Shown piece by piece: positions 1 through 64,000 of a stretch of 64,000 nt of DNA. A program made the translations under genes and the position numbers. Every line of letters starts with the position of its first letter. Position 1 is the stretch's first letter. The stretch is from Micromonospora sp. NBC_01740 (GTDB taxonomy: Bacteria; Actinomycetota; Actinomycetes; Mycobacteriales; Micromonosporaceae): the NCBI RefSeq assembly GCF_035920365.1, contig NZ_CP109150.1:372001-436000 (forward strand), given 5' to 3'. The notes beneath the pieces were generated by a model. That model was not told where the DNA came from. It did not search any database and saw only the letters and a list, made by a program, of their open reading frames with translations.

Positions 1-5
1 CACCA

Positions 6-26
6 GGGCCCGCTCGTCGCGGGCCC
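6..26 (-). terminator. Hairpin downstream of the oxidoreductase gene
   Basis: Perfect 8-bp inverted repeat (GGGCCCGC / GCGGGCCC) with a 5-nt loop, just past the stop codon of the minus-strand gene that ends at 44. There is no T-tract, as is usual for actinobacterial hairpin terminators. The role is inferred from position. Confidence 0.45.
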
Positions 27-43
27 CACGGCGACGGCGGGCC

Positions 44-997
44 TCAGGCGGTGTGGTCGACGACGACCTTGCCGAAGACGTCGCCGGAGTGCAGGCGGGC
101 GAAGGCGTCGGCGACCTCGCCGAACGGGAGCACGGAGTCCACCACCGGGCGCACGCCGCGCTCGGCGCAGAACGCGAGCAGGGCGGCCAGCTCGTCGGGG
201 GTGCCCATCGAGGTGCCCAGGATCTCCAGCTGCATGGCGAAGACCCGGCGCAGGTTGACCTTCGGCTCGTGTCCCGAGGTGGCGCCGGAGACCACGATCC
301 GGGCCATCGGCGCGGCGGACTTCAGCGAGTGGTCGAAGGTGGCCGCGCCGACCGTCTCGATCACCACGTCGACCCGTTCCGGCAGCCGGGCGCCGGGCTC
401 AACGGCGGTGGCGCCCAGCTCGGCGATCCGTTCCCGCTTGGCGGCGTCCCGGCTGGTCGCGTACACCCGCTTGCCCATCGCGGCGGCGAGCGCGACGGCC
501 GCGGTGGCCACGCCCCCGCCGGCACCCTGGACCAGCACGGCGTCGGCGTCGTCGACCCGGCCCACGGTGGTCAGCATCCGCCACGCGGTCAGCCAGGCCG
601 TCGGCAGGCAGGCCGCGTCCGTCGCCGCCAGGCCCGCCGGCAGGGCCAGCAGGTTCGACCGGGGTACGGCGACCCGCTCGGCCAGCGTGCCGGGGAAGTG
701 CTCCGAGAGGATGGAGATGCCGCGCGGGTCGCCCGGGGTGGGGATGACCGGGTAGACGACGACCTCGTTGCCGTCCGGGTCCACCCCGACGGCGTCGCAG
801 CCGAGGATCATGGGCAGCTGCTCGGCGCGCAGCCCCACCCCCCGCAGGGACCAGAGGTCGTGGTGGTTGAGGGAGCTGGCCCGCACCTGCACGGTCACCC
901 AGTCGTCGGCCGGGTGGGTCGGCTCGGGCTGCTCGCCGACGGTGAGCGCGGCGAGCGGGTTGGCGTCGTCGAAACGGGAGACGAAGGCGGCACGCAT
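44..997 (-). CDS. MDR-family NADPH:quinone-type oxidoreductase (alcohol dehydrogenase-like)
   Basis: A 317-residue medium-chain dehydrogenase/reductase. The N-terminal GroES-like domain carries LGCDAVG near residues 65-71. The Rossmann domain has VLVQGAGGGVATAA near 154-167, where NAD(P)H binds. I see no four-cysteine structural-zinc cluster, so it is closer to zinc-free quinone oxidoreductases than to true alcohol dehydrogenases; the substrate is unknown. I chose the ATG at 997 because MRAAFVSRF is the usual family N-terminus; the frame stays open 14 codons upstream. A strong hairpin separates it from the malic enzyme gene on the same strand, so the two are probably separate transcripts. Confidence 0.85.
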   Translation of the reverse strand: MRAAFVSRFDDANPLAALTVGEQPEPTHPADDWVTVQVRASSLNHHDLWSLRGVGLRAEQLPMILGCDAVGVDPDGNEVVVYPVIPTPGDPRGISILSEHFPGTLAERVAVPRSNLLALPAGLAATDAACLPTAWLTAWRMLTTVGRVDDADAVLVQGAGGGVATAAVALAAAMGKRVYATSRDAAKRERIAELGATAVEPGARLPERVDVVIETVGAATFDHSLKSAAPMARIVVSGATSGHEPKVNLRRVFAMQLEILGTSMGTPDELAALLAFCAERGVRPVVDSVLPFGEVADAFARLHSGDVFGKVVVDHTA

Positions 998-1046
998 GAT
1001 CGGCACGGTAACAAGCCGAGCCCCCGGCAAGAAGGGCACCGACGCG

Positions 1047-1094
1047 AGGAAGGGCTCCTTCCTGTCGCCTGAGCGATAGGAAGGAGCCCTTCCT
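1047..1094 (-). terminator. Double-palindrome terminator after malic enzyme
   Basis: Perfect 17-bp inverted repeat (AGGAAGGGCTCCTTCCT at 1047-1063 and its complement at 1078-1094) with a 14-nt loop, starting 8 nt past the malic enzyme stop. Each arm is itself a 7-bp hairpin (AGGAAGG-GCT-CCTTCCT), so either one large or two small hairpins can form. Confidence 0.75.
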
Positions 1095-1101
1095 CACACG
1101 T

Positions 1102-2277
1102 TCAGCGGGTGACGCCGTCGCGGCGGGCGGCCTCGGCGACCGCCTCGGCCACCGCGGGGGCGACCCGGGGATCGAGCGGGGACGGGACGATCGCCTCGGC
1201 GGTGAGCGACTCGGCCACCACGCCGGCGATCGCGTCGGCGGCGGCGACCTTCATGCCCTCGGTGATCCGGGTGGCCTTGGCGTCCAGCGCGCCCCGGAAC
1301 ACACCCGGGAAGGCCAGCACGTTGTTGATCTGGTTGGGGTAGTCGCTGCGGCCGGTGGCGACGACCGCCACGTGCCGGGCGGCCACCTCCGGGTGCACCT
1401 CGGGCGTCGGGTTCGCCAGGGCGAAGACGATGCCGCCGGGGGCCATGCCGGCGACCGCCGCCTCGGGGATCTGCCCGCCCGAGACGCCGATCAGCACGTC
1501 CGCGTCGCGCAGCGCCTCGGTGATGTCGCCCTCGCGACCGTCGGCGTTGGTGGCCGCCGCCAGCTCGGCCTTGGTGCCGGTCAGTTCGGGCCGGTGCCGG
1601 CCGATGATCCCCTTGGAGTCGCAGACGACCACCTGGTCGGGGTTCACGCCGCCGGCGATCAGCATCTTCGTCACCGCGACCCCGGCCGCGCCGGCGCCGC
1701 TGACCGTCACCCGCAGGTCGCCGAGCTTGCGGTCGAGCAGCCTGGCGGCGTTGCGCAGGGCGGCGAGCACGACGATCGCGGTGCCGTGCTGGTCGTCGTG
1801 GAAGACCGGGATGTCCAGGGCCTCGTCGAGGCGGCGCTCCACCTCGAAGCAGCGCGGGGCGCTGATGTCCTCCAGGTTGATCCCGCCGAACGACGGGGCC
1901 AGCGCCCGCACCACGGCCACGATCTCGTCGACGTCCTGGGTGTCCAGGCAGACCGGCACCGCGTCGACGCCGCCGAACTGCTTGAACAGCACCGCCTTGC
2001 CCTCCATCACCGGCAGCGAGGCGCGCGGGCCGATGTTGCCGAGCCCGAGTACGGCCGAGCCGTCGGTGACGACCGCGACGGTGTGCGACGCCCAGGTGTA
2101 GTCGTCGGCGAGCGTCGGGTCGGCGGCGATCGCCTCGCAGACCCGGGCCACACCCGGGGTGTACGCGAGGGAGAGGTCCTCGCGGCTGGTCAGCGGGACG
2201 GTCGAGGCGACGGCCATCTTGCCGCCCCGGTGCAGTCGGAAGACGGGATCAGCGGGGTCCACGGTGGACGATGACAT
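1102..2277 (-). CDS. NAD(P)-dependent malic enzyme
   Basis: Oxidative decarboxylation of malate to pyruvate and CO2, linking the TCA cycle to pyruvate and NAD(P)H supply in the cytosol. The protein has 391 residues, the short prokaryotic form. Visible signatures are catalytic Tyr in AYTPGVA (about 39), catalytic Lys in MEGKA (about 94), metal-binding NLED (134-137) and FHDDQHGT (159-166), and the nucleotide loop SGAGAAG (about 193-199). The ATG at 2277 has GGAG a few bases upstream; a longer reading from 2349 has no such support. Cofactor preference cannot be read with certainty. A candidate promoter and a 14-bp palindrome lie at 2380-2411. Confidence 0.92.
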   Translation of the reverse strand: MSSSTVDPADPVFRLHRGGKMAVASTVPLTSREDLSLAYTPGVARVCEAIAADPTLADDYTWASHTVAVVTDGSAVLGLGNIGPRASLPVMEGKAVLFKQFGGVDAVPVCLDTQDVDEIVAVVRALAPSFGGINLEDISAPRCFEVERRLDEALDIPVFHDDQHGTAIVVLAALRNAARLLDRKLGDLRVTVSGAGAAGVAVTKMLIAGGVNPDQVVVCDSKGIIGRHRPELTGTKAELAAATNADGREGDITEALRDADVLIGVSGGQIPEAAVAGMAPGGIVFALANPTPEVHPEVAARHVAVVATGRSDYPNQINNVLAFPGVFRGALDAKATRITEGMKVAAADAIAGVVAESLTAEAIVPSPLDPRVAPAVAEAVAEAARRDGVTR

Positions 2278-2379
2278 GGTGACTCCAGGATCTGTCGAGC
2301 AGACGGGGCGGCCGGCGCGGACGCGAGGTGAGGCGCCGAGCGGCGGCACGCGGTGCGGGGGTCACCCGGGCACGTCTGG

Positions 2380-2411
2380 AGCATAGTGTCGCCACCGTCA
2401 CACCGGTGTGA
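2380..2411 (-). promoter_or_regulatory. Candidate malic enzyme promoter with palindromic operator
   Basis: On the minus strand a TATGCT -10-like hexamer (2380-2385) is followed upstream by the perfect 14-bp palindrome TCACACCGGTGTGA (2398-2411) at about the -35 position. The palindrome also lies 6 nt past the sodX stop, so it could instead be part of a terminator. No obvious -35 hexamer is seen. Confidence 0.35.
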
Positions 2412-2417
2412 GCGGGG

Positions 2418-2768
2418 TCATATCCGCTGTGGGCGCACCCGCGCGGGCCGGGGCCAGTAGCGGGCCACCACGCGGCCCCGCACGTCGGCCACCCCGTACG
2501 CCCGGGAGTCGTCGGTGACCAGGTCGTTGTCGCCGCGCAGCCACCACCCGCCGTCCTGGGCGCGGATCGCGCGCTTGACCACGAGCAGGTCGGGGCGGCT
2601 GCGGAAGACCGCGACGACGACGTCACCGGGGCGGACCGCCCGGCCGCCGGGGCGGACCAGCACCGCGTCGCCGTGCCGCAGCGTGGGCGACATGGACGGA
2701 CCGGTCACCAGCACGGCGGTCAGCGGCCACCGCAGCCGGGGGGCCACCGTCGGGTGATCGGTCCCCAT
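2418..2768 (-). CDS. sodX: Ni-SOD maturation protease SodX (S26-type signal peptidase)
   Basis: A 116-residue S26-family serine peptidase. It has the Ser-box VTGPSMSPTLRHGD, whose Ser should be the nucleophile, and a Lys in LLVVKRAIR expected to be the general base. There is no long N-terminal membrane anchor. Such proteins sit beside sodN and remove the SodN leader to expose the His1-Cys2 nickel hook; that role is taken from the family and the neighbour. The ATG at 2768 has GGAGG about 8 nt upstream; the in-frame GTG at 2783 overlaps that site and is less likely. It is divergent from sodN. Confidence 0.87.
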   Translation of the reverse strand: MGTDHPTVAPRLRWPLTAVLVTGPSMSPTLRHGDAVLVRPGGRAVRPGDVVVAVFRSRPDLLVVKRAIRAQDGGWWLRGDNDLVTDDSRAYGVADVRGRVVARYWPRPARVRPQRI

Positions 2769-2854
2769 TGGTTTCCCCTCCACCCGGCCTCCCCGGAGCG
2801 CGTCCAGGAGTAATGTCGTCTTGGATCATCGCAAACTTCCCATGGAGGATCCTG

Positions 2855-3259
2855 ATGCGACTTCCGCGCATCCTTACGCCCCGCGTGACCGCCAGCGCCC
2901 ACTGCGACCTGCCCTGCGGCGTCTACGACCCGGCCCAGGCCCGGATCGAGGCCGAGTCGGTGAAGGCGATCTGCGAGAAGTACCAGGCCAACACCGACCC
3001 CGAGTTCCGCACCCGCGCCATCCTGATCAAGGAGCAGCGCGCCGATCTGGTGAAGCACCACCTGTGGGTGCTGTGGACCGACTACTTCAAGCCGGCCCAC
3101 TTCGAGAAGTACCCGCACCTGCACCAGCTGTTCAACGAGGCCACCAAGCTGGCCGGCGCCGCCGGCGCGAAGGGCGGCACCGACCCGTCCAAGGCCGACG
3201 AGCTGCTCCAGAAGATCGACGAGATCTCCAAGATCTTCTGGGAGACCAAGCAGGCGTGA
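2855..3259 (+). CDS. sodN: Nickel superoxide dismutase precursor
   Basis: Converts superoxide to peroxide and oxygen in the cytosol. The 134-residue precursor has a 15-residue leader ending TASA, followed by the nickel hook HCDLPCGVYDP. Mature His1, Cys2 and Cys6 are the nickel ligands in this family. The rest matches the family (AQARIEAESVKAI, a WTDYFKPAHFEKYP-type core, C-terminal IFWETKQA). The ATG at 2855 follows GGAGGATCCTG, a strong ribosome site. It is divergent from its protease gene sodX. A hairpin at 3283-3313 lies just downstream. I found no convincing Nur box in the 86-bp divergent gap. Confidence 0.97.
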   Translation: MRLPRILTPRVTASAHCDLPCGVYDPAQARIEAESVKAICEKYQANTDPEFRTRAILIKEQRADLVKHHLWVLWTDYFKPAHFEKYPHLHQLFNEATKLAGAAGAKGGTDPSKADELLQKIDEISKIFWETKQA

Positions 3260-3423
3260 CCCTCACCGGTCCGCCGACGATCCGGCCGGCACGTCCCGAG
3301 GACGTGCCGGCCGTCGTCGTCATGGCGCAGGAGTGGGTTCCCCGCCAGCTCAGCGGGGCCGCCCCCGATCGCTCCCGCGGCACACGTGGCGGTCCCCACA
3401 CGTTCGGGCGACCGAGCGGGTAG
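3256..3423 (+). pseudogene. Possible truncated GNAT acetyltransferase start
   Basis: A 55-codon frame whose GTG overlaps the sodN stop by 4 nt (GTGA). It begins like a GNAT protein (TIRPARPEDVPAVVV, residues 8-22) but then loses all similarity and stops at 3421. No acetyl-CoA-binding motif follows. The same DNA forms a perfect 14-bp hairpin (3283-3313), so the resemblance may be fortuitous. Read it as a candidate remnant only. Confidence 0.3.
3283..3313 (+). terminator. Hairpin terminator after sodN
   Basis: Perfect 14-bp inverted repeat CGGCCGGCACGTCC / GGACGTGCCGGCCG with a 3-nt loop, 24 nt past the sodN stop. No T-run follows. Confidence 0.65.
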
Positions 3424-3444
3424 AGTCCCCGACCGGGGGGATGA

Positions 3445-3855
3445 GTGGTGACTCAACTGACCGGGCAGCCGACGACCGACGACGACGTCGTGCACCTCAC
3501 CGTGCCCGCGGACGGGGGCTACCTCGGGGTGCTACGTACCGCCACCGCGGGGCTCGCGGCGCGGCTGCAGTTCGCCCTCGACGAGATCGAGGACCTGCGC
3601 ATCGCCGTCGACGAGGCGTGCGCGATGCTGCTCGCCATCGCCACCCGCGACGCGGAGCTCGACTGCCGCTTCGCAGTCACGGACGACGCGCTCACCGTGG
3701 AGGTGACCGTGCCGACCGTCCGCGGCGCGACGCTCCCCGCCGAGTCGTCCTTCGCCTGGAAGGTGCTCACGGCGCTGACCACGGCGGCGGCCGCGACGGC
3801 CTCCGACGGCCGGGCCACCATCTCGCTGCTCACCCGCCGCGCCTCCGGCTACTGA
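3445..3855 (+). CDS. RsbW-like anti-sigma factor / serine kinase (HATPase_c)
   Basis: A 136-residue GHKL-type ATPase domain protein with the N-box EDLRIAVDEACAMLL (about residues 47-61), similar to anti-sigma kinases of the RsbW/SpoIIAB group. Such proteins bind a SigB/SigF-type sigma factor and phosphorylate an anti-anti-sigma factor. Here no sigma or STAS gene adjoins it, so the partner is unknown. A G-run at 3435-3440 precedes two tandem GTG codons (3445, 3448); either could start the protein, and 3448 has the better spacing. It is convergent with the membrane protein gene at 3898, with a hairpin between. Confidence 0.8.
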   Translation: MVTQLTGQPTTDDDVVHLTVPADGGYLGVLRTATAGLAARLQFALDEIEDLRIAVDEACAMLLAIATRDAELDCRFAVTDDALTVEVTVPTVRGATLPAESSFAWKVLTALTTAAAATASDGRATISLLTRRASGY

Positions 3856-3871
3856 CCGGCCGCCCACCCGG

Positions 3872-3894
3872 CGCCGGGCCGCGCGGGCCCGGCG
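3872..3894. terminator. Hairpin between convergent genes
   Basis: Nine-bp inverted repeat CGCCGGGCC / GGCCCGGCG with a 5-nt loop between the ends of the RsbW-like gene and the minus-strand membrane protein gene. It is probably bidirectional. Confidence 0.5.
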
Positions 3895-3897
3895 GGG

Positions 3898-4287
3898 TCA
3901 CTCGAAGCCGAGGGCCCGGGTGGTGGGGGTGCTCACCAGCAGAGCGGTCATCCCGAGGCCGAGCGCCATCAGCGGTACGCCGAGCCACCCCATCCCGCCC
4001 TGGACCATGAACCAGCCGATGGGCAGCAGCATCAACTGGAGCACGATCGCCGGTGCCCGGGCTCCCGCCTTCCGGCGCGCCAACGCGCCGCCCAGCGCCC
4101 AGAGGGCCGCCGCCGCGCCGATGGCGAACGCGGTCACGAGCAACGCCGACGTGAGGTCGGTGGTCGTGGCGGTGAGATCGGCCCAGAGCAGCCACGCGGC
4201 GACCAGTCCCACGGCGACCGCCTCGGCCCGCAGCAGCCGGACCGCCCAACTGAGGGTGGCGGGGGTCGGGTCGGAGTCGATGGTCAC
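3898..4287 (-). CDS. Four-helix integral membrane protein of unknown function
   Basis: About 129 residues starting VTIDSDPTPATLSW. Four hydrophobic stretches are visible (AEAVAVGLVAAWLLWA, TSALLVTAFAIGAAAALWAL, IVLQLMLLPIGWFMVQ, WLGVPLMALGLGMTALLV), with a short basic loop RRKAGARAP between the second and third. It has no recognised catalytic motif. I chose the GTG at 4287 because longer frames would run into the divergent gene at 4331; no clear ribosome site is visible. It resembles the small unnamed membrane proteins common in actinomycetes. The function is unknown. Confidence 0.7.
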   Translation of the reverse strand: MTIDSDPTPATLSWAVRLLRAEAVAVGLVAAWLLWADLTATTTDLTSALLVTAFAIGAAAALWALGGALARRKAGARAPAIVLQLMLLPIGWFMVQGGMGWLGVPLMALGLGMTALLVSTPTTRALGFE

Positions 4288-4317
4288 GCGCGCCACGATA
4301 CCCGTGGTGGCGCGCGG

Positions 4318-4330
4318 TACAGTGCCGCCC
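4318..4330 (+). promoter_or_regulatory. -10 box TACAGT for a leaderless transcript
   Basis: TACAGT at 4318-4323 ends 7 nt before the ATG at 4331, so transcription would begin at or next to the start codon. No -35 hexamer is evident. Confidence 0.5.
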
Positions 4331-5281
4331 ATGCGGGCCGTCCTGGTGGTCAATCCGAAGGCCACCACCACCAGCGAGCGCAGCCGGGACGTCCTGGTCC
4401 GGGCACTGCGCAGCGAAGTCGACCTCTCCGTGCGCTACACCCGGCGACGGGGGCACGCGACCGACCTGGCGCGCGAGGCGGCCGAGGAGGGCGTCGACGT
4501 CGTCGTGACGCTCGGTGGCGACGGCACGGTCAACGAGGTCGTCAACGGCCTGATGGCGGCGCAGCCGCCGACCATACCCGCCAGCACCACGCCGGCCGAG
4601 CGGCTGCCCGCCCTGGCGACCGTGCCGGGGGGCTCGACCAACGTCTTCGCGCGGGCACTGGGCCTGCCCCGGGACTGGCCGGACGGGACCAGCATGATCC
4701 TGGAGGGCCTACGGCTGGGCCGCTACCGGACGATCGGGCTCGGCCGGGCCGACGACCGCTACTTCACCTTCTGCGCGGGCTTCGGCCTCGACGCGGCCGT
4801 CATCCACCGGGTGGAGCAGGCCCGCCGGCGGGGCCGGGTCTCGACGCCCTCGCTCTACTTCCGGTCCACCGCGGCCCAGTACTTCCTCAACTCCGACCGT
4901 CGCCATCCGGCGATCAGCCTGGAGCGCCCGGACGAGTTGGCGGAGGGCGAGCTGGCAACGGTCATCATCCAGAACACCGCGCCGTGGACGTACCTGGGCG
5001 ACCGCGAGGTCAACCCGAACCCGGAGGCGTCGTTCGATCTGGGCCTGGACGTGCTCGCCCTGCGGCAGCTCCGGGTGGCCAGTACGACACGCACGGTGAC
5101 GCAGTTCTTCTCCCGGACCCCGGATCCACACGGCCGCCAGGTGCTGCGGCTGCACGATGTCGCGGAGTTCACCCTGGTCTCGGCCCGTCCGCAGGCGTTC
5201 CAGCTCGACGGCGACTACCTTGGCGAGCGGGAAAAAGTCAGATTCACATCCATTCCCGCCGCACTGAGAGTAATCTGCTAG
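4331..5281 (+). CDS. Diacylglycerol kinase / lipid kinase family protein
   Basis: A 316-residue DAGK_cat enzyme. It opens with MRAVLVVNPKATTT, the usual N-terminal strand-loop. The nucleotide-binding signature VTLGGDGTVNEVVNG lies near residues 57-71, followed by ATVPGGSTNVFAR near 97-109. Relatives phosphorylate diacylglycerol, sphingosine-like lipids or phosphatidylglycerol precursors at the membrane face; the lipid substrate here is not known. The C-terminal half is the usual beta-rich domain ending FQLDGDYLG. A -10 box 7 nt upstream and no Shine-Dalgarno suggest a leaderless mRNA. The ORF stays open far upstream, but that DNA belongs to the divergent gene. Confidence 0.85.
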   Translation: MRAVLVVNPKATTTSERSRDVLVRALRSEVDLSVRYTRRRGHATDLAREAAEEGVDVVVTLGGDGTVNEVVNGLMAAQPPTIPASTTPAERLPALATVPGGSTNVFARALGLPRDWPDGTSMILEGLRLGRYRTIGLGRADDRYFTFCAGFGLDAAVIHRVEQARRRGRVSTPSLYFRSTAAQYFLNSDRRHPAISLERPDELAEGELATVIIQNTAPWTYLGDREVNPNPEASFDLGLDVLALRQLRVASTTRTVTQFFSRTPDPHGRQVLRLHDVAEFTLVSARPQAFQLDGDYLGEREKVRFTSIPAALRVIC

Positions 5282-5513
5282 GTCTCGGGTACTGCCCTAG
5301 GTCGACGCGGCCGCGACACCGGACCGATGCGACGGCCGCCACACCGAGGGGCTGTGCCGGAAATGTCAGCAATGTCACGCGGACTGTACTATATTGATCC
5401 TCGACAGTGGTACGCCGGGTAACCAGGAAGGCGCTGGAATCCGGACAAAGGGGTTGTGGGCTTGCTCACCGCCCGGAGTTTTTCCGAGCGTCACCCTTGA
5501 CATCCCGGGCGTT

Positions 5514-5529
5514 CGTGAAAGTATTCACA
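5514..5529. promoter_or_regulatory. CRP/cAMP receptor protein-like site upstream of whiB1
   Basis: CGTGA-AAGTAT-TCACA matches the CRP consensus TGTGA-N6-TCACA at nine of ten fixed positions. It is framed by GTTCG (5511) and CGAAC (5532), which extends the dyad. Mycobacterial whiB1 is known to be CRP-controlled. The site centre is about 52 bp upstream of the start predicted from the promoter at 5537-5567. Confidence 0.6.
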
Positions 5530-5536
5530 AGCGAAC

Positions 5537-5567
5537 TTGAGTTACCGGGACATTGTTTGGATAGGCT
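5537..5567 (+). promoter_or_regulatory. Candidate whiB1 promoter
   Basis: TTGAGT (5537-5542) and TAGGCT (5562-5567) are separated by 19 bp, slightly long. This would start transcription near 5574. Placement just downstream of the CRP-like site supports it. Confidence 0.4.
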
Positions 5568-5732
5568 CGTCAGGTTGAGCTGTTCCAGCAGGTCCGCGGG
5601 GCCGACACAGCCTGCTCACGCACTGCCGAATAGGCGTACGCGAACCGTCACCATTCGGCGCTGCGGATGCATATAGGAAAAGCAACAGAAAGCAATCTCT
5701 GCCACCCACCCAGAATGAGGAGTGTTGCCGCC

Positions 5733-5990
5733 ATGGACTGGCGTCACCATGCTGTCTGCCGCGACGAGGACCCGGAACTGTTCTTCCCGATCGGGACGTC
5801 CGGGCCGGCTCTCCTGCAGGTCGAGCAGGCCAAGGCCGTCTGCCGGCGCTGCTCCGTGACCGACCAGTGCCTGCAGTGGGCGCTGGAGTCCGGTCAGGAC
5901 GCTGGCGTCTGGGGCGGGATGAGCGAGGAGGAGCGGCGGGCTGTCAAGCGCCGCGGTGGCCTCCGGGTGCTGCGCGCTCACTCCGCCTGA
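5733..5990 (+). CDS. whiB1: WhiB-family iron-sulfur regulator, WhiB1/WblE type
   Basis: An 85-residue [4Fe-4S] protein beginning MDWRHHAVCRDEDPELFF, almost the textbook WhiB1/WblE N-terminus. The cluster cysteines are Cys9, Cys37, Cys40 and Cys46, followed by the G-V-W-G-G turn (58-62) and a basic tail EERRAVKRRGG. In mycobacteria WhiB1 is essential, NO-sensitive and binds the primary sigma factor; the same role is inferred here. I chose the ATG at 5733 (GAGGAG about 12 nt upstream) because the conserved protein starts there, although the frame is open from 5667. The long CRP-site-bearing upstream region suggests cAMP control. Confidence 0.95.
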   Translation: MDWRHHAVCRDEDPELFFPIGTSGPALLQVEQAKAVCRRCSVTDQCLQWALESGQDAGVWGGMSEEERRAVKRRGGLRVLRAHSA

Positions 5991-6007
5991 TCCCCCACGC
6001 ACCAGTC

Positions 6008-6044
6008 AGTACGCCCCGGCCGGGTACGCCCGCCGGGGCGTACT
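6008..6044. terminator. Terminator between whiB1 and the chelatase gene
   Basis: Perfect 13-bp inverted repeat AGTACGCCCCGGC / GCCGGGGCGTACT with an 11-nt loop, between convergent genes. It is likely bidirectional. Confidence 0.75.
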
Positions 6045-6079
6045 GCTGTCCGAGCCTGTATTCGTGATCCGGATTCCGA

Positions 6080-6937
6080 TCACGACCCGGCCGTGATCCC
6101 GGCCAACCGGCTCGCCGCGTCCACGCGCCGCAGGACCAGATCGGCCAGCTCCGGCGCGTCGGTCAGCGGGGCGGACACCGCCACCGCACCGGCGCCCCGC
6201 GCCGCCGTGGCGACGGCGTCGTGGAACAGGCCCGGAGCCAGGAAGTACGCCGACACCGCCACCCGCCCGGCGCCCCGCGCCCGCAGCCGCGCCACCGCCG
6301 CCGCGACGGCCGGCGGGGCCGCCGAGGCGTACGACACGCGGGTGGGCACGCCGAGACCGGCGCGCAGCGCGGCAGCCACCCGGCCCACCGACCCGCGCGC
6401 CCGGGCGTCCCTGGTGCCGGCCGCAGCCAGCACCAGCCCGTCGAAGCGCCCCGCCCCCGCCTCACCCAACCGCCGGTGCAGGCCCGCCAGCAGACCGGCG
6501 TCCACCGCCCCGTCGGCCGGGCCGAGCACGTCGGTCACCCGTACCGCGATCGGTGGCCCCGCCTCCCGGGCGGCCGCGACCGCCGCCGGGACGTCCACCC
6601 GCCGGTGGTACGCCGCCGTGAGCAGCAGCGGCACCAGCACGGCCCGGGGGTGCCCGGCGGCGGCCAGGTTCCGCAGCACGGCCGCCGGTCCCGGCTCGGT
6701 GTGGTCCAGCCAGCTCGCCAGCACCGGCGTGCCCGGCCGGGCGGCCGACACGGCCCGGGCCAGCGCCCGGGTCGCCTCGGCGGCCCTCGGGTCCCGGCTG
6801 CCGTGGGCGACCAGGACCACCGGGTCGGCCACCTCCGACAGCCCGACCGGCCGCCACGACCCGGGCGCCCCTGACGGCCCGGGCGCCCCCGACGCGGGAG
6901 AGCCCGGGATCGGCCCGGTCAGACGTGCAGGCCGCAC
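6080..6937 (-). CDS. CbiX/SirB-type sirohydrochlorin chelatase
   Basis: Up to 285 residues with two repeats of the class II chelatase fold. The first repeat has VVLVAHGSRDP (about 40-50), whose His is a metal ligand, and LLTAAYHRRVDVPAAV; the second has SAYFLAPGLFHDAV. It should insert Fe2+ into sirohydrochlorin to give sirohaem, the cofactor of the sulfite reductase at the head of this operon. Cobalt insertion for cobalamin is the alternative. The GTG at 6937 overlaps cysH by 19 nt; a later GTG at residue 36 is also possible, since the first 35 residues are low-complexity Gly/Pro/Ala. Confidence 0.82.
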   Translation of the reverse strand: MRPARLTGPIPGSPASGAPGPSGAPGSWRPVGLSEVADPVVLVAHGSRDPRAAEATRALARAVSAARPGTPVLASWLDHTEPGPAAVLRNLAAAGHPRAVLVPLLLTAAYHRRVDVPAAVAAAREAGPPIAVRVTDVLGPADGAVDAGLLAGLHRRLGEAGAGRFDGLVLAAAGTRDARARGSVGRVAAALRAGLGVPTRVSYASAAPPAVAAAVARLRARGAGRVAVSAYFLAPGLFHDAVATAARGAGAVAVSAPLTDAPELADLVLRRVDAASRLAGITAGS

Positions 6938-7704
6938 TCGGTCTTCTCGAACATCGCCCAGCGGCCGGCCCGGGGGTCCTCCCCCGCCTTCGTGCGGCGG
7001 GTGCAGGGCCAGCAGCCGATCGAGCCGTAGCCCTGCTTGAACAGCTCGTTGACCGGCACGTTCCAGCGGGCGACGTAGGCGTCCACGTCGGCCTGCCGCC
7101 AGGCCGCGATCGGGTTGACCTTGACCTTGCCCCGGCGCGCGTCGAAGGTCACCACCGGCGTGTTCGCCCTGGTCGGCGACTCGTCCCGGCGGAGCCCGGC
7201 GGCCCAGGCGTCGTAGCCGGCGAGCGCCCGCTCCAGCGGCTCCACCTTGCGCAGCTGGCAGCAGTCGTCCGGAGCCTTGTTGAACAGGCGCGGGCCGTAC
7301 TGGCCGTCCTGCTGGCCCACGGTCAGGCGCGGCCGGATCGAGCGCACGTTCACCGGCAGCGTCCGGGCCACCTCGTCGCGGACCCGGAGCGTCTCCGGAA
7401 AGTGCAGTCCGGTGTCGAGGAAGACCACGTCCACCCCCGGGGCGACCCGGGAGACCAGATGGGCCAGCACGGCGTCGGCCATCGAGCTGGTGACGCAGAA
7501 CCGGGCGCCGAAGGTCTCGGCCGCCCAGCGCGCGATCTCCAGCGCCGGCGCGCCCTCCAGGTCCCGGCCGGCCGCCTCGGCCAGCGCGCGCAGCTCGTCG
7601 GGGCCGCGCCGGGCCGCGTCGGCCGGAGCCGGGGCGCCCAGGCCGACCAGGCCCAGGCCCGTCGCCGAGACGAGACCGGGCCGGTCGCCCGTGCCCCCGC
7701 TCAC
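6919..7704 (-). CDS. cysH: Adenylylsulfate (APS) reductase, 4Fe-4S type
   Basis: Reduces activated sulfate to sulfite. The 261-residue protein has a modified PP-loop (CVTSSMADAVL). The two cysteine pairs of [4Fe-4S] APS reductases are clear: DDCCQLRK and GCWPCTRR. The C-terminal catalytic cysteine is in KTECGLHV. The two pairs indicate APS rather than PAPS as substrate. The GTG start (7704) overlaps the stop of the upstream zinc-ribbon gene by 4 nt (GTGA), so translation is probably coupled. The sir, small protein, cysH, cbiX order suggests a complete sulfate-to-sulfide module sharing one mRNA. Confidence 0.93.
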   Translation of the reverse strand: MSGGTGDRPGLVSATGLGLVGLGAPAPADAARRGPDELRALAEAAGRDLEGAPALEIARWAAETFGARFCVTSSMADAVLAHLVSRVAPGVDVVFLDTGLHFPETLRVRDEVARTLPVNVRSIRPRLTVGQQDGQYGPRLFNKAPDDCCQLRKVEPLERALAGYDAWAAGLRRDESPTRANTPVVTFDARRGKVKVNPIAAWRQADVDAYVARWNVPVNELFKQGYGSIGCWPCTRRTKAGEDPRAGRWAMFEKTECGLHV

Positions 7705-7859
7705 CGGGCCACCGCCCGGCCGAGCAGGCCGGTGAACTTCACCGTGAACACCCGGGCGCACGCGTGACACTCCCAGGCGCCGTGGCCGGCCTCACTCGGC
7801 CGCAGGTCCTCCTCGCCGCAGTACGGGCAGTACAGCGGCGCGGAACGGGTCTCGCTCAT
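7701..7859 (-). CDS. Small zinc-ribbon protein of the sir-cysH operon
   Basis: A 52-residue protein starting MSETRSAPLYCPYCGEEDLR. Two CxxC pairs, CPYC (11-14) and CHAC (31-34), should form a rubredoxin-like zinc or iron knuckle. The ending VFTVKFTGLLGRAVAR is basic. Small CxxC proteins lie between sulfite reductase and cysH in other actinomycetes; the function is not established, and a redox or assembly role is a guess. Its ATG overlaps the micro-ORF stop (ATGA) and its stop overlaps the cysH GTG (GTGA), so it sits in a chain of coupled starts. It is easily missed because of its length. Confidence 0.8.
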   Translation of the reverse strand: MSETRSAPLYCPYCGEEDLRPSEAGHGAWECHACARVFTVKFTGLLGRAVAR

Positions 7860-7933
7860 CGCGTCACCTCGCTTCGCTCGGCACCGCGACGAGGCCCCAC
7901 GGCACCCCTGGTTCGCTCGCTTCGATCGCTCAT
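7856..7933 (-). repeat. REP-like element carrying a doubly coupled 25-codon micro-ORF
   Basis: A 78-bp insert between sir and the zinc-ribbon gene, rich in GAGCGAAGCGAG-type sequence. It reads as an ORF from an ATG that overlaps the sir stop by 4 nt (ATGA, 7930-7933) to a TGA that overlaps the next ATG by 4 nt (ATGA, 7856-7859). The peptide starts MSDRSERTR and ends ERSEVTR. A similar arrangement occurs at 59462-59584. Whether the peptide matters, or the frame only keeps ribosomes moving, is unknown. Confidence 0.55.
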
Positions 7934-9645
7934 CGGAGTTCCTCCTCGTCGACCCTGATCACCCAGTTGGCGAACGTCTCGCCCGTCTCCCGGCCGGCCA
8001 GGTAGCGCCGGGCCAGCCGCTCCACGTACGCCGGAAGCTCCTCGGCGGTGGTCTTCAGACCGCGCAGCTTGCGGCCGAACCCGGCCGTCTGTCCCTCGGC
8101 CATGCCGAGCCCGCCGCCGAGGTGGACCTGGAAGCCCTCCACCTGGCGGCCGTCCGGGCCGACGACGAGCTGGCCCTTGAGGCCGATGTCGGCGACCTGC
8201 GTGCGGGCGCAGGCGTTGGGGCAGCCGTTGAGGTGGATGGAGATGTCGGCGTCGAAGTCGCGCAGCCGCTCCTCCAGCCGGGCCACCAGCTCCTCGCCGC
8301 GCGCCTTGGTCTCGACGATGGCCAGCTTGCAGTACTCGATGCCGGTGCAGGCCATCGTGCCGCGCCGCCAGGCCGACGGCTGCGCCTCCAGGCCGATCCC
8401 GCGCAGCTCGCGCACCAGCGAGTCGGTCCGCTCCGGCGCCACGTCCAGCACCAGCAGCTTCTGGTACGGGGTGAGCCGCACCCGCCCGCTGCCGTGCGCC
8501 TCGACCACGTCGGCCAGGCGGGCGAGCTGCCCGCCGGATACCCGGCCCACCACCGGGGCAGCCCCGACGTAGTTGCGCCCGTCGCGCTGCGGGTGCACCC
8601 CGATGTGGTCCACCGGCCTGTCGGGCAGCTGCGGGGCCGGGCCGTCGAGCAACGCCCGACCCAGGTACTCCTTCTCCAGCACCTCGCGGAACTTCTCCAC
8701 GCCCCAGTCGGCGACCAGGAACTTCAGCCGGGCGCGGTTGCGCAACCGGCGGTAGCCGTAGTCGCGGAAGATGCCGACCACGCCCGCCCAGACGTCCGGC
8801 ACCTCCTCCAGCGACACCCAGACGCCGAGCCGCTTGGCCAGCATCGGGTTCGTGGACAGGCCGCCGCCGACCCAGACGTCGAAGCCCGGCCCGTGGTCCG
8901 GGTGGTCCACCCCGAGGAAGGAGATGTCGTTCGCCTCGTACGGGGTGTCGACCAGCCAGGAGATGGAGGTCTTGAACTTGCGCGGCAGGTTGGAGTACGC
9001 CTTGTCGCCCACGTAGCGGCGGACGATCTCGTCGACCGCCGGCGTCGGGTCGAGCAGTTCGTCGCGGGCCACCCCGGCGACCGGGCTGCCCAGCACCACC
9101 CGGGGGCAGTCGCCGCACGCCTCGGTGGTCTGCAGGCCGACGGACTCCAGGCGGCGCCAGATCTCCGGCATGTCCTCGACCCGGATCCAGTGGTACTGGA
9201 TGTTCTGCCGGTCGGTGATGTCGGCGGTGTCCCGGGCGAACTCGCGGGAGATGTCCGCGACCACCCGCAGCTGCGCCAGGCTCAGCTCGCCCCCGTCCAC
9301 CCGGACCCGGAGCATGAAGAACTCGTCCTCCAGCTCGTGCGGCTCCAGCACGGCCGTACGGCCGCCGTCGATGCCCGCCTTGCGCTGGGTGTAGAGGCCC
9401 CACCAGCGGAAGCGGCCACGGAGGTCCTGCGGATCGATCGAGGCGAACCCCTGGTGGGCGTAGATGTTCTCGATCCGGGCCCGTACGTTCAGCGGGTCGT
9501 CGTCCTTCTTGATCCGCTCGTTGGGGTTGAGCGGCTCGCGGTGACCGAGCGCCCACTGACCTTCACCTCGGGGCCGGCGGGGAGTCCGGGCCGGTCGGGG
9601 GGACGTCGGGTCCCCGGCCCGGGCCGGGATGCTGCTGACCGCCAT
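7930..9645 (-). CDS. sir: Sirohaem [4Fe-4S] sulfite reductase (ferredoxin-dependent type)
   Basis: Six-electron reduction of sulfite to sulfide. The 571-residue protein has the two half-domains of the sulfite/nitrite reductase family and the cluster/sirohaem cysteines ACTGIEYCKLA and GCPNACAR (C-x5-C and C-x3-C). The operon partner is APS reductase, which favours sulfite over nitrite; sequence alone does not fully exclude nitrite. The ATG at 9645 follows GGAGGA closely. A 31-codon leader peptide gene lies 133 bp upstream on the same strand, with hairpins between, suggesting attenuation. Confidence 0.92.
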   Translation of the reverse strand: MAVSSIPARAGDPTSPRPARTPRRPRGEGQWALGHREPLNPNERIKKDDDPLNVRARIENIYAHQGFASIDPQDLRGRFRWWGLYTQRKAGIDGGRTAVLEPHELEDEFFMLRVRVDGGELSLAQLRVVADISREFARDTADITDRQNIQYHWIRVEDMPEIWRRLESVGLQTTEACGDCPRVVLGSPVAGVARDELLDPTPAVDEIVRRYVGDKAYSNLPRKFKTSISWLVDTPYEANDISFLGVDHPDHGPGFDVWVGGGLSTNPMLAKRLGVWVSLEEVPDVWAGVVGIFRDYGYRRLRNRARLKFLVADWGVEKFREVLEKEYLGRALLDGPAPQLPDRPVDHIGVHPQRDGRNYVGAAPVVGRVSGGQLARLADVVEAHGSGRVRLTPYQKLLVLDVAPERTDSLVRELRGIGLEAQPSAWRRGTMACTGIEYCKLAIVETKARGEELVARLEERLRDFDADISIHLNGCPNACARTQVADIGLKGQLVVGPDGRQVEGFQVHLGGGLGMAEGQTAGFGRKLRGLKTTAEELPAYVERLARRYLAGRETGETFANWVIRVDEEELR

Positions 9646-9778
9646 GGCGGCGTCCTCCGTTGTCTGCGGTGCCTCGGGAACACGCAAGGCGCGCGGCCGA
9701 CCCGTCGGAACGGGCTGGCGACAACGGTGTCGGAACAGCCGGCGCGCGGCGCGCCCGAGACAGAGTGGTCGGGCGTCG
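9646..9778 (-). promoter_or_regulatory. Candidate attenuator between leader peptide and sir
   Basis: A 133-nt spacer with several foldable segments: CCCGT-CGGA-ACGGG (9701-9714) and a GC-rich GGCGCG-centred palindrome near 9741-9757. There is no T-tract, so Rho-dependent or translational attenuation is as likely as intrinsic termination. The function is inferred from the leader ORF upstream. Confidence 0.35.
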
Positions 9779-9874
9779 TCAGTGGGCCGGACAGATCGCG
9801 CTGCGCACGCGGCCGTAGTCGACGTGGCGACGAGCCACGAAGCGGCGGACGACAGCGGCGGTCATGGAGGTCAT
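9779..9874 (-). CDS. Cys-ending leader peptide upstream of sir
   Basis: A 31-codon ORF (or 28 from the second ATG at 9865). It contains RRHVDYGRVRSAIC near its end and terminates PAH. It resembles the short R-R-H-V-D peptides with a late cysteine found before sulfur genes in actinomycetes, which are thought to sense cysteine supply. It directly precedes the sir operon. A ribosome stalling at the Cys codon could couple cysteine level to sir expression; that is inference. The ribosome site is weak. Confidence 0.6.
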   Translation of the reverse strand: MTSMTAAVVRRFVARRHVDYGRVRSAICPAH

Positions 9875-10007
9875 GCTGCCACACCCGACGGGGGCCGGCC
9901 AACGAGTGCGTGCGGGATCCCACATCACGGGCCACACGTCGCGGGCGCGCCGAGACCGCTGACGCCGCGCCCGATCGGCGGATCCGCGCACCGGACGGCC
10001 GGACTGT

Positions 10008-11501
10008 GTGACGCTGCGGTATGTGACCGGTTCCGCTGACCCGCCCGGCGACCGCGTCCCGCCGGTGCGCGAGGCGGTGAGCGGGCCGGATCGCACGGGT
10101 CGGCTGATCTGGATCGGGCCGAGCCTGGCCACGCTGGCCGTGGTACTGACCGGGATCGACCACGCGCAGCCGTGGCGCGACGAGTTGGCCACCTGGAGCG
10201 CGGCGAGCCGGTCCCCCGGGGACCTCGTCCGGCTCGCCGGCACCATCGACGCCGCCACCAGCCCCTACTACCTGTTCATGCACGCCTGGGTGGCCGTCTT
10301 CGGCGACTCGGTGACCGCGCTGCGGCTGCCCGCCGCACTGGCCATGGCCGCCACGGCCGGGCTGACCGCGCTCCTCGGGCAGCGCCTGCTCGGTGCCCGG
10401 GCCGGGCTGCTCGCCGGGCTGCTCCTCGCGGTGCTCCCGGGCACCTCGCGGTACGGCCAGGAGGCCCGCCCGTACGCGCTGGCCACCTTCCTGGCGGTGC
10501 TGGCGACTCTGCTGCTGGTCGAGGCGACGGCCCGACCCCGGTGGACGCGCTGGGCCGGGTACGCCGTCGCCGTGGCCGCGCTCGGGCTCACCCACCTGGT
10601 CGCGCTCACCCTGCTCGCCGCGCACGCGGTGGTGGTGCTCGCCACCCGCCGTACGGGGCCGCCGAACCGCCCGCTGCGCTGGGCGCTCGCCCTGCTGCCC
10701 ACCGTGCTGCTGCTGACCCCGCTGGTGCTGCTCGCCAGGGAACAGCGCTCCCGGCAGCTCGGCTGGGTGGACGCCGTCCGCCCCGACGACCTGGCCGCGC
10801 TCGCGGGCGGGGTGGCGCAGAGCGGGGTGGTGGGCGGGGTCCTGGTGGGCCTCGCAGCGCTCGGCGCGGCACGCCTGGGCCGGCGCGCCCTGCTGCCCGG
10901 GCTCGCCGTGCTGCTGCCCGTGCTGCTGCTCTTCGCCGCGGGGCTGGTCGTACCGCTCTGGGTGCCCCGGTACCTCGTCTTCGTGGTGCCCTTCGCCTGC
11001 CTGCTCGCGGGCGCGGCGCTGGCGACGGTGCCGCTGCCGCCCGCGTTGGCCGTCGTCGCCCTGGCCGGGCTGCTCGGGCTGCCCGACCAGGCGGCGCTAC
11101 GGCGTACCCACGAGTGGCCGCGCAGCGCGACGGTGGACTACCGGGGCGCGGCCCGGATCGTCGCCGACGGCCAGCGGCCGGGCGACGCGGTCGTCTACTC
11201 CCCCCGGCAGAGCTGGCTCTTCCTCGACCTGGGTCTCGCGTACCACCTGGGCGACCGTCGGCCCCGCGACGTGCTGGTGACGCAGGACCAGGCCCGCAGG
11301 GGGGACCTGTGGGCCGCCGAGTGCACCCGGCCGGCCGGGTGCCTGGCCGGCACGGAACGGGTCTGGCTGGTCGTGGCCGGCCGCCGCGACGATCCGCTGG
11401 CCACCGTCCCCGGCGCCAAGGGCGACGCGCTGCGCGCCGGCTACACCGTCGAGCGGGTCTGGCCGCGCCCGGGACTCACCGTCGCCCTGCTGACCCGCTG
11501 A
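10008..11501 (+). CDS. Polytopic membrane glycosyltransferase (GT39/GT-C-like)
   Basis: A 497-residue GT-C-fold protein. A first extracytoplasmic segment QPWRDELATWSAA carries the acidic D-E expected of polyprenyl-phosphate-sugar-dependent transferases. It is followed by about nine to ten hydrophobic helices (LRLPAALAMAATAGLTALLG to LPPALAVVALAGLLGL) and a soluble C-terminal domain of about 130 residues. RYGQEARPYAL is a motif common in these actinobacterial enzymes. It probably moves a sugar from a lipid carrier to a wall, lipid or protein acceptor outside the membrane; donor and acceptor are unknown. The GTG at 10008 is the track-long start; GTG at 10023 is an alternative. Confidence 0.75.
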   Translation: MTLRYVTGSADPPGDRVPPVREAVSGPDRTGRLIWIGPSLATLAVVLTGIDHAQPWRDELATWSAASRSPGDLVRLAGTIDAATSPYYLFMHAWVAVFGDSVTALRLPAALAMAATAGLTALLGQRLLGARAGLLAGLLLAVLPGTSRYGQEARPYALATFLAVLATLLLVEATARPRWTRWAGYAVAVAALGLTHLVALTLLAAHAVVVLATRRTGPPNRPLRWALALLPTVLLLTPLVLLAREQRSRQLGWVDAVRPDDLAALAGGVAQSGVVGGVLVGLAALGAARLGRRALLPGLAVLLPVLLLFAAGLVVPLWVPRYLVFVVPFACLLAGAALATVPLPPALAVVALAGLLGLPDQAALRRTHEWPRSATVDYRGAARIVADGQRPGDAVVYSPRQSWLFLDLGLAYHLGDRRPRDVLVTQDQARRGDLWAAECTRPAGCLAGTERVWLVVAGRRDDPLATVPGAKGDALRAGYTVERVWPRPGLTVALLTR

Positions 11502-11531
11502 CCCACCCACCCCACCCCACCCCGCCCCGCC
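11502..11531 (-). repeat. G-quadruplex-prone G-run tract (minus strand)
   Basis: Immediately after the glycosyltransferase stop the plus strand is an almost pure CCCA/CCCCA/CCCCG run. The minus strand therefore holds seven runs of three or four G separated by single bases. Confidence 0.6.
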
Positions 11532-11572
11532 CCGGCTCCGGCGACCGGCTTGATCGGTTGACGGGGAGCCGG
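11528..11572. terminator. Hairpin between convergent glycosyltransferase and pdtaS
   Basis: Perfect 10-bp arms CCCCGGCTCC / GGAGCCGGGG with a 25-nt loop, between two converging genes. Confidence 0.55.
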
Positions 11573-11657
11573 GGTCGTGGGGCCTCCGGGGCCGGTTTCC
11601 GATCAACTGATCGTGGCCGCCCCCGGCACCCCCGGCCCTCGCGCCGGGGTGGGTGGG

Positions 11658-13265
11658 TCAGCCGGCGGGACGGCCCTCGGGGGCGTTGCGCACCAGCGGG
11701 ACGACGAGCGTCGCCTCGGTGCCGCCCTTCGCGCCGTCGCGCAGCTCGATGGTGCCGCGCAGCTCGCCGGTGACCAGCGCGCGGACGATCTGCAAGCCGA
11801 GGTTGCCGCTCCGCTCGGCGTCGAAGTCGGGCGGCAGCCCACGCCCGTTGTCGGTGACCGAGACGTGCAGCATCTTCCGGAACCGGTGCGCCGACAGCAC
11901 CACCTCCGGCTCGACCGGACCAGCCGCCTCCGCCACGGGCGCCCCCGGGGCTGGCGCGGCCGGGGCGGGGGTGCCGGGACCGGTCGGGACGACGGGCGTC
12001 TCGGCGGCCGGCGGGAAGCCGTGCTCGACGGCGTTGAGCAGCAACTCGTTGAGCACCATCACCAGCGACGTGGCGACCTCGGCGGGCAGCACGCCGAAGC
12101 TGCCCTCGCGGCGCATGCCGACCGTGGCCTCCGTCGCGGCCACCTCCGTGGCGGCGCTGGCCACCCGGTCGACGATGCCGTCGAACTCGACCGCCTCGTC
12201 GCTGGACATGGAGAGGGTCTCGTGCACCAGCGCGATGGAGGCGACCCGGCGTACCGACTCCTCCAGGGCCACCCGGGCCTCCGGCATGGACACCCGGCGG
12301 GCCTGGAGCCGCAGCAGCGCGGCGACGGTCTGGAGGTTGTTCTTCACCCGGTGGTGGATCTCCCGGATGGTGGCGTCCTTGGTGATCAGGGCGCGGTCGC
12401 GGCGGCGTACCTCGGTGATGTCGCGGACCAGCACCAGCGCGCCGATCGGCACCCCGGCGGGCATCAGCGGCAGCGCCCGGGTGAGCATCGTCGCGCCCCG
12501 CGCGTCGATCTCCCGGCGGGGCGGCGCCTCGCCGCGCAGCGCCGCGAGGATGCCGTTCGCCGCGTCCGTGCCCTCCAGCGGATCGCTCGCCAGCCGGCGG
12601 TGCAGCGCCGCCAGGTCCTCGCCCACCAGGTGGGAGGCGTAGCCCAGCCGCCGGTACGCCGACTGCGCGTTCGGGCTCGCGTAGGTGACCTTGCCGCCGG
12701 CGTCGAGCCGGACCAGCCCGTCGCCGACGCGCGGGGCCGACGTGGTCTCCCCGGGATGGCGCGGCGGCGGGAAGGTCCCGTCGGCGATCATCTGGGCCAG
12801 GTCGTCGGCGGTGGTGAGGTAGTTCAGCTCCAGCTGGCTCGGGGTGCGCGCGGTGGAGAGGTTGGTGTCCCGCCCCACCACGGCGATCACCTCGCCGGCC
12901 TCCCCGTCGGTGGTGCGCAACCGGACCGGGATCGCCTCGTGCCGGGCCGGCACGTCGCCGTACCAGACCGGGTCGCTCTCCCGCCAGATCCGGCCCTGCC
13001 GGTGGGCCACCTCCAGGTGGGCCACCTCGGGCCCGCCGACGATCCGCCCCACCTGGTCGTCCAGGTACGCGGTGGGCGCGGTCGTCGGCCGGACCTGGGC
13101 GACGCAGAGGAACGCGCCGTCACCGTCCACGGGCACCCAGAGCAGCAGGTCGGCGAAGGACAGATCGGACAGCAACTGCCAGTCGCCGGCGATCCGGTGC
13201 AGGTGGTCGATGTCGGCCGGGCGGAGGCGGGTGTGCTCCTCGGCGAGGTTGCGCAGCGTGGACAC
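11658..13265 (-). CDS. pdtaS: PdtaS-type cytosolic sensor histidine kinase (GAF-PAS-HisKA_2)
   Basis: A 535-residue kinase without membrane helices. It has an N-terminal GAF-like region (about 1-160), a PAS region (about 180-290), the HisKA_2 dimerisation helix with phospho-acceptor EIHHRVKNNLQTVAALL (about 308-324), and HATPase motifs VLNELLLNAVEHGF and DNGRGLP. The mycobacterial PdtaS signals to the RNA-binding antiterminator PdtaR and is linked to metal and NO sensing. No pdtaR is seen in this window. A Pro/Ala-rich insert (about 425-450) interrupts the ATPase domain. The GTG at 13265 has only a weak ribosome site. Position between whiB1 and the TB7.3-like gene supports orthology. Confidence 0.88.
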   Translation of the reverse strand: MSTLRNLAEEHTRLRPADIDHLHRIAGDWQLLSDLSFADLLLWVPVDGDGAFLCVAQVRPTTAPTAYLDDQVGRIVGGPEVAHLEVAHRQGRIWRESDPVWYGDVPARHEAIPVRLRTTDGEAGEVIAVVGRDTNLSTARTPSQLELNYLTTADDLAQMIADGTFPPPRHPGETTSAPRVGDGLVRLDAGGKVTYASPNAQSAYRRLGYASHLVGEDLAALHRRLASDPLEGTDAANGILAALRGEAPPRREIDARGATMLTRALPLMPAGVPIGALVLVRDITEVRRRDRALITKDATIREIHHRVKNNLQTVAALLRLQARRVSMPEARVALEESVRRVASIALVHETLSMSSDEAVEFDGIVDRVASAATEVAATEATVGMRREGSFGVLPAEVATSLVMVLNELLLNAVEHGFPPAAETPVVPTGPGTPAPAAPAPGAPVAEAAGPVEPEVVLSAHRFRKMLHVSVTDNGRGLPPDFDAERSGNLGLQIVRALVTGELRGTIELRDGAKGGTEATLVVPLVRNAPEGRPAG

Positions 13266-13290
13266 GTCGACCAGCGTGCCACGACGGGCG

Positions 13291-14343
13291 TCACATCGTC
13301 GCGGTGACCTTCTTCAGCCCGCGCGGCGCGTCCGGGTCCTCGCCCCGGGCGAGCGCCAGCGCCAGCGCCAGGCGCTGCAACGGCAGGATGTCCAGCAGCG
13401 GCGCGTACCGCTCGTCGACCTCGGGGACGGCCATCCGGGTGGCGCCCTCGACGTCGGCGGAGCCGACCACCACCACGTCGGCGCGGCGCTCGCCGAGGCG
13501 GGGCAGCACCTCGCCCATCGACCGGCCGCCCGGCCCGGAGCCGACCACGGCGAGCACCGGCACGTCCGGGTCGGTCATGGCGAGGGGGCCGTGCAGCAGG
13601 TCGGCGCCGGAGAACGCGAGCGCCGGCAGGTACGAGGTCTCCATCAGCTTCAGCGCGGCCTCGCGGGCGGTCGGGTACGCGTACCCCCGGCCGGTGGTGA
13701 CGAGCTGGCCGGCAAACCGGTAGCGGGGCGCGAGCTGGGTGGGGGTGGTGTCCTCCAGGGTGCGCGCGGCCAGCTCGGGCAGGGCGGCGAGCGCCTCGCG
13801 TTCGTCGGCGGGCAGCGCGCCGTCGCCGGCCCGGACGCCCTCGACGAGCATCAGCAGGGCGAGCAGCTCGGCGGTGTAGGTCTTGGTGGCGGCCACCGCG
13901 CGCTCGTGCCCGGCGGCGATGTCGACGCTGAGCTCGGCGACGCCGGCCAGCCGGGAGTCGGGCGCGTTGGTGACCGCGAGGGTCAGCGCGCCGGAGGCAC
14001 GGGCGGTGCGCAGCACCTCGGCGAGGTCGGGCGAGCCGCCGCTCTGGCTGACGCCGACGACCAGCGCGTCGGAGAGGTCCGGCTTCGCGCCGTAGAGGGT
14101 GACGACGCTGGGCGAGGCGAGGCCGGCGGGCAGGCCGAGCCGGATCTCGGTCAGGTACGCCCCGTAGAGGGCCGCGTGGTCGGAGGTGCCCCGGGCGGTG
14201 AAGACCACGTGCCGCGGGCGGCGCTCCGCGATGACCGCCGCCACCCGGGCGATCGCCCCGGCGTGCTCGGCGGAGAGCAGCCGCTCGTAGCCCGCCGGCT
14301 GCTCGTCGATGTCGGCCGCCATGCCGGCCCCTGCACGCGTCAC
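13291..14343 (-). CDS. Double SIS-domain sugar-phosphate isomerase/deaminase-like protein
   Basis: A 350-residue protein with two SIS domains, like the isomerase half of glucosamine-6-phosphate synthase but without the N-terminal glutaminase domain. It shows TARGTSDHAALYGAYL and GVSQSGGSPDLAEVL in the first domain and a TGRGYAYPTAREAALKLMET-type element in the second. It probably acts on an amino-sugar phosphate (deaminase or isomerase); the substrate is unknown. The GTG at 14343 sits 7 nt after GGGAGGAG, much better than upstream alternatives. It lies 25 bp from pdtaS on the same strand, so the two may be co-transcribed. Confidence 0.82.
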   Translation of the reverse strand: MTRAGAGMAADIDEQPAGYERLLSAEHAGAIARVAAVIAERRPRHVVFTARGTSDHAALYGAYLTEIRLGLPAGLASPSVVTLYGAKPDLSDALVVGVSQSGGSPDLAEVLRTARASGALTLAVTNAPDSRLAGVAELSVDIAAGHERAVAATKTYTAELLALLMLVEGVRAGDGALPADEREALAALPELAARTLEDTTPTQLAPRYRFAGQLVTTGRGYAYPTAREAALKLMETSYLPALAFSGADLLHGPLAMTDPDVPVLAVVGSGPGGRSMGEVLPRLGERRADVVVVGSADVEGATRMAVPEVDERYAPLLDILPLQRLALALALARGEDPDAPRGLKKVTATM

Positions 14344-14507
14344 GAAAACTCCTCCCACTGCGCGATTGCCGCGCGTTTCCTGCTCAGTCTTGCACGTTTG
14401 AGCTGGCCTGAGCAATCGAACGAACAGTAGTGCGCAGATGATCACCATCTCGACGCAACATCACCTAGGCTTGCCCGGCCCCACCGACCGACGAGCGAGA
14501 GGACGAC
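14344..14507. promoter_or_regulatory. Divergent promoter region with TGCTCAG dyad
   Basis: A 164-bp gap between the SIS gene (minus) and the TPR gene (plus). On the minus strand TTGCTC and AAGACT, 18 bp apart, could be a promoter. A 7-bp dyad TGCTCAG (14381-14387) / CTGAGCA (14408-14414) spans it and may be an operator. I recognise no specific regulator. Confidence 0.35.
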
Positions 14508-16319
14508 GTGCCCGAGGACGACCGGTCGCTGTCCGTGGCGGAGGAACTTGCCCTGGCTCGTCTGGCCATGGACGACAACGACCTGGCGCACGCCGCCGGT
14601 CACGTCGCCGCCGCGCTGGCCCAGGCCCCGACCCTGCCCGAGGTGCACGAGACCCTCGCCCGGCTCGCCGCCACCGACGGCGCGGGCGGCGTCGACCTCT
14701 TCCCGCTCCAGGGCCACGCCTTCGTCGGCGCCGTCGTGGCCCGCGCGCACCTGCTCGCCGCCGCCGGCCGGCCCGCCGAAGGGCTGGACCTGCTGGTCGC
14801 GGCGACCAGCCACGCGCCGGGGACGGACTGGGCCGGGGTGCCGTGGGTGACCACCCCGGAACTCGCCGAGCGCCTCGAACCGGACCGGGCCGCCCGGATC
14901 CTGATGCAGGTCTGCGCCGCCGTGCCCGACCCGGTGCCCCGGGCCGGCCGGACCGCCCTGGCCCCCTACCTGGCGCTGGCCCGCAACGCGGTCACCGTCC
15001 ACCCCGAGCACGGCCTGCTGCTCGGCGCGGCGTCCGCGCTGGCCAGGCGCGTCGGCGAGGTCGACCTGGCGATCCGCTGGGCCGCCCGGGGCGTACGCGC
15101 GGAGCCGTCGAAGATCGGCGAGGTGTGGCTCGGGTACGCGTACCGCAGCGCCGGGCGCACCCGGGAGGCGCTGGCGGCACTCGGCCGGGCCGTCGCGCAC
15201 GACCCCGACGACCTCACCGTCTACGCCGACATCGCCGGCACGCTCGCCGACAACGGGCGGCTCGACGAGGCGCTCGACTGGATCGACCGGGCGCTGGCCC
15301 GGGACCCCTCCTTCGAGTGCGCCGTGCACACCGCGCACCGGCTGCGGCACCAGCGCGACGGCGACGTGGCGCACCTGGTCGCGCTCGCCGACTTCGTCCG
15401 GGACCATCCCGACGACACGCACGAGCACGGCGACCTGGCCGAGAGCTGCCGGGGCCGGCCCTGGCTCGGGCAGGTCACCCCGGCGACCGGGCCCGTGGTG
15501 GACGCGCTGCGTCAGGCCGTCACCGACGAGCGCGTCGGCCTCGGCGCCGTACGGCTGGACCAGCCCCCGCCGCCCAGCGCGCTGCGTGCCGCCGCGACGG
15601 CCGCGCCCGGGCTGCGGATCGAGGTGGCCGGCGTGCCCGACCCGGACCCGCGCGAGCCCCGGCGGGCGACCGCCCGGCAGCTCTGGCGGCCCGACGGGAC
15701 GACGGTCGTGCCCGCCGTGCCGGCGCCCACGCCGGAGGCGGCGGCGCGGCTGCGGCAGCTCGCCCACCCGGCGTGGCCACACCCGCCGGCGGCGTACGAC
15801 GCGGCGGTGGGCCTGGCCACCCTGGAACTGGACGACCTGCTCGGCCTGCTGGCGCACCCGCCGGAGGCGCCGCCGACCGCGTTGGGCCGGGTACTCGGGC
15901 AGGACCCCTCGCTCTGGGTGCGCTGCGTCCAGGTGTGGGCGTGCCTGGGCCTGCTGCACCACCGCACCGACGAGCCGTGGGCGGAGTCGACCCGGCGCCG
16001 GGTGCTGCTGGACCTGGTCTGGGGGGTCGAGGACTGGGTCACCGAGGCGGCCCTGTTCGCCCTGGTCACCGCCGCCTGGGTCGACCCGGACGTGCGCGCC
16101 GACGTGGCCCGGGTGGTGACCGAGCGGCTGGCCGACGTGGCAGCGGTCGCCCGGACCCGCCCGGCGCCGATCGCGCCGTCGCTGGCGCACCTGGCCCTGG
16201 CCAGCCCGGCCCTGGATCCGGAGACGGCGGCCCTGGCCACCGCGCTTACGGCCACCGCGCCGGTCCCCCGGCCGCGTTCCCGCCTGCGCCGCCTCTGGGG
16301 GCTCCTCAGGCGCCGGTGA
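14508..16319 (+). CDS. Tetratricopeptide-repeat protein of unknown function
   Basis: A 603-residue soluble protein. The first half has degenerate TPR units (LARLAMDDNDLAHAAGHVAA, WLGYAYRSAGRTREALAALG, AGTLADNGRLDEALDWIDRA), which make helical scaffolds for protein contacts. The second half (about 330-600) is Leu/Ala/Pro-rich helical sequence with no family I can name, ending in a basic RSRLRRLWGLLRRR tail. There is no signal peptide or membrane helix. The GTG at 14508 follows GAGAGGACGAC. It ends almost on top of the convergent GNAT gene. A chaperone, adaptor or regulatory role is possible but cannot be read. Confidence 0.75.
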   Translation: MPEDDRSLSVAEELALARLAMDDNDLAHAAGHVAAALAQAPTLPEVHETLARLAATDGAGGVDLFPLQGHAFVGAVVARAHLLAAAGRPAEGLDLLVAATSHAPGTDWAGVPWVTTPELAERLEPDRAARILMQVCAAVPDPVPRAGRTALAPYLALARNAVTVHPEHGLLLGAASALARRVGEVDLAIRWAARGVRAEPSKIGEVWLGYAYRSAGRTREALAALGRAVAHDPDDLTVYADIAGTLADNGRLDEALDWIDRALARDPSFECAVHTAHRLRHQRDGDVAHLVALADFVRDHPDDTHEHGDLAESCRGRPWLGQVTPATGPVVDALRQAVTDERVGLGAVRLDQPPPPSALRAAATAAPGLRIEVAGVPDPDPREPRRATARQLWRPDGTTVVPAVPAPTPEAAARLRQLAHPAWPHPPAAYDAAVGLATLELDDLLGLLAHPPEAPPTALGRVLGQDPSLWVRCVQVWACLGLLHHRTDEPWAESTRRRVLLDLVWGVEDWVTEAALFALVTAAWVDPDVRADVARVVTERLADVAAVARTRPAPIAPSLAHLALASPALDPETAALATALTATAPVPRPRSRLRRLWGLLRRR

Positions 16320-16341
16320 GCCGTCGTCGCCAGCGGCTCAC
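16316..16341. terminator. Hairpin spanning both stop codons of convergent genes
   Basis: Perfect 8-bp repeat GTGAGCCG / CGGCTCAC with a 10-nt loop. It contains the stop codon of the TPR gene in one arm and that of the GNAT gene in the other. Confidence 0.5.
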
Positions 16342-16847
16342 GCGCCGGTCAGCTCCAGCCGCAGGCCGAGCAGGTGCACCCCGTCCACGGGCGCCCAGTC
16401 CAGCTCCGGCACCCGCACGAAGCCGCGTCGCCGGTAGAGCCGCTGGGCGGAGGCGGCGAAGCCGTCGCGGACGCAGATGACGACGGCGGAGCAGCCCAGC
16501 GCGGTCGCCCGCGACACGCAGGTCTCGACCAGCGCCGCGCCGACGCCCCGCCCCTGCGCGGCCGGGTCCACCGCCAGCATCCGGAACTCCGCCTCACCCG
16601 CCCGGGACAGCTCGGCGTAGCGGGTGCCGGGCAGGACGAGGGTCACCGAGCCGAGCAGCTCGCCGGTGGCGTCGTCGACGGCGACGAGCACCTCGCCGTC
16701 CCGGGCCCGGGACGCCACGTCGGCGAGTACGGCGGCGTAGCCGTGCTCGTTCTTCAGCTGGCCGTCCGCCTCGTACGCGGCCACCGTCAGCCGGGCCACC
16801 GCCGCGAAGTCGGCCGGCCCGGCCCGGCGTACCGAGAGGCCGGTCAA
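16338..16847 (-). CDS. GNAT-family N-acetyltransferase
   Basis: A 169-residue single GNAT domain. Motif A is MLAVDPAAQGRGVGAALVETC, with the pyrophosphate loop Q-G-R-G-V-G-A; motif B is RLYRRRGFVRVPEL. It transfers acetyl from acetyl-CoA to an unidentified amine. The start is a TTG at 16847 that overlaps the stop of the biotinyl protein gene (GATTGACC), with no other start nearby, so translation is probably coupled. The weak codon predicts lower yield than the upstream gene. Confidence 0.83.
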   Translation of the reverse strand: MTGLSVRRAGPADFAAVARLTVAAYEADGQLKNEHGYAAVLADVASRARDGEVLVAVDDATGELLGSVTLVLPGTRYAELSRAGEAEFRMLAVDPAAQGRGVGAALVETCVSRATALGCSAVVICVRDGFAASAQRLYRRRGFVRVPELDWAPVDGVHLLGLRLELTGA

Positions 16848-17059
16848 TCGATCACCGCGATCAGGTCACCGTCCTGCACGACGTCGCCCTCGTTGACCGC
16901 GAGCTGCTTGACGACACCGTCGGACTCGGCGACGACCGGGATCTCCATCTTCATCGACTCCAGGATCACCAGGGTGTCCCCCTCGGACACGGTGTCCCCG
17001 GCCGACGCGACGACCTTCCAGACGTTCGCCACCATCTCGGCGCGGATCTCCTCGGCCAT
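16844..17059 (-). CDS. Small biotin/lipoyl carrier protein (TB7.3-like)
   Basis: A 71-residue single biotinyl domain starting MAEEIRAEMVANVWKV. The biotinylation site is the second-last K of ESMKMEIPV (near residue 37), in the protruding hairpin. The protein has the same length and type as mycobacterial TB7.3 (Rv3221c), which likewise neighbours pdtaS and the sigH locus. No carboxylase genes are nearby, so the partner enzyme is unknown. The ATG at 17059 is preceded by GGGAGGG. The downstream GNAT overlaps its stop. Confidence 0.9.
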   Translation of the reverse strand: MAEEIRAEMVANVWKVVASAGDTVSEGDTLVILESMKMEIPVVAESDGVVKQLAVNEGDVVQDGDLIAVID

Positions 17060-17336
17060 CTTCGGGCCCTCCCTCTCGCGGTTGCCTGCCGACGTATCCA
17101 ATCATGCGGGCGACCTCCGGCGGGCGTGGAGCGGCGCGGGCCGGGTCGATGATCGACTCAGGGGCGGTCCGCCGGCGGGTCGTGCGGCGTGGCGCGGCGT
17201 CGGCGGCCCCGGCGGACGACGGCGGGTGCCGGCCGCACTAGCATCAGCGGGTCGGACCCGGCGCCGGGAGGACCGGTGCGTGCACCGGCGCCGAGATCGT
17301 GCGCAGGCGGGATCCGACCATCACGAGGAGGTCACC

Positions 17337-17411
17337 ATGGCGAAGAAGGCCCGCAAGAAGAAGGCCCGCAAGAAGAGCGGCGCGAACCACGGCAAGCGCC
17401 CCAACTCCTGA
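17337..17411 (+). CDS. Actinobacterial 50S ribosomal protein bL37
   Basis: A 24-residue, extremely basic peptide: MAKKARKKKARKK then SGANHGKRPNS. The A-N-H-G-K-R-P-N-(S/A) ending matches bL37, the short protein found in mycobacterial 50S structures. GAGGAGG lies 6 nt before the ATG, an excellent ribosome site. It stands alone between two hairpin regions and, at 75 bp, escapes most gene finders. Confidence 0.88.
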   Translation: MAKKARKKKARKKSGANHGKRPNS

Positions 17412-17418
17412 CCGGCGG

Positions 17419-17438
17419 GCCGGGCCCCACGGCCCGGC
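17419..17438 (+). terminator. First hairpin after bL37
   Basis: Eight-bp stem GCCGGGCC / GGCCCGGC with a 4-nt loop, 7 nt past the bL37 stop. Confidence 0.5.
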
Positions 17439-17455
17439 GTCGACCAGTCGGCGCG

Positions 17456-17498
17456 GACGCCGGTGGCCCGGGTCGTCACGACCCGGGCCACCGGCGTC
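17456..17498. terminator. 21-bp perfect hairpin between bL37 and rsrA
   Basis: Two 21-bp arms with a single central C, starting GACGCCGGTGG and ending CCACCGGCGTC. It lies between convergent genes and is one of the longest perfect stems in the window. Confidence 0.8.
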
Positions 17499-17549
17499 TG
17501 CTGTCTCCGGGGGCACCGACCTCGGTCGGCTGCCGCGCCCGGCCCGACC

Positions 17550-17837
17550 TCAGTCGGCAAGCTCCTTCGACTCGGTGGTCTCGAAGACGACCAGCTCGGT
17601 GAGGCGCAGCCGCAGCCGCTCCCGCAGCTGGTCGGGCGCGGTCTCGTTGCCGCAGCAGCGGGCCACCAGCGCCCGCACCTCCTGCTCGATGCCGTACTCG
17701 CGCAGGCACGGGCCGCACTCGTCGAGGTGGTGCCGGATCAGCGTGCGCCGCTCCTCGGCGCACTCCAGATCCAGGTAGAGGTAGACCTCCGCGATGACCT
17801 CGCGGCAATCCGTCTCGTGCGGATCTCCACAGCTCAT
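17550..17837 (-). CDS. rsrA: Zinc-binding anti-sigma factor RsrA/RshA
   Basis: A 95-residue ZAS-family anti-sigma factor beginning MSCGDPHETDC. The zinc/redox motif H-H-L-D-E-C-G-P-C (about 36-44) plus Cys3 and Cys11 match RsrA. Under disulfide stress it loses zinc, forms a disulfide and frees SigR. The ATG lies 1 nt after the sigR stop (TGACATG) with GGAGG inside the end of sigR, so sigma and anti-sigma factor are translationally coupled. An extra Cys pair (ARCCGNE, about 60-61) is present in the middle. Confidence 0.94.
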   Translation of the reverse strand: MSCGDPHETDCREVIAEVYLYLDLECAEERRTLIRHHLDECGPCLREYGIEQEVRALVARCCGNETAPDQLRERLRLRLTELVVFETTESKELAD

Positions 17838-17838
17838 G

Positions 17839-18462
17839 TCAGACCTCCCGGCCGGCGGAAGCGGTCGAGCCCTTCTTCGACGCCGCGGCGCTGAAGCCCC
17901 GCTCTGCGGCGTACTGTTCGAGCAGCTTGCGCAGGTTACGCCGGCCCCGGTGCAGACGCGACATGACCGTGCCGATCGGCGTGCCCATGATGTCGGCGAC
18001 CTCCTTGTAGGAGAAGCCCTCGACGTCGGTGAGGTAGACGGCCAGGCGGAACTCCTCCGGCAACTGCTGGAGGGCCTCCTTGACGTCGCTGTCCGGCAGC
18101 CGGTCCAGCGCCTCGGTCTCGGCCGAACGCAGCCCGCTGGAGGTGTGCGACTCGGCCTCGGCGAGCTGCCAGTCGGTGATCTCGTCGGTCGGCGCCTGGA
18201 TGGGCTGGCGCTGCCGCTTGCGGTAGGAGTTGATGTAGGTGTTGGTCAGGATCCGGTAGAGCCAGGCCTTCAGGTTCGTGCCCTGCTCGAACTGGTGGAA
18301 GGCGGCGTACGCCTTCAGGTAGGTCTCCTGGACCAGGTCCTCGGCATCCGCCGGGTTGCGGGTCATCCGCAGCCCGGCAGCGTAGAGCTGATCGACGAAG
18401 GGCATCGCGTCCCGCTCGAAGCGGGCCCTGCGCTCGTCCGTCTTCTCGGTCGTCAACCGCAC
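17839..18462 (-). CDS. sigR: ECF sigma factor SigR/SigH (thiol-oxidative stress)
   Basis: The primary 207-residue form starting [15 protein letters not shown] (GTG at 18462, GAGGGG directly upstream). Region 2 contains [21 protein letters not shown]; region 4 contains [23 protein letters not shown] and [15 protein letters not shown]. In Streptomyces and mycobacteria this factor transcribes thioredoxin, mycothiol and protein-quality genes from GGAAT-N18/19-GTT promoters and is held by RsrA. An in-frame extension opens to 18678 (next entry). It is the first gene of the sigR-rsrA operon. Confidence 0.95.
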
Positions 18463-18678
18463 ATCCCCTCGCGTCGGATGCTTTCCCGCCGAGGATACGC
18501 GTACGGACGTGCCCGCAGATTCACTTCCGGCGGGTGTGCTCGTACTCACCGTTTGCGTGCTCACCGCGGCCGGGCCGACCGGCGGCACCACCGCGGGCCA
18601 GTCCGGGCCGCCCAGCAGCCGTCGCAACTGCCGCGCTCCCCGCTCGTCCCGTTCCCGGACCCGCGTCTCGGTCGGCAC
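17839..18678 (-). CDS. Candidate long isoform SigR-prime
   Basis: The sigR frame continues 72 codons upstream to a GTG at 18678 (starting [14 protein letters not shown]) with GGGGGGAG about 4 nt before it. A SigR-type promoter (18718-18745) would start transcription near 18711, so its mRNA would carry this start. Streptomyces coelicolor makes such a longer, unstable SigR form from its autoregulated promoter. The extension is rich in Pro, Val, Ser and Thr with no domain. It is inferred by analogy. Confidence 0.5.
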
Positions 18679-18717
18679 CGGTCTCCCCCCTCGCCAGAAA
18701 TGTCGTCCCGGGGGGTG

Positions 18718-18745
18718 CAACGCCCCCGACGGGGCGGGGCATTCC
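18718..18745 (-). promoter_or_regulatory. SigR-type autoregulatory promoter of sigR
   Basis: On the minus strand GGAAT (18741-18745), a 19-bp spacer and GTTG (18718-18721) match the SigR/SigH consensus GGAAT-N18/19-GTT. It points into sigR. Confidence 0.7.
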
Positions 18746-18924
18746 GCTCACCTCCCCCGTTCCTGGTCCCGGCGCCGGCGGAGGCCGACGCTGGGACCAG
18801 GAAGGGCCTGGGAGGACCGGCGCCGCCCGCCCGAACCGGGCGTCCGGCGCCATCCGATGCAACGACCCGCCGCGGCAGGCGGACACGGCCCGCCGGAGCG
18901 CCCGGCGGGGCGGCGGGGGTGGGT

Positions 18925-19539
18925 TCAGCCTCGCGCCCAGCCCCGCCCGCGCAGCCAGTCGCGCACCACGGCGGCCGTGCCGGCCGGGTCCCCCCGCAGG
19001 TCGTGCCGCTCCCCCGGGCGGGTCACCACGTGCACCCCCGACCCCGGCTCCGGCACCCCGAACGGGTCACGGTCGCCGTTGACCACGAGGGTCGGCAGGC
19101 CGGTCGCCAGCTCCGCCGCCCGCGACCGCTCCGGGCGGCCGGGCGGATGCAGCGGGAACGCGAGCGCGACGACCCCGGCGGCGCCCACCGCGGGCGCGGT
19201 GCGGCACGCCACCCGCGCGCCGCTGGACCGGCCGCCCACCAGCAGGGGTACGCCGGGATGCCGCTGCCGCAGCACGGCGAGCACGGCGGTCCACGCCTCG
19301 TCGAGGTGCCCCGCCGGTGCCGGCGCACGGCGTCCGGCGAGGCGGTACGGCTGGGTCACCCGGGCCACCACCAGCCCGGCGTCGACCGCCGCGTCCCGGA
19401 GCGCACGCAGGTCGGGAGCGTCGACGTCGCCGCCCGCGCCGTGCCCGAGCACCAGCAGGGCGCTCGGCGCACCCGCCGGCAGGTCGGTGTCGACCCGGGC
19501 GGGCCCGCGCGGGGTGGGTACGTCGTCGTCCTCGGCCAT
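18925..19539 (-). CDS. Alpha/beta-hydrolase, KANL3/Tex30-like
   Basis: A 204-residue compact hydrolase. The oxyanion strand is LLVLGHGAGGDVDAP. The nucleophile elbow is LVGGRSSGARVA, with Ser as nucleophile and G-x-S-S-G typical of this group. Asp is likely in VNGDRDPFG and His in GERHDLRGD. The substrate is unknown; relatives act as small esterases or dienelactone-like hydrolases. The ATG at 19539 is the family start (MAEDDDVPTPRGPA). There is no ribosome site of note. It lies between the whiB gene and sigR on the same strand, but about 250 bp from sigR. Confidence 0.8.
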   Translation of the reverse strand: MAEDDDVPTPRGPARVDTDLPAGAPSALLVLGHGAGGDVDAPDLRALRDAAVDAGLVVARVTQPYRLAGRRAPAPAGHLDEAWTAVLAVLRQRHPGVPLLVGGRSSGARVACRTAPAVGAAGVVALAFPLHPPGRPERSRAAELATGLPTLVVNGDRDPFGVPEPGSGVHVVTRPGERHDLRGDPAGTAAVVRDWLRGRGWARG

Positions 19540-19622
19540 CGGCCCATTCTGCGGCGTCCGGGGCACGACAGGCAGCCGGCCCGCCGAGGTGGCGGGCCGG
19601 CTGCGACCGGTTCAGTCGACGG

Positions 19623-20015
19623 TCAGCTCAGCGGCACCAGGGTGAGCAGCCGGTCCCGGACCGGCGGACCCGCCTCGCGGGCGGCGTCCGGATCCGGTTG
19701 CACCTCGTCGCGCCAGGCGACCAGCATCGCCCGCCGTTCGCGCGGTGTGGTGCCGCCCCAGACGCCGTGGCAGTCACCCACGTCCAGCGCCCAGGCCAGG
19801 CAGGATCCCTGCACGTCACAGCTGCGGCAGAGCGCGACGGCCGCGTCGGCCGGCTCGTTCGGCGCCGGAAAGAACGTTTCCGGGTCGACGTTCTGGCAGG
19901 TTCCCCTGGTGCGCCACGCCTCGTCCTGTCGCCGCTCCCGCAACGCCCGCAACAGCCGCGGATCCCGTCGTGCGGTGGCCACCTCGTGCGGCCGGGGCAT
20001 ACGTGCCCGTGTCAT
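19623..20015 (-). CDS. WhiB-family iron-sulfur regulator
   Basis: A 130-residue WhiB protein with a helical, Arg-rich N-terminal extension. Cluster cysteines are Cys40 (GTCQNVDPETFF), Cys63, Cys66 and Cys72 (CRSCDVQGSC); the turn is GVWGG (84-88), followed by TPRERRAMLVAWRDE. An additional Cys82 lies next to the turn. It is neither the WhiB1 nor the WhiB7 type; I cannot assign the subgroup safely. GGAGGTGGG precedes the ATG at 20015. A good promoter lies about 80 bp upstream. A role in redox-linked regulation with a sigma factor partner is inferred from the family. Confidence 0.88.
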   Translation of the reverse strand: MTRARMPRPHEVATARRDPRLLRALRERRQDEAWRTRGTCQNVDPETFFPAPNEPADAAVALCRSCDVQGSCLAWALDVGDCHGVWGGTTPRERRAMLVAWRDEVQPDPDAAREAGPPVRDRLLTLVPLS

Positions 20016-20095
20016 CCACCCACCTCCCCCGTGGGACCGGCAAGATCGGTGTGCGTCGTCCGCCCCGTGCGAGTCGCGCCCACTACCGGCGCTGT

Positions 20096-20125
20096 GTTGT
20101 ATCGCACTTCCGGACACCGGGACAA
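20096..20125 (-). promoter_or_regulatory. Promoter of the WhiB gene at 19.6 kb
   Basis: TTGTCC (20120-20125 on the minus strand) and TACAAC (20096-20101) are 18 bp apart, predicting a start near 20089 and a leader of about 75 nt. Confidence 0.5.
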
Positions 20126-20209
20126 GACTTCACGGCGAATATGGGTGAACGTCGGGGCGACGATTCGCCCGCAACTCTGGCAAATCACGCCCGACAATGT
20201 GTCGGACTG

Positions 20210-20917
20210 TCAGAAGAGCGTCATTTCCTCCGGCGCGGCGGCCCGGGCGAGCGGCACCCTCTCGGTCAACTGCGGCCCGTCGTTACGCACGTCGCCCACC
20301 GCCGTGCCCACCGGGCGGATCTCCAGCGCCGCGAGCCAGTCGGGCGGGGGCGGCGCGAGCAGGCCCTCCGGCTCGTCGGTCGACAGCCACGCCCCCCAGC
20401 GGTCACGGGGCAGCAGCAGCGGCATCCGGTCGTGCACCTCGGCCAACTCGCCCAGCGCGGCGGTGGTGAGCACGCTGAAGGTCAGCAGCGGGCCGCCGGA
20501 GCCGTCCCAGACCGACCAGATGCCGGCGAAGGCGAGCACCGAGCCGTCCGACGGGGTCATGTAGTAGGGCTGCTTGCGCCCGTCGGCCGCGCGGACCCAC
20601 TCGTACCAGCCGTCGGCGGGGACGAGGCAGCGGCGGCGGGCGAAGGCCCCGGCGTACGCCCGGCTGGTGGCGACCGTCTCGGCGCGGGCGTTGATCATGC
20701 GGGCGGCGCCCGCGGGCGACCTGGACCAGGACGGCACCAGGCCCCAGCGGCCGACCGACAACGCGCGGTGGCCCTCCGGGCTGACCCGCACCAGCGGCAC
20801 CGGATCGGTGGGCGCGACGTTGTGGTCGGGGCCTACCCCGTCGCCGGTCTCGTCCTGGGACTCGAACAGCGCGCTCAGGTCGCCCGCGCTCCGGGTCGTC
20901 GCGTACCTCCCGCACAT
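20210..20917 (-). CDS. SRAP-domain abasic-site processing protein (HMCES/YedK family)
   Basis: A 235-residue SRAP protein. The catalytic residue is Cys2, exposed after Met removal (MCGRYATT), and forms a thiazolidine crosslink with abasic sites in single-stranded DNA. Other active-site elements are RMINARAET (Asn), the glutamate in DGWYEW, and EVHDRMP (His). It protects stalled forks from strand breaks. The ATG at 20917 is fixed by the need for Cys at position 2; an ATG three codons upstream also gives Met-Cys but off the family alignment. The mycobacterial counterpart (Rv3226c) is also divergent from aroA. Confidence 0.93.
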   Translation of the reverse strand: MCGRYATTRSAGDLSALFESQDETGDGVGPDHNVAPTDPVPLVRVSPEGHRALSVGRWGLVPSWSRSPAGAARMINARAETVATSRAYAGAFARRRCLVPADGWYEWVRAADGRKQPYYMTPSDGSVLAFAGIWSVWDGSGGPLLTFSVLTTAALGELAEVHDRMPLLLPRDRWGAWLSTDEPEGLLAPPPPDWLAALEIRPVGTAVGDVRNDGPQLTERVPLARAAAPEEMTLF

Positions 20918-21007
20918 GCCGCACACGCTAACCCGCCGCGCGCCGCCCGGCTGTCCCGCTGACCGGGAGGACGCGTGCCGGCCGGCGCCACCCGCCGTCG
21001 GACGCGG

Positions 21008-21019
21008 CAGAATGTAACC
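21008..21019 (+). promoter_or_regulatory. -10 box CAGAAT for leaderless aroA
   Basis: CAGAAT (21008-21013) ends 6 nt before the GTG at 21020. There is no Shine-Dalgarno for that start. Confidence 0.4.
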
Positions 21020-22321
21020 GTGGGGAACCTGATCGCGACCCGGCCGCCGCAGCCGTGGACCGCTCCGACCGCCTCCGACCCGGTCGCGGCGACGCTGCGC
21101 CTGCCCGGGTCCAAGTCGATGACCGCGCGCGCCCTGGTGCTGAGCGCGCTGGCCGGGGGACCGTCGACCCTGGCCGGGCCGCTGCGCGCGCGGGACACCG
21201 AGCTGATGGCCGCCGGGCTGCGCGCGATGGGCGCGCACATGTCGATCAGCGACGACGAGCGCTGGCTGGTCCGCCCCCACCCGCTGGTCGGCCCCGCGCA
21301 CGTCGACGTCGGCCTGGCCGGCACCGTGATGCGCTTCGTCCCGCCCGTGGCGGGCCTGGCCGACGGGCGGATCACCTTCGACGGCGACCCGCAGGCGCGC
21401 ACCCGGCCCCTCGGCCCGCTGATCGGGGCGCTGCGCTCCCTCGGCGCGCGCGTGGACGCGCCCGCCACCGGCAGCCTGCCGCTGACCGTGCTCGGCGCCG
21501 GGCGGGTGGCCGGCGGCGAGGTGGTGATCGACGCGTCCGCCTCCAGCCAGCTGGTCTCCGGGCTGCTGCTGGCCGCGCCGCGCTTCGACCGGGGCGTGGT
21601 GGTCCGGCACGTGGGCCCGCCGGTGCCCTCCGCGCCGCACCTGCGGATGACGGTGCAGATGCTCCGGGCCGCCGGCGCGGCGGTCGACGACGGCACCCCC
21701 GACGTGTGGGTGGTCGAGCCGGGCCCGCTGACGGGGCGCGGCTGGGAGATCGAGCCGGATCTCTCGGGTGCCGTGCCGTTCTTCGCCGCCGCCCTGGTGA
21801 CCGGCGGCGAGGTGACCCTCCAGGGCTGGCCGCGCAGCAGCGCCCAGCCCGTCGAGCAGCTCCGCTCGCTGCTCCAGCGGATGGGCGGCGAGGTGACCCT
21901 CTCCACCGACGGGCTGACGGTCCGGGGCACCGGCGCGGTGCACGGCATCGAGGCCGACCTCTCCGACGTCAGCGAGCTGACCCCGGCGCTCACCGCGCTG
22001 GCCATGCTCGCCGACTCGCCGTCGGTGTTCACCGGCGTCGGCCACATCCGCGGCCACGAGACCGACCGGCTGACCGCGCTGGCGCGGGAGTTCGCCGCCC
22101 TGGGCGCCGACATCACCGAGTCCCCCGACGGGCTCGAGATCCGGCCCCGGCCGCTGCACGGCGGGGTGTTCGAGACCTACCACGACCACCGGATGGCGCA
22201 CGCCGCCGCCGTGGCCGGCCTGGCCGTCCCCGGCATCGAGTTGAGCGACGTGGCATGCACCTCGAAGACCATGCCCGAGTTTCCGGCACTATGGTCGGCG
22301 TTGGTGACCGGCAAGAGCTGA
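21020..22321 (+). CDS. aroA: 3-phosphoshikimate 1-carboxyvinyltransferase (EPSP synthase)
   Basis: Shikimate pathway step joining PEP to shikimate-3-phosphate. About 433 residues from the GTG at 21020. Landmarks are LPGSKSMTARALVLSALA (Lys near 32 and Ser-Met-Thr bind substrate), VGLAGTVMRF in place of the usual G-N-A-G-T-A-x-R loop, SSQLVSGLLLA, and the C-terminal YHDHRMAHA. The altered A-G-T-V-M-R-F loop is seen in other actinobacterial AroA proteins. A longer start at 20975 is possible, but the -10-like CAGAAT at 21008 points to a leaderless start at 21020. It ends 18 bp before the rsgA frame. Confidence 0.92.
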   Translation: MGNLIATRPPQPWTAPTASDPVAATLRLPGSKSMTARALVLSALAGGPSTLAGPLRARDTELMAAGLRAMGAHMSISDDERWLVRPHPLVGPAHVDVGLAGTVMRFVPPVAGLADGRITFDGDPQARTRPLGPLIGALRSLGARVDAPATGSLPLTVLGAGRVAGGEVVIDASASSQLVSGLLLAAPRFDRGVVVRHVGPPVPSAPHLRMTVQMLRAAGAAVDDGTPDVWVVEPGPLTGRGWEIEPDLSGAVPFFAAALVTGGEVTLQGWPRSSAQPVEQLRSLLQRMGGEVTLSTDGLTVRGTGAVHGIEADLSDVSELTPALTALAMLADSPSVFTGVGHIRGHETDRLTALAREFAALGADITESPDGLEIRPRPLHGGVFETYHDHRMAHAAAVAGLAVPGIELSDVACTSKTMPEFPALWSALVTGKS

Positions 22322-22339
22322 CACGACGGGGGGCGGGTC

Positions 22340-23431
22340 CTGGCGACCAGACGGCGGGAGTACGACGAGGACGACGTCCGGGTGCGGCCCGGCAAGTCGT
22401 CGCGCCCGCGTACCCGCACCCGACCCCGGCACTCCGACGCGGTGGACGGCTTCGTGATCGCCGTCGACCGGGGCCGCTACACGTGCGTGCCGCCCGACGC
22501 CGAGCCGGACGCGCCCCTGGTCACCGCGATGCGGGCCCGGGAGCTGGGGCGCAAGTCGGTGGTGGTCGGCGACCGCGTCGGCCTGGTCGGGGACACCTCC
22601 GGCGCGGCCGGGGCGCTGGCCCGGATCGTCCGGATCGCCGAACGGACGTCGGTGCTGCGGCGCACCGCCGACGACGACGAGACCACCGCCGAGGGACGCC
22701 TGGAACGGGTGGTCGTCGCCAACGCCGACCAGCTGGTCATCGTGAGCGCGCTGGCCGACCCGCCGCCGCGCACCGGCTTCATCGACCGGTGCCTGGTGGC
22801 CGCGTACGACGCCGGCATCGAGCCGCTGCTCTGCCTCACCAAGGCCGACCTGGCCGGCCCCGAGGCGGTGCTCGACTACTACGCCGAGCTGGAGCTGCCG
22901 TACGTGCTGATCCGCCCGGACTCCGACCTCGACGCCCTGCGCGACCTGCTCGCCGGGCGGATCTCGGTCATGGTCGGGCACTCCGGGGTGGGCAAGTCGA
23001 CGCTGGTCAACCGCCTCGTGCCGGACGCCGCCCGGGCGGTCGGCACGGTCAGCGCGATCGGCCGGGGCCGGCACACCTCCACGAGCGCGGTGGCGCTGCG
23101 ACTGCCCCGGGACCCGGCGCACGGCGGGAACGCCCCCGCCGGCTGGATCGTCGACACCCCGGGGGTACGCAGCTTCGGGCTCGCGCACGTCTCCGCCGAC
23201 AGCCTGCTGCACGGCTTCCCCGACCTGGTCGAGGGGACGGTCGACTGCCCCGCCAACTGCCCGCACACGCCGGACGAGACCGCCTGCGGGCTGGACGCCT
23301 GGATCGCCGCCGGCAAGGCCGACGCGCGGCGGCTGGCCTCGTACCGCCGGCTGCTGGCCTCCCGGTCGGGCGAGGGCGACGCGCGCGAACCCGACCAGCG
23401 GAATCCCGGCGACCCGCTCGCGGGGTCCTGA
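22340..23431 (+). CDS. rsgA: Ribosome small-subunit GTPase RsgA with probable CTG start
   Basis: A circularly permuted GTPase that proof-reads 30S maturation. It has an OB-fold N-terminus, GTPase motifs in permuted order (LTKADL, then G1 VGHSGVGKST, then DTPGVRSF), and the zinc knuckle CPANCPHTPDETAC. The family N-terminus YDEDDVRVRP-SRPRTRTRP lies in frame upstream of the first ATG/GTG (22382). Between the aroA stop and 22382 the only plausible start is CTG at 22340 (LATRRREYDEDDVR), preceded by a G-run. I take that as the start, giving 363 residues. Confidence 0.88.
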   Translation: MATRRREYDEDDVRVRPGKSSRPRTRTRPRHSDAVDGFVIAVDRGRYTCVPPDAEPDAPLVTAMRARELGRKSVVVGDRVGLVGDTSGAAGALARIVRIAERTSVLRRTADDDETTAEGRLERVVVANADQLVIVSALADPPPRTGFIDRCLVAAYDAGIEPLLCLTKADLAGPEAVLDYYAELELPYVLIRPDSDLDALRDLLAGRISVMVGHSGVGKSTLVNRLVPDAARAVGTVSAIGRGRHTSTSAVALRLPRDPAHGGNAPAGWIVDTPGVRSFGLAHVSADSLLHGFPDLVEGTVDCPANCPHTPDETACGLDAWIAAGKADARRLASYRRLLASRSGEGDAREPDQRNPGDPLAGS

Positions 23432-23443
23432 CCCGGTCGCCGC

Positions 23444-23455
23444 TACCGTTTGGGC
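23444..23455 (+). promoter_or_regulatory. -10 box TACCGT for leaderless hisN
   Basis: TACCGT (23444-23449) ends 6 nt before the ATG at 23456, with no Shine-Dalgarno. hisN may therefore have its own promoter despite being only 24 bp from rsgA. Confidence 0.5.
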
Positions 23456-24274
23456 ATGCCCGGGTACGCCGACGACCTCGCCCTCGCCCACCTGCTCGCC
23501 GACGCCGCCGACGCCGTCTCCACGGCCCGGTTCCGCGCGCTCGACCTGCGGGTCGAGGCGAAACCCGACCTGACCCCGGTCTCCGACGCGGACACCGCGG
23601 TGGAGCGGGAGATCCGGGCGCTGCTGGCCGTGCACCGGCCGGCCGACGGTCTGCTGGGCGAGGAGTACGGCGAGGAGCCCGCCAGCGGCCCGGACGGTCG
23701 CCGCTGGGTGGTCGACCCGATCGACGGCACGAAGAACTTCATCCGGGGCGTGCCCGTGTGGGCCACCCTGATCGCGCTGCTGGAGGGGGACCGCCCGGTC
23801 GCCGGACTGGTCTCCGCGCCGGCGCTCGGCCGCCGCTGGTGGGGCGCGCTCGGCGAGGGCGCGTACGCGGGGCCGGACGCCGCCGGTGGCACGCCGATCC
23901 GGGTCTCCGCGGTACGGGACCTCGCGGACGCGAGCTTCTGCTACTCGTCGCTGACGGGGTGGGAGTCCGCCGGGCGGCTGGACGCGATGCTCCAGCTCAT
24001 GCGGGACACCTGGCGCAGCCGGGCGTACGGCGACTTCTACGGCTACATGCTGCTGGCCGAGGGTGCGCTGGACGTGATGGTGGAGCCGGAGCTGTCGCTG
24101 TGGGACGTCGCCGCGCTCGTGCCGATCGTCACCGAGGCGGGCGGGACGTTCACCGACCTGGCCGGCCGGCCCGCCCCCTCCGGCGACGCCGGCACCGAGA
24201 GCAGCGCCGTTGCCAGCAACGGCGCGCTGCACGCCGACATCCTCGCCCGGCTGGGTCGGCCAACCGAGCACTGA
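23456..24274 (+). CDS. hisN: Histidinol-phosphatase, inositol-monophosphatase fold
   Basis: A 272-residue IMPase-superfamily phosphatase. Metal and substrate motifs are LLGEEYGEE, WVVDPIDGTKNFIRGVP (the classic D-P-x-D-G-T) and LSLWDVAALVPIVTEAGG. In actinomycetes this subgroup carries out the penultimate histidine step, histidinol-phosphate to histidinol; another IMPase substrate cannot be excluded. I chose the ATG at 23456 over the in-frame TTG at 23450 because of the -10 spacing. No other his genes are in the window. Confidence 0.85.
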   Translation: MPGYADDLALAHLLADAADAVSTARFRALDLRVEAKPDLTPVSDADTAVEREIRALLAVHRPADGLLGEEYGEEPASGPDGRRWVVDPIDGTKNFIRGVPVWATLIALLEGDRPVAGLVSAPALGRRWWGALGEGAYAGPDAAGGTPIRVSAVRDLADASFCYSSLTGWESAGRLDAMLQLMRDTWRSRAYGDFYGYMLLAEGALDVMVEPELSLWDVAALVPIVTEAGGTFTDLAGRPAPSGDAGTESSAVASNGALHADILARLGRPTEH

Positions 24275-24288
24275 CCTCCGGCAGCCTC

Positions 24289-24300
24289 TATCCTCGCCAG
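24289..24300 (+). promoter_or_regulatory. -10 box TATCCT for leaderless transporter gene
   Basis: TATCCT (24289-24294) ends 6 nt before the GTG at 24301. Confidence 0.5.
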
Positions 24301-25197
24301 GTGGTCTCCTCCGGTTGGTGCTTCCTCGCGGCCATGATCGTCGCGTACGGCGTCGCCAACCTGCTCCAGTCGGTGGCCGCCGCCCGCACCACCGTGCACC
24401 ACTCCTTCGACCCGGGACTGCTGCTGCGGCTGGCGGGGCACCGCACGTACCTGGTCGGGCTCGGCTGCCAGGTCGCCGGGTTCGTGCTGGCCCTGCTCGC
24501 CCGCCGGGACCTGCCGCTGTTCCTGGTCCAGTCCAGCGTCGCCGCCGGGCTCGGGGTCACCGCCCTGCTCGGCGTGCTGGTGCTGAAGTGGCGGCTGCCG
24601 GCCGCCGAGGTGGCCCTGCTGGTGCTGCTGTTCGCCGGCATCACCGCGCTGGTGCTCTCCGCCGAGCCCGCGCCGGCCAAGCCGCTCGGCACCGCCGGCC
24701 TGATCGCCCTGGCGGTGGCGCTCGGCGTGATCGCCGTGATCGGCTTCTTCGCCGTACGCCTGCACGGGGCGCCCGGCTCGGTGGCGCTCGGCGCGCTGGC
24801 CGGGCTGGCGTTCTCCGCCGCCGCGGTGGCCGCCCGGCCCCTCGCCTCCGCCCCGACGCCGGAGGCGTTCGTCCAGGATCCGCTGCTCTACCTGCTGATC
24901 GTCCACTCGGTCGTCGGCCAGCTGCTGCTCGGCCTGGCCATGCAACGCGGCTCGACCACGGCCGCCGTGGCGGCGATGGACGCCGCCGGGGCGGTGCCCG
25001 CCGCGATCGTCGGCCTGCTCCTGCTCAACGACAAGATCTGGCCCGGGCGGGAGTGGCTCGCCGCGGTCGGGTTCCTGGTCACCCTCGCGGCGGTCATCGG
25101 TCTCACCCGGTACGCCGAACCCCAGCACCACCACGCGGTGGCCGGGGAACGCGACCGGCGCATGGTGGGCGTCGGAGCGCCCGGTCGCCCGCTCTGA
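24301..25197 (+). CDS. DMT/EamA-like multidrug or metabolite transporter
   Basis: About 298 residues with roughly nine to ten hydrophobic helices and very short loops, typical of the drug/metabolite transporter superfamily. Examples are VVSSGWCFLAAMIVAYGVAN at the start, LFLVQSSVAAGLGVTALLGVL in the middle and LAAVGFLVTLAAVIGLT near the end. The tail AEPQHHHAVAGERDRR is soluble and His-rich. The substrate and direction are unknown. The start is set by the -10 spacing. It is convergent with the glycosyltransferase at 25252, whose 3' end is duplicated nearby. Confidence 0.75.
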   Translation: MVSSGWCFLAAMIVAYGVANLLQSVAAARTTVHHSFDPGLLLRLAGHRTYLVGLGCQVAGFVLALLARRDLPLFLVQSSVAAGLGVTALLGVLVLKWRLPAAEVALLVLLFAGITALVLSAEPAPAKPLGTAGLIALAVALGVIAVIGFFAVRLHGAPGSVALGALAGLAFSAAAVAARPLASAPTPEAFVQDPLLYLLIVHSVVGQLLLGLAMQRGSTTAAVAAMDAAGAVPAAIVGLLLLNDKIWPGREWLAAVGFLVTLAAVIGLTRYAEPQHHHAVAGERDRRMVGVGAPGRPL

Positions 25198-25213
25198 ACG
25201 GGCCCGGGAGCGG

Positions 25214-25268
25214 CCGGCCCGGGTCAGGCCGCCTCGGACCGCCGGCCCCGGTCAGGCCGCCTCGACCG
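25214..25268 (-). repeat. Imperfect tandem duplication of the GT4 gene 3' end
   Basis: Two adjacent copies of about 26 bp sharing GTCAGGCCGCCTCG. The inner copy holds the real stop codon of the glycosyltransferase gene; the outer copy follows it. The adjacent copies differ by a few bases. Confidence 0.55.
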
Positions 25269-26454
25269 GCTTGCGGCGGCTCACCACCCGCTCGTAGAGG
25301 CGCTCCAGCGCGCCCGCCGTCCGCTCCCAGGTGTAGCTGCACCGCACCCGGTCGACGGCGGCGTGCCCGTACGCGAACCGCCCGGCGTTGTCGGCGAGCA
25401 GCCGGCGCAGCGTCACGCCCAGCGCGCGGACGTCGCCCGGCGGCACCAACCGGCCGGTGACCTCGTCGACCACGGCGTCGGCGATCCCGCCCATCGAGTA
25501 GCCGACGACCGGCACCCCGCAGGCCATCGCCTCCAGCGACACCCGGCCGGCGGACGAGTAGTGCGGGGTGCAGGCGACCACGTCCGCCGAGCGGTACCAG
25601 GTGGCCATCTGTTCGTGCGGCACCGCGCCCACCAGCTTCACCTGGTCGGCCACCCCGCTGCGCTCGGCCAGCTCGCGCAGCCGCCGGGCCTCGGCGTGGT
25701 TGGCGAGCTGCCCGACGGGCGGGCCGCCGGCGATCACCAGCTCGGCGTCGCCGACCAGTCGCATGGCCCGGATCAGGTCCTCCTGGCCGTGCCCGGCCGA
25801 GAGCCCGCCGACGGAGAGGATCCGGGCCCGCTGGTCGCGGGGCGCGGCCTCGCCGTCGGGGTGGAACTGCGCGGTGTCGACGCCGGCCGGCACCATCGCC
25901 ACGGAGGCGCGTTGCAACCCCATCCGGGTCAGCTCGTCGACCTCGTCGTTGCACTGGGCGACCGCGATGTCCACCGCCCGGGTCAGCGCCCGCTCCAGCG
26001 GGATCCGCTCCCCCGGCCCGTCGTACTGCCGGCCGAGGTGGCGCAGCTGCTCGACGCCGAGGGAATGGAACGTCTGCACCACCGGGACGTCCGTCTCGCG
26101 GACCGCGTGCGCGGCGGCCAACCCGCCGACCCAGTAGTGCCCGTGCACCACCTCGGGATCCCAGTCGCCCGTCCACCTCTCGGCCAGCCAGGCGCCGAAC
26201 GCCGACACGTGCGGCACCAGTTCGGCGGTGGGCAGCGGGGCGGCCGGGCCGATCGGCACCCGCTCCACCCGGTAGCCGTCGACCGTCGCCGTCTCCGGCA
26301 GGGCCGGGTCGTCGCGGCGTTCGTACACCCGAACGTCGTGGCCCCGCGCGGCGAGTTCGGCGGCGACCCGGGCGATGTGCTGGTGGGTGCCGACGGTCAG
26401 GCCGTCGGTGCCCCTGGCTGGGCCGGCGTGCGCGCAGACGAGGCCGACGCGCAT
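25252..26454 (-). CDS. GT4-family glycosyltransferase
   Basis: A 400-residue GT-B enzyme. The N-terminal domain opens MRVGLVCAHAGPARGTDGL. The donor domain has ILSVGGLSAGHGQEDLIRA and the retaining-GT4 signature SSAGRVSLEAMACGVPVVGY (E-x7-E type region). It probably uses a UDP- or GDP-activated sugar and makes a glycolipid, glycan or small-molecule glycoside; the acceptor is unknown. It resembles MshA- and trehalose-related actinobacterial GT4s but I cannot assign it to either. GGAGGTGACCC lies before the ATG. It is divergent from the SDR gene. Confidence 0.85.
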   Translation of the reverse strand: MRVGLVCAHAGPARGTDGLTVGTHQHIARVAAELAARGHDVRVYERRDDPALPETATVDGYRVERVPIGPAAPLPTAELVPHVSAFGAWLAERWTGDWDPEVVHGHYWVGGLAAAHAVRETDVPVVQTFHSLGVEQLRHLGRQYDGPGERIPLERALTRAVDIAVAQCNDEVDELTRMGLQRASVAMVPAGVDTAQFHPDGEAAPRDQRARILSVGGLSAGHGQEDLIRAMRLVGDAELVIAGGPPVGQLANHAEARRLRELAERSGVADQVKLVGAVPHEQMATWYRSADVVACTPHYSSAGRVSLEAMACGVPVVGYSMGGIADAVVDEVTGRLVPPGDVRALGVTLRRLLADNAGRFAYGHAAVDRVRCSYTWERTAGALERLYERVVSRRKPVEAA

Positions 26455-26670
26455 GGGTCACCTCCATGCGATCTTCTCAAGCGGTGGTCCTCGGTCAGAG
26501 GGTCCCATTAACCGAACCCCCGGGAGCCGAAACCTGGCAGATCGGGAAGAGCCCGGCGGGTGCTTGCGCGACGGCAACTGTTGCGGGGCGGGCGACACCC
26601 CGACCCGGGGCCGCGAGTATCCGACCGGCGCCGGCCGCATGACCCCTGCCGACGGGGGTACGGGCGAGGA

Positions 26671-27669
26671 ATGCCTCTCACCCGCAGCCTCGCCGACGCC
26701 ACCGTCGTGCTCACCGGCGCCTCCAGCGGCATCGGTACGGCCACCGCGTACGCCCTCGCCCGGCGCGGCACCGCCGTGGTGCTGGCCGCCCGCAGCGAAG
26801 CGGCGCTGGAGGAGGTCGCCGTGCGGTGCCGGGAGCTGGGCGGGCGGGCCCTGGCGGTGCCGACCGACGTGACCGACCCGGCGGCCGTCGAACGGCTCGC
26901 CGCCCGCGCGGTCGCCGAGTTCGGCCGGATCGACGGCTGGATCAACAACGCCGCGGTCGGCGCGGTCGGGCTCTTCGACGAGATCCCCGTGGCGGAGTTC
27001 CGCCGGGTGCTGGAGGTCAACCTGCTGGGCGCCGCGTACGGCACCAGGGCCGCCCTGCCCCACCTGAGCGCGGCGGGTGGCGGGGTGCTGGTCAACAACG
27101 CCTCCGTGCTGGCCGAGGTGGCGATGCCCTACCAGTCGGCGTACAACGCCACGAAGCACGGCATCCGCGGGCTGGCCGACACGGTCCGCCAGGAGATGCG
27201 GGTCACCGGGCGGGGCAACATCTCCATCTGCACGGTGCTGCCGGCCACCATCGACACCCCGTTCTTCCGGCACGCCGCCAACCACAGCGGCCGGGAACTG
27301 GTGCCGCCGCCCCCGGTCTACCCGCCCGAGGTGGTGGCCGAGACGATCGTCCGGCTGCTGCGCCGCCCGAGGCGCGAGGCGTACGCCGGCGGCGCCGCCC
27401 GGCTGATCGGCCTCCAGTGGCGGCTCGCCCCGGCGTTCGCCGAGCGGGTCCTCGGCTGGTACGCGCACCGCACCCAGTTCGGGCCCGCGCCACGGCCGGA
27501 GAGCACCGGCAACGTCTTCCACGCCGACGCGGCGGCGCAGCGCGAGGGCGGCTGGCACGGCCGGCGGCGGCACCTGGTGCGGATGACCGCCGCCTTCGGG
27601 CTGGCCGCGGCGGGGACGGCCGTCGGGACGGTGGCCGCGATGACCCGCCGCGCGGGAACGAGACGCTGA
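26671..27669 (+). CDS. Short-chain dehydrogenase/reductase with C-terminal hydrophobic tail
   Basis: A 332-residue classical SDR: cofactor loop TGASSGIG (about 15-22), NNAAVG after strand 4, catalytic Ser in NNASVLAEV, and Y-N-A-T-K (about 154-158). An extra C-terminal stretch of about 80 residues ends with a likely membrane helix AAFGLAAAGTAVGTVAAM followed by Arg/Thr, so it may be membrane-anchored. The substrate is unknown. GAGGA abuts the ATG at 26671, a poor spacing. The next gene starts just beyond the stop. Confidence 0.82.
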   Translation: MPLTRSLADATVVLTGASSGIGTATAYALARRGTAVVLAARSEAALEEVAVRCRELGGRALAVPTDVTDPAAVERLAARAVAEFGRIDGWINNAAVGAVGLFDEIPVAEFRRVLEVNLLGAAYGTRAALPHLSAAGGGVLVNNASVLAEVAMPYQSAYNATKHGIRGLADTVRQEMRVTGRGNISICTVLPATIDTPFFRHAANHSGRELVPPPPVYPPEVVAETIVRLLRRPRREAYAGGAARLIGLQWRLAPAFAERVLGWYAHRTQFGPAPRPESTGNVFHADAAAQREGGWHGRRRHLVRMTAAFGLAAAGTAVGTVAAMTRRAGTRR

Positions 27670-27755
27670 TGCCGGGGGCCGAGCGGTCGGGTGCGCGGTC
27701 CGGGCGGACGGTGCACGGTGCGCTGCCTGGCCCGCAAGGCGGGACGGAGCCGATC

Positions 27756-28484
27756 ATGTCCACCGACGCGGGCTGCCGGGTGGAGGCGGACGGGGCGTCC
27801 GGCGTGCTCCGGCTGACCGGGACACTCGACCGGTCCGGCGTCGGCGTGGTGCGCGACGGCCTGCTCGCTCAGTTCTGTTGCCGACCCGGCCCGGTCCTCG
27901 CCGACCTCACCGCCCTGCGGGTGACCGACCCGGCCGCCCGGGACGTCTTCGCCGAGGTGTGCCGGGAGGTACGCGACTGGCCCGCCGCCGACCTGCTGCT
28001 CTGCGATCCGACCGGCGCCGTCGAGGGGGTGCCCGCCTGGCCGACCCTGGCCGGGGCGCTGGCCGGGCTGGCCGCCGCGCCGCTGGCCGCAGTGGCCGAG
28101 ACCGACCTTCCCCCCGCCGTCGGGGCGGCCCGGCAGGCCCGGCAGCTCGTGACGGAGGGCTGCGGGCGCTGGGACCTGCCCGAGCTGATCGAGCCGGCCG
28201 GCATCGCGGTCACCGAGATGGTGAACAACGTGGTCGCCCACGCGCACACCCCGATGACGGTCCGCCTGGCACCCCGGGGCGGCGCGCTGCACCTGGCGGT
28301 ACGCGACCACTCGCCGCGTCAGCCGGCGTTCACCGGACAGCCGCCGCTGGACACCGCGGGCGGGCGCGGCCTGCTGCTGATCGACACCGTCGCCCGCAGC
28401 TGGGGCAGCAGCCGGGTGCCGGACGGCAAGGTCGTCTGGTGCGTGCTGCACGCCGACGACGAGACCACCGCCCACCCCGGCTGA
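27756..28484 (+). CDS. STAS-like plus GHKL ATPase regulatory protein
   Basis: About 242 residues. Residues 1-110 look like a STAS anti-sigma-antagonist domain (VLRLTGTLDRSGVGVVRDGL ... VLADLTALRVTDPAARDVF). The second half is an RsbW-type ATPase domain with N-box GIAVTEMVNNVVAHAHTP and G-box GGRGLLLIDTVARSWG. Such fusions usually act in partner-switching control of alternative sigma factors. I preferred the ATG at 27756 (GGAG 8 nt upstream); an in-frame ATG at 27669 overlaps the SDR stop (TGATG) and would add 29 low-complexity residues. Confidence 0.72.
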   Translation: MSTDAGCRVEADGASGVLRLTGTLDRSGVGVVRDGLLAQFCCRPGPVLADLTALRVTDPAARDVFAEVCREVRDWPAADLLLCDPTGAVEGVPAWPTLAGALAGLAAAPLAAVAETDLPPAVGAARQARQLVTEGCGRWDLPELIEPAGIAVTEMVNNVVAHAHTPMTVRLAPRGGALHLAVRDHSPRQPAFTGQPPLDTAGGRGLLLIDTVARSWGSSRVPDGKVVWCVLHADDETTAHPG

Positions 28485-28589
28485 CCGCCGCCCCGATTCC
28501 TGCCCCGGCGTCCCCCGACGTGCCCCTTCCGCCCGGATGGCCACGGGCGGCACCGGTTATGCCGGGAGGGCAGTGGGTAGTGATCAGCC

Positions 28590-29162
28590 ATGCGCGACGA
28601 CGAGTACCCGACCCCCGTGTCCGACCCCGAGGCGGAGGGCCTGCCCGACACCGCCGACGACGACTCGACCGCCAACGACGACGTCCTGACCGGGCGCGAG
28701 GCGGACGGCCCGGAGCCCGCCCAGCTGCCGGGCGACCGGACGCCGGTCGCGGTGGACCGGTACGGGAACACCGCCGAGGAGCAGCTCGACGGCGAGTCGC
28801 TGGACTACAAGCTCGACCGGGAGCAGCACGAACGCCCGGCCGACGACCCGCTCGCCGGCCCCGTCGACCCGGACATCGCCGCCGAGGCCGACAGCCAGGA
28901 GGCGGCGGCGCAGGCCCAGCTCGACGCGGACGTCATCGATCCCGGCCCCACCTCCGACCCGGACTCGCCGGTGTCGCTCTACGACCACGGCAAGCTGGGC
29001 AGTGTCAGCGACGGCCAGGTCGGCCGGCTCGTCGAACCGGACGAGGGGGCGCACACCGACCAGGAGACCGACTCGGTGGCGTACGACGCCGGTTCGGCCG
29101 GCGGCGGCGCGAGCGCCGAGGAGCTGGCCATCCACGAGACGCGTCCACCGCACTCGGTCTGA
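28590..29162 (+). CDS. DUF5709-family acidic protein
   Basis: A 190-residue, strongly acidic, probably disordered protein. The conserved centre is NTAEEQLDGESLDYKLDREQ with later LYDHGKLGSVSDGQVGRLVE and a terminal AEELAIHE. No enzyme motif is present. The family is confined to actinobacteria and is uncharacterised. There is only a weak ribosome site before the ATG at 28590. It is convergent with the response regulator gene, with a strong hairpin between. Confidence 0.78.
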   Translation: MRDDEYPTPVSDPEAEGLPDTADDDSTANDDVLTGREADGPEPAQLPGDRTPVAVDRYGNTAEEQLDGESLDYKLDREQHERPADDPLAGPVDPDIAAEADSQEAAAQAQLDADVIDPGPTSDPDSPVSLYDHGKLGSVSDGQVGRLVEPDEGAHTDQETDSVAYDAGSAGGGASAEELAIHETRPPHSV

Positions 29163-29172
29163 ACCGGCCCGG

Positions 29173-29216
29173 GGGGCCGTCGGGGAACCCTTCGGGGGCG
29201 GTTCCCCGGCGGCCCC
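29173..29216. terminator. Hairpin between DUF5709 and the response regulator
   Basis: A 17-bp stem with one G-U wobble (GGGGCCG-T-CGGGGAACC against its partner) and a 10-nt loop, between convergent genes. Confidence 0.7.
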
Positions 29217-29897
29217 TCAGTCGTCGAGGCCCCGTTCGATCGCGTACCGGGTCAGCTCGACCCGGTTGTGCAGTTGGAGCTTGCCGAGCGTGTTCTGCAC
29301 GTGGTTCTGCACGGTGCGGTGGGCCAGCCCGAGCCGCTCGGCGATCTGCTTGTAGGACATCCCCTTGGCGACCAGGCGCAGCACCTCGGTCTCCCGGTCG
29401 GTCAGGCGGGGCGCCGGGCCGGCACCCCGGGCGTCGCGCCCGCCGGCGTGTCCGGCGCCGTCCGGGTCGGCCGCGAGCCGGCGGTACTCGCCGAGGACCA
29501 GCCCGGCCAGGCCGGGCGTGAAGACGGGCTCCCCCGCCGCCGTCCGGCGCACCGCCTCCAGGAACTCCGCCGGGGCGGCCGACTTGACCAGGTAGCCGGT
29601 GGCGCCCGCCTTCACCGCGTCGAGCACGCTCTGCTGCTCGCCGCTGGCCGAGAGCATCAGCACCCGCACCTCCGGCAGCACGGCGCGCAGCCCGCGGACC
29701 ACCTCCACCCCCGAGACGTCCGGCAGTTGCAGGTCGAGGATCACCACGTCCGGCCGGGCGGCGGCGGCCACCCGCAGCGCCTGCCGACCCTCTCCACTGG
29801 CGGCGACGACGACGTGGCCGGCCTCGGTGAGGTCCCGGGCCACCCCCTCCCGCCACATCGGGTGGTCGTCGACCACCATCACCCGTACGCCTGTCAC
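29217..29897 (-). CDS. NarL/LuxR-type response regulator (partner of MacS-like kinase)
   Basis: A 226-residue regulator. The receiver domain has VMVVDDHPMWREGV, phospho-acceptor Asp in VVILDLQLPDVSG (about 56), and the Lys switch in GYLVKSAAP. The C-terminal LuxR helix-turn-helix is RLTDRETEVLRLVAKGMSYK ... HRTVQNHVQNTLGKL. A Gly/Ala/Arg linker of about 30 residues separates them. The GTG at 29897 overlaps the kinase stop by 4 nt (GTGA), so kinase and regulator are coupled. Target genes are unknown. Confidence 0.9.
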   Translation of the reverse strand: MTGVRVMVVDDHPMWREGVARDLTEAGHVVVAASGEGRQALRVAAAARPDVVILDLQLPDVSGVEVVRGLRAVLPEVRVLMLSASGEQQSVLDAVKAGATGYLVKSAAPAEFLEAVRRTAAGEPVFTPGLAGLVLGEYRRLAADPDGAGHAGGRDARGAGPAPRLTDRETEVLRLVAKGMSYKQIAERLGLAHRTVQNHVQNTLGKLQLHNRVELTRYAIERGLDD

Positions 29898-31033
29898 GGT
29901 TGTCCCTCCCTCGGAACGGTCAGTTCCAGCTCGGTGCCGGCGCCCGGCGCGGAGGTGATCCGCACCGTGCCCCCGAGGTCCGCGAGGCGGCCCCGGATCG
30001 ACCGGGCGACGCCGAGCCGGCCCTCGGCGGCGGCCTCCTCCAGCCGGCCGTCCGGGAACCCCGGCCCCTCGTCGCGGATCGACACGGTCACCGTCGCCCC
30101 CTCGTCCTCGACGAGCACCCAGGCCCGCCCGTCGGTGTGCCGGGCCACGTTGTCGAGGGCGGCGGCGGTCGCGGCGGCCAGTTCGTGGGCGACCCGCCCG
30201 GGCAAGGGCACCGGGGTGGCCGGCGCGGACAGCGAGACCGTCGCCGAGGCGTACCGGCCGAGCAGCCCACGCAGGTCCACCGGCCCGCCGTGGGCGGTGG
30301 GCGCGACCGGCGTGGCGCCGCCGATCAGGGCGCGCAGCGCGGCCTCCTGTTCCCCGGCGAGCCGGGCCAGTTCCCCTGCCTCGCCGTCCAGGTGGGCGCC
30401 GCGCCGCTGCACCAGCGCCAGCACCTGGAGCACGCCGTCGTGGATGTCCCGGGCCAGCCGCTCCCGCTCCCGGGTGGCGGCCTCCAGCTCCACCGCCCGG
30501 TGCAGCCGCTCCTCGGCGGTCACCGCCAGCCGGGCGACGTGCCCGACCACCACGCCGGCGAGCAGCAGCAGGATCGTCCCGGTGAGCGACGACTGGCCGA
30601 TCCGTTCGCGGGTGGCGAGGTCCACCGCGCCGAGCGCCAGCGCGGCGACCGTGCCCCGGCGCCGGCCGCCGGAGACCGCCCAGGCCAGCACCGGTCCGGC
30701 CAGCCAGGCCACGGTGAGGCTGGGCACGCCGGCGGCGAGCGCCGCCCGCCCGATCACCCACGGGGTGGCCAGCATGATGCCGACGACGACCCCCAGGTCC
30801 GCCAGGAGCAGCGGCCAGCCTCGGCGGGCCGGGTGGGCGTAGTTGACGGCGGTCACGCCGGTCCAGGCCGCCATCAGCAGGACCAGGCCGCCGGCCGCGA
30901 GCGGATGGGCGTACCGGTCGGCGTCCCGGAGCGCCAGCACGCAGACGTACGCCAGGGAGGCCACCCGGAACACGGCGATGGCGCGCCAGAGCGGGACCTC
31001 GAAACCACCGGGCGGCGTCGACACGCCCGTCAC
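29894..31033 (-). CDS. MacS-family membrane sensor histidine kinase
   Basis: About 379 residues. The N-terminal DUF5931-like sensor has five or six helices beginning VPLWRAIAVFRVASLAYVCV. The HisKA_3 phospho-site is RERLARDIHDGVLQVLALVQ (His near 203), and HATPase motifs are DNVARHTDG and DEGPGFPDG. The layout matches MacS-type kinases that control development and antibiotic synthesis in Streptomyces; the signal is unknown. The GTG at 31033 is my choice among several open upstream codons. It is divergent from the ATPase gene at 31145. Confidence 0.85.
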   Translation of the reverse strand: MTGVSTPPGGFEVPLWRAIAVFRVASLAYVCVLALRDADRYAHPLAAGGLVLLMAAWTGVTAVNYAHPARRGWPLLLADLGVVVGIMLATPWVIGRAALAAGVPSLTVAWLAGPVLAWAVSGGRRRGTVAALALGAVDLATRERIGQSSLTGTILLLLAGVVVGHVARLAVTAEERLHRAVELEAATRERERLARDIHDGVLQVLALVQRRGAHLDGEAGELARLAGEQEAALRALIGGATPVAPTAHGGPVDLRGLLGRYASATVSLSAPATPVPLPGRVAHELAAATAAALDNVARHTDGRAWVLVEDEGATVTVSIRDEGPGFPDGRLEEAAAEGRLGVARSIRGRLADLGGTVRITSAPGAGTELELTVPREGQP

Positions 31034-31144
31034 GATGCCACAGCCGCCAGGACGGTCCTGTGGGCCGTCGGATGCGGCCGGAGAAACCCTGACGTACGGT
31101 GGAAATGCCGCGAAACATCCACGATCCGCTGTCGGGACGGGGCC

Positions 31145-31612
31145 ATGACGAATGCGGAACCCGGAGCACAGCGTACGGTTGTGCCCATCGAACCTTCCCT
31201 CCTCATCGCCGAGGCCTTCGACCAAGCCCAGGTGACCGAGCTTCGCCACTCGGTCACCTCCTGCGCGCACGCGGCGGGGCTGAGCGGGCAGCGGCTGGAC
31301 GACTTCGTGCTCGCGGTCAACGAGTTGATCACCAACGCGGTCCGGCACGGCGGCGGCCGGGGCTGGCTGCGGCTGTGGCGGGAGTCGGGCCACCTGTTCT
31401 GCGAGGTCGCCGACCACGGGCAGGGAATCAGCACGCAGCGGCTGGGCGACCGGAGCCGCCCCGCCGCCGACACCGCCGGCGGATGGGGTCTCTGGCTGGC
31501 CCGGGAGCTGAGCGACAGCATGGACGTGGAGACCGGCGCCCGCGGCACGACGGTCCGCATCAGCACCGCCGTCGCGGCCCCCCAGCACACCGGCCGCCAC
31601 CGCCGCGACTGA
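31145..31612 (+). CDS. RsbW-like ATP-binding regulatory protein
   Basis: A 155-residue single GHKL ATPase domain: N-box [19 protein letters not shown]1 VADHGQGIS and G2 [13 protein letters not shown]. It probably binds an anti-sigma antagonist or a sigma factor, as in Streptomyces RsbW-like proteins. The ATG at 31145 follows GGGACGGGG. It is divergent from macS by about 110 bp, so a shared regulatory region is possible. No sigma factor gene adjoins. Confidence 0.8.
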
Positions 31613-31641
31613 CCCCGGCGGGACCTGCGGCCCGGGGCGGG

Positions 31642-32580
31642 TCAGGCGAAGAGGGCGCTTACCGATTCGCCGTTGTGGATCCGGCGCATCGCCTCGGCCA
31701 GGGCCGGCGCCACGGACAGGATCTCCAGCTTCGGCACCCGCTTGTCGGCGGGGATCGGCACCGTGTTCGTGCAGACGATCTCCAGCACGCCCTCCTGCTC
31801 ACTCAGCCGCTGCAACGCGCCGCTGGAGAAGAGGCCGTGGGTGCAGGCCAGCCGGATCGAGCGGACCCGGAGCTCGCGCAGGTGCTCCATCAGCTCGATC
31901 ACCGTACTGCCCTTGGCGATCTCGTCGTCCAGCACGATCACGTCCCGGTCGGTCACGTCGCCGATCACCGCGCTGATCTTGACCCGGTCGTCGCTGAACC
32001 GCTGCTTCGCCCCGGCGGCCACCGGGGTGCCGAGCCGCCGCGCGAACGCCGCCGCCTCCTTGGCGTTGCCGAGGTCCGGCGAGACCACCACCGTGTTGCT
32101 CAGGTCGTAGCGGGTGAAGTGGTCGGCCAGCTCGCGCAGCGCGTGCAGGTGGTCGACCGGCACGCTGAAGAAGCCGTGCACCTGGGGCGAGTGCAGGGTC
32201 ATCGCCAGCACCCGGTCCGCGCCCGCCGAGGTGAGCAGGTCGGCGACGAGCCGCCCGCCGATCGAGATGCGCGGCGCGTCCTTCTTGTCGGAGCGCGCGT
32301 ACGCGTAGTGCGGCAGCACCACGGTGATCCGGCCGGCCGAGGCACCCCGGGCCGCGTCGATCATGAGCAGCAGCTCGACCAGGTTCTCCTGCACGGGCGG
32401 CACCAACGGCTGGATCAGGAAGACGTCCCGCTCCCGGCAGTTGGCCTGCAACTGCACTTCCAGGCAGTCGTTGGCGAACCGGGAGACCCGCACCGGGTGC
32501 AGCGGCACGTCGAGATGGGTGCAGATCTCGGCGGCGAGTTCGGGGTGGGCGGTACCACTGAAGACGGCGATGTCACGCAC
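31642..32580 (-). CDS. Ribose-phosphate diphosphokinase (PRPP synthetase) paralogue
   Basis: Makes PRPP from ribose-5-phosphate and ATP. The 312-residue protein has duplicated PRTase folds with the ATP/R5P elements [45 protein letters not shown] and the PRPP loop [14 protein letters not shown]. The loop departs from the D-D-M-I-D-T-G-G-T of housekeeping Prs, so this may be a second, divergent copy with altered regulation. The GTG at 32580 has a TACGAT box 8 nt upstream and no Shine-Dalgarno. It is divergent from glpK. Confidence 0.83.
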
Positions 32581-32661
32581 GTCCGCACATCGTACGGACG
32601 TGATCGGGACCCGTTCCGCGGCGGGGCCCGCCGCCGGCCGGCGAAGATCGGTCGGGCCGGG

Positions 32662-32673
32662 TACGGTGCTGCC
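32662..32673 (+). promoter_or_regulatory. -10 box TACGGT for leaderless glpK
   Basis: TACGGT (32662-32667) ends 6 nt before the GTG at 32674; there is no Shine-Dalgarno. Confidence 0.5.
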
Positions 32674-34158
32674 GTGACCCCCCAGTACGTCGCCGCCATC
32701 GACCAGGGCACCACCTCCTCGCGGTGCATCGTCTTCGACCGGGCCGGGGAGATCGTCTCCGTCGCCCAGCGGGAGCACCGGCAGATCTTCCCCCGGCCGG
32801 GCTGGGTGGAGCACGACGCCGAGGAGATCTGGGACAACGTCCAGCGGGTGGTCCGGGAGGCGCTGCACGCCGCCGGCACCGACGCCGCCGGGCTCGCCGC
32901 CGTGGGCATCACCAACCAGCGGGAGACCACGCTCGTCTGGGACCGGGCCACCGGGCGGCCGGTGGCCAACGCGATCGTCTGGCAGGACACCCGCACCGCG
33001 CCGCTGCTGCGTGAGCTCGACCAGGCGTACGGCGAGGAGCGGTTCCGCTCCCGCACCGGCCTGCCGCTGGCCACCTACTTCGCCGGGCCGAAGCTGCGGT
33101 GGCTGCTGGATCACGTCGACGGGCTGCGCGGGCGCGCCGAGGCCGGCGAGGTGCTCTTCGGCACGATGGACAGCTGGCTGATCTGGAAGCTCACCGGCCG
33201 GCACGTCACCGACGTGACAAACGCCAGCCGCACCCTGCTGATGGACCTGAGCACCCTCGACTGGGACCCGGAGCTGCTCGACGCGATGGGGGTGCCGGCC
33301 GCGATGCTGCCGGAGATCCGCAGCTCCGCCGAGGTCTACGGGGAGGCCACCGGCGTCCTGGCCGGGGTGCCGGTCGCCAGCGCGCTCGGCGACCAGCAGG
33401 CCGCCCTGTTCGGGCAGACCTGCTTCCAGCCGGGCGAGGCCAAGTGCACCTACGGCACCGGCAGCTTCCTGCTGCTCAACACCGGTGCCAGCCCGGTCCC
33501 CTCCACCCACGGCCTGCTCACCACGGTCGCCTACCGCATCCAGGGCCAGCCCGCCGCGTACGCGCTGGAGGGGGCGATCGCGGTCACCGGCTCGCTGGTG
33601 CAGTGGCTGCGTGACAACCTCGGGCTGATCTCCACCGCGCCCGAGGTGGAGGAGTTGGCCCGCACCGTCGACGACAACGGCGGCTGCTACGTCGTGCCGG
33701 CCTTCTCCGGGCTGTTCGCCCCGCACTGGCGCAGCGACGCGCGCGGGATCATCGCCGGGCTGACCGGCTACATCACCAAGGGCCACCTGGCCCGGGCCGC
33801 GCTGGAGGCGTCCGCCTGGCAGACCCGCGAGGTGGTCGACGCGATGAACGCCGACTCCGACGTGGCGCTGCGCCGGCTGCGGGTCGACGGCGGGATGACC
33901 GCCAACGGGCTGCTGATGCAGTTCCTCGCCGACGTGCTCGACGTGCCGGTGGTCCGGTCCCGGATCACCGAGACCACCTGCCTCGGCGCGGCGTACGCGG
34001 CCGGCCTGGCGGTCGGCTTCTGGCCGGACCTGGCGACGCTGCGTGGCCAGTGGCGCTCCGACGCGCAGTGGGAGTCGACGATGGAACCGGCGCACCGGGA
34101 GCGGGAGCTGCGCAACTGGCGCAAGGCCGTCCAGCGCACCCTCGACTGGGTGGACTGA
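32674..34158 (+). CDS. glpK: Glycerol kinase
   Basis: Phosphorylates glycerol to glycerol-3-phosphate with ATP. The 494-residue FGGY kinase has [16 protein letters not shown] (phosphate loop), [14 protein letters not shown] and [10 protein letters not shown] (glycerol contacts), [12 protein letters not shown], and [15 protein letters not shown] in the second domain. Length and motifs are those of classical GlpK. There is no glpF or glpD nearby, so glycerol entry and oxidation are encoded elsewhere. It is convergent with purC. Confidence 0.95.
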
Positions 34159-34221
34159 CCGCCGCGCCGCCCGGAACCTCGTCGAGGCCGCCCGGTCCAT
34201 CGGGCACCGGCGGCCCCCCGC

Positions 34222-35055
34222 TCAGTCCCAGCGGTTGCCGGTCAGCTTCTCGTAGACGTCGACGTAGCGGGCCCGGGTCGCCTCGACCACCTCGGCCGGC
34301 ACCTCGGGCGCCGGGCCCTGCCGGTCCCAGCCGCTCTCCACCGCCCAGTCCCGGACGTACTGCTTGTCGTAGGAGAACTGCGCCCGGCCCGGCTGGTACG
34401 ACTCCGCCGGCCAGAACCGGGACGAGTCGGAGGTGAGCAGCTCGTCGCCGACGGTCAGCGTGCCGTCCGGCGCCCAGCCCAGCTCGATCTTGGTGTCGGC
34501 GACCAGGATGCCCCGGTCGGCGGCCAGCTCGGCCCCCCGGCGGTAGACGTCGAGCGTGATCCGGCGCAGCCGCTCGGCGGTCTCGGCGCCGACCTTGTCC
34601 ACCACCTCGGCGAAGGTGATTGGCTCGTCGTGCTCGCCCACCGGCGCCTTGGTCGACGGGGTGAAGATCGGCTCGGGCAGGATGGACGCCTCGACCAGCC
34701 CGCGCGGCAGCTCGACGCCGGAGACCGCGCCGGTGCGCTGGTACTCCTTCAGGCCGCCGCCGGTCAGGTAGCCCCGGGCGACGCACTCCACCGCGACCAT
34801 CTCCAGCCGCCGGCAGCGGATCGCCCGACCGGCGAACTCCGCCGGCACGTCGGTGGCGGAGATGACGTGGTTCGGCACCAGGTCGGCGAGCTGCTCGAAC
34901 CACCACAGCGAGAGCGCGGTGAGCAGCTTGCCCTTGTCGGGGATCGGCGTCGGCAGCACCACGTCGTAGATCGAGATGCGGTCGGAGGCGACCAGGATCA
35001 GGTCCTCGCCGTCGGCGTAGACATCCCTCACCTTGCCCGAGTGCAGAAGTTCCAC
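34222..35055 (-). CDS. purC: SAICAR synthetase
   Basis: Purine synthesis step joining aspartate to CAIR. The 277-residue protein has the N-terminal LLHSGKVRDVYADGEDLILV (P-loop-like ATP site), DRISIYDVVLPTPIPDKG, the family signature VECVARGYLTGGGLKEY, and VADTKIELGW. The GTG at 35055 fits the conserved N-terminus; the frame continues upstream without support. No neighbouring pur genes are present. Confidence 0.94.
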   Translation of the reverse strand: MELLHSGKVRDVYADGEDLILVASDRISIYDVVLPTPIPDKGKLLTALSLWWFEQLADLVPNHVISATDVPAEFAGRAIRCRRLEMVAVECVARGYLTGGGLKEYQRTGAVSGVELPRGLVEASILPEPIFTPSTKAPVGEHDEPITFAEVVDKVGAETAERLRRITLDVYRRGAELAADRGILVADTKIELGWAPDGTLTVGDELLTSDSSRFWPAESYQPGRAQFSYDKQYVRDWAVESGWDRQGPAPEVPAEVVEATRARYVDVYEKLTGNRWD

Positions 35056-35221
35056 GCGCCCTAGTACACCATGCGGGCCGGCCACGGCCTCCGCCGGTGG
35101 CTGCGGGCATCGATGCGTACGCCTGGGATGTGGTGGTGTGGCCGGACGTACGTTGACACCCTCGCGCGCGCCTGCGTGAATGATCCGGCCGCCCGCCCCA
35201 CCGGTCCGCCAGGAGTTCTTC

Positions 35222-36553
35222 GTGCCCGTTGCCCGATCCCCGCTGCCCCGCGCCGAAGCGGATCCGGGCCGACGTCGGGTGCTCGCCGCGATGCTGGGTG
35301 CGCCGGTGCTCGCGACCGGCGGGCTCACCGGGTGCACCGAGGGCCGGACGGCCCCCGAGGAGACCGGGCCCGTCGAGCTGTCGGTCTTCTGGTACGGCGG
35401 GGCGAAGCGGGCCGAACTCACCGAGCGGGTGCTGCGGCTCTACACCGACCGCAATCCCCGCGTCGGTTTCCGGATCACCTGGCAGGGCGCCGGCGGCTAC
35501 TACGACCGGCTGGCCACCCAGGCCGCGGGCGGCAACGTGCCCGACCTGATCCAGCTCGACGACAGCATGCTCGCCGAGTACGCCCGCCGCGAGATCGTCC
35601 TGGACCTCAGCGGGTACGTCGCCGACCACCGCCTGGACCTGCGCACCCTGCCCCAGGGCCTGGTCCGGTACGGGCAGGTCGACGGCCGTACGGTCGGCGT
35701 CGCAGCGGCACAGACCGCCGCCGCCGTGGTCTACGACCGCACGCTGCTGCGCCGGCTGCGGCTGCCCGAGCCGAACACGGGAATGTCCTGGGCGGAGTAC
35801 GTCGCCTGGGCGCGACGGGTCACCCGGGCGAGCGACGGCCGGGTGGCCGGCACGATGGACCCGTCCGGCGACTACCGGGCGCTCTGGCTCTGGCTGCGCG
35901 GCCAGGGCGGTGAGTTCTACCGCGGTCGACAGCTCGGCTTCGACGCCGACGCGCTGATCGAATGGTTCGACCTGTGGCGGCGTGCCCGCTCCAGCCGGGC
36001 CACCCCGAGCGCCGCACTCGTGGAGCAGGCCGACGGCGGCGAACCCATCCAGCAGCTCGTGGTCACCGGCGCGACGGCCGCCTCGTTCGCCTGGTCGCAC
36101 CAGCTACCGGAACTCCAACGCCTCACCGACGCCGAGCTGGGCCTGGCCGCCATGCCGGGTCCCCCGGAGGCCCAGTGGCACCGGGCGTCGATGTACTGGG
36201 CGGCCTTCCGCGGCACCCGGCACCCCGACCTGGTCGCCGACGTGATCAACTTCCTGACCGGCAACGGCGAGGCGGGCAGCGTGCTCGGTCACGAGCGCGG
36301 GCTCAGCCCCAGCCTCGCCGTGCGCAGCTACGTCGAGGGCAGCATCACCGAGCCGGCGCAGCGGCGCGCGGCCGCCCTCGGCACCGCACTGGCCGCCCGG
36401 CTGGGACCGGCGCCCAGCCCACCGCCGCAGGGCCACCCCCGGGTGCGGGCGCTGCTGCTGGAGGCCGCCGAGAGCATTCGCGGCGGCCGGACCGGCCCTC
36501 GGGCGGCGACGACCCGCTTCATGGCCCGGGCGGACGCGGCGCTGGCCGGATAG
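35222..36553 (+). CDS. Orphan sugar-type ABC solute-binding lipoprotein
   Basis: A 443-residue family 1 extracellular solute-binding protein. The N-terminus PGRRRVLAAMLGAPVLATGG looks like a Tat-type signal, with lipobox L-T-G-C and lipidated Cys near residue 38. The mature part begins ELSVFWYGGAKRAELTERV, and LIQLDDSMLAEYA is typical of sugar-binding proteins. No permease or ATPase gene follows; the next genes are on the other strand, so it must borrow a transporter or act alone. AGGAG lies 6 nt before the GTG at 35222. Confidence 0.85.
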   Translation: MPVARSPLPRAEADPGRRRVLAAMLGAPVLATGGLTGCTEGRTAPEETGPVELSVFWYGGAKRAELTERVLRLYTDRNPRVGFRITWQGAGGYYDRLATQAAGGNVPDLIQLDDSMLAEYARREIVLDLSGYVADHRLDLRTLPQGLVRYGQVDGRTVGVAAAQTAAAVVYDRTLLRRLRLPEPNTGMSWAEYVAWARRVTRASDGRVAGTMDPSGDYRALWLWLRGQGGEFYRGRQLGFDADALIEWFDLWRRARSSRATPSAALVEQADGGEPIQQLVVTGATAASFAWSHQLPELQRLTDAELGLAAMPGPPEAQWHRASMYWAAFRGTRHPDLVADVINFLTGNGEAGSVLGHERGLSPSLAVRSYVEGSITEPAQRRAAALGTALAARLGPAPSPPPQGHPRVRALLLEAAESIRGGRTGPRAATTRFMARADAALAG

Positions 36554-36601
36554 GGCCGGTCACCACGAGGCCGCCACCGGCGGGGGTGCCGGGTCGGATG
36601 T

Positions 36602-36621
36602 CCTGCCTCGGCCGAGGCAGG
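36602..36621. terminator. 20-bp perfect palindrome between convergent genes
   Basis: CCTGCCTCGGCCGAGGCAGG, 48 bp past the solute-binding protein stop and facing the small membrane protein gene. It is a hairpin with no free loop, or a symmetric protein site. Confidence 0.5.
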
Positions 36622-36664
36622 GCAGGGCACCGTCGCGCTGCCGGAACACCGGCGCGCCAGCGGG

Positions 36665-36702
36665 CCGCCTCAGCGCGGCGGACCCGCCTCAGCGCGGCGG
36701 AC
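36665..36702 (-). repeat. Perfect 19-bp tandem duplication of a gene 3' end
   Basis: CCGCCTCAGCGCGGCGGAC occurs twice head to tail (36665-36683, 36684-36702). The second copy contains the stop codon of the small membrane protein gene; the first lies just beyond it. Confidence 0.75.
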
Positions 36703-36940
36703 CGCCTCGGCGGTTGCGCATCATGCGCATCAGGAGGAAGACGACGCCGGCCACCACGACCAGGCAGCAGAGCAGGCCGATGAAGCCGAAGCCGCCACCA
36801 CCGCGCCGCCGCCGCGCGGCCTCCACCACGAGCTCACCCGTGCCGGTGGACGCCCAGGCCGCAACGGGCACGAACACCGACAACACGACCGCACCGAAAA
36901 CGGCGGTCAACCGGCCCCACCACTTACCGAAAGAAGACAT
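36689..36940 (-). CDS. Small membrane protein with signal-like N-terminus
   Basis: An 83-residue protein. MSSFGKWWGRL is followed by a hydrophobic segment AVFGAVVLSVFVPVAAWAS that could be a cleaved signal, a basic RRRRGGGG linker, and a C-terminal helix IGLLCCLVVVAGVVFLLMRM ending in RNRRGGPPR. It is uncharacterised. The ATG at 36940 has only a weak upstream purine stretch. The 3' end is duplicated in tandem. Confidence 0.65.
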   Translation of the reverse strand: MSSFGKWWGRLTAVFGAVVLSVFVPVAAWASTGTGELVVEAARRRRGGGGFGFIGLLCCLVVVAGVVFLLMRMMRNRRGGPPR

Positions 36941-37194
36941 GCCCACATCTTCGCCGACAACCGCAACCTCGGCACGTCGGTCAACAGGAACGCGCGCCGC
37001 GCCCGGGCACGCCTGGCACCGTTCCGTTGGTCGGCCCGCGCCCCGCACCGCGAGCACCCGGAGCACGGAGTCGTGGATGTCCCAGGCTCGCCACTCCCGC
37101 CGGCCGGCCCGCATGTCGGCGGGTGCGTCGTAGTCCGTGGGTGACGAAGCCCGTCGTCGACCGATGCGACACGTCGACGCCGGAGGCAAGATGC
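36941..37194. other. Intergenic stretch without a supported gene
   Basis: About 250 bp between the small membrane gene and the terminator of the first tRNA. A minus-strand open frame (containing EWRAWDIHDSVLRVL) has no start or ribosome site I would trust. Nothing else is recognised. Confidence 0.4.
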
Positions 37195-37229
37195 GAAGAG
37201 GCCCCGGAGAGAATCTCCGGGGCCTCTTC
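37195..37229 (-). terminator. Terminator of tRNA-fMet copy 1
   Basis: Perfect 16-bp stem GAAGAGGCCCCGGAGA / complement with a GAA loop, 4 nt past the tRNA 3' end. Confidence 0.85.
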
Positions 37230-37233
37230 GACG

Positions 37234-37310
37234 TGGTAGCGGGGACAGGATTTGAACCTGCGACCTCTGGGTTATGAGCCCAGCGAGCTACCGAGCTGCT
37301 CCACCCCGCG
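37234..37310 (-). tRNA. Initiator tRNA-Met (CAT), copy 1
   Basis: A 77-nt cloverleaf with encoded CCA. Anticodon CAT sits in loop CTCATAA. The anticodon stem has the three consecutive G-C pairs (GGG/CCC) that mark initiators, and position 1-72 is an unpaired C-U, the other initiator hallmark. It is identical to the copy at 38057-38133. It initiates translation with formyl-Met. Confidence 0.96.
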
Positions 37311-37321
37311 TCGGCTCGTTA

Positions 37322-37327
37322 ACTCTA
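37322..37327 (-). promoter_or_regulatory. -10 box of tRNA-fMet copy 1
   Basis: TAGAGT on the minus strand, 11 nt before the tRNA 5' end. No clear -35 is seen. Confidence 0.4.
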
Positions 37328-37575
37328 GCGCACCCGACGGGCGATGATCAGCGGACCCCCGATCCTGCGGTAAACCCTGCCCTGACCAGCGCAAACCGGC
37401 GCCGGAGGCCGGCACGAGGCACCCGACGCCCCAGCCCGACTCACGCCGCGCCCGGCCGCAGTGGCGGTAATGGCACATCTCGGTCCGCTTCCGGGCTCCC
37501 GGCCACCTCCGGGCTCCGGCCCGCCTCCGGGCTGCCTCCTTTGGTGCGCACGCTGCCTTCTCGCGCGAGAATCCG

Positions 37576-37634
37576 GTGATCAGGACGCCATGGACGTTAT
37601 CCGGGCTTTTTAAGGTCCATGGAGTCCTGATCAC
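37576..37634. repeat. Long inverted repeat (20-bp arms, one mismatch)
   Basis: Left arm GTGATCAGGACGCCATGGAC (37576-37595) and right arm 37615-37634 are inverted copies with one mismatch, separated by 19 nt containing TTTTTAA. No gene is attached. It may be a REP/MITE-like element or an RNA hairpin. Confidence 0.65.
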
Positions 37635-37947
37635 GCCGCCGCACGCCCGCCTGTCCGGTCGTTCGGCCGTGCGTCCGTCGCCAGTGGTGGCCGTTGGCGT
37701 TCCTGCGCGACCGGTCGCGGTTCTCGCCGCCGTGTTGTCGCCCCCGCCGATGTCCGCCGACGGATCGCGTGACGTCAGTCACTCCGCCTCCGCACTGACG
37801 CAATGCACAACCGCCGGTCCAGCCAACGGGCAGCGGGCAGCGGGCAGGCATGCAGCAAACAGGTGGGCAGCGGCAGGCGACGGCAGGCAGGCATGCAGCG
37901 GCGAGCGGCGGCGGCAGCCGACGGTGGGCGGCAGGCGGCGGGCGGCA

Positions 37948-37985
<38 letters not shown>

Positions 37986-38018
37986 CGTGATCGTCGGGCA
38001 GCGGTGGCCCGGAAATGC

Positions 38019-38052
38019 GGAACGGCCCCGGATTGAAGTCCGGGGCCGTTCC
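38019..38052 (-). terminator. Terminator of tRNA-fMet copy 2
   Basis: Perfect 14-bp stem GGAACGGCCCCGGA / complement with a 6-nt loop, 4 nt past the tRNA 3' end, placed as in copy 1 but of different sequence. Confidence 0.85.
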
Positions 38053-38056
38053 GACG

Positions 38057-38133
38057 TGGTAGCGGGGACAGGATTTGAACCTGCGACCTCTGGGTTATGA
38101 GCCCAGCGAGCTACCGAGCTGCTCCACCCCGCG
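38057..38133 (-). tRNA. Initiator tRNA-Met (CAT), copy 2
   Basis: Identical over all 77 nt to copy 1, including encoded CCA, the GGG/CCC anticodon stem and the C1-U72 mismatch. Flanking DNA differs except for a few bases, so the copies are probably an old duplication kept identical by selection or gene conversion. Confidence 0.96.
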
Positions 38134-38144
38134 TCGGTTCGTAT

Positions 38145-38174
38145 ACCGTATCCCACCGACCCCCGTCGCCGCAA
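38145..38174 (-). promoter_or_regulatory. Promoter of tRNA-fMet copy 2
   Basis: TTGCGG (38169-38174, minus) and TACGGT (38145-38150) are 18 bp apart; the -10 ends 11 nt before the tRNA, the same spacing as in copy 1. Confidence 0.55.
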
Positions 38175-38301
38175 AACGACCCCGGGGACACTCCACGACA
38201 ACCACGACTTGACGGTGTCTGCGGGCACCTACGTCTCCCGGGCGATGGGGCGGCAACGACGACTGGCTGCTCGCGGAGCGCCCCCGCACTGGTACTGACC
38301 G

Positions 38302-38649
38302 CACCGACATGTCGAGGCGGTAGTACAGGGCGAGCGCCTGCCGCTGGGCGTCCGGCAACCGGCGCAGCGCGCCCGCCAGCAGCACGCCGTCCTCGTTCGG
38401 CGGCGGCACCGGTTCAGGCGGCCCGGTGGGTGCGGCTCAACGCCACGTGTGGCGCGCGCCCGCCCCACGCCCCACGCCCCACGCCACGCGCCACGCGCCA
38501 CGCGCCACGCGCCAACGCTGCAATCGCGCCACCGGTCTTGGGCAGCCGGGCGACCACCAGCCGCAGCCACGCCTCCGGCGCCGGGTGGGCGGCCGGTCCG
38601 GCCCACAGTGCCGCCAGGTCCGGGCGTACGCCTCCTCCACGGCGACGTG
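38302..38649 (-). pseudogene. Decayed ECF sigma factor gene (SigE-family-like)
   Basis: Three sigma-like segments lie in order but not in one frame. HVAVEEAYARTWRH resembles region 2. HPAPEAWLRLVVARLPKT is in a shifted frame. LLAGALRRLPDAQRQALALY then YRLDMSV is region 4.1, after a block of heptanucleotide repeats. Order and spacing fit one ECF sigma gene broken by a frameshift and a repeat expansion. The N-terminal part and the rest of the DNA-binding helix are missing. Confidence 0.55.
38456..38513. repeat. Heptanucleotide repeat tract inside the sigma pseudogene
   Basis: About three CCCCACG units followed by four CCACGCG units, 7-bp period. It interrupts the decayed sigma factor gene and probably grew by slippage. 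Confidence 0.75.
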
Positions 38650-38690
38650 GGACGGCGGGTTGCGGTGCCCGGCCGGTGGTCGCGAACGCG

Positions 38691-38741
38691 ACAGCGCCCC
38701 CGGTGTCGGGACCGGAACGGTCCGTCGGCCGGGGGCGCTGT
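38691..38741 (-). terminator. Terminator after the UPF0182 gene
   Basis: Perfect 13-bp arms ACAGCGCCCCCGG / CCGGGGGCGCTGT around a 25-nt loop, 14 nt past the stop at 38756. Confidence 0.7.
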
Positions 38742-38755
38742 GAGGGCGGTGCGGG

Positions 38756-41700
38756 TCAGCCGCCCGGGGTGGGTGAGGCGCTGCCACCCGGTGCCGGGGA
38801 CGCCGGGGCGCTGGGCGTCGGGGACGCGGGAGCGCTGGCGCCGGGTGCCGGGGACGCCGGGGTGCTGGCGGCCTGCTGGGCCCGCTGGAAGGCGGTGAGC
38901 GCCTCGTCGAGCGCCTTCAACGCGCGCCCGTACCGCTCGAAGTCGCCCGAGGTCTGCGCGGCCCGGACCTCCGCGATGGCGGTCTGTACGCGGTTCGCCG
39001 CCTCGGCCAGCTCGCCGGTCAGCGGAGGTGCGGTCCCACCCGGCGGCGTGCCCCCGGCCGGGGGCGGGGTGCCGCCGGCGGGCGGCGGGGTGCCCGGGGC
39101 GGCGGCCTGCTTGCCCTGCTCGACGAGCTGCTTGATGCCGTCGGTCACGTTGTTGGCCAGCACCACGTAGGAGCCGCCGTCGCCGTACGACATCAGCACC
39201 CGCTGCAACAGCGGCGGCGCGTTCTGCGCGGCGGTCTTCACGTAGACCGGCTCGATGTAGAGCATGCCGTCGCCGAACGGCAGGGAGAGCAGGTTGCCGT
39301 ACTGCACCTGGGCCTGCTGGGACTGGAGCAGGTTGAGCTGCTGCCGGATGTTCGCGTTGTTGGTCATCGACTGGTGCACCTGCACCGGGCCGGAGACCCG
39401 GGTCTGGTCGGGCAGGTCGAGCACCTCCAGTCTCGGCTGCCCGTCCACGTACGACCCGGAGATCAGCGCGGCGAGGTTCTCCCGGCCGTTCGGGGTGACC
39501 GCCGAGGTGAGCTGGAAGCGCGCCGACTCCTGGCCGGGGAACTGCGTGTAGAGGTAGTAGGGCGGCTGCTTCTGGCCGGTGTCGGGGGCGTCCGGCACGT
39601 TCGGCACCTGCCAGAAGTCCGTCTCGGAGTAGAAGGCGCCGGGGTCGGTCACGTGGAACCGGGTCAGCAGGTTGCGCTGCACCTTGAACAGGTCGGCCGG
39701 GTAGCGGAAGTGCTCGGCCAGCTCGGCCGGGATCTCCGACTTCGGCAGCACCAGGTCACCGCCGAACGCCTTGTTCCACGCCTTGAGCACCGGGTCGGTC
39801 TCGTCGAACTCGTAGAGCCGGACCGTGCCGTCGTACGCGTCGACGGTGGCCTTCACGGAGTTGCGGATGTAGTTGACGTTCTCCCGGGCGAGCTGGAAGG
39901 TGCCCCGCCCGGTCAGCTCGTCGGCCGTCTGCTCCTGGAGGTTGACGCGCTCGGCGTACGGGTAGGTCGCCGCCGTGGTGTAACCGTCGATGATCCACTG
40001 GATCCGGCCGTCGACCACCGCCGGGTACGGGTCGCCGTCGAGGGTGAGGAACGGGGCGACCTTCTCCACCCGGTCGCGGGGGTTGCGCACGTAGAGCAGC
40101 TTCGAGTTGTCGTTGACCGCGTCGGAGAGCAGGAAGTTCGACTCCTGCTCCTTGATCGCGTAAAGCAGCCGCCGGGTGAACGAGCCGATCTCGACGCCGC
40201 CCTCACCGGTGTAGGTGTAGGACTCGCCGCCCTCGCCGACCGGGCGGTCGAACTCCGCCTTCCGCGCCGGGTCGCTCTGGCCGACGATCGCGTAGTCGCT
40301 GGCGTCCATCCGCTCGCCGTAGTAGACGCGGGGCTGCTTCGCCGCGATCTGCTCGGTCTGCGAGGCACACTGCTCGCTCGTCTGCTGGCCCTGCTCCTTC
40401 TGCTGCTCCTGCGGGTCGCCGAGGAAGCCGGAGACGAAGAAGGGCTGACCGCCGCAGACCACCCGGTTGCCGGGCGCCGCCACGAGCCCGTAGCCGTGGG
40501 TGTAGACGGTGTGCCGGTTGATCCAGGTGTTCTGCTGGGGGGTCAACTGCCGGTAGTTGACCTCGCGCAGGCCCACCACGTAGTCCTGCACCTTGCCGTT
40601 GACGCCGTACCGGTCGACGTCCAACTTCTCGCCGAAGTCGTAGAACTGCCGGACCTGCTGGCGCTGGGTGTACGTCTCGGAGACCAGTTGCGGGTCGAGC
40701 AGCCGGATGTTCGGCACCACGGAGGTGTCCGTGGCGAGGGTCGCCGGCGGGGTCAGGTTGCTCGCCGCGTACGGCGTGGTGGTGGCCGCCTCCAGGCCGA
40801 ACGCCGAGCGGGTGGCCTTGATGCTCCGCTCGATGTACGGCGCCTCCTTCTCCTTCGCGCTGGGCTTGACCTCGAAGGTCTGCACCGCCCAGGGGTAGAC
40901 GCCGCCGATGGCGACGGCGGAGACGCCCAGCAGGGCGAGCGAGATGCCCGGCCAGACCAGGTTCCGCATCCAGGCGTTGGAGAAGACGATGATCGCGATC
41001 GCCACGACGATGGAGATGTAGGCGAGGATCTCCTTGGCCGGCAGCAGCGCGTTGACGTCGGCGTAGCCGGCGCCGTAGACGGGGCCGTTGCCGTACTCCA
41101 GCAGCATCGCGCGCCGGTCCAGCACGTACGCGAGCGCCTTGAGCAGGACGAAGACCGCGACGAGCGTGCTCAGGTGGGCCCGGGCGGCGTTGGTCATCCG
41201 GTCGCCGACGCCTTGGAGGCGGACGCCGCCGAAGACGTAGTGCACGGCGAGCGCGCCGATCACGGAGAGCACCACGGCGGTGAAGCCCACGCCGAGCAGG
41301 TAGCGCAGGAACGGCAACTGGAAGACGTAGAAGCCGACGTCGATGCCGAACTCCGGGTCCTTCACGCCGAAGTCCCCGCCGTTGCGGAAGAGCAGCCACT
41401 GGTTCCACCGGCTCTGCGCCGACAGCCCGGCGAAGAGGCCGACCACGGTGGCGACCAGCGTGATCCACAGGCCTAGCCGGGGGCCCAGCAGCATCCGGTA
41501 ACGCTCCAGGGTGGCCTGCTCCGGCGAGTGCGGGCGCATCCGGGGGCGCAGCCGCTGGGCCAGCCAGAGGTTGCCGCCGACTATCAGCGCCATGCCGAGG
41601 CCGACGGCGAAGAAGAGCAGCAGCCGGGTCGTCAGCACCCCCGTGAAGACCCCGGTGTAGCGGACCTCGTCGAACCACAGCCAGTCCGTCCACGCCCGGA

Positions 41701-41809
41701 CACCCCAGCCGAGCAGGGTGAAGAGCACGAACACCCCGACCAGGACACCGATCGTGACGCGTCCGCGTCGGCTCATCCTCGGCAGGGGGCTGCTGCTCTT
41801 CATGACCAC
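38756..41809 (-). CDS. UPF0182-family large membrane protein
   Basis: A 1,017-residue protein. Seven hydrophobic helices occupy about residues 18-320 (from VTIGVLVGVFVLFTLLGWGV to WPGISLALLGVSAVAIGGVY). They are followed by a large extracytoplasmic domain of about 600 residues and a Pro/Gly/Ala/Ser-rich tail with GTPPPAGGTPPPAGG repeats ending SPTPGG. The orthologue in mycobacteria (Rv3193c) has no firm function. GGAG sits 6 nt before the GTG at 41809; ATG at 41803 is an alternative. It lies beside the PDZ-Lon gene, as in other actinobacteria, which hints at a cell-envelope role. Confidence 0.9.
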   Translation of the reverse strand: MVMKSSSPLPRMSRRGRVTIGVLVGVFVLFTLLGWGVRAWTDWLWFDEVRYTGVFTGVLTTRLLLFFAVGLGMALIVGGNLWLAQRLRPRMRPHSPEQATLERYRMLLGPRLGLWITLVATVVGLFAGLSAQSRWNQWLLFRNGGDFGVKDPEFGIDVGFYVFQLPFLRYLLGVGFTAVVLSVIGALAVHYVFGGVRLQGVGDRMTNAARAHLSTLVAVFVLLKALAYVLDRRAMLLEYGNGPVYGAGYADVNALLPAKEILAYISIVVAIAIIVFSNAWMRNLVWPGISLALLGVSAVAIGGVYPWAVQTFEVKPSAKEKEAPYIERSIKATRSAFGLEAATTTPYAASNLTPPATLATDTSVVPNIRLLDPQLVSETYTQRQQVRQFYDFGEKLDVDRYGVNGKVQDYVVGLREVNYRQLTPQQNTWINRHTVYTHGYGLVAAPGNRVVCGGQPFFVSGFLGDPQEQQKEQGQQTSEQCASQTEQIAAKQPRVYYGERMDASDYAIVGQSDPARKAEFDRPVGEGGESYTYTGEGGVEIGSFTRRLLYAIKEQESNFLLSDAVNDNSKLLYVRNPRDRVEKVAPFLTLDGDPYPAVVDGRIQWIIDGYTTAATYPYAERVNLQEQTADELTGRGTFQLARENVNYIRNSVKATVDAYDGTVRLYEFDETDPVLKAWNKAFGGDLVLPKSEIPAELAEHFRYPADLFKVQRNLLTRFHVTDPGAFYSETDFWQVPNVPDAPDTGQKQPPYYLYTQFPGQESARFQLTSAVTPNGRENLAALISGSYVDGQPRLEVLDLPDQTRVSGPVQVHQSMTNNANIRQQLNLLQSQQAQVQYGNLLSLPFGDGMLYIEPVYVKTAAQNAPPLLQRVLMSYGDGGSYVVLANNVTDGIKQLVEQGKQAAAPGTPPPAGGTPPPAGGTPPGGTAPPLTGELAEAANRVQTAIAEVRAAQTSGDFERYGRALKALDEALTAFQRAQQAASTPASPAPGASAPASPTPSAPASPAPGGSASPTPGG

Positions 41810-41981
41810 TGTTGGCTCCGCACGCTCGATGTGATCGGCTCCGACCAGGCACCCAGAGTACGGGGTGTTCCTGAACGTGTCGGTCCAAGGTCACACGGCG
41901 TCGCGCCGCGCGGCGGAGGCGTCGACGGACGGGCGGCCGGTGCGGGCCCGTCACGTACGCCGGGAACGCCCGCGCCCATAG

Positions 41982-42995
41982 TCAGCAACGGGTCGGCTGA
42001 CCCCCGGCGCGCAGCGTCTCCAGCGCGGTCAGTGCCTCGTCCAGCGAGCCGACCTTCAGCAGCGGCAACCCGGGCTGCGGGTTGCGTACGGCCTCGGCGC
42101 AGTTCGCCGCCGGCACCAGGAACGCCACCGCGCCGGCCTCCTTCGCGCCCACCAGCTTCTGGGCGATGCCGCCGATCGGCCCGACCCGGCCGGCGTCGTC
42201 GATCGTGCCGGTGCCGGCGATGACCTTCCCGCCGGTCAGGTCCTCCGGGGTCAGCTTGTCCACGATGCCGAGGGCGAACATCAGGCCGGCGCTCGGCCCG
42301 CCGATGTCCTCCAGGTCGATGCTCAGGGTGAACGGGTGCGGCTGCTGCTGCTCGATCTCCACCCCGATGCGGGGTCGCCCGTCCTGCTCCCGGCTGGTGA
42401 CCGCCGCCGTCGCGGCGGCGCCCTCGCGGGTGTAGCCGATCCTCAGCGCGGTCCCGGCCGGCTTCGCCCTGATCAGGTCCGTGAGGCGCGTGGCCAACGG
42501 GACCGGTTCCCCGTCCACCGAGGTCAGCACGTCGCCGGGCTTGAGTACGCCGGCCGCCGGACCGTCGGCGGCGACGGTCTTGACCACCACCTGCACCGGG
42601 AAGCCCAGCTCCCGCAGCGCCGCGGTCTCCGCGCTGGTCTGCGAGACCCGGAAGTCCTCCGCGTTGCGCTCCTCGACCTGCTTGCGGCTCTCCCCCGGCG
42701 GGTACACCAGCTCGCGGGGCACCACCGCCTCGTCGTCGGAGAACCAGCCCTGGATCGCCGAGCGCAGCTTGACCGAGGGCTGTACCCCGACCGTGGTCAG
42801 CCGGAGCTGGCCGGCGGAGGTGGACGTCTCCCGGCCGGTGACCTGGATGACCTCCTTGCCGTTCTCCTTGCCGAGCGTGTTGACCGTCGGCCCCGGGCCG
42901 AGCACCACGTACGGGATGGGCGCGCCGAGCACGCCGATGCTGAGCAGAGCGGTGAGCAGAGCACCGAGCAGGACGGTCACGCCGCGACGTCTCAT
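41982..42995 (-). CDS. PDZ and Lon-type serine protease, membrane-anchored (YlbL-like)
   Basis: A 337-residue protein: one N-terminal helix (VLLGALLTALLSIGVLG), a PDZ domain (about 125-205, GVLKPGDVLTSVDGEPV), and a C-terminal S16 Lon protease domain with Ser in DIGGPSAGLMFAL and Lys in AQKLVGAKEAGA. It is expected outside the membrane, degrading or shaping an envelope substrate; the substrate is unknown. It starts at the ATG at 42995, with TACGCT 7 nt upstream (leaderless). It is divergent from the DUF2342 gene with 113 bp between, and upstream of UPF0182 on the same strand. Confidence 0.9.
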   Translation of the reverse strand: MRRRGVTVLLGALLTALLSIGVLGAPIPYVVLGPGPTVNTLGKENGKEVIQVTGRETSTSAGQLRLTTVGVQPSVKLRSAIQGWFSDDEAVVPRELVYPPGESRKQVEERNAEDFRVSQTSAETAALRELGFPVQVVVKTVAADGPAAGVLKPGDVLTSVDGEPVPLATRLTDLIRAKPAGTALRIGYTREGAAATAAVTSREQDGRPRIGVEIEQQQPHPFTLSIDLEDIGGPSAGLMFALGIVDKLTPEDLTGGKVIAGTGTIDDAGRVGPIGGIAQKLVGAKEAGAVAFLVPAANCAEAVRNPQPGLPLLKVGSLDEALTALETLRAGGQPTRC

Positions 42996-43002
42996 GCGGC
43001 AG

Positions 43003-43008
43003 AGCGTA
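43003..43008 (-). promoter_or_regulatory. -10 box TACGCT for the leaderless PDZ-Lon gene
   Basis: TACGCT on the minus strand ends 7 nt before the ATG at 42995. Confidence 0.5.
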
Positions 43009-43095
43009 CCGACCAGGATCGGGGCCTCCGGCGGGTGAATCGCGACTTCGCCCTCAGCGCAACGCCAGCGGCAGCTACCTGGGGCGCGGCGCGCG

Positions 43096-43108
43096 TACCG
43101 TAGACGTC
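43096..43108 (+). promoter_or_regulatory. -10 box TACCGT for the leaderless DUF2342 gene
   Basis: TACCGT (43096-43101) ends 7 nt before the GTG at 43109. Confidence 0.5.
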
Positions 43109-44416
43109 GTGCCTGATATTCCGTTCGGTTTCGCGCTCCCGGGTGGGCAACCACCAGACCCCAACGATCCCGCGCAGATGCAGCAGTTCATGTCGCAGTT
43201 GCAGCACCTGCTCTCCGCGTCGGGCAGCGGGCCGGTCAACTGGGACCTGGCCCGGCAGGTGGCCGCCAGCCAACTCGCCGCCGCGGGCGACCCGGCGGTG
43301 TCGCCCTTCGAGCGCAACGCGGTGGAGGAGGCGTTGCGGCTCGCGGACCTGTGGCTGGAGCCGGCCTCCGCCCTGCCCTCGGGCATCCAGACCTCGCTGG
43401 CCTGGAACCGCAACGAGTGGATCTACAAGACGCTCGACGTCTGGCGCAAGCTCTGCGACCCGGTCGCCAGCCGGATGGTCGGCGCGATGGGCGACCTGGT
43501 GCCGCCGGAGGCGCGCGCCCAGCTCGGCCCGATGCAGTCGATGGTCGCCACCCTCGGTGGCGCGCTCTTCGGCGGCCAGCTCGGCCAGGCACTCGGCTCG
43601 CTCGCCGCGGAGGTGCTCTCCGCCGGCGACATCGGGCTGCCGCTCGGCCCGGCCGGCACGGCCGCGCTGATCCCGGCCAACATCCGGGCGTACGGCGAGG
43701 GCCTGGAGCTGCCCGAGGACGAGGTGCGCCTCTACGTCGCCCTGCGCGAGGCCGCCCACCAGCGGCTCTTCCAGCACGTGCCGTGGCTGCGCGGGCACGT
43801 GCTCAACGCCGTCGAGATGTACGCGGCCGGCATCCGGGTCAACCGGGAGGCGATCGAGGAGGCGATGGGCCGGGTCGACCCGACCGACCCGGAGTCGATG
43901 CAGGCGATCGCGCTGGAGGGCATCTTCACGCCGGAGGACAGCCCGGCGCAGAAGGCGTCGCTGGCCCGGCTCGAGACCGCCCTGGCCCTGGTCGAGGGCT
44001 GGGTGTGCCACGTGGTCGACAGCGCGGCGAGCGGCCGGCTGCCCAACGTGGTGAGCCTCGGCGAGGCGTTCCGCCGCCGCCGGGCCGCCGGTGGCCCAGC
44101 CGAGCAGACCTTCGCGGCGCTGGTCGGCCTGGAGCTGCGTCCGCGCCGGCTGCGCGAGGCGGCGGCGCTCTGGGCGGCACTGACCGAGCACCGGGGCATC
44201 GCCGGCCGGGACGCCCTGTGGGGCCACCCCGACCTGCTCCCCTCCGACGACGACTTCGCCGACCCCGTGGCCTTCGCGATGTCCGAGTGGGACCTCGGTG
44301 AGTTGGAGAGCTTCGACTTCAGCGCGCCGGGCGGCCCGGAGGAGAAGGCCCCGGGCGAGCCGGAGCAGCGGCGCCCGGACGACGACCCCGAGGGCGGCGA
44401 CGCCAGCCGCCCCTGA
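43109..44416 (+). CDS. DUF2342 zinc-dependent metalloprotease-like protein
   Basis: A 435-residue protein of the actinobacterial DUF2342 family (Rv3195-like), sometimes labelled F420-biosynthesis-associated or putative hydrolase. The zincin-like helix is YVALREAAHQRLFQHVPWL, with a distant Glu-rich helix ALALVEGWVCHVVD. No direct link to F420 genes exists here. The N-terminus is Pro/Gln-rich and the C-terminus acidic and charged. It starts with GTG at 43109, led by a -10 box at 7 nt. It is followed by a 16-bp terminator and then a repeat array. Confidence 0.87.
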   Translation: MPDIPFGFALPGGQPPDPNDPAQMQQFMSQLQHLLSASGSGPVNWDLARQVAASQLAAAGDPAVSPFERNAVEEALRLADLWLEPASALPSGIQTSLAWNRNEWIYKTLDVWRKLCDPVASRMVGAMGDLVPPEARAQLGPMQSMVATLGGALFGGQLGQALGSLAAEVLSAGDIGLPLGPAGTAALIPANIRAYGEGLELPEDEVRLYVALREAAHQRLFQHVPWLRGHVLNAVEMYAAGIRVNREAIEEAMGRVDPTDPESMQAIALEGIFTPEDSPAQKASLARLETALALVEGWVCHVVDSAASGRLPNVVSLGEAFRRRRAAGGPAEQTFAALVGLELRPRRLREAAALWAALTEHRGIAGRDALWGHPDLLPSDDDFADPVAFAMSEWDLGELESFDFSAPGGPEEKAPGEPEQRRPDDDPEGGDASRP

Positions 44417-44429
44417 CCGCGTCGACGAC

Positions 44430-44466
44430 GAGGGCCGCCCGACCCCTGGTGGGTCGGGCGGCCCTC
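44430..44466 (+). terminator. Terminator after the DUF2342 gene
   Basis: Perfect 16-bp arms GAGGGCCGCCCGACCC / GGGTCGGGCGGCCCTC with a 5-nt loop, 13 nt past the stop. Confidence 0.8.
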
Positions 44467-44758
44467 ATCGCACGGTCGGGCGGCCCTCGCCGCGGTCAAG
44501 CAGCCCACGTTGCGCGGTCGGGCCACATCGCGGAGTCGGCCCACGTCGCACGGTCGGCCCACGTCGCACGGTCGGGCCACGTCGCGAGGTCGGGCCACAT
44601 CGCGAAGTTGGGCAGCCCGCGTCGCGGGGTCGGGCGGCTCACGTCGCACGGTCGGGTCGCGCCGCAAGGTCGGGCGGCCGCCCGTCTTCGCGCGCGGCCC
44701 TCGTCGCGGGGTCGGGCTGCCGTCGCGGGGTCGGGCTGCGTCGCGGGGTCGGGGGCCC
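44451..44758. repeat. Degenerate 18-19-bp tandem repeat array
   Basis: About 15 diverged units with consensus near GGTCGGGCCACGTCGC(A/G)C, variable in length. The first units copy the right arm of the preceding terminator (GGTCGGGCGGCCCTC). It fills the gap between two gene ends and is open in several frames only because stop codons are rare. Confidence 0.75.
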
Positions 44759-44809
44759 GGCCGTGGTCCGGAGCAGGTCAGCGCGAGTCGCTTCCGGCCC
44801 GCGGTCGGC

Positions 44810-45424
44810 TCAGCGGGGCTGCGCGGTGCCGGAGAGCAGGGCGCGGGTGGTCTCCCAGCCCTCCACGGCCGGGTCGAGGAACGCCAGGTCGCCCGGCCCA
44901 CGCAGACGCCGCCAGGCCGGGGTCACCGCCAGGTCGCCGGGTCGCGGCGCCGCCGCGCGCACGGCCGTGGGTCGCGCGGTGTCCAGGTCCAGCGCCGGCA
45001 GCCACGCCGGTACGGGCAGCCGGGTGGCCACGCCGAGCAGCCCCGGTCCACCGCCCTCGACCGGGGCGACCGCGACCGGCCGGGTGGTGAGTGGGCGCAG
45101 CAGCTTGCCGATGGTCAGGCCCGGCACGTCAGGCGCGTCGCCGGCGATCACGGCCACCTGGTCGTAGCCGGTGTCGGCGAGAGCGGCGAAGACGGCGTTC
45201 GGGGTCGCCTCGGGGACCTCGTACACGGTCGTGCCCGGCCAGACCACCGCGTCGGCCAACTCCCGGTCCGCCGGGGTGACGGCAACGGCCGTCTCCACCT
45301 CGTTGAGCGTGGCGAGCAGGTCGACCACGTCCTCGGCGAGCGCGGCCCGCCAGTCCACCGGGTCGGTGCCGGGCGGCGCCCAGGTCACCGGTCCGAGCAA
45401 CGCCACCACCACACGTCGGGCCAC
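44810..45424 (-). CDS. TIGR04282/CofC-like nucleotidyltransferase-fold protein
   Basis: A 204-residue protein starting VARRVVVALLGPVTW. The middle motif QVAVIAGDAPDVPGLTIGKL, with G-D-A-P-D at the place of the metal-binding G-D-S-P of selenodomain-associated transferases and CofC, suggests a GT-A/nucleotidyltransferase fold. The following VEGGGPGLLGVATRLP matches the usual G-G-x-L-x-G loop. Activity is unknown. The GTG at 45424 has TAGGGT 6 nt upstream (leaderless). The gene faces the DUF2342 gene across the repeat array. Confidence 0.68.
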   Translation of the reverse strand: MARRVVVALLGPVTWAPPGTDPVDWRAALAEDVVDLLATLNEVETAVAVTPADRELADAVVWPGTTVYEVPEATPNAVFAALADTGYDQVAVIAGDAPDVPGLTIGKLLRPLTTRPVAVAPVEGGGPGLLGVATRLPVPAWLPALDLDTARPTAVRAAAPRPGDLAVTPAWRRLRGPGDLAFLDPAVEGWETTRALLSGTAQPR

Positions 45425-45430
45425 CCCACG

Positions 45431-45436
45431 ACCCTA
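45431..45436 (-). promoter_or_regulatory. -10 box TAGGGT for the leaderless transferase gene
   Basis: TAGGGT on the minus strand ends 6 nt before the GTG at 45424. Confidence 0.5.
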
Positions 45437-45533
45437 GCCGGGCACGCCACGAGCCACGACCCACGGGCACGGGGAAGCGGCGTCCACCCGCTCGGCGACG
45501 TCCGACATGAGCAGCCGGCTGCCCGAGTCGCGT

Positions 45534-45587
45534 CGAGATCTTGGCAGGAACGTGCCCCTGGAGGGGCCGTCGCGTACCAAGATCTCG
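45534..45587. repeat. Inverted repeat CGAGATCTTGG with nested hairpin
   Basis: Perfect 11-bp arms (45534-45544, 45577-45587). The 32-nt loop holds GCCCCT-GG-AGGGGC, a second hairpin. It stands immediately before the 23-bp minisatellite and may be a REP-like element. Confidence 0.6.
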
Positions 45588-45601
45588 CCGGCTCCGTCCG
45601 C

Positions 45602-45831
45602 CCCGAAGCCGGCGCGGCAGCGCGGACGAAGCCGGCGCGGCAGCGCGGACGAAGCCGGCGCGGCAGCGCGGACGAAGCCGGCGCGGCAGCGCGGACGAAG
45701 CCGGCGCGGCAGCGCGGACGAAGCCGGCGCGGCAGCGCGGACGAAGCCGGCGCGGCAGCGCGGACGAAGCCGGCGCGGCAGCGCGGACGAAGCCGGCGCG
45801 GCAGCGCGGACGAAGCCGGCGCGGCAGCGCG
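45602..45831. repeat. Ten-copy 23-bp minisatellite
   Basis: Unit GACGAAGCCGGCGCGG then CAGCGCG, nine perfect copies after one slightly different first copy, ending in a degenerate half unit. Twenty-three is not a multiple of three, so all frames stay open and give Arg/Ala/Gly-rich pseudo-protein. It is a strong candidate for copy-number variation between strains. Confidence 0.95.
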
Positions 45832-45913
45832 GACAGCGCGGATTAAACCGGCGCGGGCAGCAGGCGTTGACGGAGGTCGGGACGGCGGGTGGCCGGCGGC
45901 GGCGCTGACGGGG

Positions 45914-46444
45914 TCAGTCGGTCAGCGGGGTGCCCGAGGCCGCCGCGACGCCCTCCAGGTAGCCGCGCGCCCGCTCGGACTTCGGGTAGCGCGCGACGAG
46001 CGCCCAGAACCGCGCGTTGTGACTGGGCACGATGAGGTGCGCGAGCTCGTGCAGGAGCACGTAGTCGATCACCCAGTCCGGCAGCCCCTGGACGCGGTGC
46101 GAGATGCGGATCGTGCCGTCGTCCGGGGTGCAGGATCCCCACCGGCCGTTCTGGTTGGTGACCCAGCGGACGCTCGTCGGTACGGCCTGCGCGCCGTGTT
46201 CGGCGAGGTAGAGCTTGATCAGCCGGGTGGCCCGGGCGAGCAGCTCGGCGTCGGACCGGGCGAGGCGCCCCTCCCGGGCGGCGAGCCGGGCGAGCATCCG
46301 GTCGACCCACTCGCTCTCCTCGGCGCGGGAGAACTGGTCCGGGATGAGGACGACGACCCGTTCACCGTCGCGATACGCGGACACCGTGCGTCGCCGACGC
46401 TGGCTGCGCCGCACTTCGACGACCGGCTTCCGCGCCCCTGCCAT
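45914..46444 (-). CDS. YgjP/SprT-like M48-type metallopeptidase
   Basis: A 176-residue predicted zinc peptidase. The active-site motif is YVLLHELAHLIVPSHNARFW (H-E-L-A-H plus a later His). RWGSCTPDDGTIRISHRVQG is the usual YgjP/WLM element. There is no signal peptide, so it is cytosolic. The substrate is unknown. The ATG at 46444 (MAGARKPVVEVRRS) fits the family; the frame extends 23 codons upstream. A TAGCTT hexamer lies about 40 nt upstream on the minus strand. Confidence 0.85.
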   Translation of the reverse strand: MAGARKPVVEVRRSQRRRRTVSAYRDGERVVVLIPDQFSRAEESEWVDRMLARLAAREGRLARSDAELLARATRLIKLYLAEHGAQAVPTSVRWVTNQNGRWGSCTPDDGTIRISHRVQGLPDWVIDYVLLHELAHLIVPSHNARFWALVARYPKSERARGYLEGVAAASGTPLTD

Positions 46445-46991
46445 CAGCGGGCCGCGCAGCCTCGGATTCCTGTCACGAAGGAAAGCTAATGCGTACTGAC
46501 CAGGGGTCCGCAAGGGTCAACACCCCGACACCCGCCCGGAAAATGGTGATTGGTCGGCAGGAGTCCCAAAAAATCTTTTGCCGGGCCACGGTGAATCGTC
46601 GCCGTCACCCTTCGTGGCGGCCGTCCGCGGGTGCGGAGGTGTCGCACCGCTGGCCTCCGCCGGGGTGCGGCGGGCACACCCCCACGTTAGGTGATCTCCG
46701 TGGCAGGCGCAGCTCGGGGTCCCCGCACGGGGCATCTGGCCGGGTTCGGTCGGCGTGTCCCCGCCAAACTGACTTATCCGACGTAATTCGCCATGCACAC
46801 TCTCGACGTCGACTTGCTCACAGTGACGAAGCACAGCTGACATGGAACCGCCCACACCTGGGTAGGGTCCGCGGACCAGCGGTCACGAGCGTGGCCGTGG
46901 GAGAACGACCCAGCGCCGGTGCCCGAGTGGCCCGCCGCCGGGAACCCCCGCCGGGACGGCATCGGCCGGCGGACGAGACGAGGAGGGCACC
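46445..46991. promoter_or_regulatory. Divergent upstream region without a supported gene
   Basis: About 550 bp between the YgjP-type gene (minus) and the DUF5679 gene (plus), less GC-rich than average near 46540-46580 and 46760-46850. Candidate elements are TAGCTT (46483-46488, minus) and TAGGGT (46863-46868, plus); neither has a convincing -35. I see no ORF with family support. Confidence 0.4.
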
Positions 46992-47159
46992 GTGGCCGAC
47001 CAGGCCCAGACCTACAACGGTTACTGCGTCAAGTGCAAGGAGAAGCGGGACTTCGAGGGCCGCGTCGAGGTCTCGAAGACCGGGATGAACATGGCCAAGG
47101 GCAAGTGTCCGGTATGCGGCACAACAGTGAACCGCATCCTGGGCAAGGCGAAGGTCTGA
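46992..47159 (+). CDS. DUF5679 zinc-ribbon protein
   Basis: A 55-residue protein starting VADQAQTYNGYCVKCKEKR. Two CxxC pairs, CVKC (12-15) and CPVC (39-42), should bind zinc; the C-terminus is basic (TTVNRILGKAKV). The family is widespread in actinobacteria and uncharacterised. GAGGAGG precedes the GTG start at a good distance. A perfect 15-bp hairpin follows, so it is probably a single-gene, strongly translated transcript. Confidence 0.85.
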   Translation: MADQAQTYNGYCVKCKEKRDFEGRVEVSKTGMNMAKGKCPVCGTTVNRILGKAKV

Positions 47160-47174
47160 CCCGTACGGATGCGT

Positions 47175-47205
47175 CGGAGGGGGCGGCCGTCGGCCGCCCC
47201 CTCCG
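47175..47205 (+). terminator. Terminator after DUF5679
   Basis: Perfect 15-bp arms CGGAGGGGGCGGCCG / CGGCCGCCCCCTCCG around a single T. Confidence 0.8.
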
Positions 47206-47378
47206 GCATGACCGCGCCTCATCCGCCGGCGCACCCGGTCGCGCACTGTCGGCTCGCCGACATGGTTACCGGCGGGTTGTGGATATCCCGGCATTTCCTG
47301 TGGACAGCCCTGGACAGGGCACCGCGCACCTGTGGACAACGATCGACGGTGAGCACGGACACGGTCACGATCGGTGTC

Positions 47379-48431
47379 ATGCGCCGAGCCACGCTGCCCC
47401 GTCCCGTCCTGCTGCCGGGCCTCACCAGACTCTGGCGGGACCGTCACACCCTCCAACTCGGCGTCGAGCCGGGCCGCGCCGTGCTGCTGGAGATCGCCGA
47501 CCCCCGGGCCGCCCGCCTGCTCGACCTGCTCGACGGCACCCGTAGCGAACGGCTGGTCCTGGCGCACGCCGTCGCCGCCGAGGTGGCCCCCGACGAGGCC
47601 CGCGCCCTGCTCGACGCGCTGCGGGCCGCGGGCCTGGTCGTACCCGCGCACACCCTGCTGCCGAAAGACCTGGCCGGCCCGCCCCGGGCCCGGCTCACCG
47701 CCGAGGCGGAGGCGCTCGCCCTGGCCTCGGCGCGGCTGCCCGGAACGCCCGCCCAGGTGCTGCGCCGGCGGCTGGCCGCCCGGGTGGTGGTCAGCGGCAC
47801 CGGCCGCCTCGGCGCCCCGGTCGCCCTGGCGCTGGCCCAGGCCGGGGTGGGGCACGTGCACCCGGACCTGGCCGGGCCGGTGCGGCCGGCGGACCTGGTC
47901 GGCACGGGCATCCCGGCCGCCGCGCTCGGCCATCCGCTCGCCCGGGCGGTACGCGACGCCGTCGAGCGGGCCGCCCCCGGCACGGGCACGGGCCCGCTCC
48001 GGCGGGGCCGGGTCGACCTGGTCGTCCAGCTCGGTACGGACCGACCGGCCGCCCTGCTCGCCGCCGGTCACGCCCAGCGCCGCCAGCCGCACCTGCTGCT
48101 CGGCCTCCGGGAGGGCGTGCCCGTGGTCGGCCCGCTCGTCCGCCCGCCCGCCGGCCCCTGCCTGAACTGCCTCGACCTGCACCGGGCGGACCGGGACCCG
48201 GACTGGCCGGCGCTGGCCGCCCAGCTCGCCACGGGCGCGGGCGAGCAGGCGTGTGCCACCGCGACCCTCCTGGCGGCCGGGGCGTACGCGGCGGCCGAGG
48301 CGCTGGCGCAGCTCGACGGGGGCACCCCGGAGACCCTGGGCTGCGCGGTGGAGATCACCGGGGCGGGGCGGTTCCGCCGCCGGATGTGGCCGCCGCACCC
48401 CTCCTGCGGATGTTCGCGACGGCGCCGGTGA
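47379..48431 (+). CDS. ThiF/MoeB-like adenylating-fold protein
   Basis: About 350 residues, the counterpart of Rv3196. The Rossmann-like loop VVVSGTGRLGAPVALALAQA (about 140-160) and the zinc cysteines PCLNCLDLHRADRD and PSCGCS resemble E1/ThiF proteins. The usual ATP-binding Arg/Asp signatures are weak, so catalysis is doubtful; a leader- or cofactor-binding role is possible. The N-terminal part (LTRLWRDRHTLQLG) looks like the peptide-binding element of TOMM-type ThiF proteins. The ATG at 47379 is chosen; GTG at 47349 is possible. Confidence 0.72.
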   Translation: MRRATLPRPVLLPGLTRLWRDRHTLQLGVEPGRAVLLEIADPRAARLLDLLDGTRSERLVLAHAVAAEVAPDEARALLDALRAAGLVVPAHTLLPKDLAGPPRARLTAEAEALALASARLPGTPAQVLRRRLAARVVVSGTGRLGAPVALALAQAGVGHVHPDLAGPVRPADLVGTGIPAAALGHPLARAVRDAVERAAPGTGTGPLRRGRVDLVVQLGTDRPAALLAAGHAQRRQPHLLLGLREGVPVVGPLVRPPAGPCLNCLDLHRADRDPDWPALAAQLATGAGEQACATATLLAAGAYAAAEALAQLDGGTPETLGCAVEITGAGRFRRRMWPPHPSCGCSRRRR

Positions 48432-48497
48432 CGCCCCCGAAGGCGGGGACGGGCACCCAGCCCGGCGGCAGAGCAGCCGCGGGCCCCCGGAGTCGGT

Positions 48498-48509
48498 AAC
48501 AATGGCCGG
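48498..48509 (+). promoter_or_regulatory. -10-like AACAAT for the ABC1 kinase gene
   Basis: AACAAT (48498-48503) ends 6 nt before the GTG at 48510. It is a weaker match than the other leaderless cases. Confidence 0.35.
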
Positions 48510-49877
48510 GTGACCGACATCCCGCGCCGGGCCGTGTCCCGGACCGCCAAGCTCGCCGCTCTGCCGCTCGGCTTCGCCGGTCGGACCGTCCTCGGCATGG
48601 GTAAGCGCGTCACGGGGCTCGCCTCCGACGTGATCTCCGCGGAGATCCAGCAACGCACCGCCGAGCAGCTCTTCAGCGTGTTGGGGCAGCTCAAGGGCGG
48701 TGCGATGAAGTTCGGGCAGGCGCTGTCGGTCTTCGAGGCCGCCCTGCCCGAGGAGATCGCCGCCCCCTACCGGCAGGCGCTGACCAAGCTCCAGGAGGCG
48801 GCGCCGCCGCTGCCGGCGGCCAGCGTGCACAAGGTGCTCGCCGAGCAGCTCGGCCCGGACTGGCGGGACCGGTTCGTGGAGTTCGACGACACCCCCGCCG
48901 CCGCGGCCAGCATCGGCCAGGTGCACCGGGCGGTGTGGCGGGAACCGGGCTACGGGCCGTCCGGCGCGCCGCAGACCCGCGACGTGGCTGTCAAGATCCA
49001 GTATCCGGGCGCCGGCGACGCCCTGCTCGCCGACCTCAAGCAGCTCTCCCGCCTCGGTGGGATGTTCCGGGCGATCCAGCCCGGGCTCGACGTCAAGCCG
49101 CTCCTGGCGGAGCTGCGGGAACGGATCACCGAGGAACTCGACTACGAGCTGGAGGCCGAGTCGCAGCGCGCCTTCGCCGCCGCGTACGCGGACGATCCGG
49201 AGATCCACATCCCGGCGGTGGTCTCGGCGTCGCCCCGGGTCCTGGTCACCGAGTGGGTCGAGGGCACCCCACTGGCGGAGATCATCCGCGAGGGCACGGA
49301 GGAGCAGCGCGACGAGGCCGGCCGGCTGATGGCCATCCTGCACCTGTCCGCGCCGCAGCGGGCCGGGCTGTTGCACGCCGATCCGCACCCGGGCAACTTC
49401 CGGCTGCTGGCGGACGGCCGGCTCGGCGTGATCGACTTCGGCGCGGTGGCCCGGATGCCGGAGGGCACGCCCGAGCCGATCGGCCGCATCGCCGCGCTGG
49501 CGCTGCGGGGCGACGCCGATGAGGTGGTCGCGGGCCTGCGCTCGGAGGGCTTCATCGGTTCCACCGAGGAGATCGACGCCGAGGCGGTACTCGACTTCCT
49601 CCGTCCGATGCTGGAGCCCATCGCCGCCGAGGAGTTCCGGTTCACCCGGGCCTGGCTGCGCACGGAGGCGACCCGGTTGGCCAGCCCCCGCTCCCCCGCG
49701 TACCAGTTGAGCCGGCAGCTCAACCTGCCGCCGTCGTACCTGCTCATCCACCGGGTGACGCTCGGCTCGATCGGCGTGCTCTGCCAACTGGAGGCGAAGG
49801 CGCCCTACCGGGGCATCCTGGAGCGCTGGCTGCCCGGCTTCGCCCCGTCGGCCGGCCAGCCCTCGGCGGGCGGCTGA
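48510..49877 (+). CDS. ABC1/UbiB-family atypical kinase
   Basis: A 455-residue ADCK/UbiB-like protein kinase fold (Rv3197 counterpart). The hallmark K-x-G-Q appears as GGAMKFGQALS, followed by AAASIGQVHRA (the A-rich loop), VAVKIQYPG (Lys), the catalytic LLHADPHPGNF and metal VIDFGAVARMP. Members act as ATPases in quinone or lipid metabolism; in mycobacteria the gene neighbours whiB7 and has been linked to macrolide tolerance. It is convergent with the whiB7 group across a 20-bp hairpin. Confidence 0.9.
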   Translation: MTDIPRRAVSRTAKLAALPLGFAGRTVLGMGKRVTGLASDVISAEIQQRTAEQLFSVLGQLKGGAMKFGQALSVFEAALPEEIAAPYRQALTKLQEAAPPLPAASVHKVLAEQLGPDWRDRFVEFDDTPAAAASIGQVHRAVWREPGYGPSGAPQTRDVAVKIQYPGAGDALLADLKQLSRLGGMFRAIQPGLDVKPLLAELRERITEELDYELEAESQRAFAAAYADDPEIHIPAVVSASPRVLVTEWVEGTPLAEIIREGTEEQRDEAGRLMAILHLSAPQRAGLLHADPHPGNFRLLADGRLGVIDFGAVARMPEGTPEPIGRIAALALRGDADEVVAGLRSEGFIGSTEEIDAEAVLDFLRPMLEPIAAEEFRFTRAWLRTEATRLASPRSPAYQLSRQLNLPPSYLLIHRVTLGSIGVLCQLEAKAPYRGILERWLPGFAPSAGQPSAGG

Positions 49878-49960
49878 ACGACGGCCGCGCAACCGGACGC
49901 GGCGCGCGGCGCGAAGAAGACGGCGCAGCGCGCGGAAGACGACACGGGGCGGGGGAACGC

Positions 49961-50001
49961 GACGAGGGGCGGTGGCCGGATTCCGGCCACCGCCCCTCGT
50001 C
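49961..50001. terminator. 20-bp perfect hairpin between ABC1 and the whiB7 operon
   Basis: Perfect 20-bp arms beginning GACGAGGGGCGG and ending CCGCCCCTCGTC around a single T, between convergent transcripts. Confidence 0.82.
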
Positions 50002-50014
50002 TATCGGTGGGGTA

Positions 50015-50254
50015 CTAGAGAACGCCCAGGTCGCGCGCCGCTCGGTTGCGGCTGTTCATGGCGACGGTACGGGCGGAAAGGGTTGCCTCAGTGCTCGTGG
50101 TGGTACGACCGGCCTGAGGCCGGCGCATTCGAGCCCGGGACAACGCTTCGTGAAGTAGTTGCATCTCGGCGACTCCGTCAAGAACGTTCAGCATGGTGGT
50201 CAGCTCTCTCGTCGCCGGCGTGACACCGGCGTGGGTGGGTTGGATCGGGTGCAT
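50015..50254 (-). CDS. Small protein coupled to whiB7, function unknown
   Basis: A 79-residue ORF starting MHPIQPTHAGVTPATREL. It is helical and Arg-rich, with MLNVLDGVAEMQLLHEALSR, and ends RNRAARDLGVL. Its ATG lies 1 nt after the whiB7 stop (TGACATG), so translation is probably coupled and it would rise with WhiB7 under antibiotic stress. I do not recognise the family. An in-frame ATG at residue 21 is a possible shorter start. Confidence 0.6.
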   Translation of the reverse strand: MHPIQPTHAGVTPATRELTTMLNVLDGVAEMQLLHEALSRARMRRPQAGRTTTSTEATLSARTVAMNSRNRAARDLGVL

Positions 50255-50255
50255 G

Positions 50256-50621
50256 TCAGGCCGCCAGCCGGACCGTGGTGCGCGACTCGGACAGCCCACT
50301 GGCCGCCAGTCGTGCCTCGGCCTCGACCCGGAGCGCCGCGTCGCGGGCGAGGTCCTCCTTGCGCGGACGGCCACGGGGCCGCTTGCGCGGGACGACCGCG
50401 CCACGCTCGAAGATCTCGCCGCCCCAGACGCCCCAGGGCTCGGCCCGCTCCACCGCCCCGGCCAGGCACTCGACGCGCAGCGGGCAGTCCCCGCAGAGCG
50501 ACTTGGCCAGCTCGAGCTCGGCGGGCGAGTCGGAGAACCACAGGTCGGGGTCGAACTTCCGGCAGGGCAGGTTCGCCTCCACCTCGACGCTCACGTCGAG
50601 TGGGGCCAACGCCAGACTCAT
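50256..50621 (-). CDS. whiB7: WhiB7/WblC antibiotic-resistance regulator
   Basis: A 121-residue WhiB protein. Cluster ligands are Cys20, Cys43, Cys46 and Cys52. It has the WhiB7-specific E-P-W-G-V-W-G-G-E turn (61-69) and the AT-hook R-P-R-G-R-P-R-K (81-88) that binds AT-rich DNA upstream of -35 boxes. In mycobacteria and Streptomyces it activates intrinsic resistance genes when ribosomes are inhibited and activates itself. GAGAGAGGTGAC precedes the ATG. A long leader with an ORF and a U-tract terminator (50684-50731) lies upstream. Confidence 0.95.
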   Translation of the reverse strand: MSLALAPLDVSVEVEANLPCRKFDPDLWFSDSPAELELAKSLCGDCPLRVECLAGAVERAEPWGVWGGEIFERGAVVPRKRPRGRPRKEDLARDAALRVEAEARLAASGLSESRTTVRLAA

Positions 50622-50683
50622 CGCCCGGTCACCTCTCTCTCACTTCGATCTCGTGGATCGCATTTCCGACGTACTTGGCGGGC

Positions 50684-50771
50684 AAAAAACTGAGGCCGCG
50701 GATCCCGGTAGCGGGTTCCGCGGCCTCGAGGTGAGCCGGTGTCTGAGAATCAGACCGGTCTACCTCGAGGT
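50684..50771 (-). promoter_or_regulatory. whiB7 attenuator: terminator and competing anti-terminator
   Basis: Terminator: 11-bp stem GAGGCCGCGGA / TCCGCGGCCTC (50692-50727) with an inner CCCG/CGGG helix, then A-G-TTTTTT, the only classical U-tract terminator I see in the window. Competitor: CCTCGAGG at 50763-50770 can pair with CCTCGAGG at 50724-50731, which includes the first four bases of the terminator stem, enclosing a hairpin that contains the leader-ORF stop codon. The two folds exclude each other. Confidence 0.7.
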
Positions 50772-51007
50772 GGAACTCCGCGGGCGCCCATGTAACGCTT
50801 GACAGCATCGACGCCCTTGCCCGTGAAGCCACTGGTCCCCTGGTTTCCGTTTGGCGCGGTGGCGAGAATCAGCTCGGCCTGAGCCTCGACACGGTGCACC
50901 TGGGAAACCGACGGTCGCGCAGTGGCGAGGGCCACCCGGACAGCCGACAACGGAGCGACGACAGCGGGCAGCGCCGCCGGACGCTCGTTGATGTAGACGA
51001 TCTCCAT
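50750..51007 (-). CDS. Leader ORF (85 codons) in the whiB7 5' region
   Basis: An ORF starting MEIVYINERPAALPAVVAPL with GAGGAGGTGG before its ATG. It ends RGRPV and stops 23 nt before the terminator stem. The sequence is Val/Ala-rich with no recognised domain. Its position between the promoter and the attenuator suggests it is the translated sensor of whiB7 control, longer than the short uORFs described in mycobacteria. It could also be an independent small protein. Confidence 0.55.
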   Translation of the reverse strand: MEIVYINERPAALPAVVAPLSAVRVALATARPSVSQVHRVEAQAELILATAPNGNQGTSGFTGKGVDAVKRYMGARGVPPRGRPV

Positions 51008-51098
51008 CGGGACCACCTCCTCTGACGTTCACTCGTGCCGATACGGTCTCTACCCCTCGTGAGCAGCCCGAATGGCGCCGCTCGCGAGGTGTGTCATG

Positions 51099-51138
51099 AG
51101 GCTATTCCTCGCCACGGGGCGAGGGCAAACGAATTTAC
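51099..51138 (-). promoter_or_regulatory. Candidate autoregulated whiB7 promoter
   Basis: On the minus strand TTGCCC (51123-51128) and TAGCCT (51099-51104) are 18 bp apart. AT-rich GTAAATTCGTTT lies directly upstream of the -35, as WhiB7 targets require for the AT-hook. Predicted start near 51092 gives a leader of about 470 nt. The promoter overlaps the last codons of uvrD2. Confidence 0.5.
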
Positions 51139-53297
51139 GGCGAGATTTCGAAAGTTTTCTCCGGGCAGACGTCGTCGACCGCCGCGCCCGCCACCAGCGC
51201 CAGGACCGCCTCCCCGTAGAGGCCGAGTTTCCGGGGCCCGATGCCGGCGATGGCGATCAGTTCCTCCGCCCGGCCGGGCCGCCGCTCCGCGAGCGCGACC
51301 AGAGTGGCGTCGGTGAAGACCACATAGGCCGGTACCCGCTGCCCGCCGGCCACCCGCTGGCGCCACTCGTGCAGCCGTTCGTGCAGCTCCTCGTCGATGT
51401 CCGAGGGGCAGGTGGGGCAGCGGCCGAGCTTGCGGTCCGGCCCCGCGAGCAGGGTGGCGCCGCAGATCCGGCAGGAGACGATCTGGGTCCGGCGGCGCTC
51501 GGGCCGACGCGCCGCCGGAGCGGCCCCGGCCCGCTCCGTCCCGCCCGAGCGGTCGAGCTGCGGCAGGAACCGCGAGGGCCGCCGGGCCCGCCCGCCCGGC
51601 GAGCGGGCCGAGGCGTACGACAGCCAGAGCCACTCGCGCGCCCGGGTGACGCCGACGTAGAGCAACCGGCGTTCCTCCTCGACCTGTTCGACGGTCTTGG
51701 CGTACGTGGTGGGCAGGGTGCCCTCGGAGAGGCCGACCAGGAAGACCGCGTCCCACTCCAGGCCCTTGGCGGAGTGCAGCGAGGCCAGGGTCACCCCGTC
51801 GACCGTCGGCACGTGCTGTGCGGCGGCGCGACGGGCCAGCTCGTCGTTGAAGTCGGCCAGGGTGACGGGGCGCTCGACCGAGGCGGCGGGCCCGATCGGC
51901 ACCACCTCCGGGGTGGCGGCGTACTCCTCGGCGAGTTGCACCAGCGCGGCGAGCGCCTCCCACCGCTCGCGGGCGGCGCCACCGGCCGGGGCGGCGTCGG
52001 GGGCCCAGCCGACCGCGGTGAGCGCCTCCACCACGGCGGCGGGCAGCGGGGTCTCCCCGGGGATCGACCGGGTGGCGGCCCGCAGGGCGACCATCGCCTG
52101 CCGCACCTCGGCCCGCTCGAAGAACCGCTCCGCCCCCTGCACCACGTACGGCACCTGCGCCTCGGTCAGCGCCTTCTCGTACGCCTCGGACTGCGCGTTG
52201 GTCCGGAACAGCACGGCGATCTCCTTCGCCGGGGTGCCGGCGTCGACCAGGGCGCGGCAGCGGGCAGCCACCGCGTTGGCCTCGGCCGGCTCGTCGGTGA
52301 AGATCCGCAGCTCCGGTTCGGGGCCGGGCGGGCGCTGGCCGACCAGCTCCAGGCGCAGCCGGGCCTCGGTGCCCCGCGCCTGGGAGATGACCGCGTTGGC
52401 CAGCCCGACGACCTGCGGGGTGGAGCGGTAGTCGCGGACCAGCCGGACCACCGTCGCGCCCCGGTACCGGCGCGGGAAGTCGACCAGGTACGACGAGGTG
52501 GCCCCGGTGAACGAGTAGATCGTCTGGCTGGCGTCGCCGACCACGGTCAGGTCGTCCCGCCCGCCCAGCCACGCCTGGAGCAGCCGCTGCTGGAGGGGGT
52601 TGACGTCCTGGTACTCGTCGACGACGAAGTGCCGGTACTGGGCGCGGACCTGCTCGGCGACGTCCCGGTGCTCCTCGATGCCCCAGACCGCGGCGCGCAG
52701 CATGTCCTCGAAGTCGATCACCCCGTTGGACCGCTTGAGCCGCTCGTACGCCGCGAAGACCTCGGCGACGCGGGCCGGCTCGTGCGGGGTGTCCCGCATC
52801 GCCTTCGCCGCCGCGACGACGTATTCCCCCGGTTCCACCAGCGACGACTTCGCCCACTCGATCTCGCCGGCGAGGTCCCGGGCGGCCGCCCGGTCGGTAC
52901 GCAGGCCGGCCTTGGCCGCGGCGAGGGTGACCAGCCGGACCTTGCTGTCCAGCAGCTCGGGCATGGCCCGCCCCTGGAGCAGCCGGGGCGCGAAGTAGCG
53001 CACCTGGCGCAGCGCCGCCGCGTGGAAGGTGCGCGCCTGGACGCCACCCACCCCGAGCGCGGTGAGCCGGGCGCGCATCTCGGCGGCGGCGCGGGCCGTG
53101 AAGGTCACCGCGAGCACGTGCCGGGCGGAGATCTCCCCGGAGAGCGCCCGGTGGGCGATCCGGGAGGTGACCGCGCGGGTCTTGCCGGTGCCGGCGCCGG
53201 CCAGGATGCAGACGGGGCCGGCGGGGGCGGTCACCGCCGAGCGCTGCTCGGGGTCGAGCCCGGCGAGCACGCGTTCGGATGCTGAGTGAACCACCAC
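51135..53297 (-). CDS. uvrD2: ATP-dependent DNA helicase UvrD2 with HRDC domain
   Basis: A 720-residue superfamily 1A helicase: Walker A ILAGAGTGKTRAV (about 31-43), HFVVDEYQDVNPLQQ (motif II), VVGDASQTIYSFTGA (III), VVRLVRDYRSTPQVV (IV), VTLASLHSAKGLEWDAVFLV (V) and RLLYVGVTRARE (VI). A four-cysteine zinc element (SCRICG ... RCPTC) and a C-terminal HRDC domain (LIAIAGIGPRKLG) match mycobacterial UvrD2. It acts in repair and recombination. The GTG at 53297 has no clear Shine-Dalgarno. Confidence 0.95.
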   Translation of the reverse strand: MVVHSASERVLAGLDPEQRSAVTAPAGPVCILAGAGTGKTRAVTSRIAHRALSGEISARHVLAVTFTARAAAEMRARLTALGVGGVQARTFHAAALRQVRYFAPRLLQGRAMPELLDSKVRLVTLAAAKAGLRTDRAAARDLAGEIEWAKSSLVEPGEYVVAAAKAMRDTPHEPARVAEVFAAYERLKRSNGVIDFEDMLRAAVWGIEEHRDVAEQVRAQYRHFVVDEYQDVNPLQQRLLQAWLGGRDDLTVVGDASQTIYSFTGATSSYLVDFPRRYRGATVVRLVRDYRSTPQVVGLANAVISQARGTEARLRLELVGQRPPGPEPELRIFTDEPAEANAVAARCRALVDAGTPAKEIAVLFRTNAQSEAYEKALTEAQVPYVVQGAERFFERAEVRQAMVALRAATRSIPGETPLPAAVVEALTAVGWAPDAAPAGGAARERWEALAALVQLAEEYAATPEVVPIGPAASVERPVTLADFNDELARRAAAQHVPTVDGVTLASLHSAKGLEWDAVFLVGLSEGTLPTTYAKTVEQVEEERRLLYVGVTRAREWLWLSYASARSPGGRARRPSRFLPQLDRSGGTERAGAAPAARRPERRRTQIVSCRICGATLLAGPDRKLGRCPTCPSDIDEELHERLHEWRQRVAGGQRVPAYVVFTDATLVALAERRPGRAEELIAIAGIGPRKLGLYGEAVLALVAGAAVDDVCPEKTFEISP

Positions 53298-53302
53298 AGC
53301 GA

Positions 53303-53330
53303 GGAATTGTCTCAGCTCCGCCAGACGTTG
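53303..53330 (+). promoter_or_regulatory. SigR-type promoter of mycoredoxin
   Basis: GGAAT (53303-53307), a 19-bp spacer and GTTG (53327-53330), the same layout as the promoter before sigR. Predicted start near 53337, about 50 nt before the mrx1 ATG. Confidence 0.7.
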
Positions 53331-53389
53331 CAGCGGTTAGCCTGGGCTTGATCGGCAAGCCGCCACGCGGACCGTTGGAGGATCTGACC

Positions 53390-53632
53390 ATGCTGACGAT
53401 GTACTCGACCCCCTGGTGCGGCTACTGCCACCGGCTGAAGTCGCAGCTCGACCGGGAGGGCATCGGCTACGAGGTGGTCGACATCGAGCAGGACGCGAAG
53501 GCCGCGGAGTTCGTGATGAGCGTCAACGGCGGCAACCAGACCGTCCCGACGCTGCGTTTCGCCGACGGCAGCGCCCTGACCAACCCCTCGATCATCCAGG
53601 TCAAGCAGCACCTGGCCACGATCGACGCCTGA
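53390..53632 (+). CDS. mrx1: Mycoredoxin (glutaredoxin-like, CxxC)
   Basis: An 80-residue glutaredoxin-fold protein starting MLTMYSTPWCGYCHRLKSQL. The active site C-G-Y-C (10-13) matches mycoredoxin-1, which reduces mycothiolated proteins with mycothiol. NGGNQTVPTLRFADGS holds the cis-Pro element. TTGGAGGATC precedes the ATG. The SigR-type promoter upstream puts it in the thiol-stress regulon. It is adjacent to uvrD2, as in mycobacteria. Confidence 0.94.
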   Translation: MLTMYSTPWCGYCHRLKSQLDREGIGYEVVDIEQDAKAAEFVMSVNGGNQTVPTLRFADGSALTNPSIIQVKQHLATIDA

Positions 53633-53648
53633 CCGGACGCAGCACCGC

Positions 53649-53684
53649 CGACGAGCGGCCGCCCACCCGGGCGGCCGCTCGTCG
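53649..53684. terminator. Terminator between mrx1 and the MFS gene
   Basis: Perfect 16-bp arms CGACGAGCGGCCGCCC / GGGCGGCCGCTCGTCG with a 4-nt loop, between convergent genes. Confidence 0.82.
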
Positions 53685-53716
53685 CGTACCACGGGGGGTC
53701 CTGACGACGCGGCGGC

Positions 53717-55009
53717 TCAGCGCGCCGGGCCCGGTGGGGTCGTGCCGACCACCTCCTGGCTCGCGGCGGCCGGGTCGACGGCGGCGGCCCCTTCGGCAGG
53801 CCGGCGGGGGGCGGGGATCCGGACGGGTGGCGGTGGGCTGAGCGTGCGGCCGTGCCAGAGGTAGCCGCCGGCGAGCAGGGTGGCCACCCCGATCAGGGCG
53901 AACAGGACGCGGTAGTCCAGCACCCCTACGAGCAGCGCCCCCGCGCCGATCGAGAGCGCCTGCGGGCCGCTGACCACGGCCTCCGAGGCCGCGGCGACCC
54001 GGCCGAGCAGCGCTTGCGGGGTACGCCGTTGGATCAGCGTGTGCAGCCCGACCATCGTCAGCGGCAGCGACACCCCGGCCAGCAGTACCGCGACGAAGCC
54101 GAGCCAGAGGTTCGGGTACACCAGCGCCAGCGAGGCCGGCCCGAAGAACGCCACCCCGGCGGCGAGCGTGCCCACCTCGCCGGCGCGGCGCACCACGGCC
54201 GGGGAGAGCAGCCCGCCGACCAGTCCGCCGATGCCCTGCACGGTGACCAGCACGCCGACGAACGCGGCGTCCCGGCGCAGCCCCTGGTCGACGTACGCGA
54301 AGATCAACGACTCGCTGAAGCCCATCGCCAGCGATCCCAGCCCGTAGCCGAGCAGCGCCCGGCGCAGCGCCGGCTCCCCGGCCAGGTGACGCAGCCCGGC
54401 GCTCACCTCGGCCGGCCAGCGCAGCCCGGGCCCGGCGGGCGGCGTCTCCGTCGTGCGGAGCAGGCCCACCACGACGGCCGCCGACAGGAAGCCGACCATC
54501 CCGATCACGGCCAGCATCCAACCGCCGACGGCGGCGTAGAGCCCGGCGCCGGCCAGCGGGCCGACCAGCCGCAGCCCCTGGCGTACGGTCTGGAGCACGC
54601 CGTTGGCCTCGGCCAGCAGTTCCACCGGCACGAGCTGGCGGATCAGGCCGCTGAGCACCGCGCTGAGGGTGATGTACGACAGGCCGTAGAGGGCCGCCAC
54701 CACGTAGATGATCCACACGTCGGTCCGGTCCCGCACCACGAGGAGCGGGGTGAGCAGCACGGCCGTCACCAGGTTCGCCGCCACGAAGAACGGGCGCCGG
54801 GGGTAGCGGTCGACGATCCACCCCACCAGTGGGGCCAGGGTCATCGGGGCGATGACCGCGAAGATGGTGGCGCCGGCCAGCCCGTCCGACCCGGTCAGGT
54901 CCTTCACCCAGATGGCGAGGGCCAGCAACAGGATCGACTCGGCGGCCATGCTGGCGAGCAGGCCGCCGAAGAGCAGGCGGAAATCCGGGCGGCGCAGGAC
55001 GGTGCGCAT
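53717..55009 (-). CDS. MFS transporter
   Basis: A 430-residue major facilitator protein with about 12 helices. It begins MRTVLRRPDFRLLFGGLLAS, common for actinobacterial drug-efflux-like MFS proteins. The motif-A-like loop between helices 2 and 3 is GWIVDRYPRRPFF. The substrate is unknown. The C-terminal tail of about 40 residues is Pro/Ala-rich and soluble. GGAGGG precedes the ATG at 55009. It is divergent from the XRE regulator gene, which may control it. Confidence 0.85.
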   Translation of the reverse strand: MRTVLRRPDFRLLFGGLLASMAAESILLLALAIWVKDLTGSDGLAGATIFAVIAPMTLAPLVGWIVDRYPRRPFFVAANLVTAVLLTPLLVVRDRTDVWIIYVVAALYGLSYITLSAVLSGLIRQLVPVELLAEANGVLQTVRQGLRLVGPLAGAGLYAAVGGWMLAVIGMVGFLSAAVVVGLLRTTETPPAGPGLRWPAEVSAGLRHLAGEPALRRALLGYGLGSLAMGFSESLIFAYVDQGLRRDAAFVGVLVTVQGIGGLVGGLLSPAVVRRAGEVGTLAAGVAFFGPASLALVYPNLWLGFVAVLLAGVSLPLTMVGLHTLIQRRTPQALLGRVAAASEAVVSGPQALSIGAGALLVGVLDYRVLFALIGVATLLAGGYLWHGRTLSPPPPVRIPAPRRPAEGAAAVDPAAASQEVVGTTPPGPAR

Positions 55010-55165
55010 GGGGTCCCTCCGGCGGGGGTGGTGCGCGGCGTGGCGCGGTCTGGGGTGGCACGGTCGGGCCGACGGCGTCGTACCGGACGCCGTGCCCTTC
55101 CACGGTCCTCTTTTCTGCGAGACACGCCCCCACCGGGACCTCCGGCGGGAGGCGCGCCGTCCATA

Positions 55166-55194
55166 CTGACCGTGGGGGGCGAATTTCATACAGT
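55166..55194 (+). promoter_or_regulatory. Promoter of the XRE regulator gene
   Basis: CTGACC (55166-55171), a 17-bp spacer and TACAGT (55189-55194), predicting a start near 55201. Confidence 0.5.
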
Positions 55195-55235
55195 TACCGT
55201 CGCGTCTGCGGCGGTCCACGGGAAAAGAGGACGTC

Positions 55236-56216
55236 GTGCCTCCTGCCTCACCCAGCCCGATCCTGCGCCGCCGCAGGTTGGGCACCGAGCTGCGCCGGCT
55301 GCGCGAGGCCGCGGGTCTCACGGGAGACCAGGTCATCGAGCGGATCGGCTGGGCGTCCGCGTCCAAGTTGTCCCGGCTGGAGAACGGCCGCAGCCGCCCG
55401 GACCCGGACGACGTACGCGTGCTGCTGGATCTCTACGGCGCCGACGAGGCGCTGCGGCGGGAACTCCTCGGTATCACCGAGGAGGCCGGCGACATCCGCG
55501 GCTGGCTGCGCAACTACCCGGTGATGACCCAGCAGCAGCGCAGCTTCGCCGAGCTGGAGGCGGGCTGCGCGGAAATCTCGGAATACAACCCCGTCCTGGT
55601 GCCGGGCCTGCTCCAGACGCCGGACTACGCGTCGGTGCGGATCGCCTCGGCCCGGCAGGTCGACGAGGAGGCCGGCGACCCGGAGGCCGGTGAGGACATC
55701 GACACCGAGGTGCGGGCCCGGCTGGCCCGGCAGTCGCTGCTCACCCGCTCGACCGACGCGCCCCGCTACACGGCGGTGCTGGAGGAGGCGGCGCTCGGCG
55801 GCCGGACCGGGCCGCCGGAGGTGCTGCGCGCGCAGCTGGTGCAGCTCTGCGAACTGGCGATGCTGCCGAACGTCACGCTGCACGTCCTGCCGCGTGACAC
55901 CCAGATCGGCGACTGGTACCTCCCGCCGACCGCGTTCTCGGTCTACCGGTTCGCGGATCCGCTCGATCCGGAGACCCTGGCCATCGAAGGGGGGTTCACC
56001 GACGTCATGTCGACCGAGGTAAACGCCCTAAATCGCTATAAAGTGGTGTTCGAGTGGCTATGCACGGCGGCGCTCTCCGAATCGGACACCCTCTCCTGGC
56101 TGATCGAGGCGACGGGGCGGCTGCCCGGCACGGCGACCGCGTCCACGGTGGCGTACGGGCCGGCAACGGCGCCGACCCAACGCCGCCGGCATTCCGGGCG
56201 CCTGACGGACCGGTGA
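55236..56216 (+). CDS. XRE-family regulator with DUF5753 domain
   Basis: A 326-residue protein. An N-terminal helix-turn-helix (ELRRLREAAGLTGDQVIERI, then SKLSRLENGR) is followed by the DUF5753 domain (about 95-270; YNPVLVPGLLQTPDYA, then PNVTLHVLPRD). It is the WhiJ-type partner of DUF397 proteins, the gene for which follows in the same direction. Streptomyces pairs of this kind affect development and antibiotic production; the target here is unknown. The GTG at 55236 follows AAGAGGACGTC. Confidence 0.9.
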   Translation: MPPASPSPILRRRRLGTELRRLREAAGLTGDQVIERIGWASASKLSRLENGRSRPDPDDVRVLLDLYGADEALRRELLGITEEAGDIRGWLRNYPVMTQQQRSFAELEAGCAEISEYNPVLVPGLLQTPDYASVRIASARQVDEEAGDPEAGEDIDTEVRARLARQSLLTRSTDAPRYTAVLEEAALGGRTGPPEVLRAQLVQLCELAMLPNVTLHVLPRDTQIGDWYLPPTAFSVYRFADPLDPETLAIEGGFTDVMSTEVNALNRYKVVFEWLCTAALSESDTLSWLIEATGRLPGTATASTVAYGPATAPTQRRRHSGRLTDR

Positions 56217-56288
56217 GCACGGGGGCCCACCGTCGGGTCGTGCGGCGCCACTCGTTCCATCGGAGCAGTTCACCTCAGGAGTGGCACG

Positions 56289-56525
56289 ATGAACGAGATC
56301 CGCAACACGCCGTCCGTACTCGCCCAGCTCGCCGACGCCCCGTGGCGTAAGAGCACGCGCAGCCAGACCTCGAACTGCGTCGAGGTCGCACCACTGAGGA
56401 CCGGGCCGGTCGCGGTGGCCCTGCGCGACAGCAAGGACCAGGGCGGTCCGGTGCTGCTGTTCAACCGGGCCGGCTGGCTGGGCTTCATCGCCGGCGCGAA
56501 GAACGGACAGTTCGATCTGAACTGA
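56289..56525 (+). CDS. DUF397 protein, partner of the XRE regulator
   Basis: A 78-residue DUF397 protein: APWRKSTRSQTSNCVEVA is the family signature, followed by VALRDSKDQGGPVLLF. It is presumed to bind or modulate the adjacent XRE-DUF5753 regulator; some such pairs behave like toxin-antitoxin modules. AGGAG lies 8 nt before the ATG. A 15-bp terminator follows. Confidence 0.9.
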   Translation: MNEIRNTPSVLAQLADAPWRKSTRSQTSNCVEVAPLRTGPVAVALRDSKDQGGPVLLFNRAGWLGFIAGAKNGQFDLN

Positions 56526-56538
56526 TCCGTCGACCGTC

Positions 56539-56571
56539 GCGGGGCCGCCGGCAGCGTGCCGGCGGCCCCGC
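56539..56571 (+). terminator. Terminator after DUF397
   Basis: Perfect 15-bp arms GCGGGGCCGCCGGCA / TGCCGGCGGCCCCGC with a GCG loop. Confidence 0.82.
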
Positions 56572-56648
56572 CGCGTCTGCGCCCTGCCACCCCGCCGACC
56601 AGGCATCCGCTGATCGGATGAGCCTCCGGACCAATCGTCGCGTTTCAC

Positions 56649-56676
56649 TTGATGAGACGACCGCGCGGCGTAACAT
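56649..56676 (+). promoter_or_regulatory. Promoter of the small gene at 56.7 kb
   Basis: TTGATG (56649-56654), a 16-bp spacer and TAACAT (56671-56676). The predicted start (about 56683) is only 3 nt before an in-frame GTG at 56686. Confidence 0.45.
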
Positions 56677-56739
56677 GACGACAGAGTGACGTGGAACTTC
56701 CACCCGTTCCCCACCCTCGCGATTCATCCGGAGACCCGC

Positions 56740-57015
56740 ATGCGGTTCCTGATCGTTCGCACCGACATCCGCGCAGCCGCCGACGTGGACATCGCCGCCG
56801 CCTGGGCGTGCGGTGACCGACTCCGCGACGAGACCACCACGCCCGAGCCGCGCCGCCAGATCGTGCACGCCGAGGAGCGCGACGCCGCGCTGCTGCTGGC
56901 CCGGGCCCTCGCCACGGTCGGCGCGGTCCGCTCCGGGAAGCAGCGGGTCAAGGTGCTCCCGCTCGACGAGCCGGGCCGCGGACGGCGGGCCGCACCCGAC
57001 GACCGAGGCAGCTGA
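56740..57015 (+). CDS. Small conserved hypothetical protein
   Basis: A 91-residue protein beginning MRFLIVRTDIRAAADVDIAA. It is amphipathic and Arg/Ala-rich, with HAEERDAALLLARALATVGA and a basic ending GRGRRAAPDDRGS. I recognise no family. The ATG at 56740 has GGAG 6 nt upstream. The alternative GTG at 56686 would suit a near-leaderless mRNA and add 18 residues. It is convergent with nudC. Confidence 0.6.
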   Translation: MRFLIVRTDIRAAADVDIAAAWACGDRLRDETTTPEPRRQIVHAEERDAALLLARALATVGAVRSGKQRVKVLPLDEPGRGRRAAPDDRGS

Positions 57016-57099
57016 CCCGCACCCAGACGTCCGTCGTGGTCGGACCGGCTCCCCCGCCGTGCTCCTTTGCCCCAGCCGACCACGGCGGCCCGTGTTCCC

Positions 57100-57135
57100 G
57101 GTCCGTGACCGCCGCGGCAACGGCGGCCACGGGCC
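57100..57135. terminator. Hairpin between convergent genes before nudC end
   Basis: A 15-bp stem with one mismatch and one wobble (GGTCCGTG-A-CCGCCG) and a 6-nt loop. Confidence 0.5.
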
Positions 57136-57186
57136 GGGACCGCACGGCCCCCGGCCACCGGCGCGCCCGCGCGCGGCGGGACCGGC

Positions 57187-58125
57187 TCAGCAGTGCCCGT
57201 CGAGCCAGCGGTGGATCAGGAAGAGCGCGATCGACGACGGCGGCGGCAGCACCAGGCGGGCCCCGCCGACCTCCACCGGCCGTCCCGCCAGGGCCGCGCC
57301 GATCTCCCGGCGGGAGAACCACCGGGCGAACGCGATCTCCGTCGGATCCACCTGCACCGGATGCTCCGGATCCGCCGTGGCGAGGAAGCCGAGCATCAGG
57401 GAGCCGGGAAACGGCCACGCCTGACTGCCCGCGTACGCGATGTCGTCGACCGGGACGCCGACCTCCTCGCGGACCTCGCGCAGCACCGCGGCCTCGGCCG
57501 ACTCCCCCGGCTCGACGTAGCCGGCGAGGCAGGAGAACCGGCGCTCGCCGGCGGTGTGCGGCCAGGTGGCGTTGTTGCCGAGCAGGCACCGCCCGTCCAG
57601 GCCCGGAACGCCGTCGTGCACCAGCACGATCATCGCGGGATCGGTACGCGGCCAGATCCGCTCCCCGGCCGGGTCGACCCGGGACCAGCCGGCCTCGTCC
57701 ACCTCCGTCGGGTGCCCGGTGGCCGACGAGTAGCGGTGCCGCAGGTGCCAGTTGACCAGCGCCAGCGCGGTGGTGAACAGCCCGGCGTCGCGGTCGCCGA
57801 GCAGGTGCCCGACCTCGCGCAGGTGCGCCGCCCGGGCCCCGGACACCGCCGGCAGCGGGGCGTCCACGGCGAAGACCGGCACCCCGTCCGGCTCGACGCC
57901 GAGGAACATCGGCGACGTCGGCTCGGGCAGCCCGGCCGGGTCGACCAGCACCAGCTTCGGTGGCGACGTGTCGGTACGCACCAGCGCCCGGCCGCCGTCG
58001 GCGGAGTCGAGCACCAGCACCCGGGCCCGGCTCCACGCCTGCGCCAGCCACCCGGGGTCGGTGCGCCGGTGGGCCGCCCGGTCCAGGGTGGAACGGGCCA
58101 GCGGCGGCGCGGGCTCACCGCTCAC
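57187..58125 (-). CDS. nudC: NADH pyrophosphatase (Nudix, NudC-like) lacking zinc cysteines
   Basis: A 312-residue protein. The Nudix box is GYVEPGESAEAAVLREVREE then VGV; the NADH-specific element S-Q-x-W-P-F-P-x-S appears as GSQAWPFPGSLM. It should hydrolyse NADH to NMNH and AMP, and possibly remove NAD caps from RNA. The zinc-ribbon cysteines expected between the two domains are absent (YSSATGHPT ... VDPAGERIWPRTDPA). The GTG start overlaps the stop of the M16 gene by 4 nt (GTGA), so it is the last gene of that operon. Confidence 0.9.
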   Translation of the reverse strand: MSGEPAPPLARSTLDRAAHRRTDPGWLAQAWSRARVLVLDSADGGRALVRTDTSPPKLVLVDPAGLPEPTSPMFLGVEPDGVPVFAVDAPLPAVSGARAAHLREVGHLLGDRDAGLFTTALALVNWHLRHRYSSATGHPTEVDEAGWSRVDPAGERIWPRTDPAMIVLVHDGVPGLDGRCLLGNNATWPHTAGERRFSCLAGYVEPGESAEAAVLREVREEVGVPVDDIAYAGSQAWPFPGSLMLGFLATADPEHPVQVDPTEIAFARWFSRREIGAALAGRPVEVGGARLVLPPPSSIALFLIHRWLDGHC

Positions 58126-59465
58126 GGTCGTGCCGGCTCGGTGGTGACCGGGGCCAGCGCCGCCACCTGCGGCCCGATCCGTTCGGCGTCGCCCAGCACC
58201 ACGGTGACCGCCTGCGCCGGGGCGAGGTAGCGGGCCGCCGCCTCGGCCACGTCGGCCACGGTCGCCTTCGCCAGCCGGGCGGCGTGCTCGGCCAGGAACT
58301 CCAGGCGCAGCCCGCTGCCGGCGTACGCGCTGGTCAGCGAGGCGAGCCCGGCCTGGGTGGACATCCCGAGCTGGAGGGTGCCGAGGGCGTACTGGCGGGC
58401 CTGCTCCAGCTCGTCCTCGCGGGGCGGGAGGGAGGCCAGCCGGCCGAGTTCGTACGTCGTCTCCAGCAGCGCCGGCCCGGTGACCTCGGTGGCCACGTCG
58501 ACGGCGGCGACCAGCACCGACCCGGCCACCGAGTGCTCGACGAGGGAGTGCCCTCCGTACGTGTAGCCCTTGTCCTCGCGGATGTTCTCCACCCAGCGGG
58601 AGGAGAAGTAGCCGCCGAAGATCAGATTGGCCAGTTGCAGCGCGGCGTGGTCCGGGTGGGTGCGGGGCACCGCCGGCAACGCGATCCGCAGCGAGGACTG
58701 CACCGCCCCCGGGCGGTCGACCAGCAGCAGCGGCCCGGGCTCCAGCGGCGGGGCGGGCGGCAGGTCGGCGGTGTGCCCGGCGCCGGTCCACCCGGACAGT
58801 GCCTTCTCGGCGGCGTCCAGCGCCCGGTCCGGCTGCACGTCACCGACCAGCACCAGCACGGCGTCGGCGGGGTGCACCCGCTGGGCGTGCAGGGCCCGCA
58901 GCGCTCCCGGCCGGACCGCCCGGACCGCCTCCGGTTCGGGGGTCTGCACCGCGTACGGGTGGCTGCCGTAGACCCGCCGGAGCAGGGCGGTGCGGGCCAG
59001 GTGCGCCGGCTGGCTCCGCGCCACGTGGATCCGGTCCACCAGCCGGTCCCGCTCCGTGGCGACGTCGTCGTTCGGGTAGGCCGCGTCGGTCAGCACCTCG
59101 GCGAGGATCTCCAGCATCCGGTCCAGCCCGGTGACCAGCCCGGCGCCGGAGAGCATCAGCCGGTCCGGGTCGATCCCGGCGGAGAGCCCGCCGCCGACCT
59201 TCTGCAACTCGGCCGCGATCTGCACGCTGGACATGGTCCCCGTGCCGGAGAGCAGGGTCTGCGCGAGCACGGCGCCCCGGGCGAGGTGGGCGCGGCCGAA
59301 CGGCATCCACAGCCGCACCTCCACCAGCGGCACCGCCGGCCGGCGTACGGCGATCACGGTCAGCCCGTTGCCCAGCGTGCGCTCGGCCTGCTTCGGCAGC
59401 TTGAGCCTGCGGTTCGGGCCGAGCGGCGGCAGCGCCCGGGGCGCGGCCGGTGCGGTCACGCTCAC
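58122..59465 (-). CDS. M16-family peptidase-like subunit without the zinc motif
   Basis: A 447-residue M16 (pitrilysin/processing peptidase) homologue that lacks H-x-x-E-H. Where the motif should lie it reads WMPFGRAHLARGAVLAQTLL. It still has the M16 C-terminal signature NIREDKGYTYGGHS. It is probably the non-catalytic half that closes around peptides with the active M16 protein encoded just upstream. The GTG at 59465 is preceded by GGAG and overlaps the stop of the repeat micro-ORF by 4 nt. Confidence 0.87.
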   Translation of the reverse strand: MSVTAPAAPRALPPLGPNRRLKLPKQAERTLGNGLTVIAVRRPAVPLVEVRLWMPFGRAHLARGAVLAQTLLSGTGTMSSVQIAAELQKVGGGLSAGIDPDRLMLSGAGLVTGLDRMLEILAEVLTDAAYPNDDVATERDRLVDRIHVARSQPAHLARTALLRRVYGSHPYAVQTPEPEAVRAVRPGALRALHAQRVHPADAVLVLVGDVQPDRALDAAEKALSGWTGAGHTADLPPAPPLEPGPLLLVDRPGAVQSSLRIALPAVPRTHPDHAALQLANLIFGGYFSSRWVENIREDKGYTYGGHSLVEHSVAGSVLVAAVDVATEVTGPALLETTYELGRLASLPPREDELEQARQYALGTLQLGMSTQAGLASLTSAYAGSGLRLEFLAEHAARLAKATVADVAEAAARYLAPAQAVTVVLGDAERIGPQVAALAPVTTEPARP

Positions 59466-59586
59466 TGTGTCTTCTCCGTTCGCGACTGCGGGGCTCGCAA
59501 GACCGGCTCACTCCTCGCGCTCACCGAATCCACCTTCGTTCGCGACTGCGGGGCTCGCAAGACCGGCTCACTCCTCGCGCTCACCG
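59462..59586 (-). repeat. Duplicated 60-bp-period element with doubly coupled 40-codon ORF
   Basis: Two identical 50-bp copies (59477-59526, 59537-59586) at exactly 60-bp spacing between the two M16 genes. On the minus strand they read as one 40-codon ORF from a GTG overlapping the upstream stop (GTGA, 59581-59584) to a TGA overlapping the downstream GTG (59462-59465). The peptide repeats VSARSEPVLRAPQSRT with a 20-residue period. Like the element at 7856-7933, it preserves the ribosome path through the operon. Confidence 0.7.
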
Positions 59587-60891
59587 GGCCCCTCCTGGGA
59601 TGACCTCGATGGACGCGCGGCGCTCGGGCCGCAGGGTGGCCGCGGCGGCGCGGACCTGCTCGTCGGTGACCTCGCCGACGAGCCGGGGCAGGTCGTTGAG
59701 CAGCCCCGGCTCGCCGCGCTGCTGCTCCAGCACGGCCATCTGCAACGCCCGGCCGAGCACCGCGTCGGTGTCGCGCAGCAGGTGGGTCGCCATCCGGGCC
59801 TGGGTGCGGGCCAGTTCCCCCTCGGCCACGCCGTCGGTGGCCAGCCGGTCCAGCTCCTCGTCGATGGTGCGCAGCACCTTGTCCACGTCCCCGCCGGGCG
59901 GCAGGTGCGCCTGGAGCAGCAGCGCCGTCGGGTCCCGCACGTCGAACGGGTCGCCCATGAAGCCGACGTAGCCGCCGAGGCTGGTCACCGCCCGGTCCCG
60001 CTGGACCAGCCGCTCGACCAGCCGGGACGCGTCGCCGTCGGTGAGCACCTCGGCCAGCACGACGTACGGCAGGTAGGCGGCGAAGTCGGTGATCGGGTCG
60101 GGCACCCGCCAGGCGCCTGCCACCGCCGGCAGCGGGGCCAACTCGTCGGTGTACGAGGTGCGCCGCTCCTCGGTCAGGTCGGGCTCGGTGAAGTCGGGCC
60201 GCTTCGGGGCGGGACGCGCCGGCACGTCGCCGAAGTGCCGCTCGATCAGCGTGGTCGCCTCGGCTACGTCGATGTCGCCGCTGACCGCCAGCACCGCGTT
60301 GCCGCTCGCGTAGTAGCGGCGGAAGAAGTCGGCGGCGTCGGGGACGGTGGCCGACTCCAGGTCGACGAAGGATCCGTAGCCGTCGTGCGCGTTCGGGAAG
60401 GTGTCGAACATGACCGGCGGCAGGGTCAGCCAGGGAAAGCCGCCGTACGGGCGGTTGAGGACGTTGACCCGGATCTCCTCCTTGACCACGTCGACCTGGT
60501 TGCGCAGGTTCTCCTCGGTCAGCCGGGGGCCGCGCATCCGGTCGGCCTCCAGGAACAGCGCCCGCTCCAGGGCGTTGCTCGGCAGGGTCTCGAAGTAGTC
60601 GGTGTAGTCCAGGTGGGTGGAGCCGTTGAAGGTGCCGCCCGCCCCCTGCACGTGCCGGAAGTGCGCCAGCTTCTCCAGGTTCTCGGAGCCCTGGAACATG
60701 AGGTGCTCGAAGAGGTGGGCGAAGCCGGTACGCCCCTCGGGTTCGGAGCGGATGCCGACGTCGTAGACGACCGCCACCCCGATCACCGGGGCGCTGCGGT
60801 CGGGGGTCAGGACCACCCGCAGGCCGTTGTCGAGCGTGAACCGCTCTACCGGGTACTTCGTCGCTGGAATTCTCGATCTCCGCGCCGCCAC
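59581..60891 (-). CDS. M16-family zinc peptidase (active subunit)
   Basis: A 436-residue M16 peptidase with the inverted zinc motif H-x-x-E-H in FAHLFEHLMFQGS (about 58-70) and the distal Glu in VDVVKEEIRVN. Typical flanks are LDNGLRVVLTPD and NGSTHLDYTDYFETLP. With the following inactive M16 protein it would form a clam-like protease. The substrate is unknown. The GTG at 60891 has TAGGGT 7 nt upstream (leaderless). First gene of the M16A-element-M16B-nudC operon. Confidence 0.92.
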   Translation of the reverse strand: MAARRSRIPATKYPVERFTLDNGLRVVLTPDRSAPVIGVAVVYDVGIRSEPEGRTGFAHLFEHLMFQGSENLEKLAHFRHVQGAGGTFNGSTHLDYTDYFETLPSNALERALFLEADRMRGPRLTEENLRNQVDVVKEEIRVNVLNRPYGGFPWLTLPPVMFDTFPNAHDGYGSFVDLESATVPDAADFFRRYYASGNAVLAVSGDIDVAEATTLIERHFGDVPARPAPKRPDFTEPDLTEERRTSYTDELAPLPAVAGAWRVPDPITDFAAYLPYVVLAEVLTDGDASRLVERLVQRDRAVTSLGGYVGFMGDPFDVRDPTALLLQAHLPPGGDVDKVLRTIDEELDRLATDGVAEGELARTQARMATHLLRDTDAVLGRALQMAVLEQQRGEPGLLNDLPRLVGEVTDEQVRAAAATLRPERRASIEVIPGGAR

Positions 60892-60898
60892 GGGATCG

Positions 60899-60904
60899 AC
60901 CCTA
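60899..60904 (-). promoter_or_regulatory. -10 box TAGGGT for the leaderless M16 gene
   Basis: TAGGGT on the minus strand ends 7 nt before the GTG at 60891. Confidence 0.5.
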
Positions 60905-61084
60905 GCGCGTCGGCACCCCCGCCACCGGCGACCTCTCGCCTGCCGCCCCGACCAGCGCCCGGGGCGTCGCACGCAGCCGCCCCGGCGGCCGGCGACGGCG
61001 CCGGGAACACCGGCCGCAAAGCACATTCAATCAGTAGAGATTGCCGCTTTTTCTGGGACGCATATCCCGGCATGTGGTTGGCCC

Positions 61085-61134
61085 TTGACGCCAGTTCACC
61101 GCCTGCCCCAGTCTTCCTACCAACTAAGTAGGAA
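61085..61134 (+). promoter_or_regulatory. Promoter and inverted-repeat operator of the ABC operon
   Basis: TTGACG (61085-61090) and CAGTCT (61109-61114), 18 bp apart, could form the promoter. The dyad TTCCTAC-N7-GTAGGAA (61114-61134) lies over the predicted start site, where a repressor would block transcription. The Rrf2-type gene ending this operon is the obvious candidate regulator. Confidence 0.5.
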
Positions 61135-61154
61135 TACTGCGGATTGGATGGACG

Positions 61155-62219
61155 ATGAGACGGCTCCCCATGCGTCGGTGGGTCTCCCTGGCCACCCTCG
61201 CCGTCGTCGGCGTGGCGACCCTGGGCACCGCCGCCGCCTGCGGCGACGACAGCGAGGGCGCAGGCGGCGGCTCCGGCCCGACGACGCTGCGGCTCGGCTA
61301 CTTCCCCAACATCACCCACGCGCCGGCCGTGGTCGGCGTGGAGAAGGGCATCTTCGCCGAGAAACTCGGCGGCGACGTCAAGCTGGAGACGAAGACCTTC
61401 AACGCCGGCCCCGCCGCCATCGAGGCGATCTTCTCCGGCGCGCTCGACGCGACGTACATCGGCCCGAACCCCACCGTGAACGCCTTCTCGAAGTCGAAGG
61501 GCGAGGCCGTCCGGGTCATCTCCGGCGCGGCCTCCGGCGGCGTCGCGCTCGTGGTCAAGCCCGAGATCACCTCGGTGGAGCAGCTCCGGGGCAAGAAGAT
61601 CTCCACCCCGCAGCTGGGCAACACCCAGGACGTGGCCATCCGCTACTGGCTCAAGGAGAAGGGCCTCACGACGACCAAGGAGGGCGGCGGCGACGTCAAG
61701 ATCGTCCCGCAGGAGAACGCCCAGACGGTGGAGACCTTCAACAGCGGGGCCATCGACGGCGCCTGGGTGCCCGAGCCGTTCGTGTCCCGGCTGGTCAACG
61801 CGGGCGGCAAGGTGCTCGTCGACGAGCGCGACCTCTGGCCGGACCGGAAGTTCGTGATCACCAACCTGATCGTCAGCACCAAGTTCCTCAAGGAACACCC
61901 GGACGTGGTCAAGAAGCTGGTCGAGGGTCAGGTGGCGGCCAACGAGTTCGTCAACACCAAGCCCGACGAGACGCACCAGGCCATCTCCGACCACATCGGA
62001 AAGATCAGCGGCAAGCCGCTCGACCTCAAGCTGATCAAGCAGGCCTGGCCGACGCTGGAGTTCACCAACGACCCGATCGCCACGTCGCTGAAGACCGGGC
62101 TCGACCACGCCGTCGCGGTCGGGCTGACCCAGCCGGTCAGCCTCGACGGTCTCTACGACCTCACCCACCTGAACGAGGTGCTCAAGGGCCAGGGCAAGCC
62201 CGAGGTCGTCCAACCATGA
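61155..62219 (+). CDS. ABC solute-binding lipoprotein, sulfonate/nitrate type
   Basis: A 354-residue SsuA/TauA/NrtA-like protein. Signal sequence MRRLPMRRWVSLATLAVVGV and lipobox A-A-A-C with Cys near 29. The mature part begins TLRLGYFPNITHAPAVVGVE, the usual motif, with later SGALDATYIGPNP and SGAIDGAWVPEPF. It likely captures an alkanesulfonate or a similar anion for sulfur supply; nitrate or a pyrimidine-like ligand is possible. The ATPase ATG overlaps its stop (ATGA). Confidence 0.9.
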   Translation: MRRLPMRRWVSLATLAVVGVATLGTAAACGDDSEGAGGGSGPTTLRLGYFPNITHAPAVVGVEKGIFAEKLGGDVKLETKTFNAGPAAIEAIFSGALDATYIGPNPTVNAFSKSKGEAVRVISGAASGGVALVVKPEITSVEQLRGKKISTPQLGNTQDVAIRYWLKEKGLTTTKEGGGDVKIVPQENAQTVETFNSGAIDGAWVPEPFVSRLVNAGGKVLVDERDLWPDRKFVITNLIVSTKFLKEHPDVVKKLVEGQVAANEFVNTKPDETHQAISDHIGKISGKPLDLKLIKQAWPTLEFTNDPIATSLKTGLDHAVAVGLTQPVSLDGLYDLTHLNEVLKGQGKPEVVQP

Positions 62220-62995
62220 CGTCGACCACGACGATGCCACGCAGCGCGACCGGCTCGGTCGCGCTGCACGGCGTCACCAAGGTGTACGGGCGTGGGGCGA
62301 ACGCCGTCGTCGCCCTGGACGGGGTCTCCCTCGACGTCGCGCCCGGCGAGTTCGTCTGCCTGGTCGGGGCCTCCGGCTGCGGCAAGAGCACCCTGCTCAA
62401 CCTGGTCGCCGGCCTCGACCGGCCCAGCGGCGGGCGGATCACCCTCGACGAGGGCGTCGACCCGGGACTGATGTTCCAGGAGCCCGCCCTCTTCCCCTGG
62501 CTCACCGTCGAGGGCAACGTCGAGGTGCCGCTGAAGCTGCGCGGGCTGCCCCGGGCGGCGCGGCGGGACCGGGTCGCCGAGCTGCTCGGCACGGTCCACC
62601 TGGCCGACTTCGGCCGCAAGCGCCCGCACGAACTGTCCGGCGGCATGCGCCAGCGGGTGGCGCTGGCCCGCACCCTCGCCCTGGACACGCCGGTGCTGCT
62701 GATGGACGAGCCGTTCGGCGCGCTCGACGCGATGACCCGGGACATCCTGCACGACGAGCTGGAACGGATCTGGACCGAGCGGCGACTCACCGTGATCTTC
62801 GTGACGCACAACGTCCGCGAGGCGGCCCGGCTCGCCGACCGGATCATCCTGCTCTCCAGCCGGCCCGGCCGGATCATCTGGTCCACCCCGGTCGACGTGC
62901 CCCGGCCGCGCCGCATCGACTCCCCCGAGGTCGCCGCGATCGCCGCCGAGGTCACCGGCCGCCTGCGTACGGAGGTGGGCCGCCATGGCCGGTGA
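62216..62995 (+). CDS. ABC transporter ATP-binding protein, SsuB/TauB-like
   Basis: A 259-residue ATPase: Walker A VGASGCGKSTLLNLVA, Q-loop MFQEPALFPWLTV, ABC signature HELSGGMRQRVALARTLALD, Walker B VLLMDEPFGALD, and H-loop VIFVTHNVREAARLAD. F-P-W-L after the Q-loop is typical of the nitrate/sulfonate/taurine group. The ATG overlaps the stop of the binding-protein gene by 4 nt, and its own end overlaps the permease start by 11 nt, so all three are coupled. Confidence 0.95.
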   Translation: MTSTTTMPRSATGSVALHGVTKVYGRGANAVVALDGVSLDVAPGEFVCLVGASGCGKSTLLNLVAGLDRPSGGRITLDEGVDPGLMFQEPALFPWLTVEGNVEVPLKLRGLPRAARRDRVAELLGTVHLADFGRKRPHELSGGMRQRVALARTLALDTPVLLMDEPFGALDAMTRDILHDELERIWTERRLTVIFVTHNVREAARLADRIILLSSRPGRIIWSTPVDVPRPRRIDSPEVAAIAAEVTGRLRTEVGRHGR

Positions 62996-63869
62996 CACCC
63001 TCGCCGCCGTCCCGCGTACCGACGCGGAGATCTCCGGGCTGGACGCCCTGGAGCTGGCCGGTCGGGAGAAGAGCCGCACGCGGGCCAGCCGGTTCTGGGC
63101 GGCGACCTGGCCGAAGCTGGCCGCGCTCGTCCTCGCCGTCGGCGCCTGGCAGGTCGTGGTCTGGACCGGCTGGAAGCCCGAGTACTCGTTGCCGGGCCCG
63201 GTGGCCGTGGGTCAGGAGCTGCTCCGGCAGGTCAGCGGCGTCCAGCTCTGGGAGGGGCTGGTCACCACCCTGCGCCGGGCGGCCCTCGGCTACGTCTTCT
63301 CGGTCGCCGTCGGCCTGCTGCTCGGCCTCGCGGTGGCCCGGTCGCGGATCCTGCGGGCCGCGATCGGCTCGATGATCACCGCGTTGCAGACGATGCCGTC
63401 GATCGCCTGGTTCCCGCTGGCGATCCTGCTGTTCGAGCTGAGCGAGAAGGCCATCTTCTTCGTGGTGGTGCTCGGCGCCGCGCCGTCCATCGCCAACGGC
63501 GTGATCGCCGGTGTGGACTACGTGCCGCCGCTGCTGCTGCGCGCCGGCCGCAACCTCGGCGCCCGAGGGCTCAACCTGTACCGGTACGTCATCGCGCCCG
63601 CCGCGCTGCCGGCCATCGTGGCCGGCCTCAAGCAGGGCTGGGCGTTCTCCTGGCGCAGCCTGATGGCCGGCGAGCTGATCGTGGTCGGCATCTCGCAGAC
63701 CTCGCTGGGCGCGCAGCTGACCTACTCGCGGGAACTCTCCGACTCGCCCTGGCTGATCTCCACGATGATCGTGATCCTGGTGCTGGGCCTGGCGGTGGAC
63801 GCCGCGTTCGGGGCGGCGGACAAGGCGATCCGGCGTCGGTGGGGCGTGTTGGACCAGGCGGGTCAGTGA
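62985..63869 (+). CDS. ABC transporter permease, SsuC/TauC-like
   Basis: A 294-residue permease with about six helices (from LAALVLAVGAWQVVVW to LISTMIVILVLGLAVDAAFG). The EAA-type loop LLRAGRNLGARGLNLYRYVI contacts the ATPase. It forms the membrane channel for the sulfonate/nitrate-type system. It is followed one base after its stop by the Rrf2 regulator gene. Confidence 0.93.
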   Translation: MAGDTLAAVPRTDAEISGLDALELAGREKSRTRASRFWAATWPKLAALVLAVGAWQVVVWTGWKPEYSLPGPVAVGQELLRQVSGVQLWEGLVTTLRRAALGYVFSVAVGLLLGLAVARSRILRAAIGSMITALQTMPSIAWFPLAILLFELSEKAIFFVVVLGAAPSIANGVIAGVDYVPPLLLRAGRNLGARGLNLYRYVIAPAALPAIVAGLKQGWAFSWRSLMAGELIVVGISQTSLGAQLTYSRELSDSPWLISTMIVILVLGLAVDAAFGAADKAIRRRWGVLDQAGQ

Positions 63870-63870
63870 C

Positions 63871-64000
63871 GTGTACGTCTCCGCGCGCAGTGACTACGCG
63901 CTCCGGGCCATGCTCGCCGTCGCCGCCGCGGCTCCGGTCGGCGGCGGCGAGCTGGTCAAGGCGGGGACGCTGGCCGACAGCCAGGGCATCCCGCTGAGCT
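63871..64000 (+). CDS. Rrf2-family transcriptional regulator (partial, cut by window end)
   Basis: The first 43 codons of a gene starting VYVSARSDYALRAMLAVAAA, a typical Rrf2 N-terminus with the winged-helix helices (S-A-R-S-D-Y-A-L-R-A-M-L). Its GTG is 1 nt after the permease stop (TGACGTG). Any Fe-S or ligand cysteines would lie beyond the window. Its place in a sulfonate-type operon suggests a CymR-like sulfur repressor acting at 61114-61134. Confidence 0.8.
   Translation, partial: MYVSARSDYALRAMLAVAAAAPVGGGELVKAGTLADSQGIPLS

What the first reader, a model, noticed from the sequence alone, without database searches (positions are those of the whole stretch)
7856..7933. Operon insert that keeps both stop-start overlaps: a 25-codon micro-ORF between sir and the zinc-ribbon gene
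The 78-bp insert reads as an ORF sharing ATGA with the upstream stop and ATGA with the downstream start. Random DNA would rarely give both junctions in frame with no stops. A comparable element sits at 59462-59586, also between coupled genes, and both peptides contain S-x-R-S-E type sequence. Together they suggest a family of small repeats selected or shaped so that insertion into operons preserves translational coupling. That is an inference from two examples.
Basis: partly seen in the sequence, partly recalled or inferred. Interest (0 to 1): 0.8.

Follow-up and report, generated by a model that had tools for sequence, protein, structure and literature searches.

The report
Mobile repeat that relays operon translation
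This is a copy of a small, apparently mobile DNA repeat that lands on overlapping stop/start codons inside bacterial operons and brings its own tiny in-frame gene, so that ribosomes can probably pass through it to the next gene; the same trick is described from mycobacteria, but here it turns up in other actinomycetes and has an extra hairpin over the next start codon.

Summary
In detail: 7856-7933 (minus strand) is a 25-codon ORF sharing ATGA with the sir stop and ATGA with the zinc-ribbon start. Alone it is weak evidence; as a family it is strong. It is one of 25 model hits of repeat family A in this 7.3-Mb genome; 59462-59584 is a tandem pair of a second family, B (65 hits). At this junction 69 of 81 loci are empty (4-nt DTGA overlap); 12, the window included, carry full or shortened inserts, all in phase. 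Of 97 A copies with both ends, 95 have a DTGA-to-DTGA distance of 2 mod 3 and an open ORF. In this genome 19 of 22 A arrays keep an unbroken stop/restart chain. Peptide frame and sequence vary; coupling does not. Family A also has a covarying 3' hairpin predicted to pair the downstream start codon (77 of 84 copies). It is found in 84 of 121 Micromonosporaceae genomes and in six other families of the class. Closest known kind: mycobacterial MIRUs. Best explanation: a mobile, start-site-targeting repeat whose micro-ORF hands the ribosome to the next gene. The mover is unknown; translation is inferred, not shown.

The parts
7856..7933 (-). micro-ORF of the family A insert, 25 codons plus stop, from upstream ATGA to downstream ATGA
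7930..7933 (-). left DTGA (ATGA): sir stop TGA overlapped by the micro-ORF start
   Evidence: in 69 of 81 loci the zinc-ribbon gene itself overlaps the sir stop here
7856..7859 (-). right DTGA (ATGA): micro-ORF stop overlapped by the zinc-ribbon start
7910..7929 (-). conserved left end of family A (GCGATCGAAGCGAGCGAACC) with the first direct repeat (one mismatch to the second in this copy)
7868..7879 (-). second direct repeat GAGCGAAGCGAG; deletion between the repeats would explain the 6-9 codon remnants in relatives (inference)
   Evidence: place; remnants L071, L079, L085, L088, L102
7858..7890 (-). 3' hairpin of the insert; its stem holds A and T of the downstream ATG in this copy
   Evidence: for this copy; family covariation; fold statistics
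7865..7870 (-). Shine-Dalgarno-like GAGGTG, 5 nt before the downstream ATG, carried by the insert
   Evidence: best-match counts (GAGGTG 21 and GAGGTGA 2 of 97 copies)
7930..9687 (-). sir: sulfite/nitrite reductase (NIR_SIR), gene upstream of the insert
7701..7859 (-). 52-aa gene with two CxxC motifs (zinc-ribbon-like by reading), downstream of the insert
   Evidence: no Pfam match
6919..7704 (-). PAPS reductase-domain gene, coupled to the zinc-ribbon gene by GTGA
   Evidence: (chain 25, 52, 261)
59462..59584 (-). family B tandem pair: one 40-codon micro-ORF from GTGA to GTGA
59533..59584 (-). family B copy 1 (core)
59474..59524 (-). family B copy 2 (core)
58122..59465 (-). M16 peptidase-domain gene downstream of the B pair (447 codons)
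   Evidence: chain 40, 447; domains (58128-59465 tested)
59581..60900 (-). M16 peptidase-domain gene upstream of the B pair (3' part only; start not determined), stopping in GTGA at 59584-59581
   Evidence: domains (59587-60900 tested)

Best explanation
The insert is a copy of a small mobile repeat that inserts at DTGA start sites (mostly overlapping stop/start codons) and carries an ORF that begins in the left DTGA and stops in the right one. Ribosomes that finish sir restart in the left ATGA, read 25 codons and restart again in the right ATGA, so coupling of the zinc-ribbon gene survives the insertion. In family A the 3' end of the insert folds into a hairpin that pairs the downstream start codon; a ribosome translating the micro-ORF would open it, making the next gene depend on translation from upstream. 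Shown by sequence: presence/absence at the DTGA, phase and open frames, covarying stems. Inferred: actual translation, the hairpin's effect, selection for coupling rather than for a peptide, and mobility by an unidentified enzyme.
For: Empty sites: 69 of 81 loci at sir (with L079 and L099 classed) and 18 of 27 scripted loci at the M16 pair have a direct DTGA overlap; filled ones keep a DTGA at both ends. The closest relative on the tree, L052 (96% identity), is empty. Phase: 95 of 97 A copies, 50 of 50 clustered A sites, B 45 of 57 phase 2 and 2 of 57 phase 1. Own-genome census: A 18 of 22 arrays coupled plus the window copy, which the script flags 'late' only because its next gene has 52 codons; B 30 coupled and 1 fused of 38. 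Relatives: A 66 of 69 coupled; B 26 coupled and 8 fused of 37. Other families: 28 of 30 hits with complete chains. Control: one- and two-base deletions leave 6% and 17% of relatives' A copies coupled. The peptide is not what is kept: the B core is read as LRAPQSRTE or ASPAVANE and the A 3' half as ERSEVAR, AAKRGRP or HGAKRVRA. Hairpin: 97.1% of cells paired, 10 pairs with both-side changes against 5.4 in shuffles, 0 of 500 as high; right-end fold z -3.8 and start codon fully paired in 77 of 84, against -0.27 and 17 of 84 at the left end.
Against: No expression data. Copies share ancestry, so phase could partly be inherited. The relatives' copies were taken from the top of capped, score-ranked lists, which favours intact copies; only the own-genome set is a census. 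The deletion control is weak for B: after one- or two-base deletions 41-48% (own 33-48%) of B arrays still score coupled and 22-57% fused, so for B the phase counts carry the argument; in A too, 45-73% of deleted copies score 'fused'. Some arrays do not sit on an upstream stop: A 6 'other', 2 with the stop 4 nt inside and 1 without RTGA of 22; B 4 other and 4 without of 38. Some copies are degenerate or broken: A 66887, 3746278, 6906025; B 282409, 1105481, 1895004, 2559118, 3384397 (left copy), 6848666, and 1199349 is 'late'. Family B has no covarying right hairpin. Codon-position entropies give no clear coding signature (0.58/0.66/0.86 in the 5' part, 0.62/0.83/0.71 in the 3' part). The window copy as a whole folds no better than its shuffles (z -0.46).
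Confidence: 0.8

Rival explanations
1. Inherited by-product: the element was in phase by accident in one ancestor, transposes faithfully to DTGA start sites, and the coupled frames are copied rather than selected.
For: Most A copies have one length (78 of 97 at 80 bp), and a DTGA at both ends follows from where it inserts.
Against: The other A lengths are 74, 77, 71 and 86 bp and the remnants 26 and 17 bp, all 2 mod 3; the two 81-bp copies are first members of tandems that read in frame into the second; B length classes change the frame of the core yet mostly still end at the next DTGA; the A 3' half is read in different frames in different copies.
Confidence: 0.2
2. The micro-ORF encodes a functional peptide (MSERSER...ERSEV type), and coupling is secondary.
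For: Left-end residues SERSER are shared by nearly all of 95 A copies while the third base of the first CGN codon there varies freely.
Against: The middle is poorly conserved, the 3' half and the B core are read in different frames in different copies, remnants of 6 and 9 codons persist and 69 of 81 loci lack any insert at sir, and the left-end bases also form a stem.
Confidence: 0.05
3. The insert is a regulatory DNA or RNA element (internal promoter, terminator, mRNA processing or pausing hairpin) and the ORF is incidental.
For: A conserved 3' hairpin exists in family A; PMC4213456 (passages) ascribes independent regX3 expression to the MIRU-bearing senX3-regX3 intergenic region.
Against: No promoter-like or terminator-like site was found at 7700-8200 (simple consensus scan only, other promoter types not covered); such roles do not require phase 2; family B lacks the hairpin but keeps the phase.
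Confidence: 0.1

Closest known systems
MIRU (mycobacterial interspersed repetitive units; Supply et al. 1997 not held; seen through passages of PMC12548453, and of PMC4213456)
   Same: Short, apparently mobile repeats that insert at start codons so that an ORF in the repeat is coupled to the next gene with a -4 nt spacing (PMC12548453); tandem units, 77 and 53 bp in senX3-regX3 (PMC4213456), both 2 mod 3 like the units here.
   Different: Different organisms: one source says MIRUs are found in many mycobacteria, the other that those between senX3 and regX3 exist only in M. leprae and the M. tuberculosis complex. Family A has covarying stems that enclose both start codons, whereas MIRUs are recalled (from no call) as lacking dyad symmetry. 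No MIRU sequence was available to test homology.
REP/BIME repeats with RAYT transposases; IS200/IS605-type elements and their small derivatives (recalled, from no call)
   Same: Hairpin next to a short recognition tetranucleotide; here internal arms pair with the left and right DTGA.
   Different: Recalled as extragenic and not coding in phase; the only Y1 transposase hit in this genome is a truncated IS605-type gene beside a TnpB-like ORF whose ends, by eye, do not resemble A or B.
Short upstream ORFs that deliver a ribosome to a coupled gene (PMC12548453, passages)
   Same: It would work like one: a short ORF delivers a ribosome to an overlapping start.
   Different: Here the short ORF is a dispersed repeat present at many unrelated junctions.

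Membership tests
MIRU | short repeat unit dispersed in the chromosome | tested here: met
   A about 80 bp, 25 hits at E<=0.0013; B about 60 bp, 65 hits at E<=5.1e-4
MIRU | inserted at a start codon, with an ORF coupled to the next gene at -4 nt | tested here: met
   empty sites in relatives at two junctions
MIRU | tandem arrays of variable copy number | tested here: met
   0, 1, 2 or 3 B copies at the M16 junction in 27 placed loci; 6 copies at one other place
MIRU | sequence homology to mycobacterial MIRU units | not tested
MIRU | absence of dyad symmetry (recalled, from no call) | tested here: not met
   family A has conserved covarying stems; none found in family B
IS200/IS605-type or RAYT/REP element | cognate Y1 transposase, or an autonomous element with the same ends | tested here: not met
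   own genome only: one truncated Y1_Tnp hit beside a TnpB-like ORF with unlike ends; relatives not searched
IS200/IS605-type or RAYT/REP element | hairpin beside a short recognition site that pairs with an internal guide | tested here: inconclusive
   stems pair both DTGA sites with internal arms and covary; no transposition observed
transposon with target-site duplication | target bases duplicated on both sides | tested here: inconclusive
   excess left/right identity at -2, -1 and D in A and at -2, -1, weakly -3 in B, tandem members not removed; L120 has a GC-type right end at a CG target, and flanks at the M16 junction often differ by eye

The most novel reading that the evidence does not exclude
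Family A is a class-wide actinomycete mobile element with a dual code: its internal hairpin arms act in single-stranded DNA as guides that base-pair with NNDTGA and so direct insertion onto start codons, while the same hairpin in mRNA closes the downstream start codon until the element's own micro-ORF is translated. It would be a mobile element whose target recognition and whose host-sparing translational switch are the same structure.
Probability: 0.2. Interest if true: 0.88.

Novelty: new variant of a known kind. Interest (0 to 1): 0.7.

Why it matters
It extends the MIRU principle, described for mycobacteria in the passages read, to Micromonosporaceae and six other families of the class, with many copies and, at the two junctions compared here, natural pairs of empty and filled sites with which to test how translational coupling constrains operons. 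The peptide frame varies while the coupling phase does not, which separates selection on coupling from selection on a product. The hairpin over the next start codon gives a direct reporter test of ribosome hand-over. Variable tandem arrays could serve as strain markers, and gene finders may mis-set starts or call small proteins at such sites (inference).

Tried and rejected
Exact 12-mer search: few hits, and its reversed-pattern control is uninformative because the pattern reads the same backwards. BLAST with the single insert mixes real copies with short GC-rich matches; replaced by models R1 and R2. A plain target-site duplication of NN plus DTGA: statistics favour some duplication or matching, but L120 and the fully paired position -1 of the right end (78 of 78 standard pairs at columns 58-86) do not fit a simple duplication in A, and in B the left D is G in 48 of 49 sites while the right D is A in 14 of 49; left open. 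A Y1 transposase as mover: one truncated gene, unlike ends. Promoter/terminator scan: nothing found. Anti-Shine-Dalgarno pairing: the right end is only modestly better than its shuffles (mean -10.79 against -9.84; 34 of 50 sites) and the left flank does as well (38 of 50), so SD-like motifs are noted but not used as proof. A first sir script failed on a wrong pattern and was redone (it did not place L079 and L099, which I classed). In one search the anchor was not found for L318, L325 and L334; they are outside its counts (by eye: own two copies; L325 at least two and a partial third; L334 empty). A start was set by hand for one array (3955456). Literature: ten searches; among the listed titles and abstract starts none describes such repeats in Micromonospora or other non-mycobacterial actinomycetes, but four lists were capped (20 of 248, 15 of 509, 15 of 22, 12 of 64) and subscription journals are mostly not held.

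Full report
What is there. On the minus strand sir ends ...CTCCGATGA and the 52-aa zinc-ribbon gene starts at the next ATGA; the frame between is open for 25 codons, starting in the first ATGA and stopping in the second, with the two ATGs 74 bp apart. The neighbours are a NIR_SIR reductase, the small ORF (no Pfam match) and a PAPS reductase, and the chain of overlapping stops and starts runs 25, 52, 261 codons. The second element is a tandem pair in one 40-codon ORF between two M16 peptidase-domain genes.

Two repeat families. A sequence-only model of the first insert (R1, built from 10 copies aligned) finds 25 hits at E<=0.0013 in the 7.317-Mb genome, in 22 arrays; a model of the second (R2) finds 65 hits at E<=5.1e-4 in 38 arrays. 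In a draw of 121 genomes of the family, own genome included, R1 hits 84 (30 of 44 genera) at E<=1e-4 (several with one weak hit only) and R2 hits 53 (21 of 44 genera) at E<=1e-6. R2 was not tried at class level.

Empty and filled sites. Eighty named Micromonosporaceae loci and the window were compared at the sir/zinc-ribbon junction. The script placed 79 (69 empty, 10 filled); L079 and L099 are filled by reading. In the 69 empty sites the zinc-ribbon start overlaps the sir stop. Of the 12 filled sites seven carry 74 or 80 bp and five carry 26 or 17 bp; in all twelve the distance is 2 mod 3 and the ORF ends in the zinc-ribbon DTGA (ten; L099; L079 by reading). The short ones look like deletions between the two direct repeats (inference). 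On a tree of sir the filled sites are scattered, and the closest relative of the window sequence, L052 (96% identity), is empty. Repeated gain and precise loss cannot be told apart here. At the M16 junction loci were held for 30 of 61 genomes of the genus draw; of 27 placed by script 18 are empty with a DTGA overlap and 9 carry one to three B copies (59, 118-119 or 177-179 bp), all with unbroken chains.

Phase and frame. In the loci scanned (own genome, relatives, sir loci, including the model's own sequences), 109 A hits remained after removal of duplicates; 12 lacked a DTGA near one expected end and were dropped. Of the other 97, 95 have phase 2 and an open ORF ending in the right DTGA; the other two (81 bp) are first members of tandems that read in frame into the second copy. 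The right DTGA was chosen by distance to the expected end, not by frame. After clustering by upstream flank 50 sites remain, all in phase 2; the two 81-bp copies were lost in that clustering. A binomial test against one third gives 1.4e-24, too small because copies share ancestry. In B, 57 of 64 arrays gave a distance from the last unit to the first following RTGA: phase 2, 0 and 1 in 45, 10 and 2; between units 29, 27 and 1 of 57. Phase 0 means in-frame fusion, phase 2 stop and restart; only phase 1 would break the relay.

Chains. Own genome: A 18 coupled, 2 'late' (one is the window copy, whose next gene has only 52 codons), 2 without DTGA, of 22; B 30 coupled, 1 fused, 1 late, 2 broken, 4 without DTGA, of 38. 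Relatives, taken from the top of score-ranked lists: A 66 coupled and 3 late of 69; B 26 coupled, 8 fused, 2 late, 1 broken of 37 (a looser run is). Controls: one- or two-base deletions of relatives' A copies leave 6% and 17% coupled (57-59% become 'fused'); same-length shuffles leave 72%. For B the control is weak: deletions leave 41-47% of relatives' and 33-48% of own arrays coupled. In other families 28 of 30 hits have complete chains, one of them a fusion without a right DTGA; the 28 measured distances are 77 or 80.

Not the peptide. The same B core is read as LRAPQSRTE in one length class and ASPAVANE in another. The A 3' end is read as ERSEVAR in many Micromonosporaceae copies, as AAKRGRP in L225 and L226 and as HGAKRVRA in family f28. 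What stays is that the frame reaches the next start.

Structure. In 78 equal-length A copies RNAalifold finds two stems: the left start site with an internal arm, and the right DTGA with an internal TCAY arm around the GAGCGAAGCGAG repeat. 97.1% of cells are paired; 10 pairs show both-side changes against 5.4 in shuffles; covariation 0.268 against 0.146; 0 of 500 shuffles reach either; slid versions fall to 13-44% paired. Control (a) does not remove relatedness, and the structure was derived from these sequences. A 41-nt window at the right end has mean fold z -3.8 in 84 distinct Micromonosporaceae copies, with the start codon fully paired in 77, against -0.27 and 17 at the left end; in 24 copies of other families -3.68 and 16, against -0.28 and 6. 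The model used to find copies knew sequence only. The window copy folds only partly this way (A and T of its ATG paired; whole insert z -0.46). Family B shows no covarying right-end stem.

How it most likely works. With a DTGA at each end the upstream gene keeps its stop and the downstream gene its start; phase 2 and the absence of stops turn the insert into a relay. In family A the ribosome on the micro-ORF would also melt the hairpin over the next start codon. The insertion footprint is short: left and right flanks agree beyond shuffles at -2, -1 and D in A (23, 1 and 4 of 2000 shuffles as high; +7 weakly, 76 of 2000) and at -2, -1 and weakly -3 in B (2, 0 and 72 of 2000). Tandem members were not removed from these tests. 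Because the right end of A also pairs with an internal arm, target choice by base pairing is an alternative to duplication. No mover was identified: the single Y1 transposase hit in this genome is a truncated IS605-type gene with unlike ends.

Comparison. The review PMC12548453 (passages) describes MIRUs as apparently mobile repeats, found in many mycobacteria, that insert at start codons so that their ORF is coupled at -4 nt, which is this arrangement; PMC4213456 (passages) gives MIRU units of 77 and 53 bp, both 2 mod 3, and says those between senX3 and regX3 exist only in M. leprae and the M. tuberculosis complex. So this works like a MIRU. Whether it is one by descent was not tested, and family A differs by its stems. 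Among what the ten paper searches listed, some lists capped, nothing describes such repeats outside mycobacteria; the library lacks most subscription papers.

Noticed in passing
L317 (own genome, around C1:92570-92782): An IS605-type remnant (truncated tnpA beside a 382-codon TnpB-like ORF; names by reading and recall, apart from the PF01797 hit) lies beside a cobT-like gene, 1.2 kb from a family A copy at C1:91260; its right end abuts TGATG by eye.
   Followed up: partly
own genome C1:64046-64097 and C1:4866166-4866217: Two family B copies in near-identical flanks, suggesting a duplicated gene pair that carried the repeat along.
   Followed up: no
own genome C1:516031-516108 and C1:538009-538095: Two family A copies behind similar upstream sequence, where the upstream gene ends 4 nt further inside the insert.
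   Followed up: no
L113, sir coding region: The sir frame of this contig is short and one base appears to be missing by eye: frameshift or assembly error.
   Followed up: no
window 5667-5990: Small ORF with a WhiB-like cysteine pattern near the sulfur cluster (reading; family name recalled, not tested).
   Followed up: no
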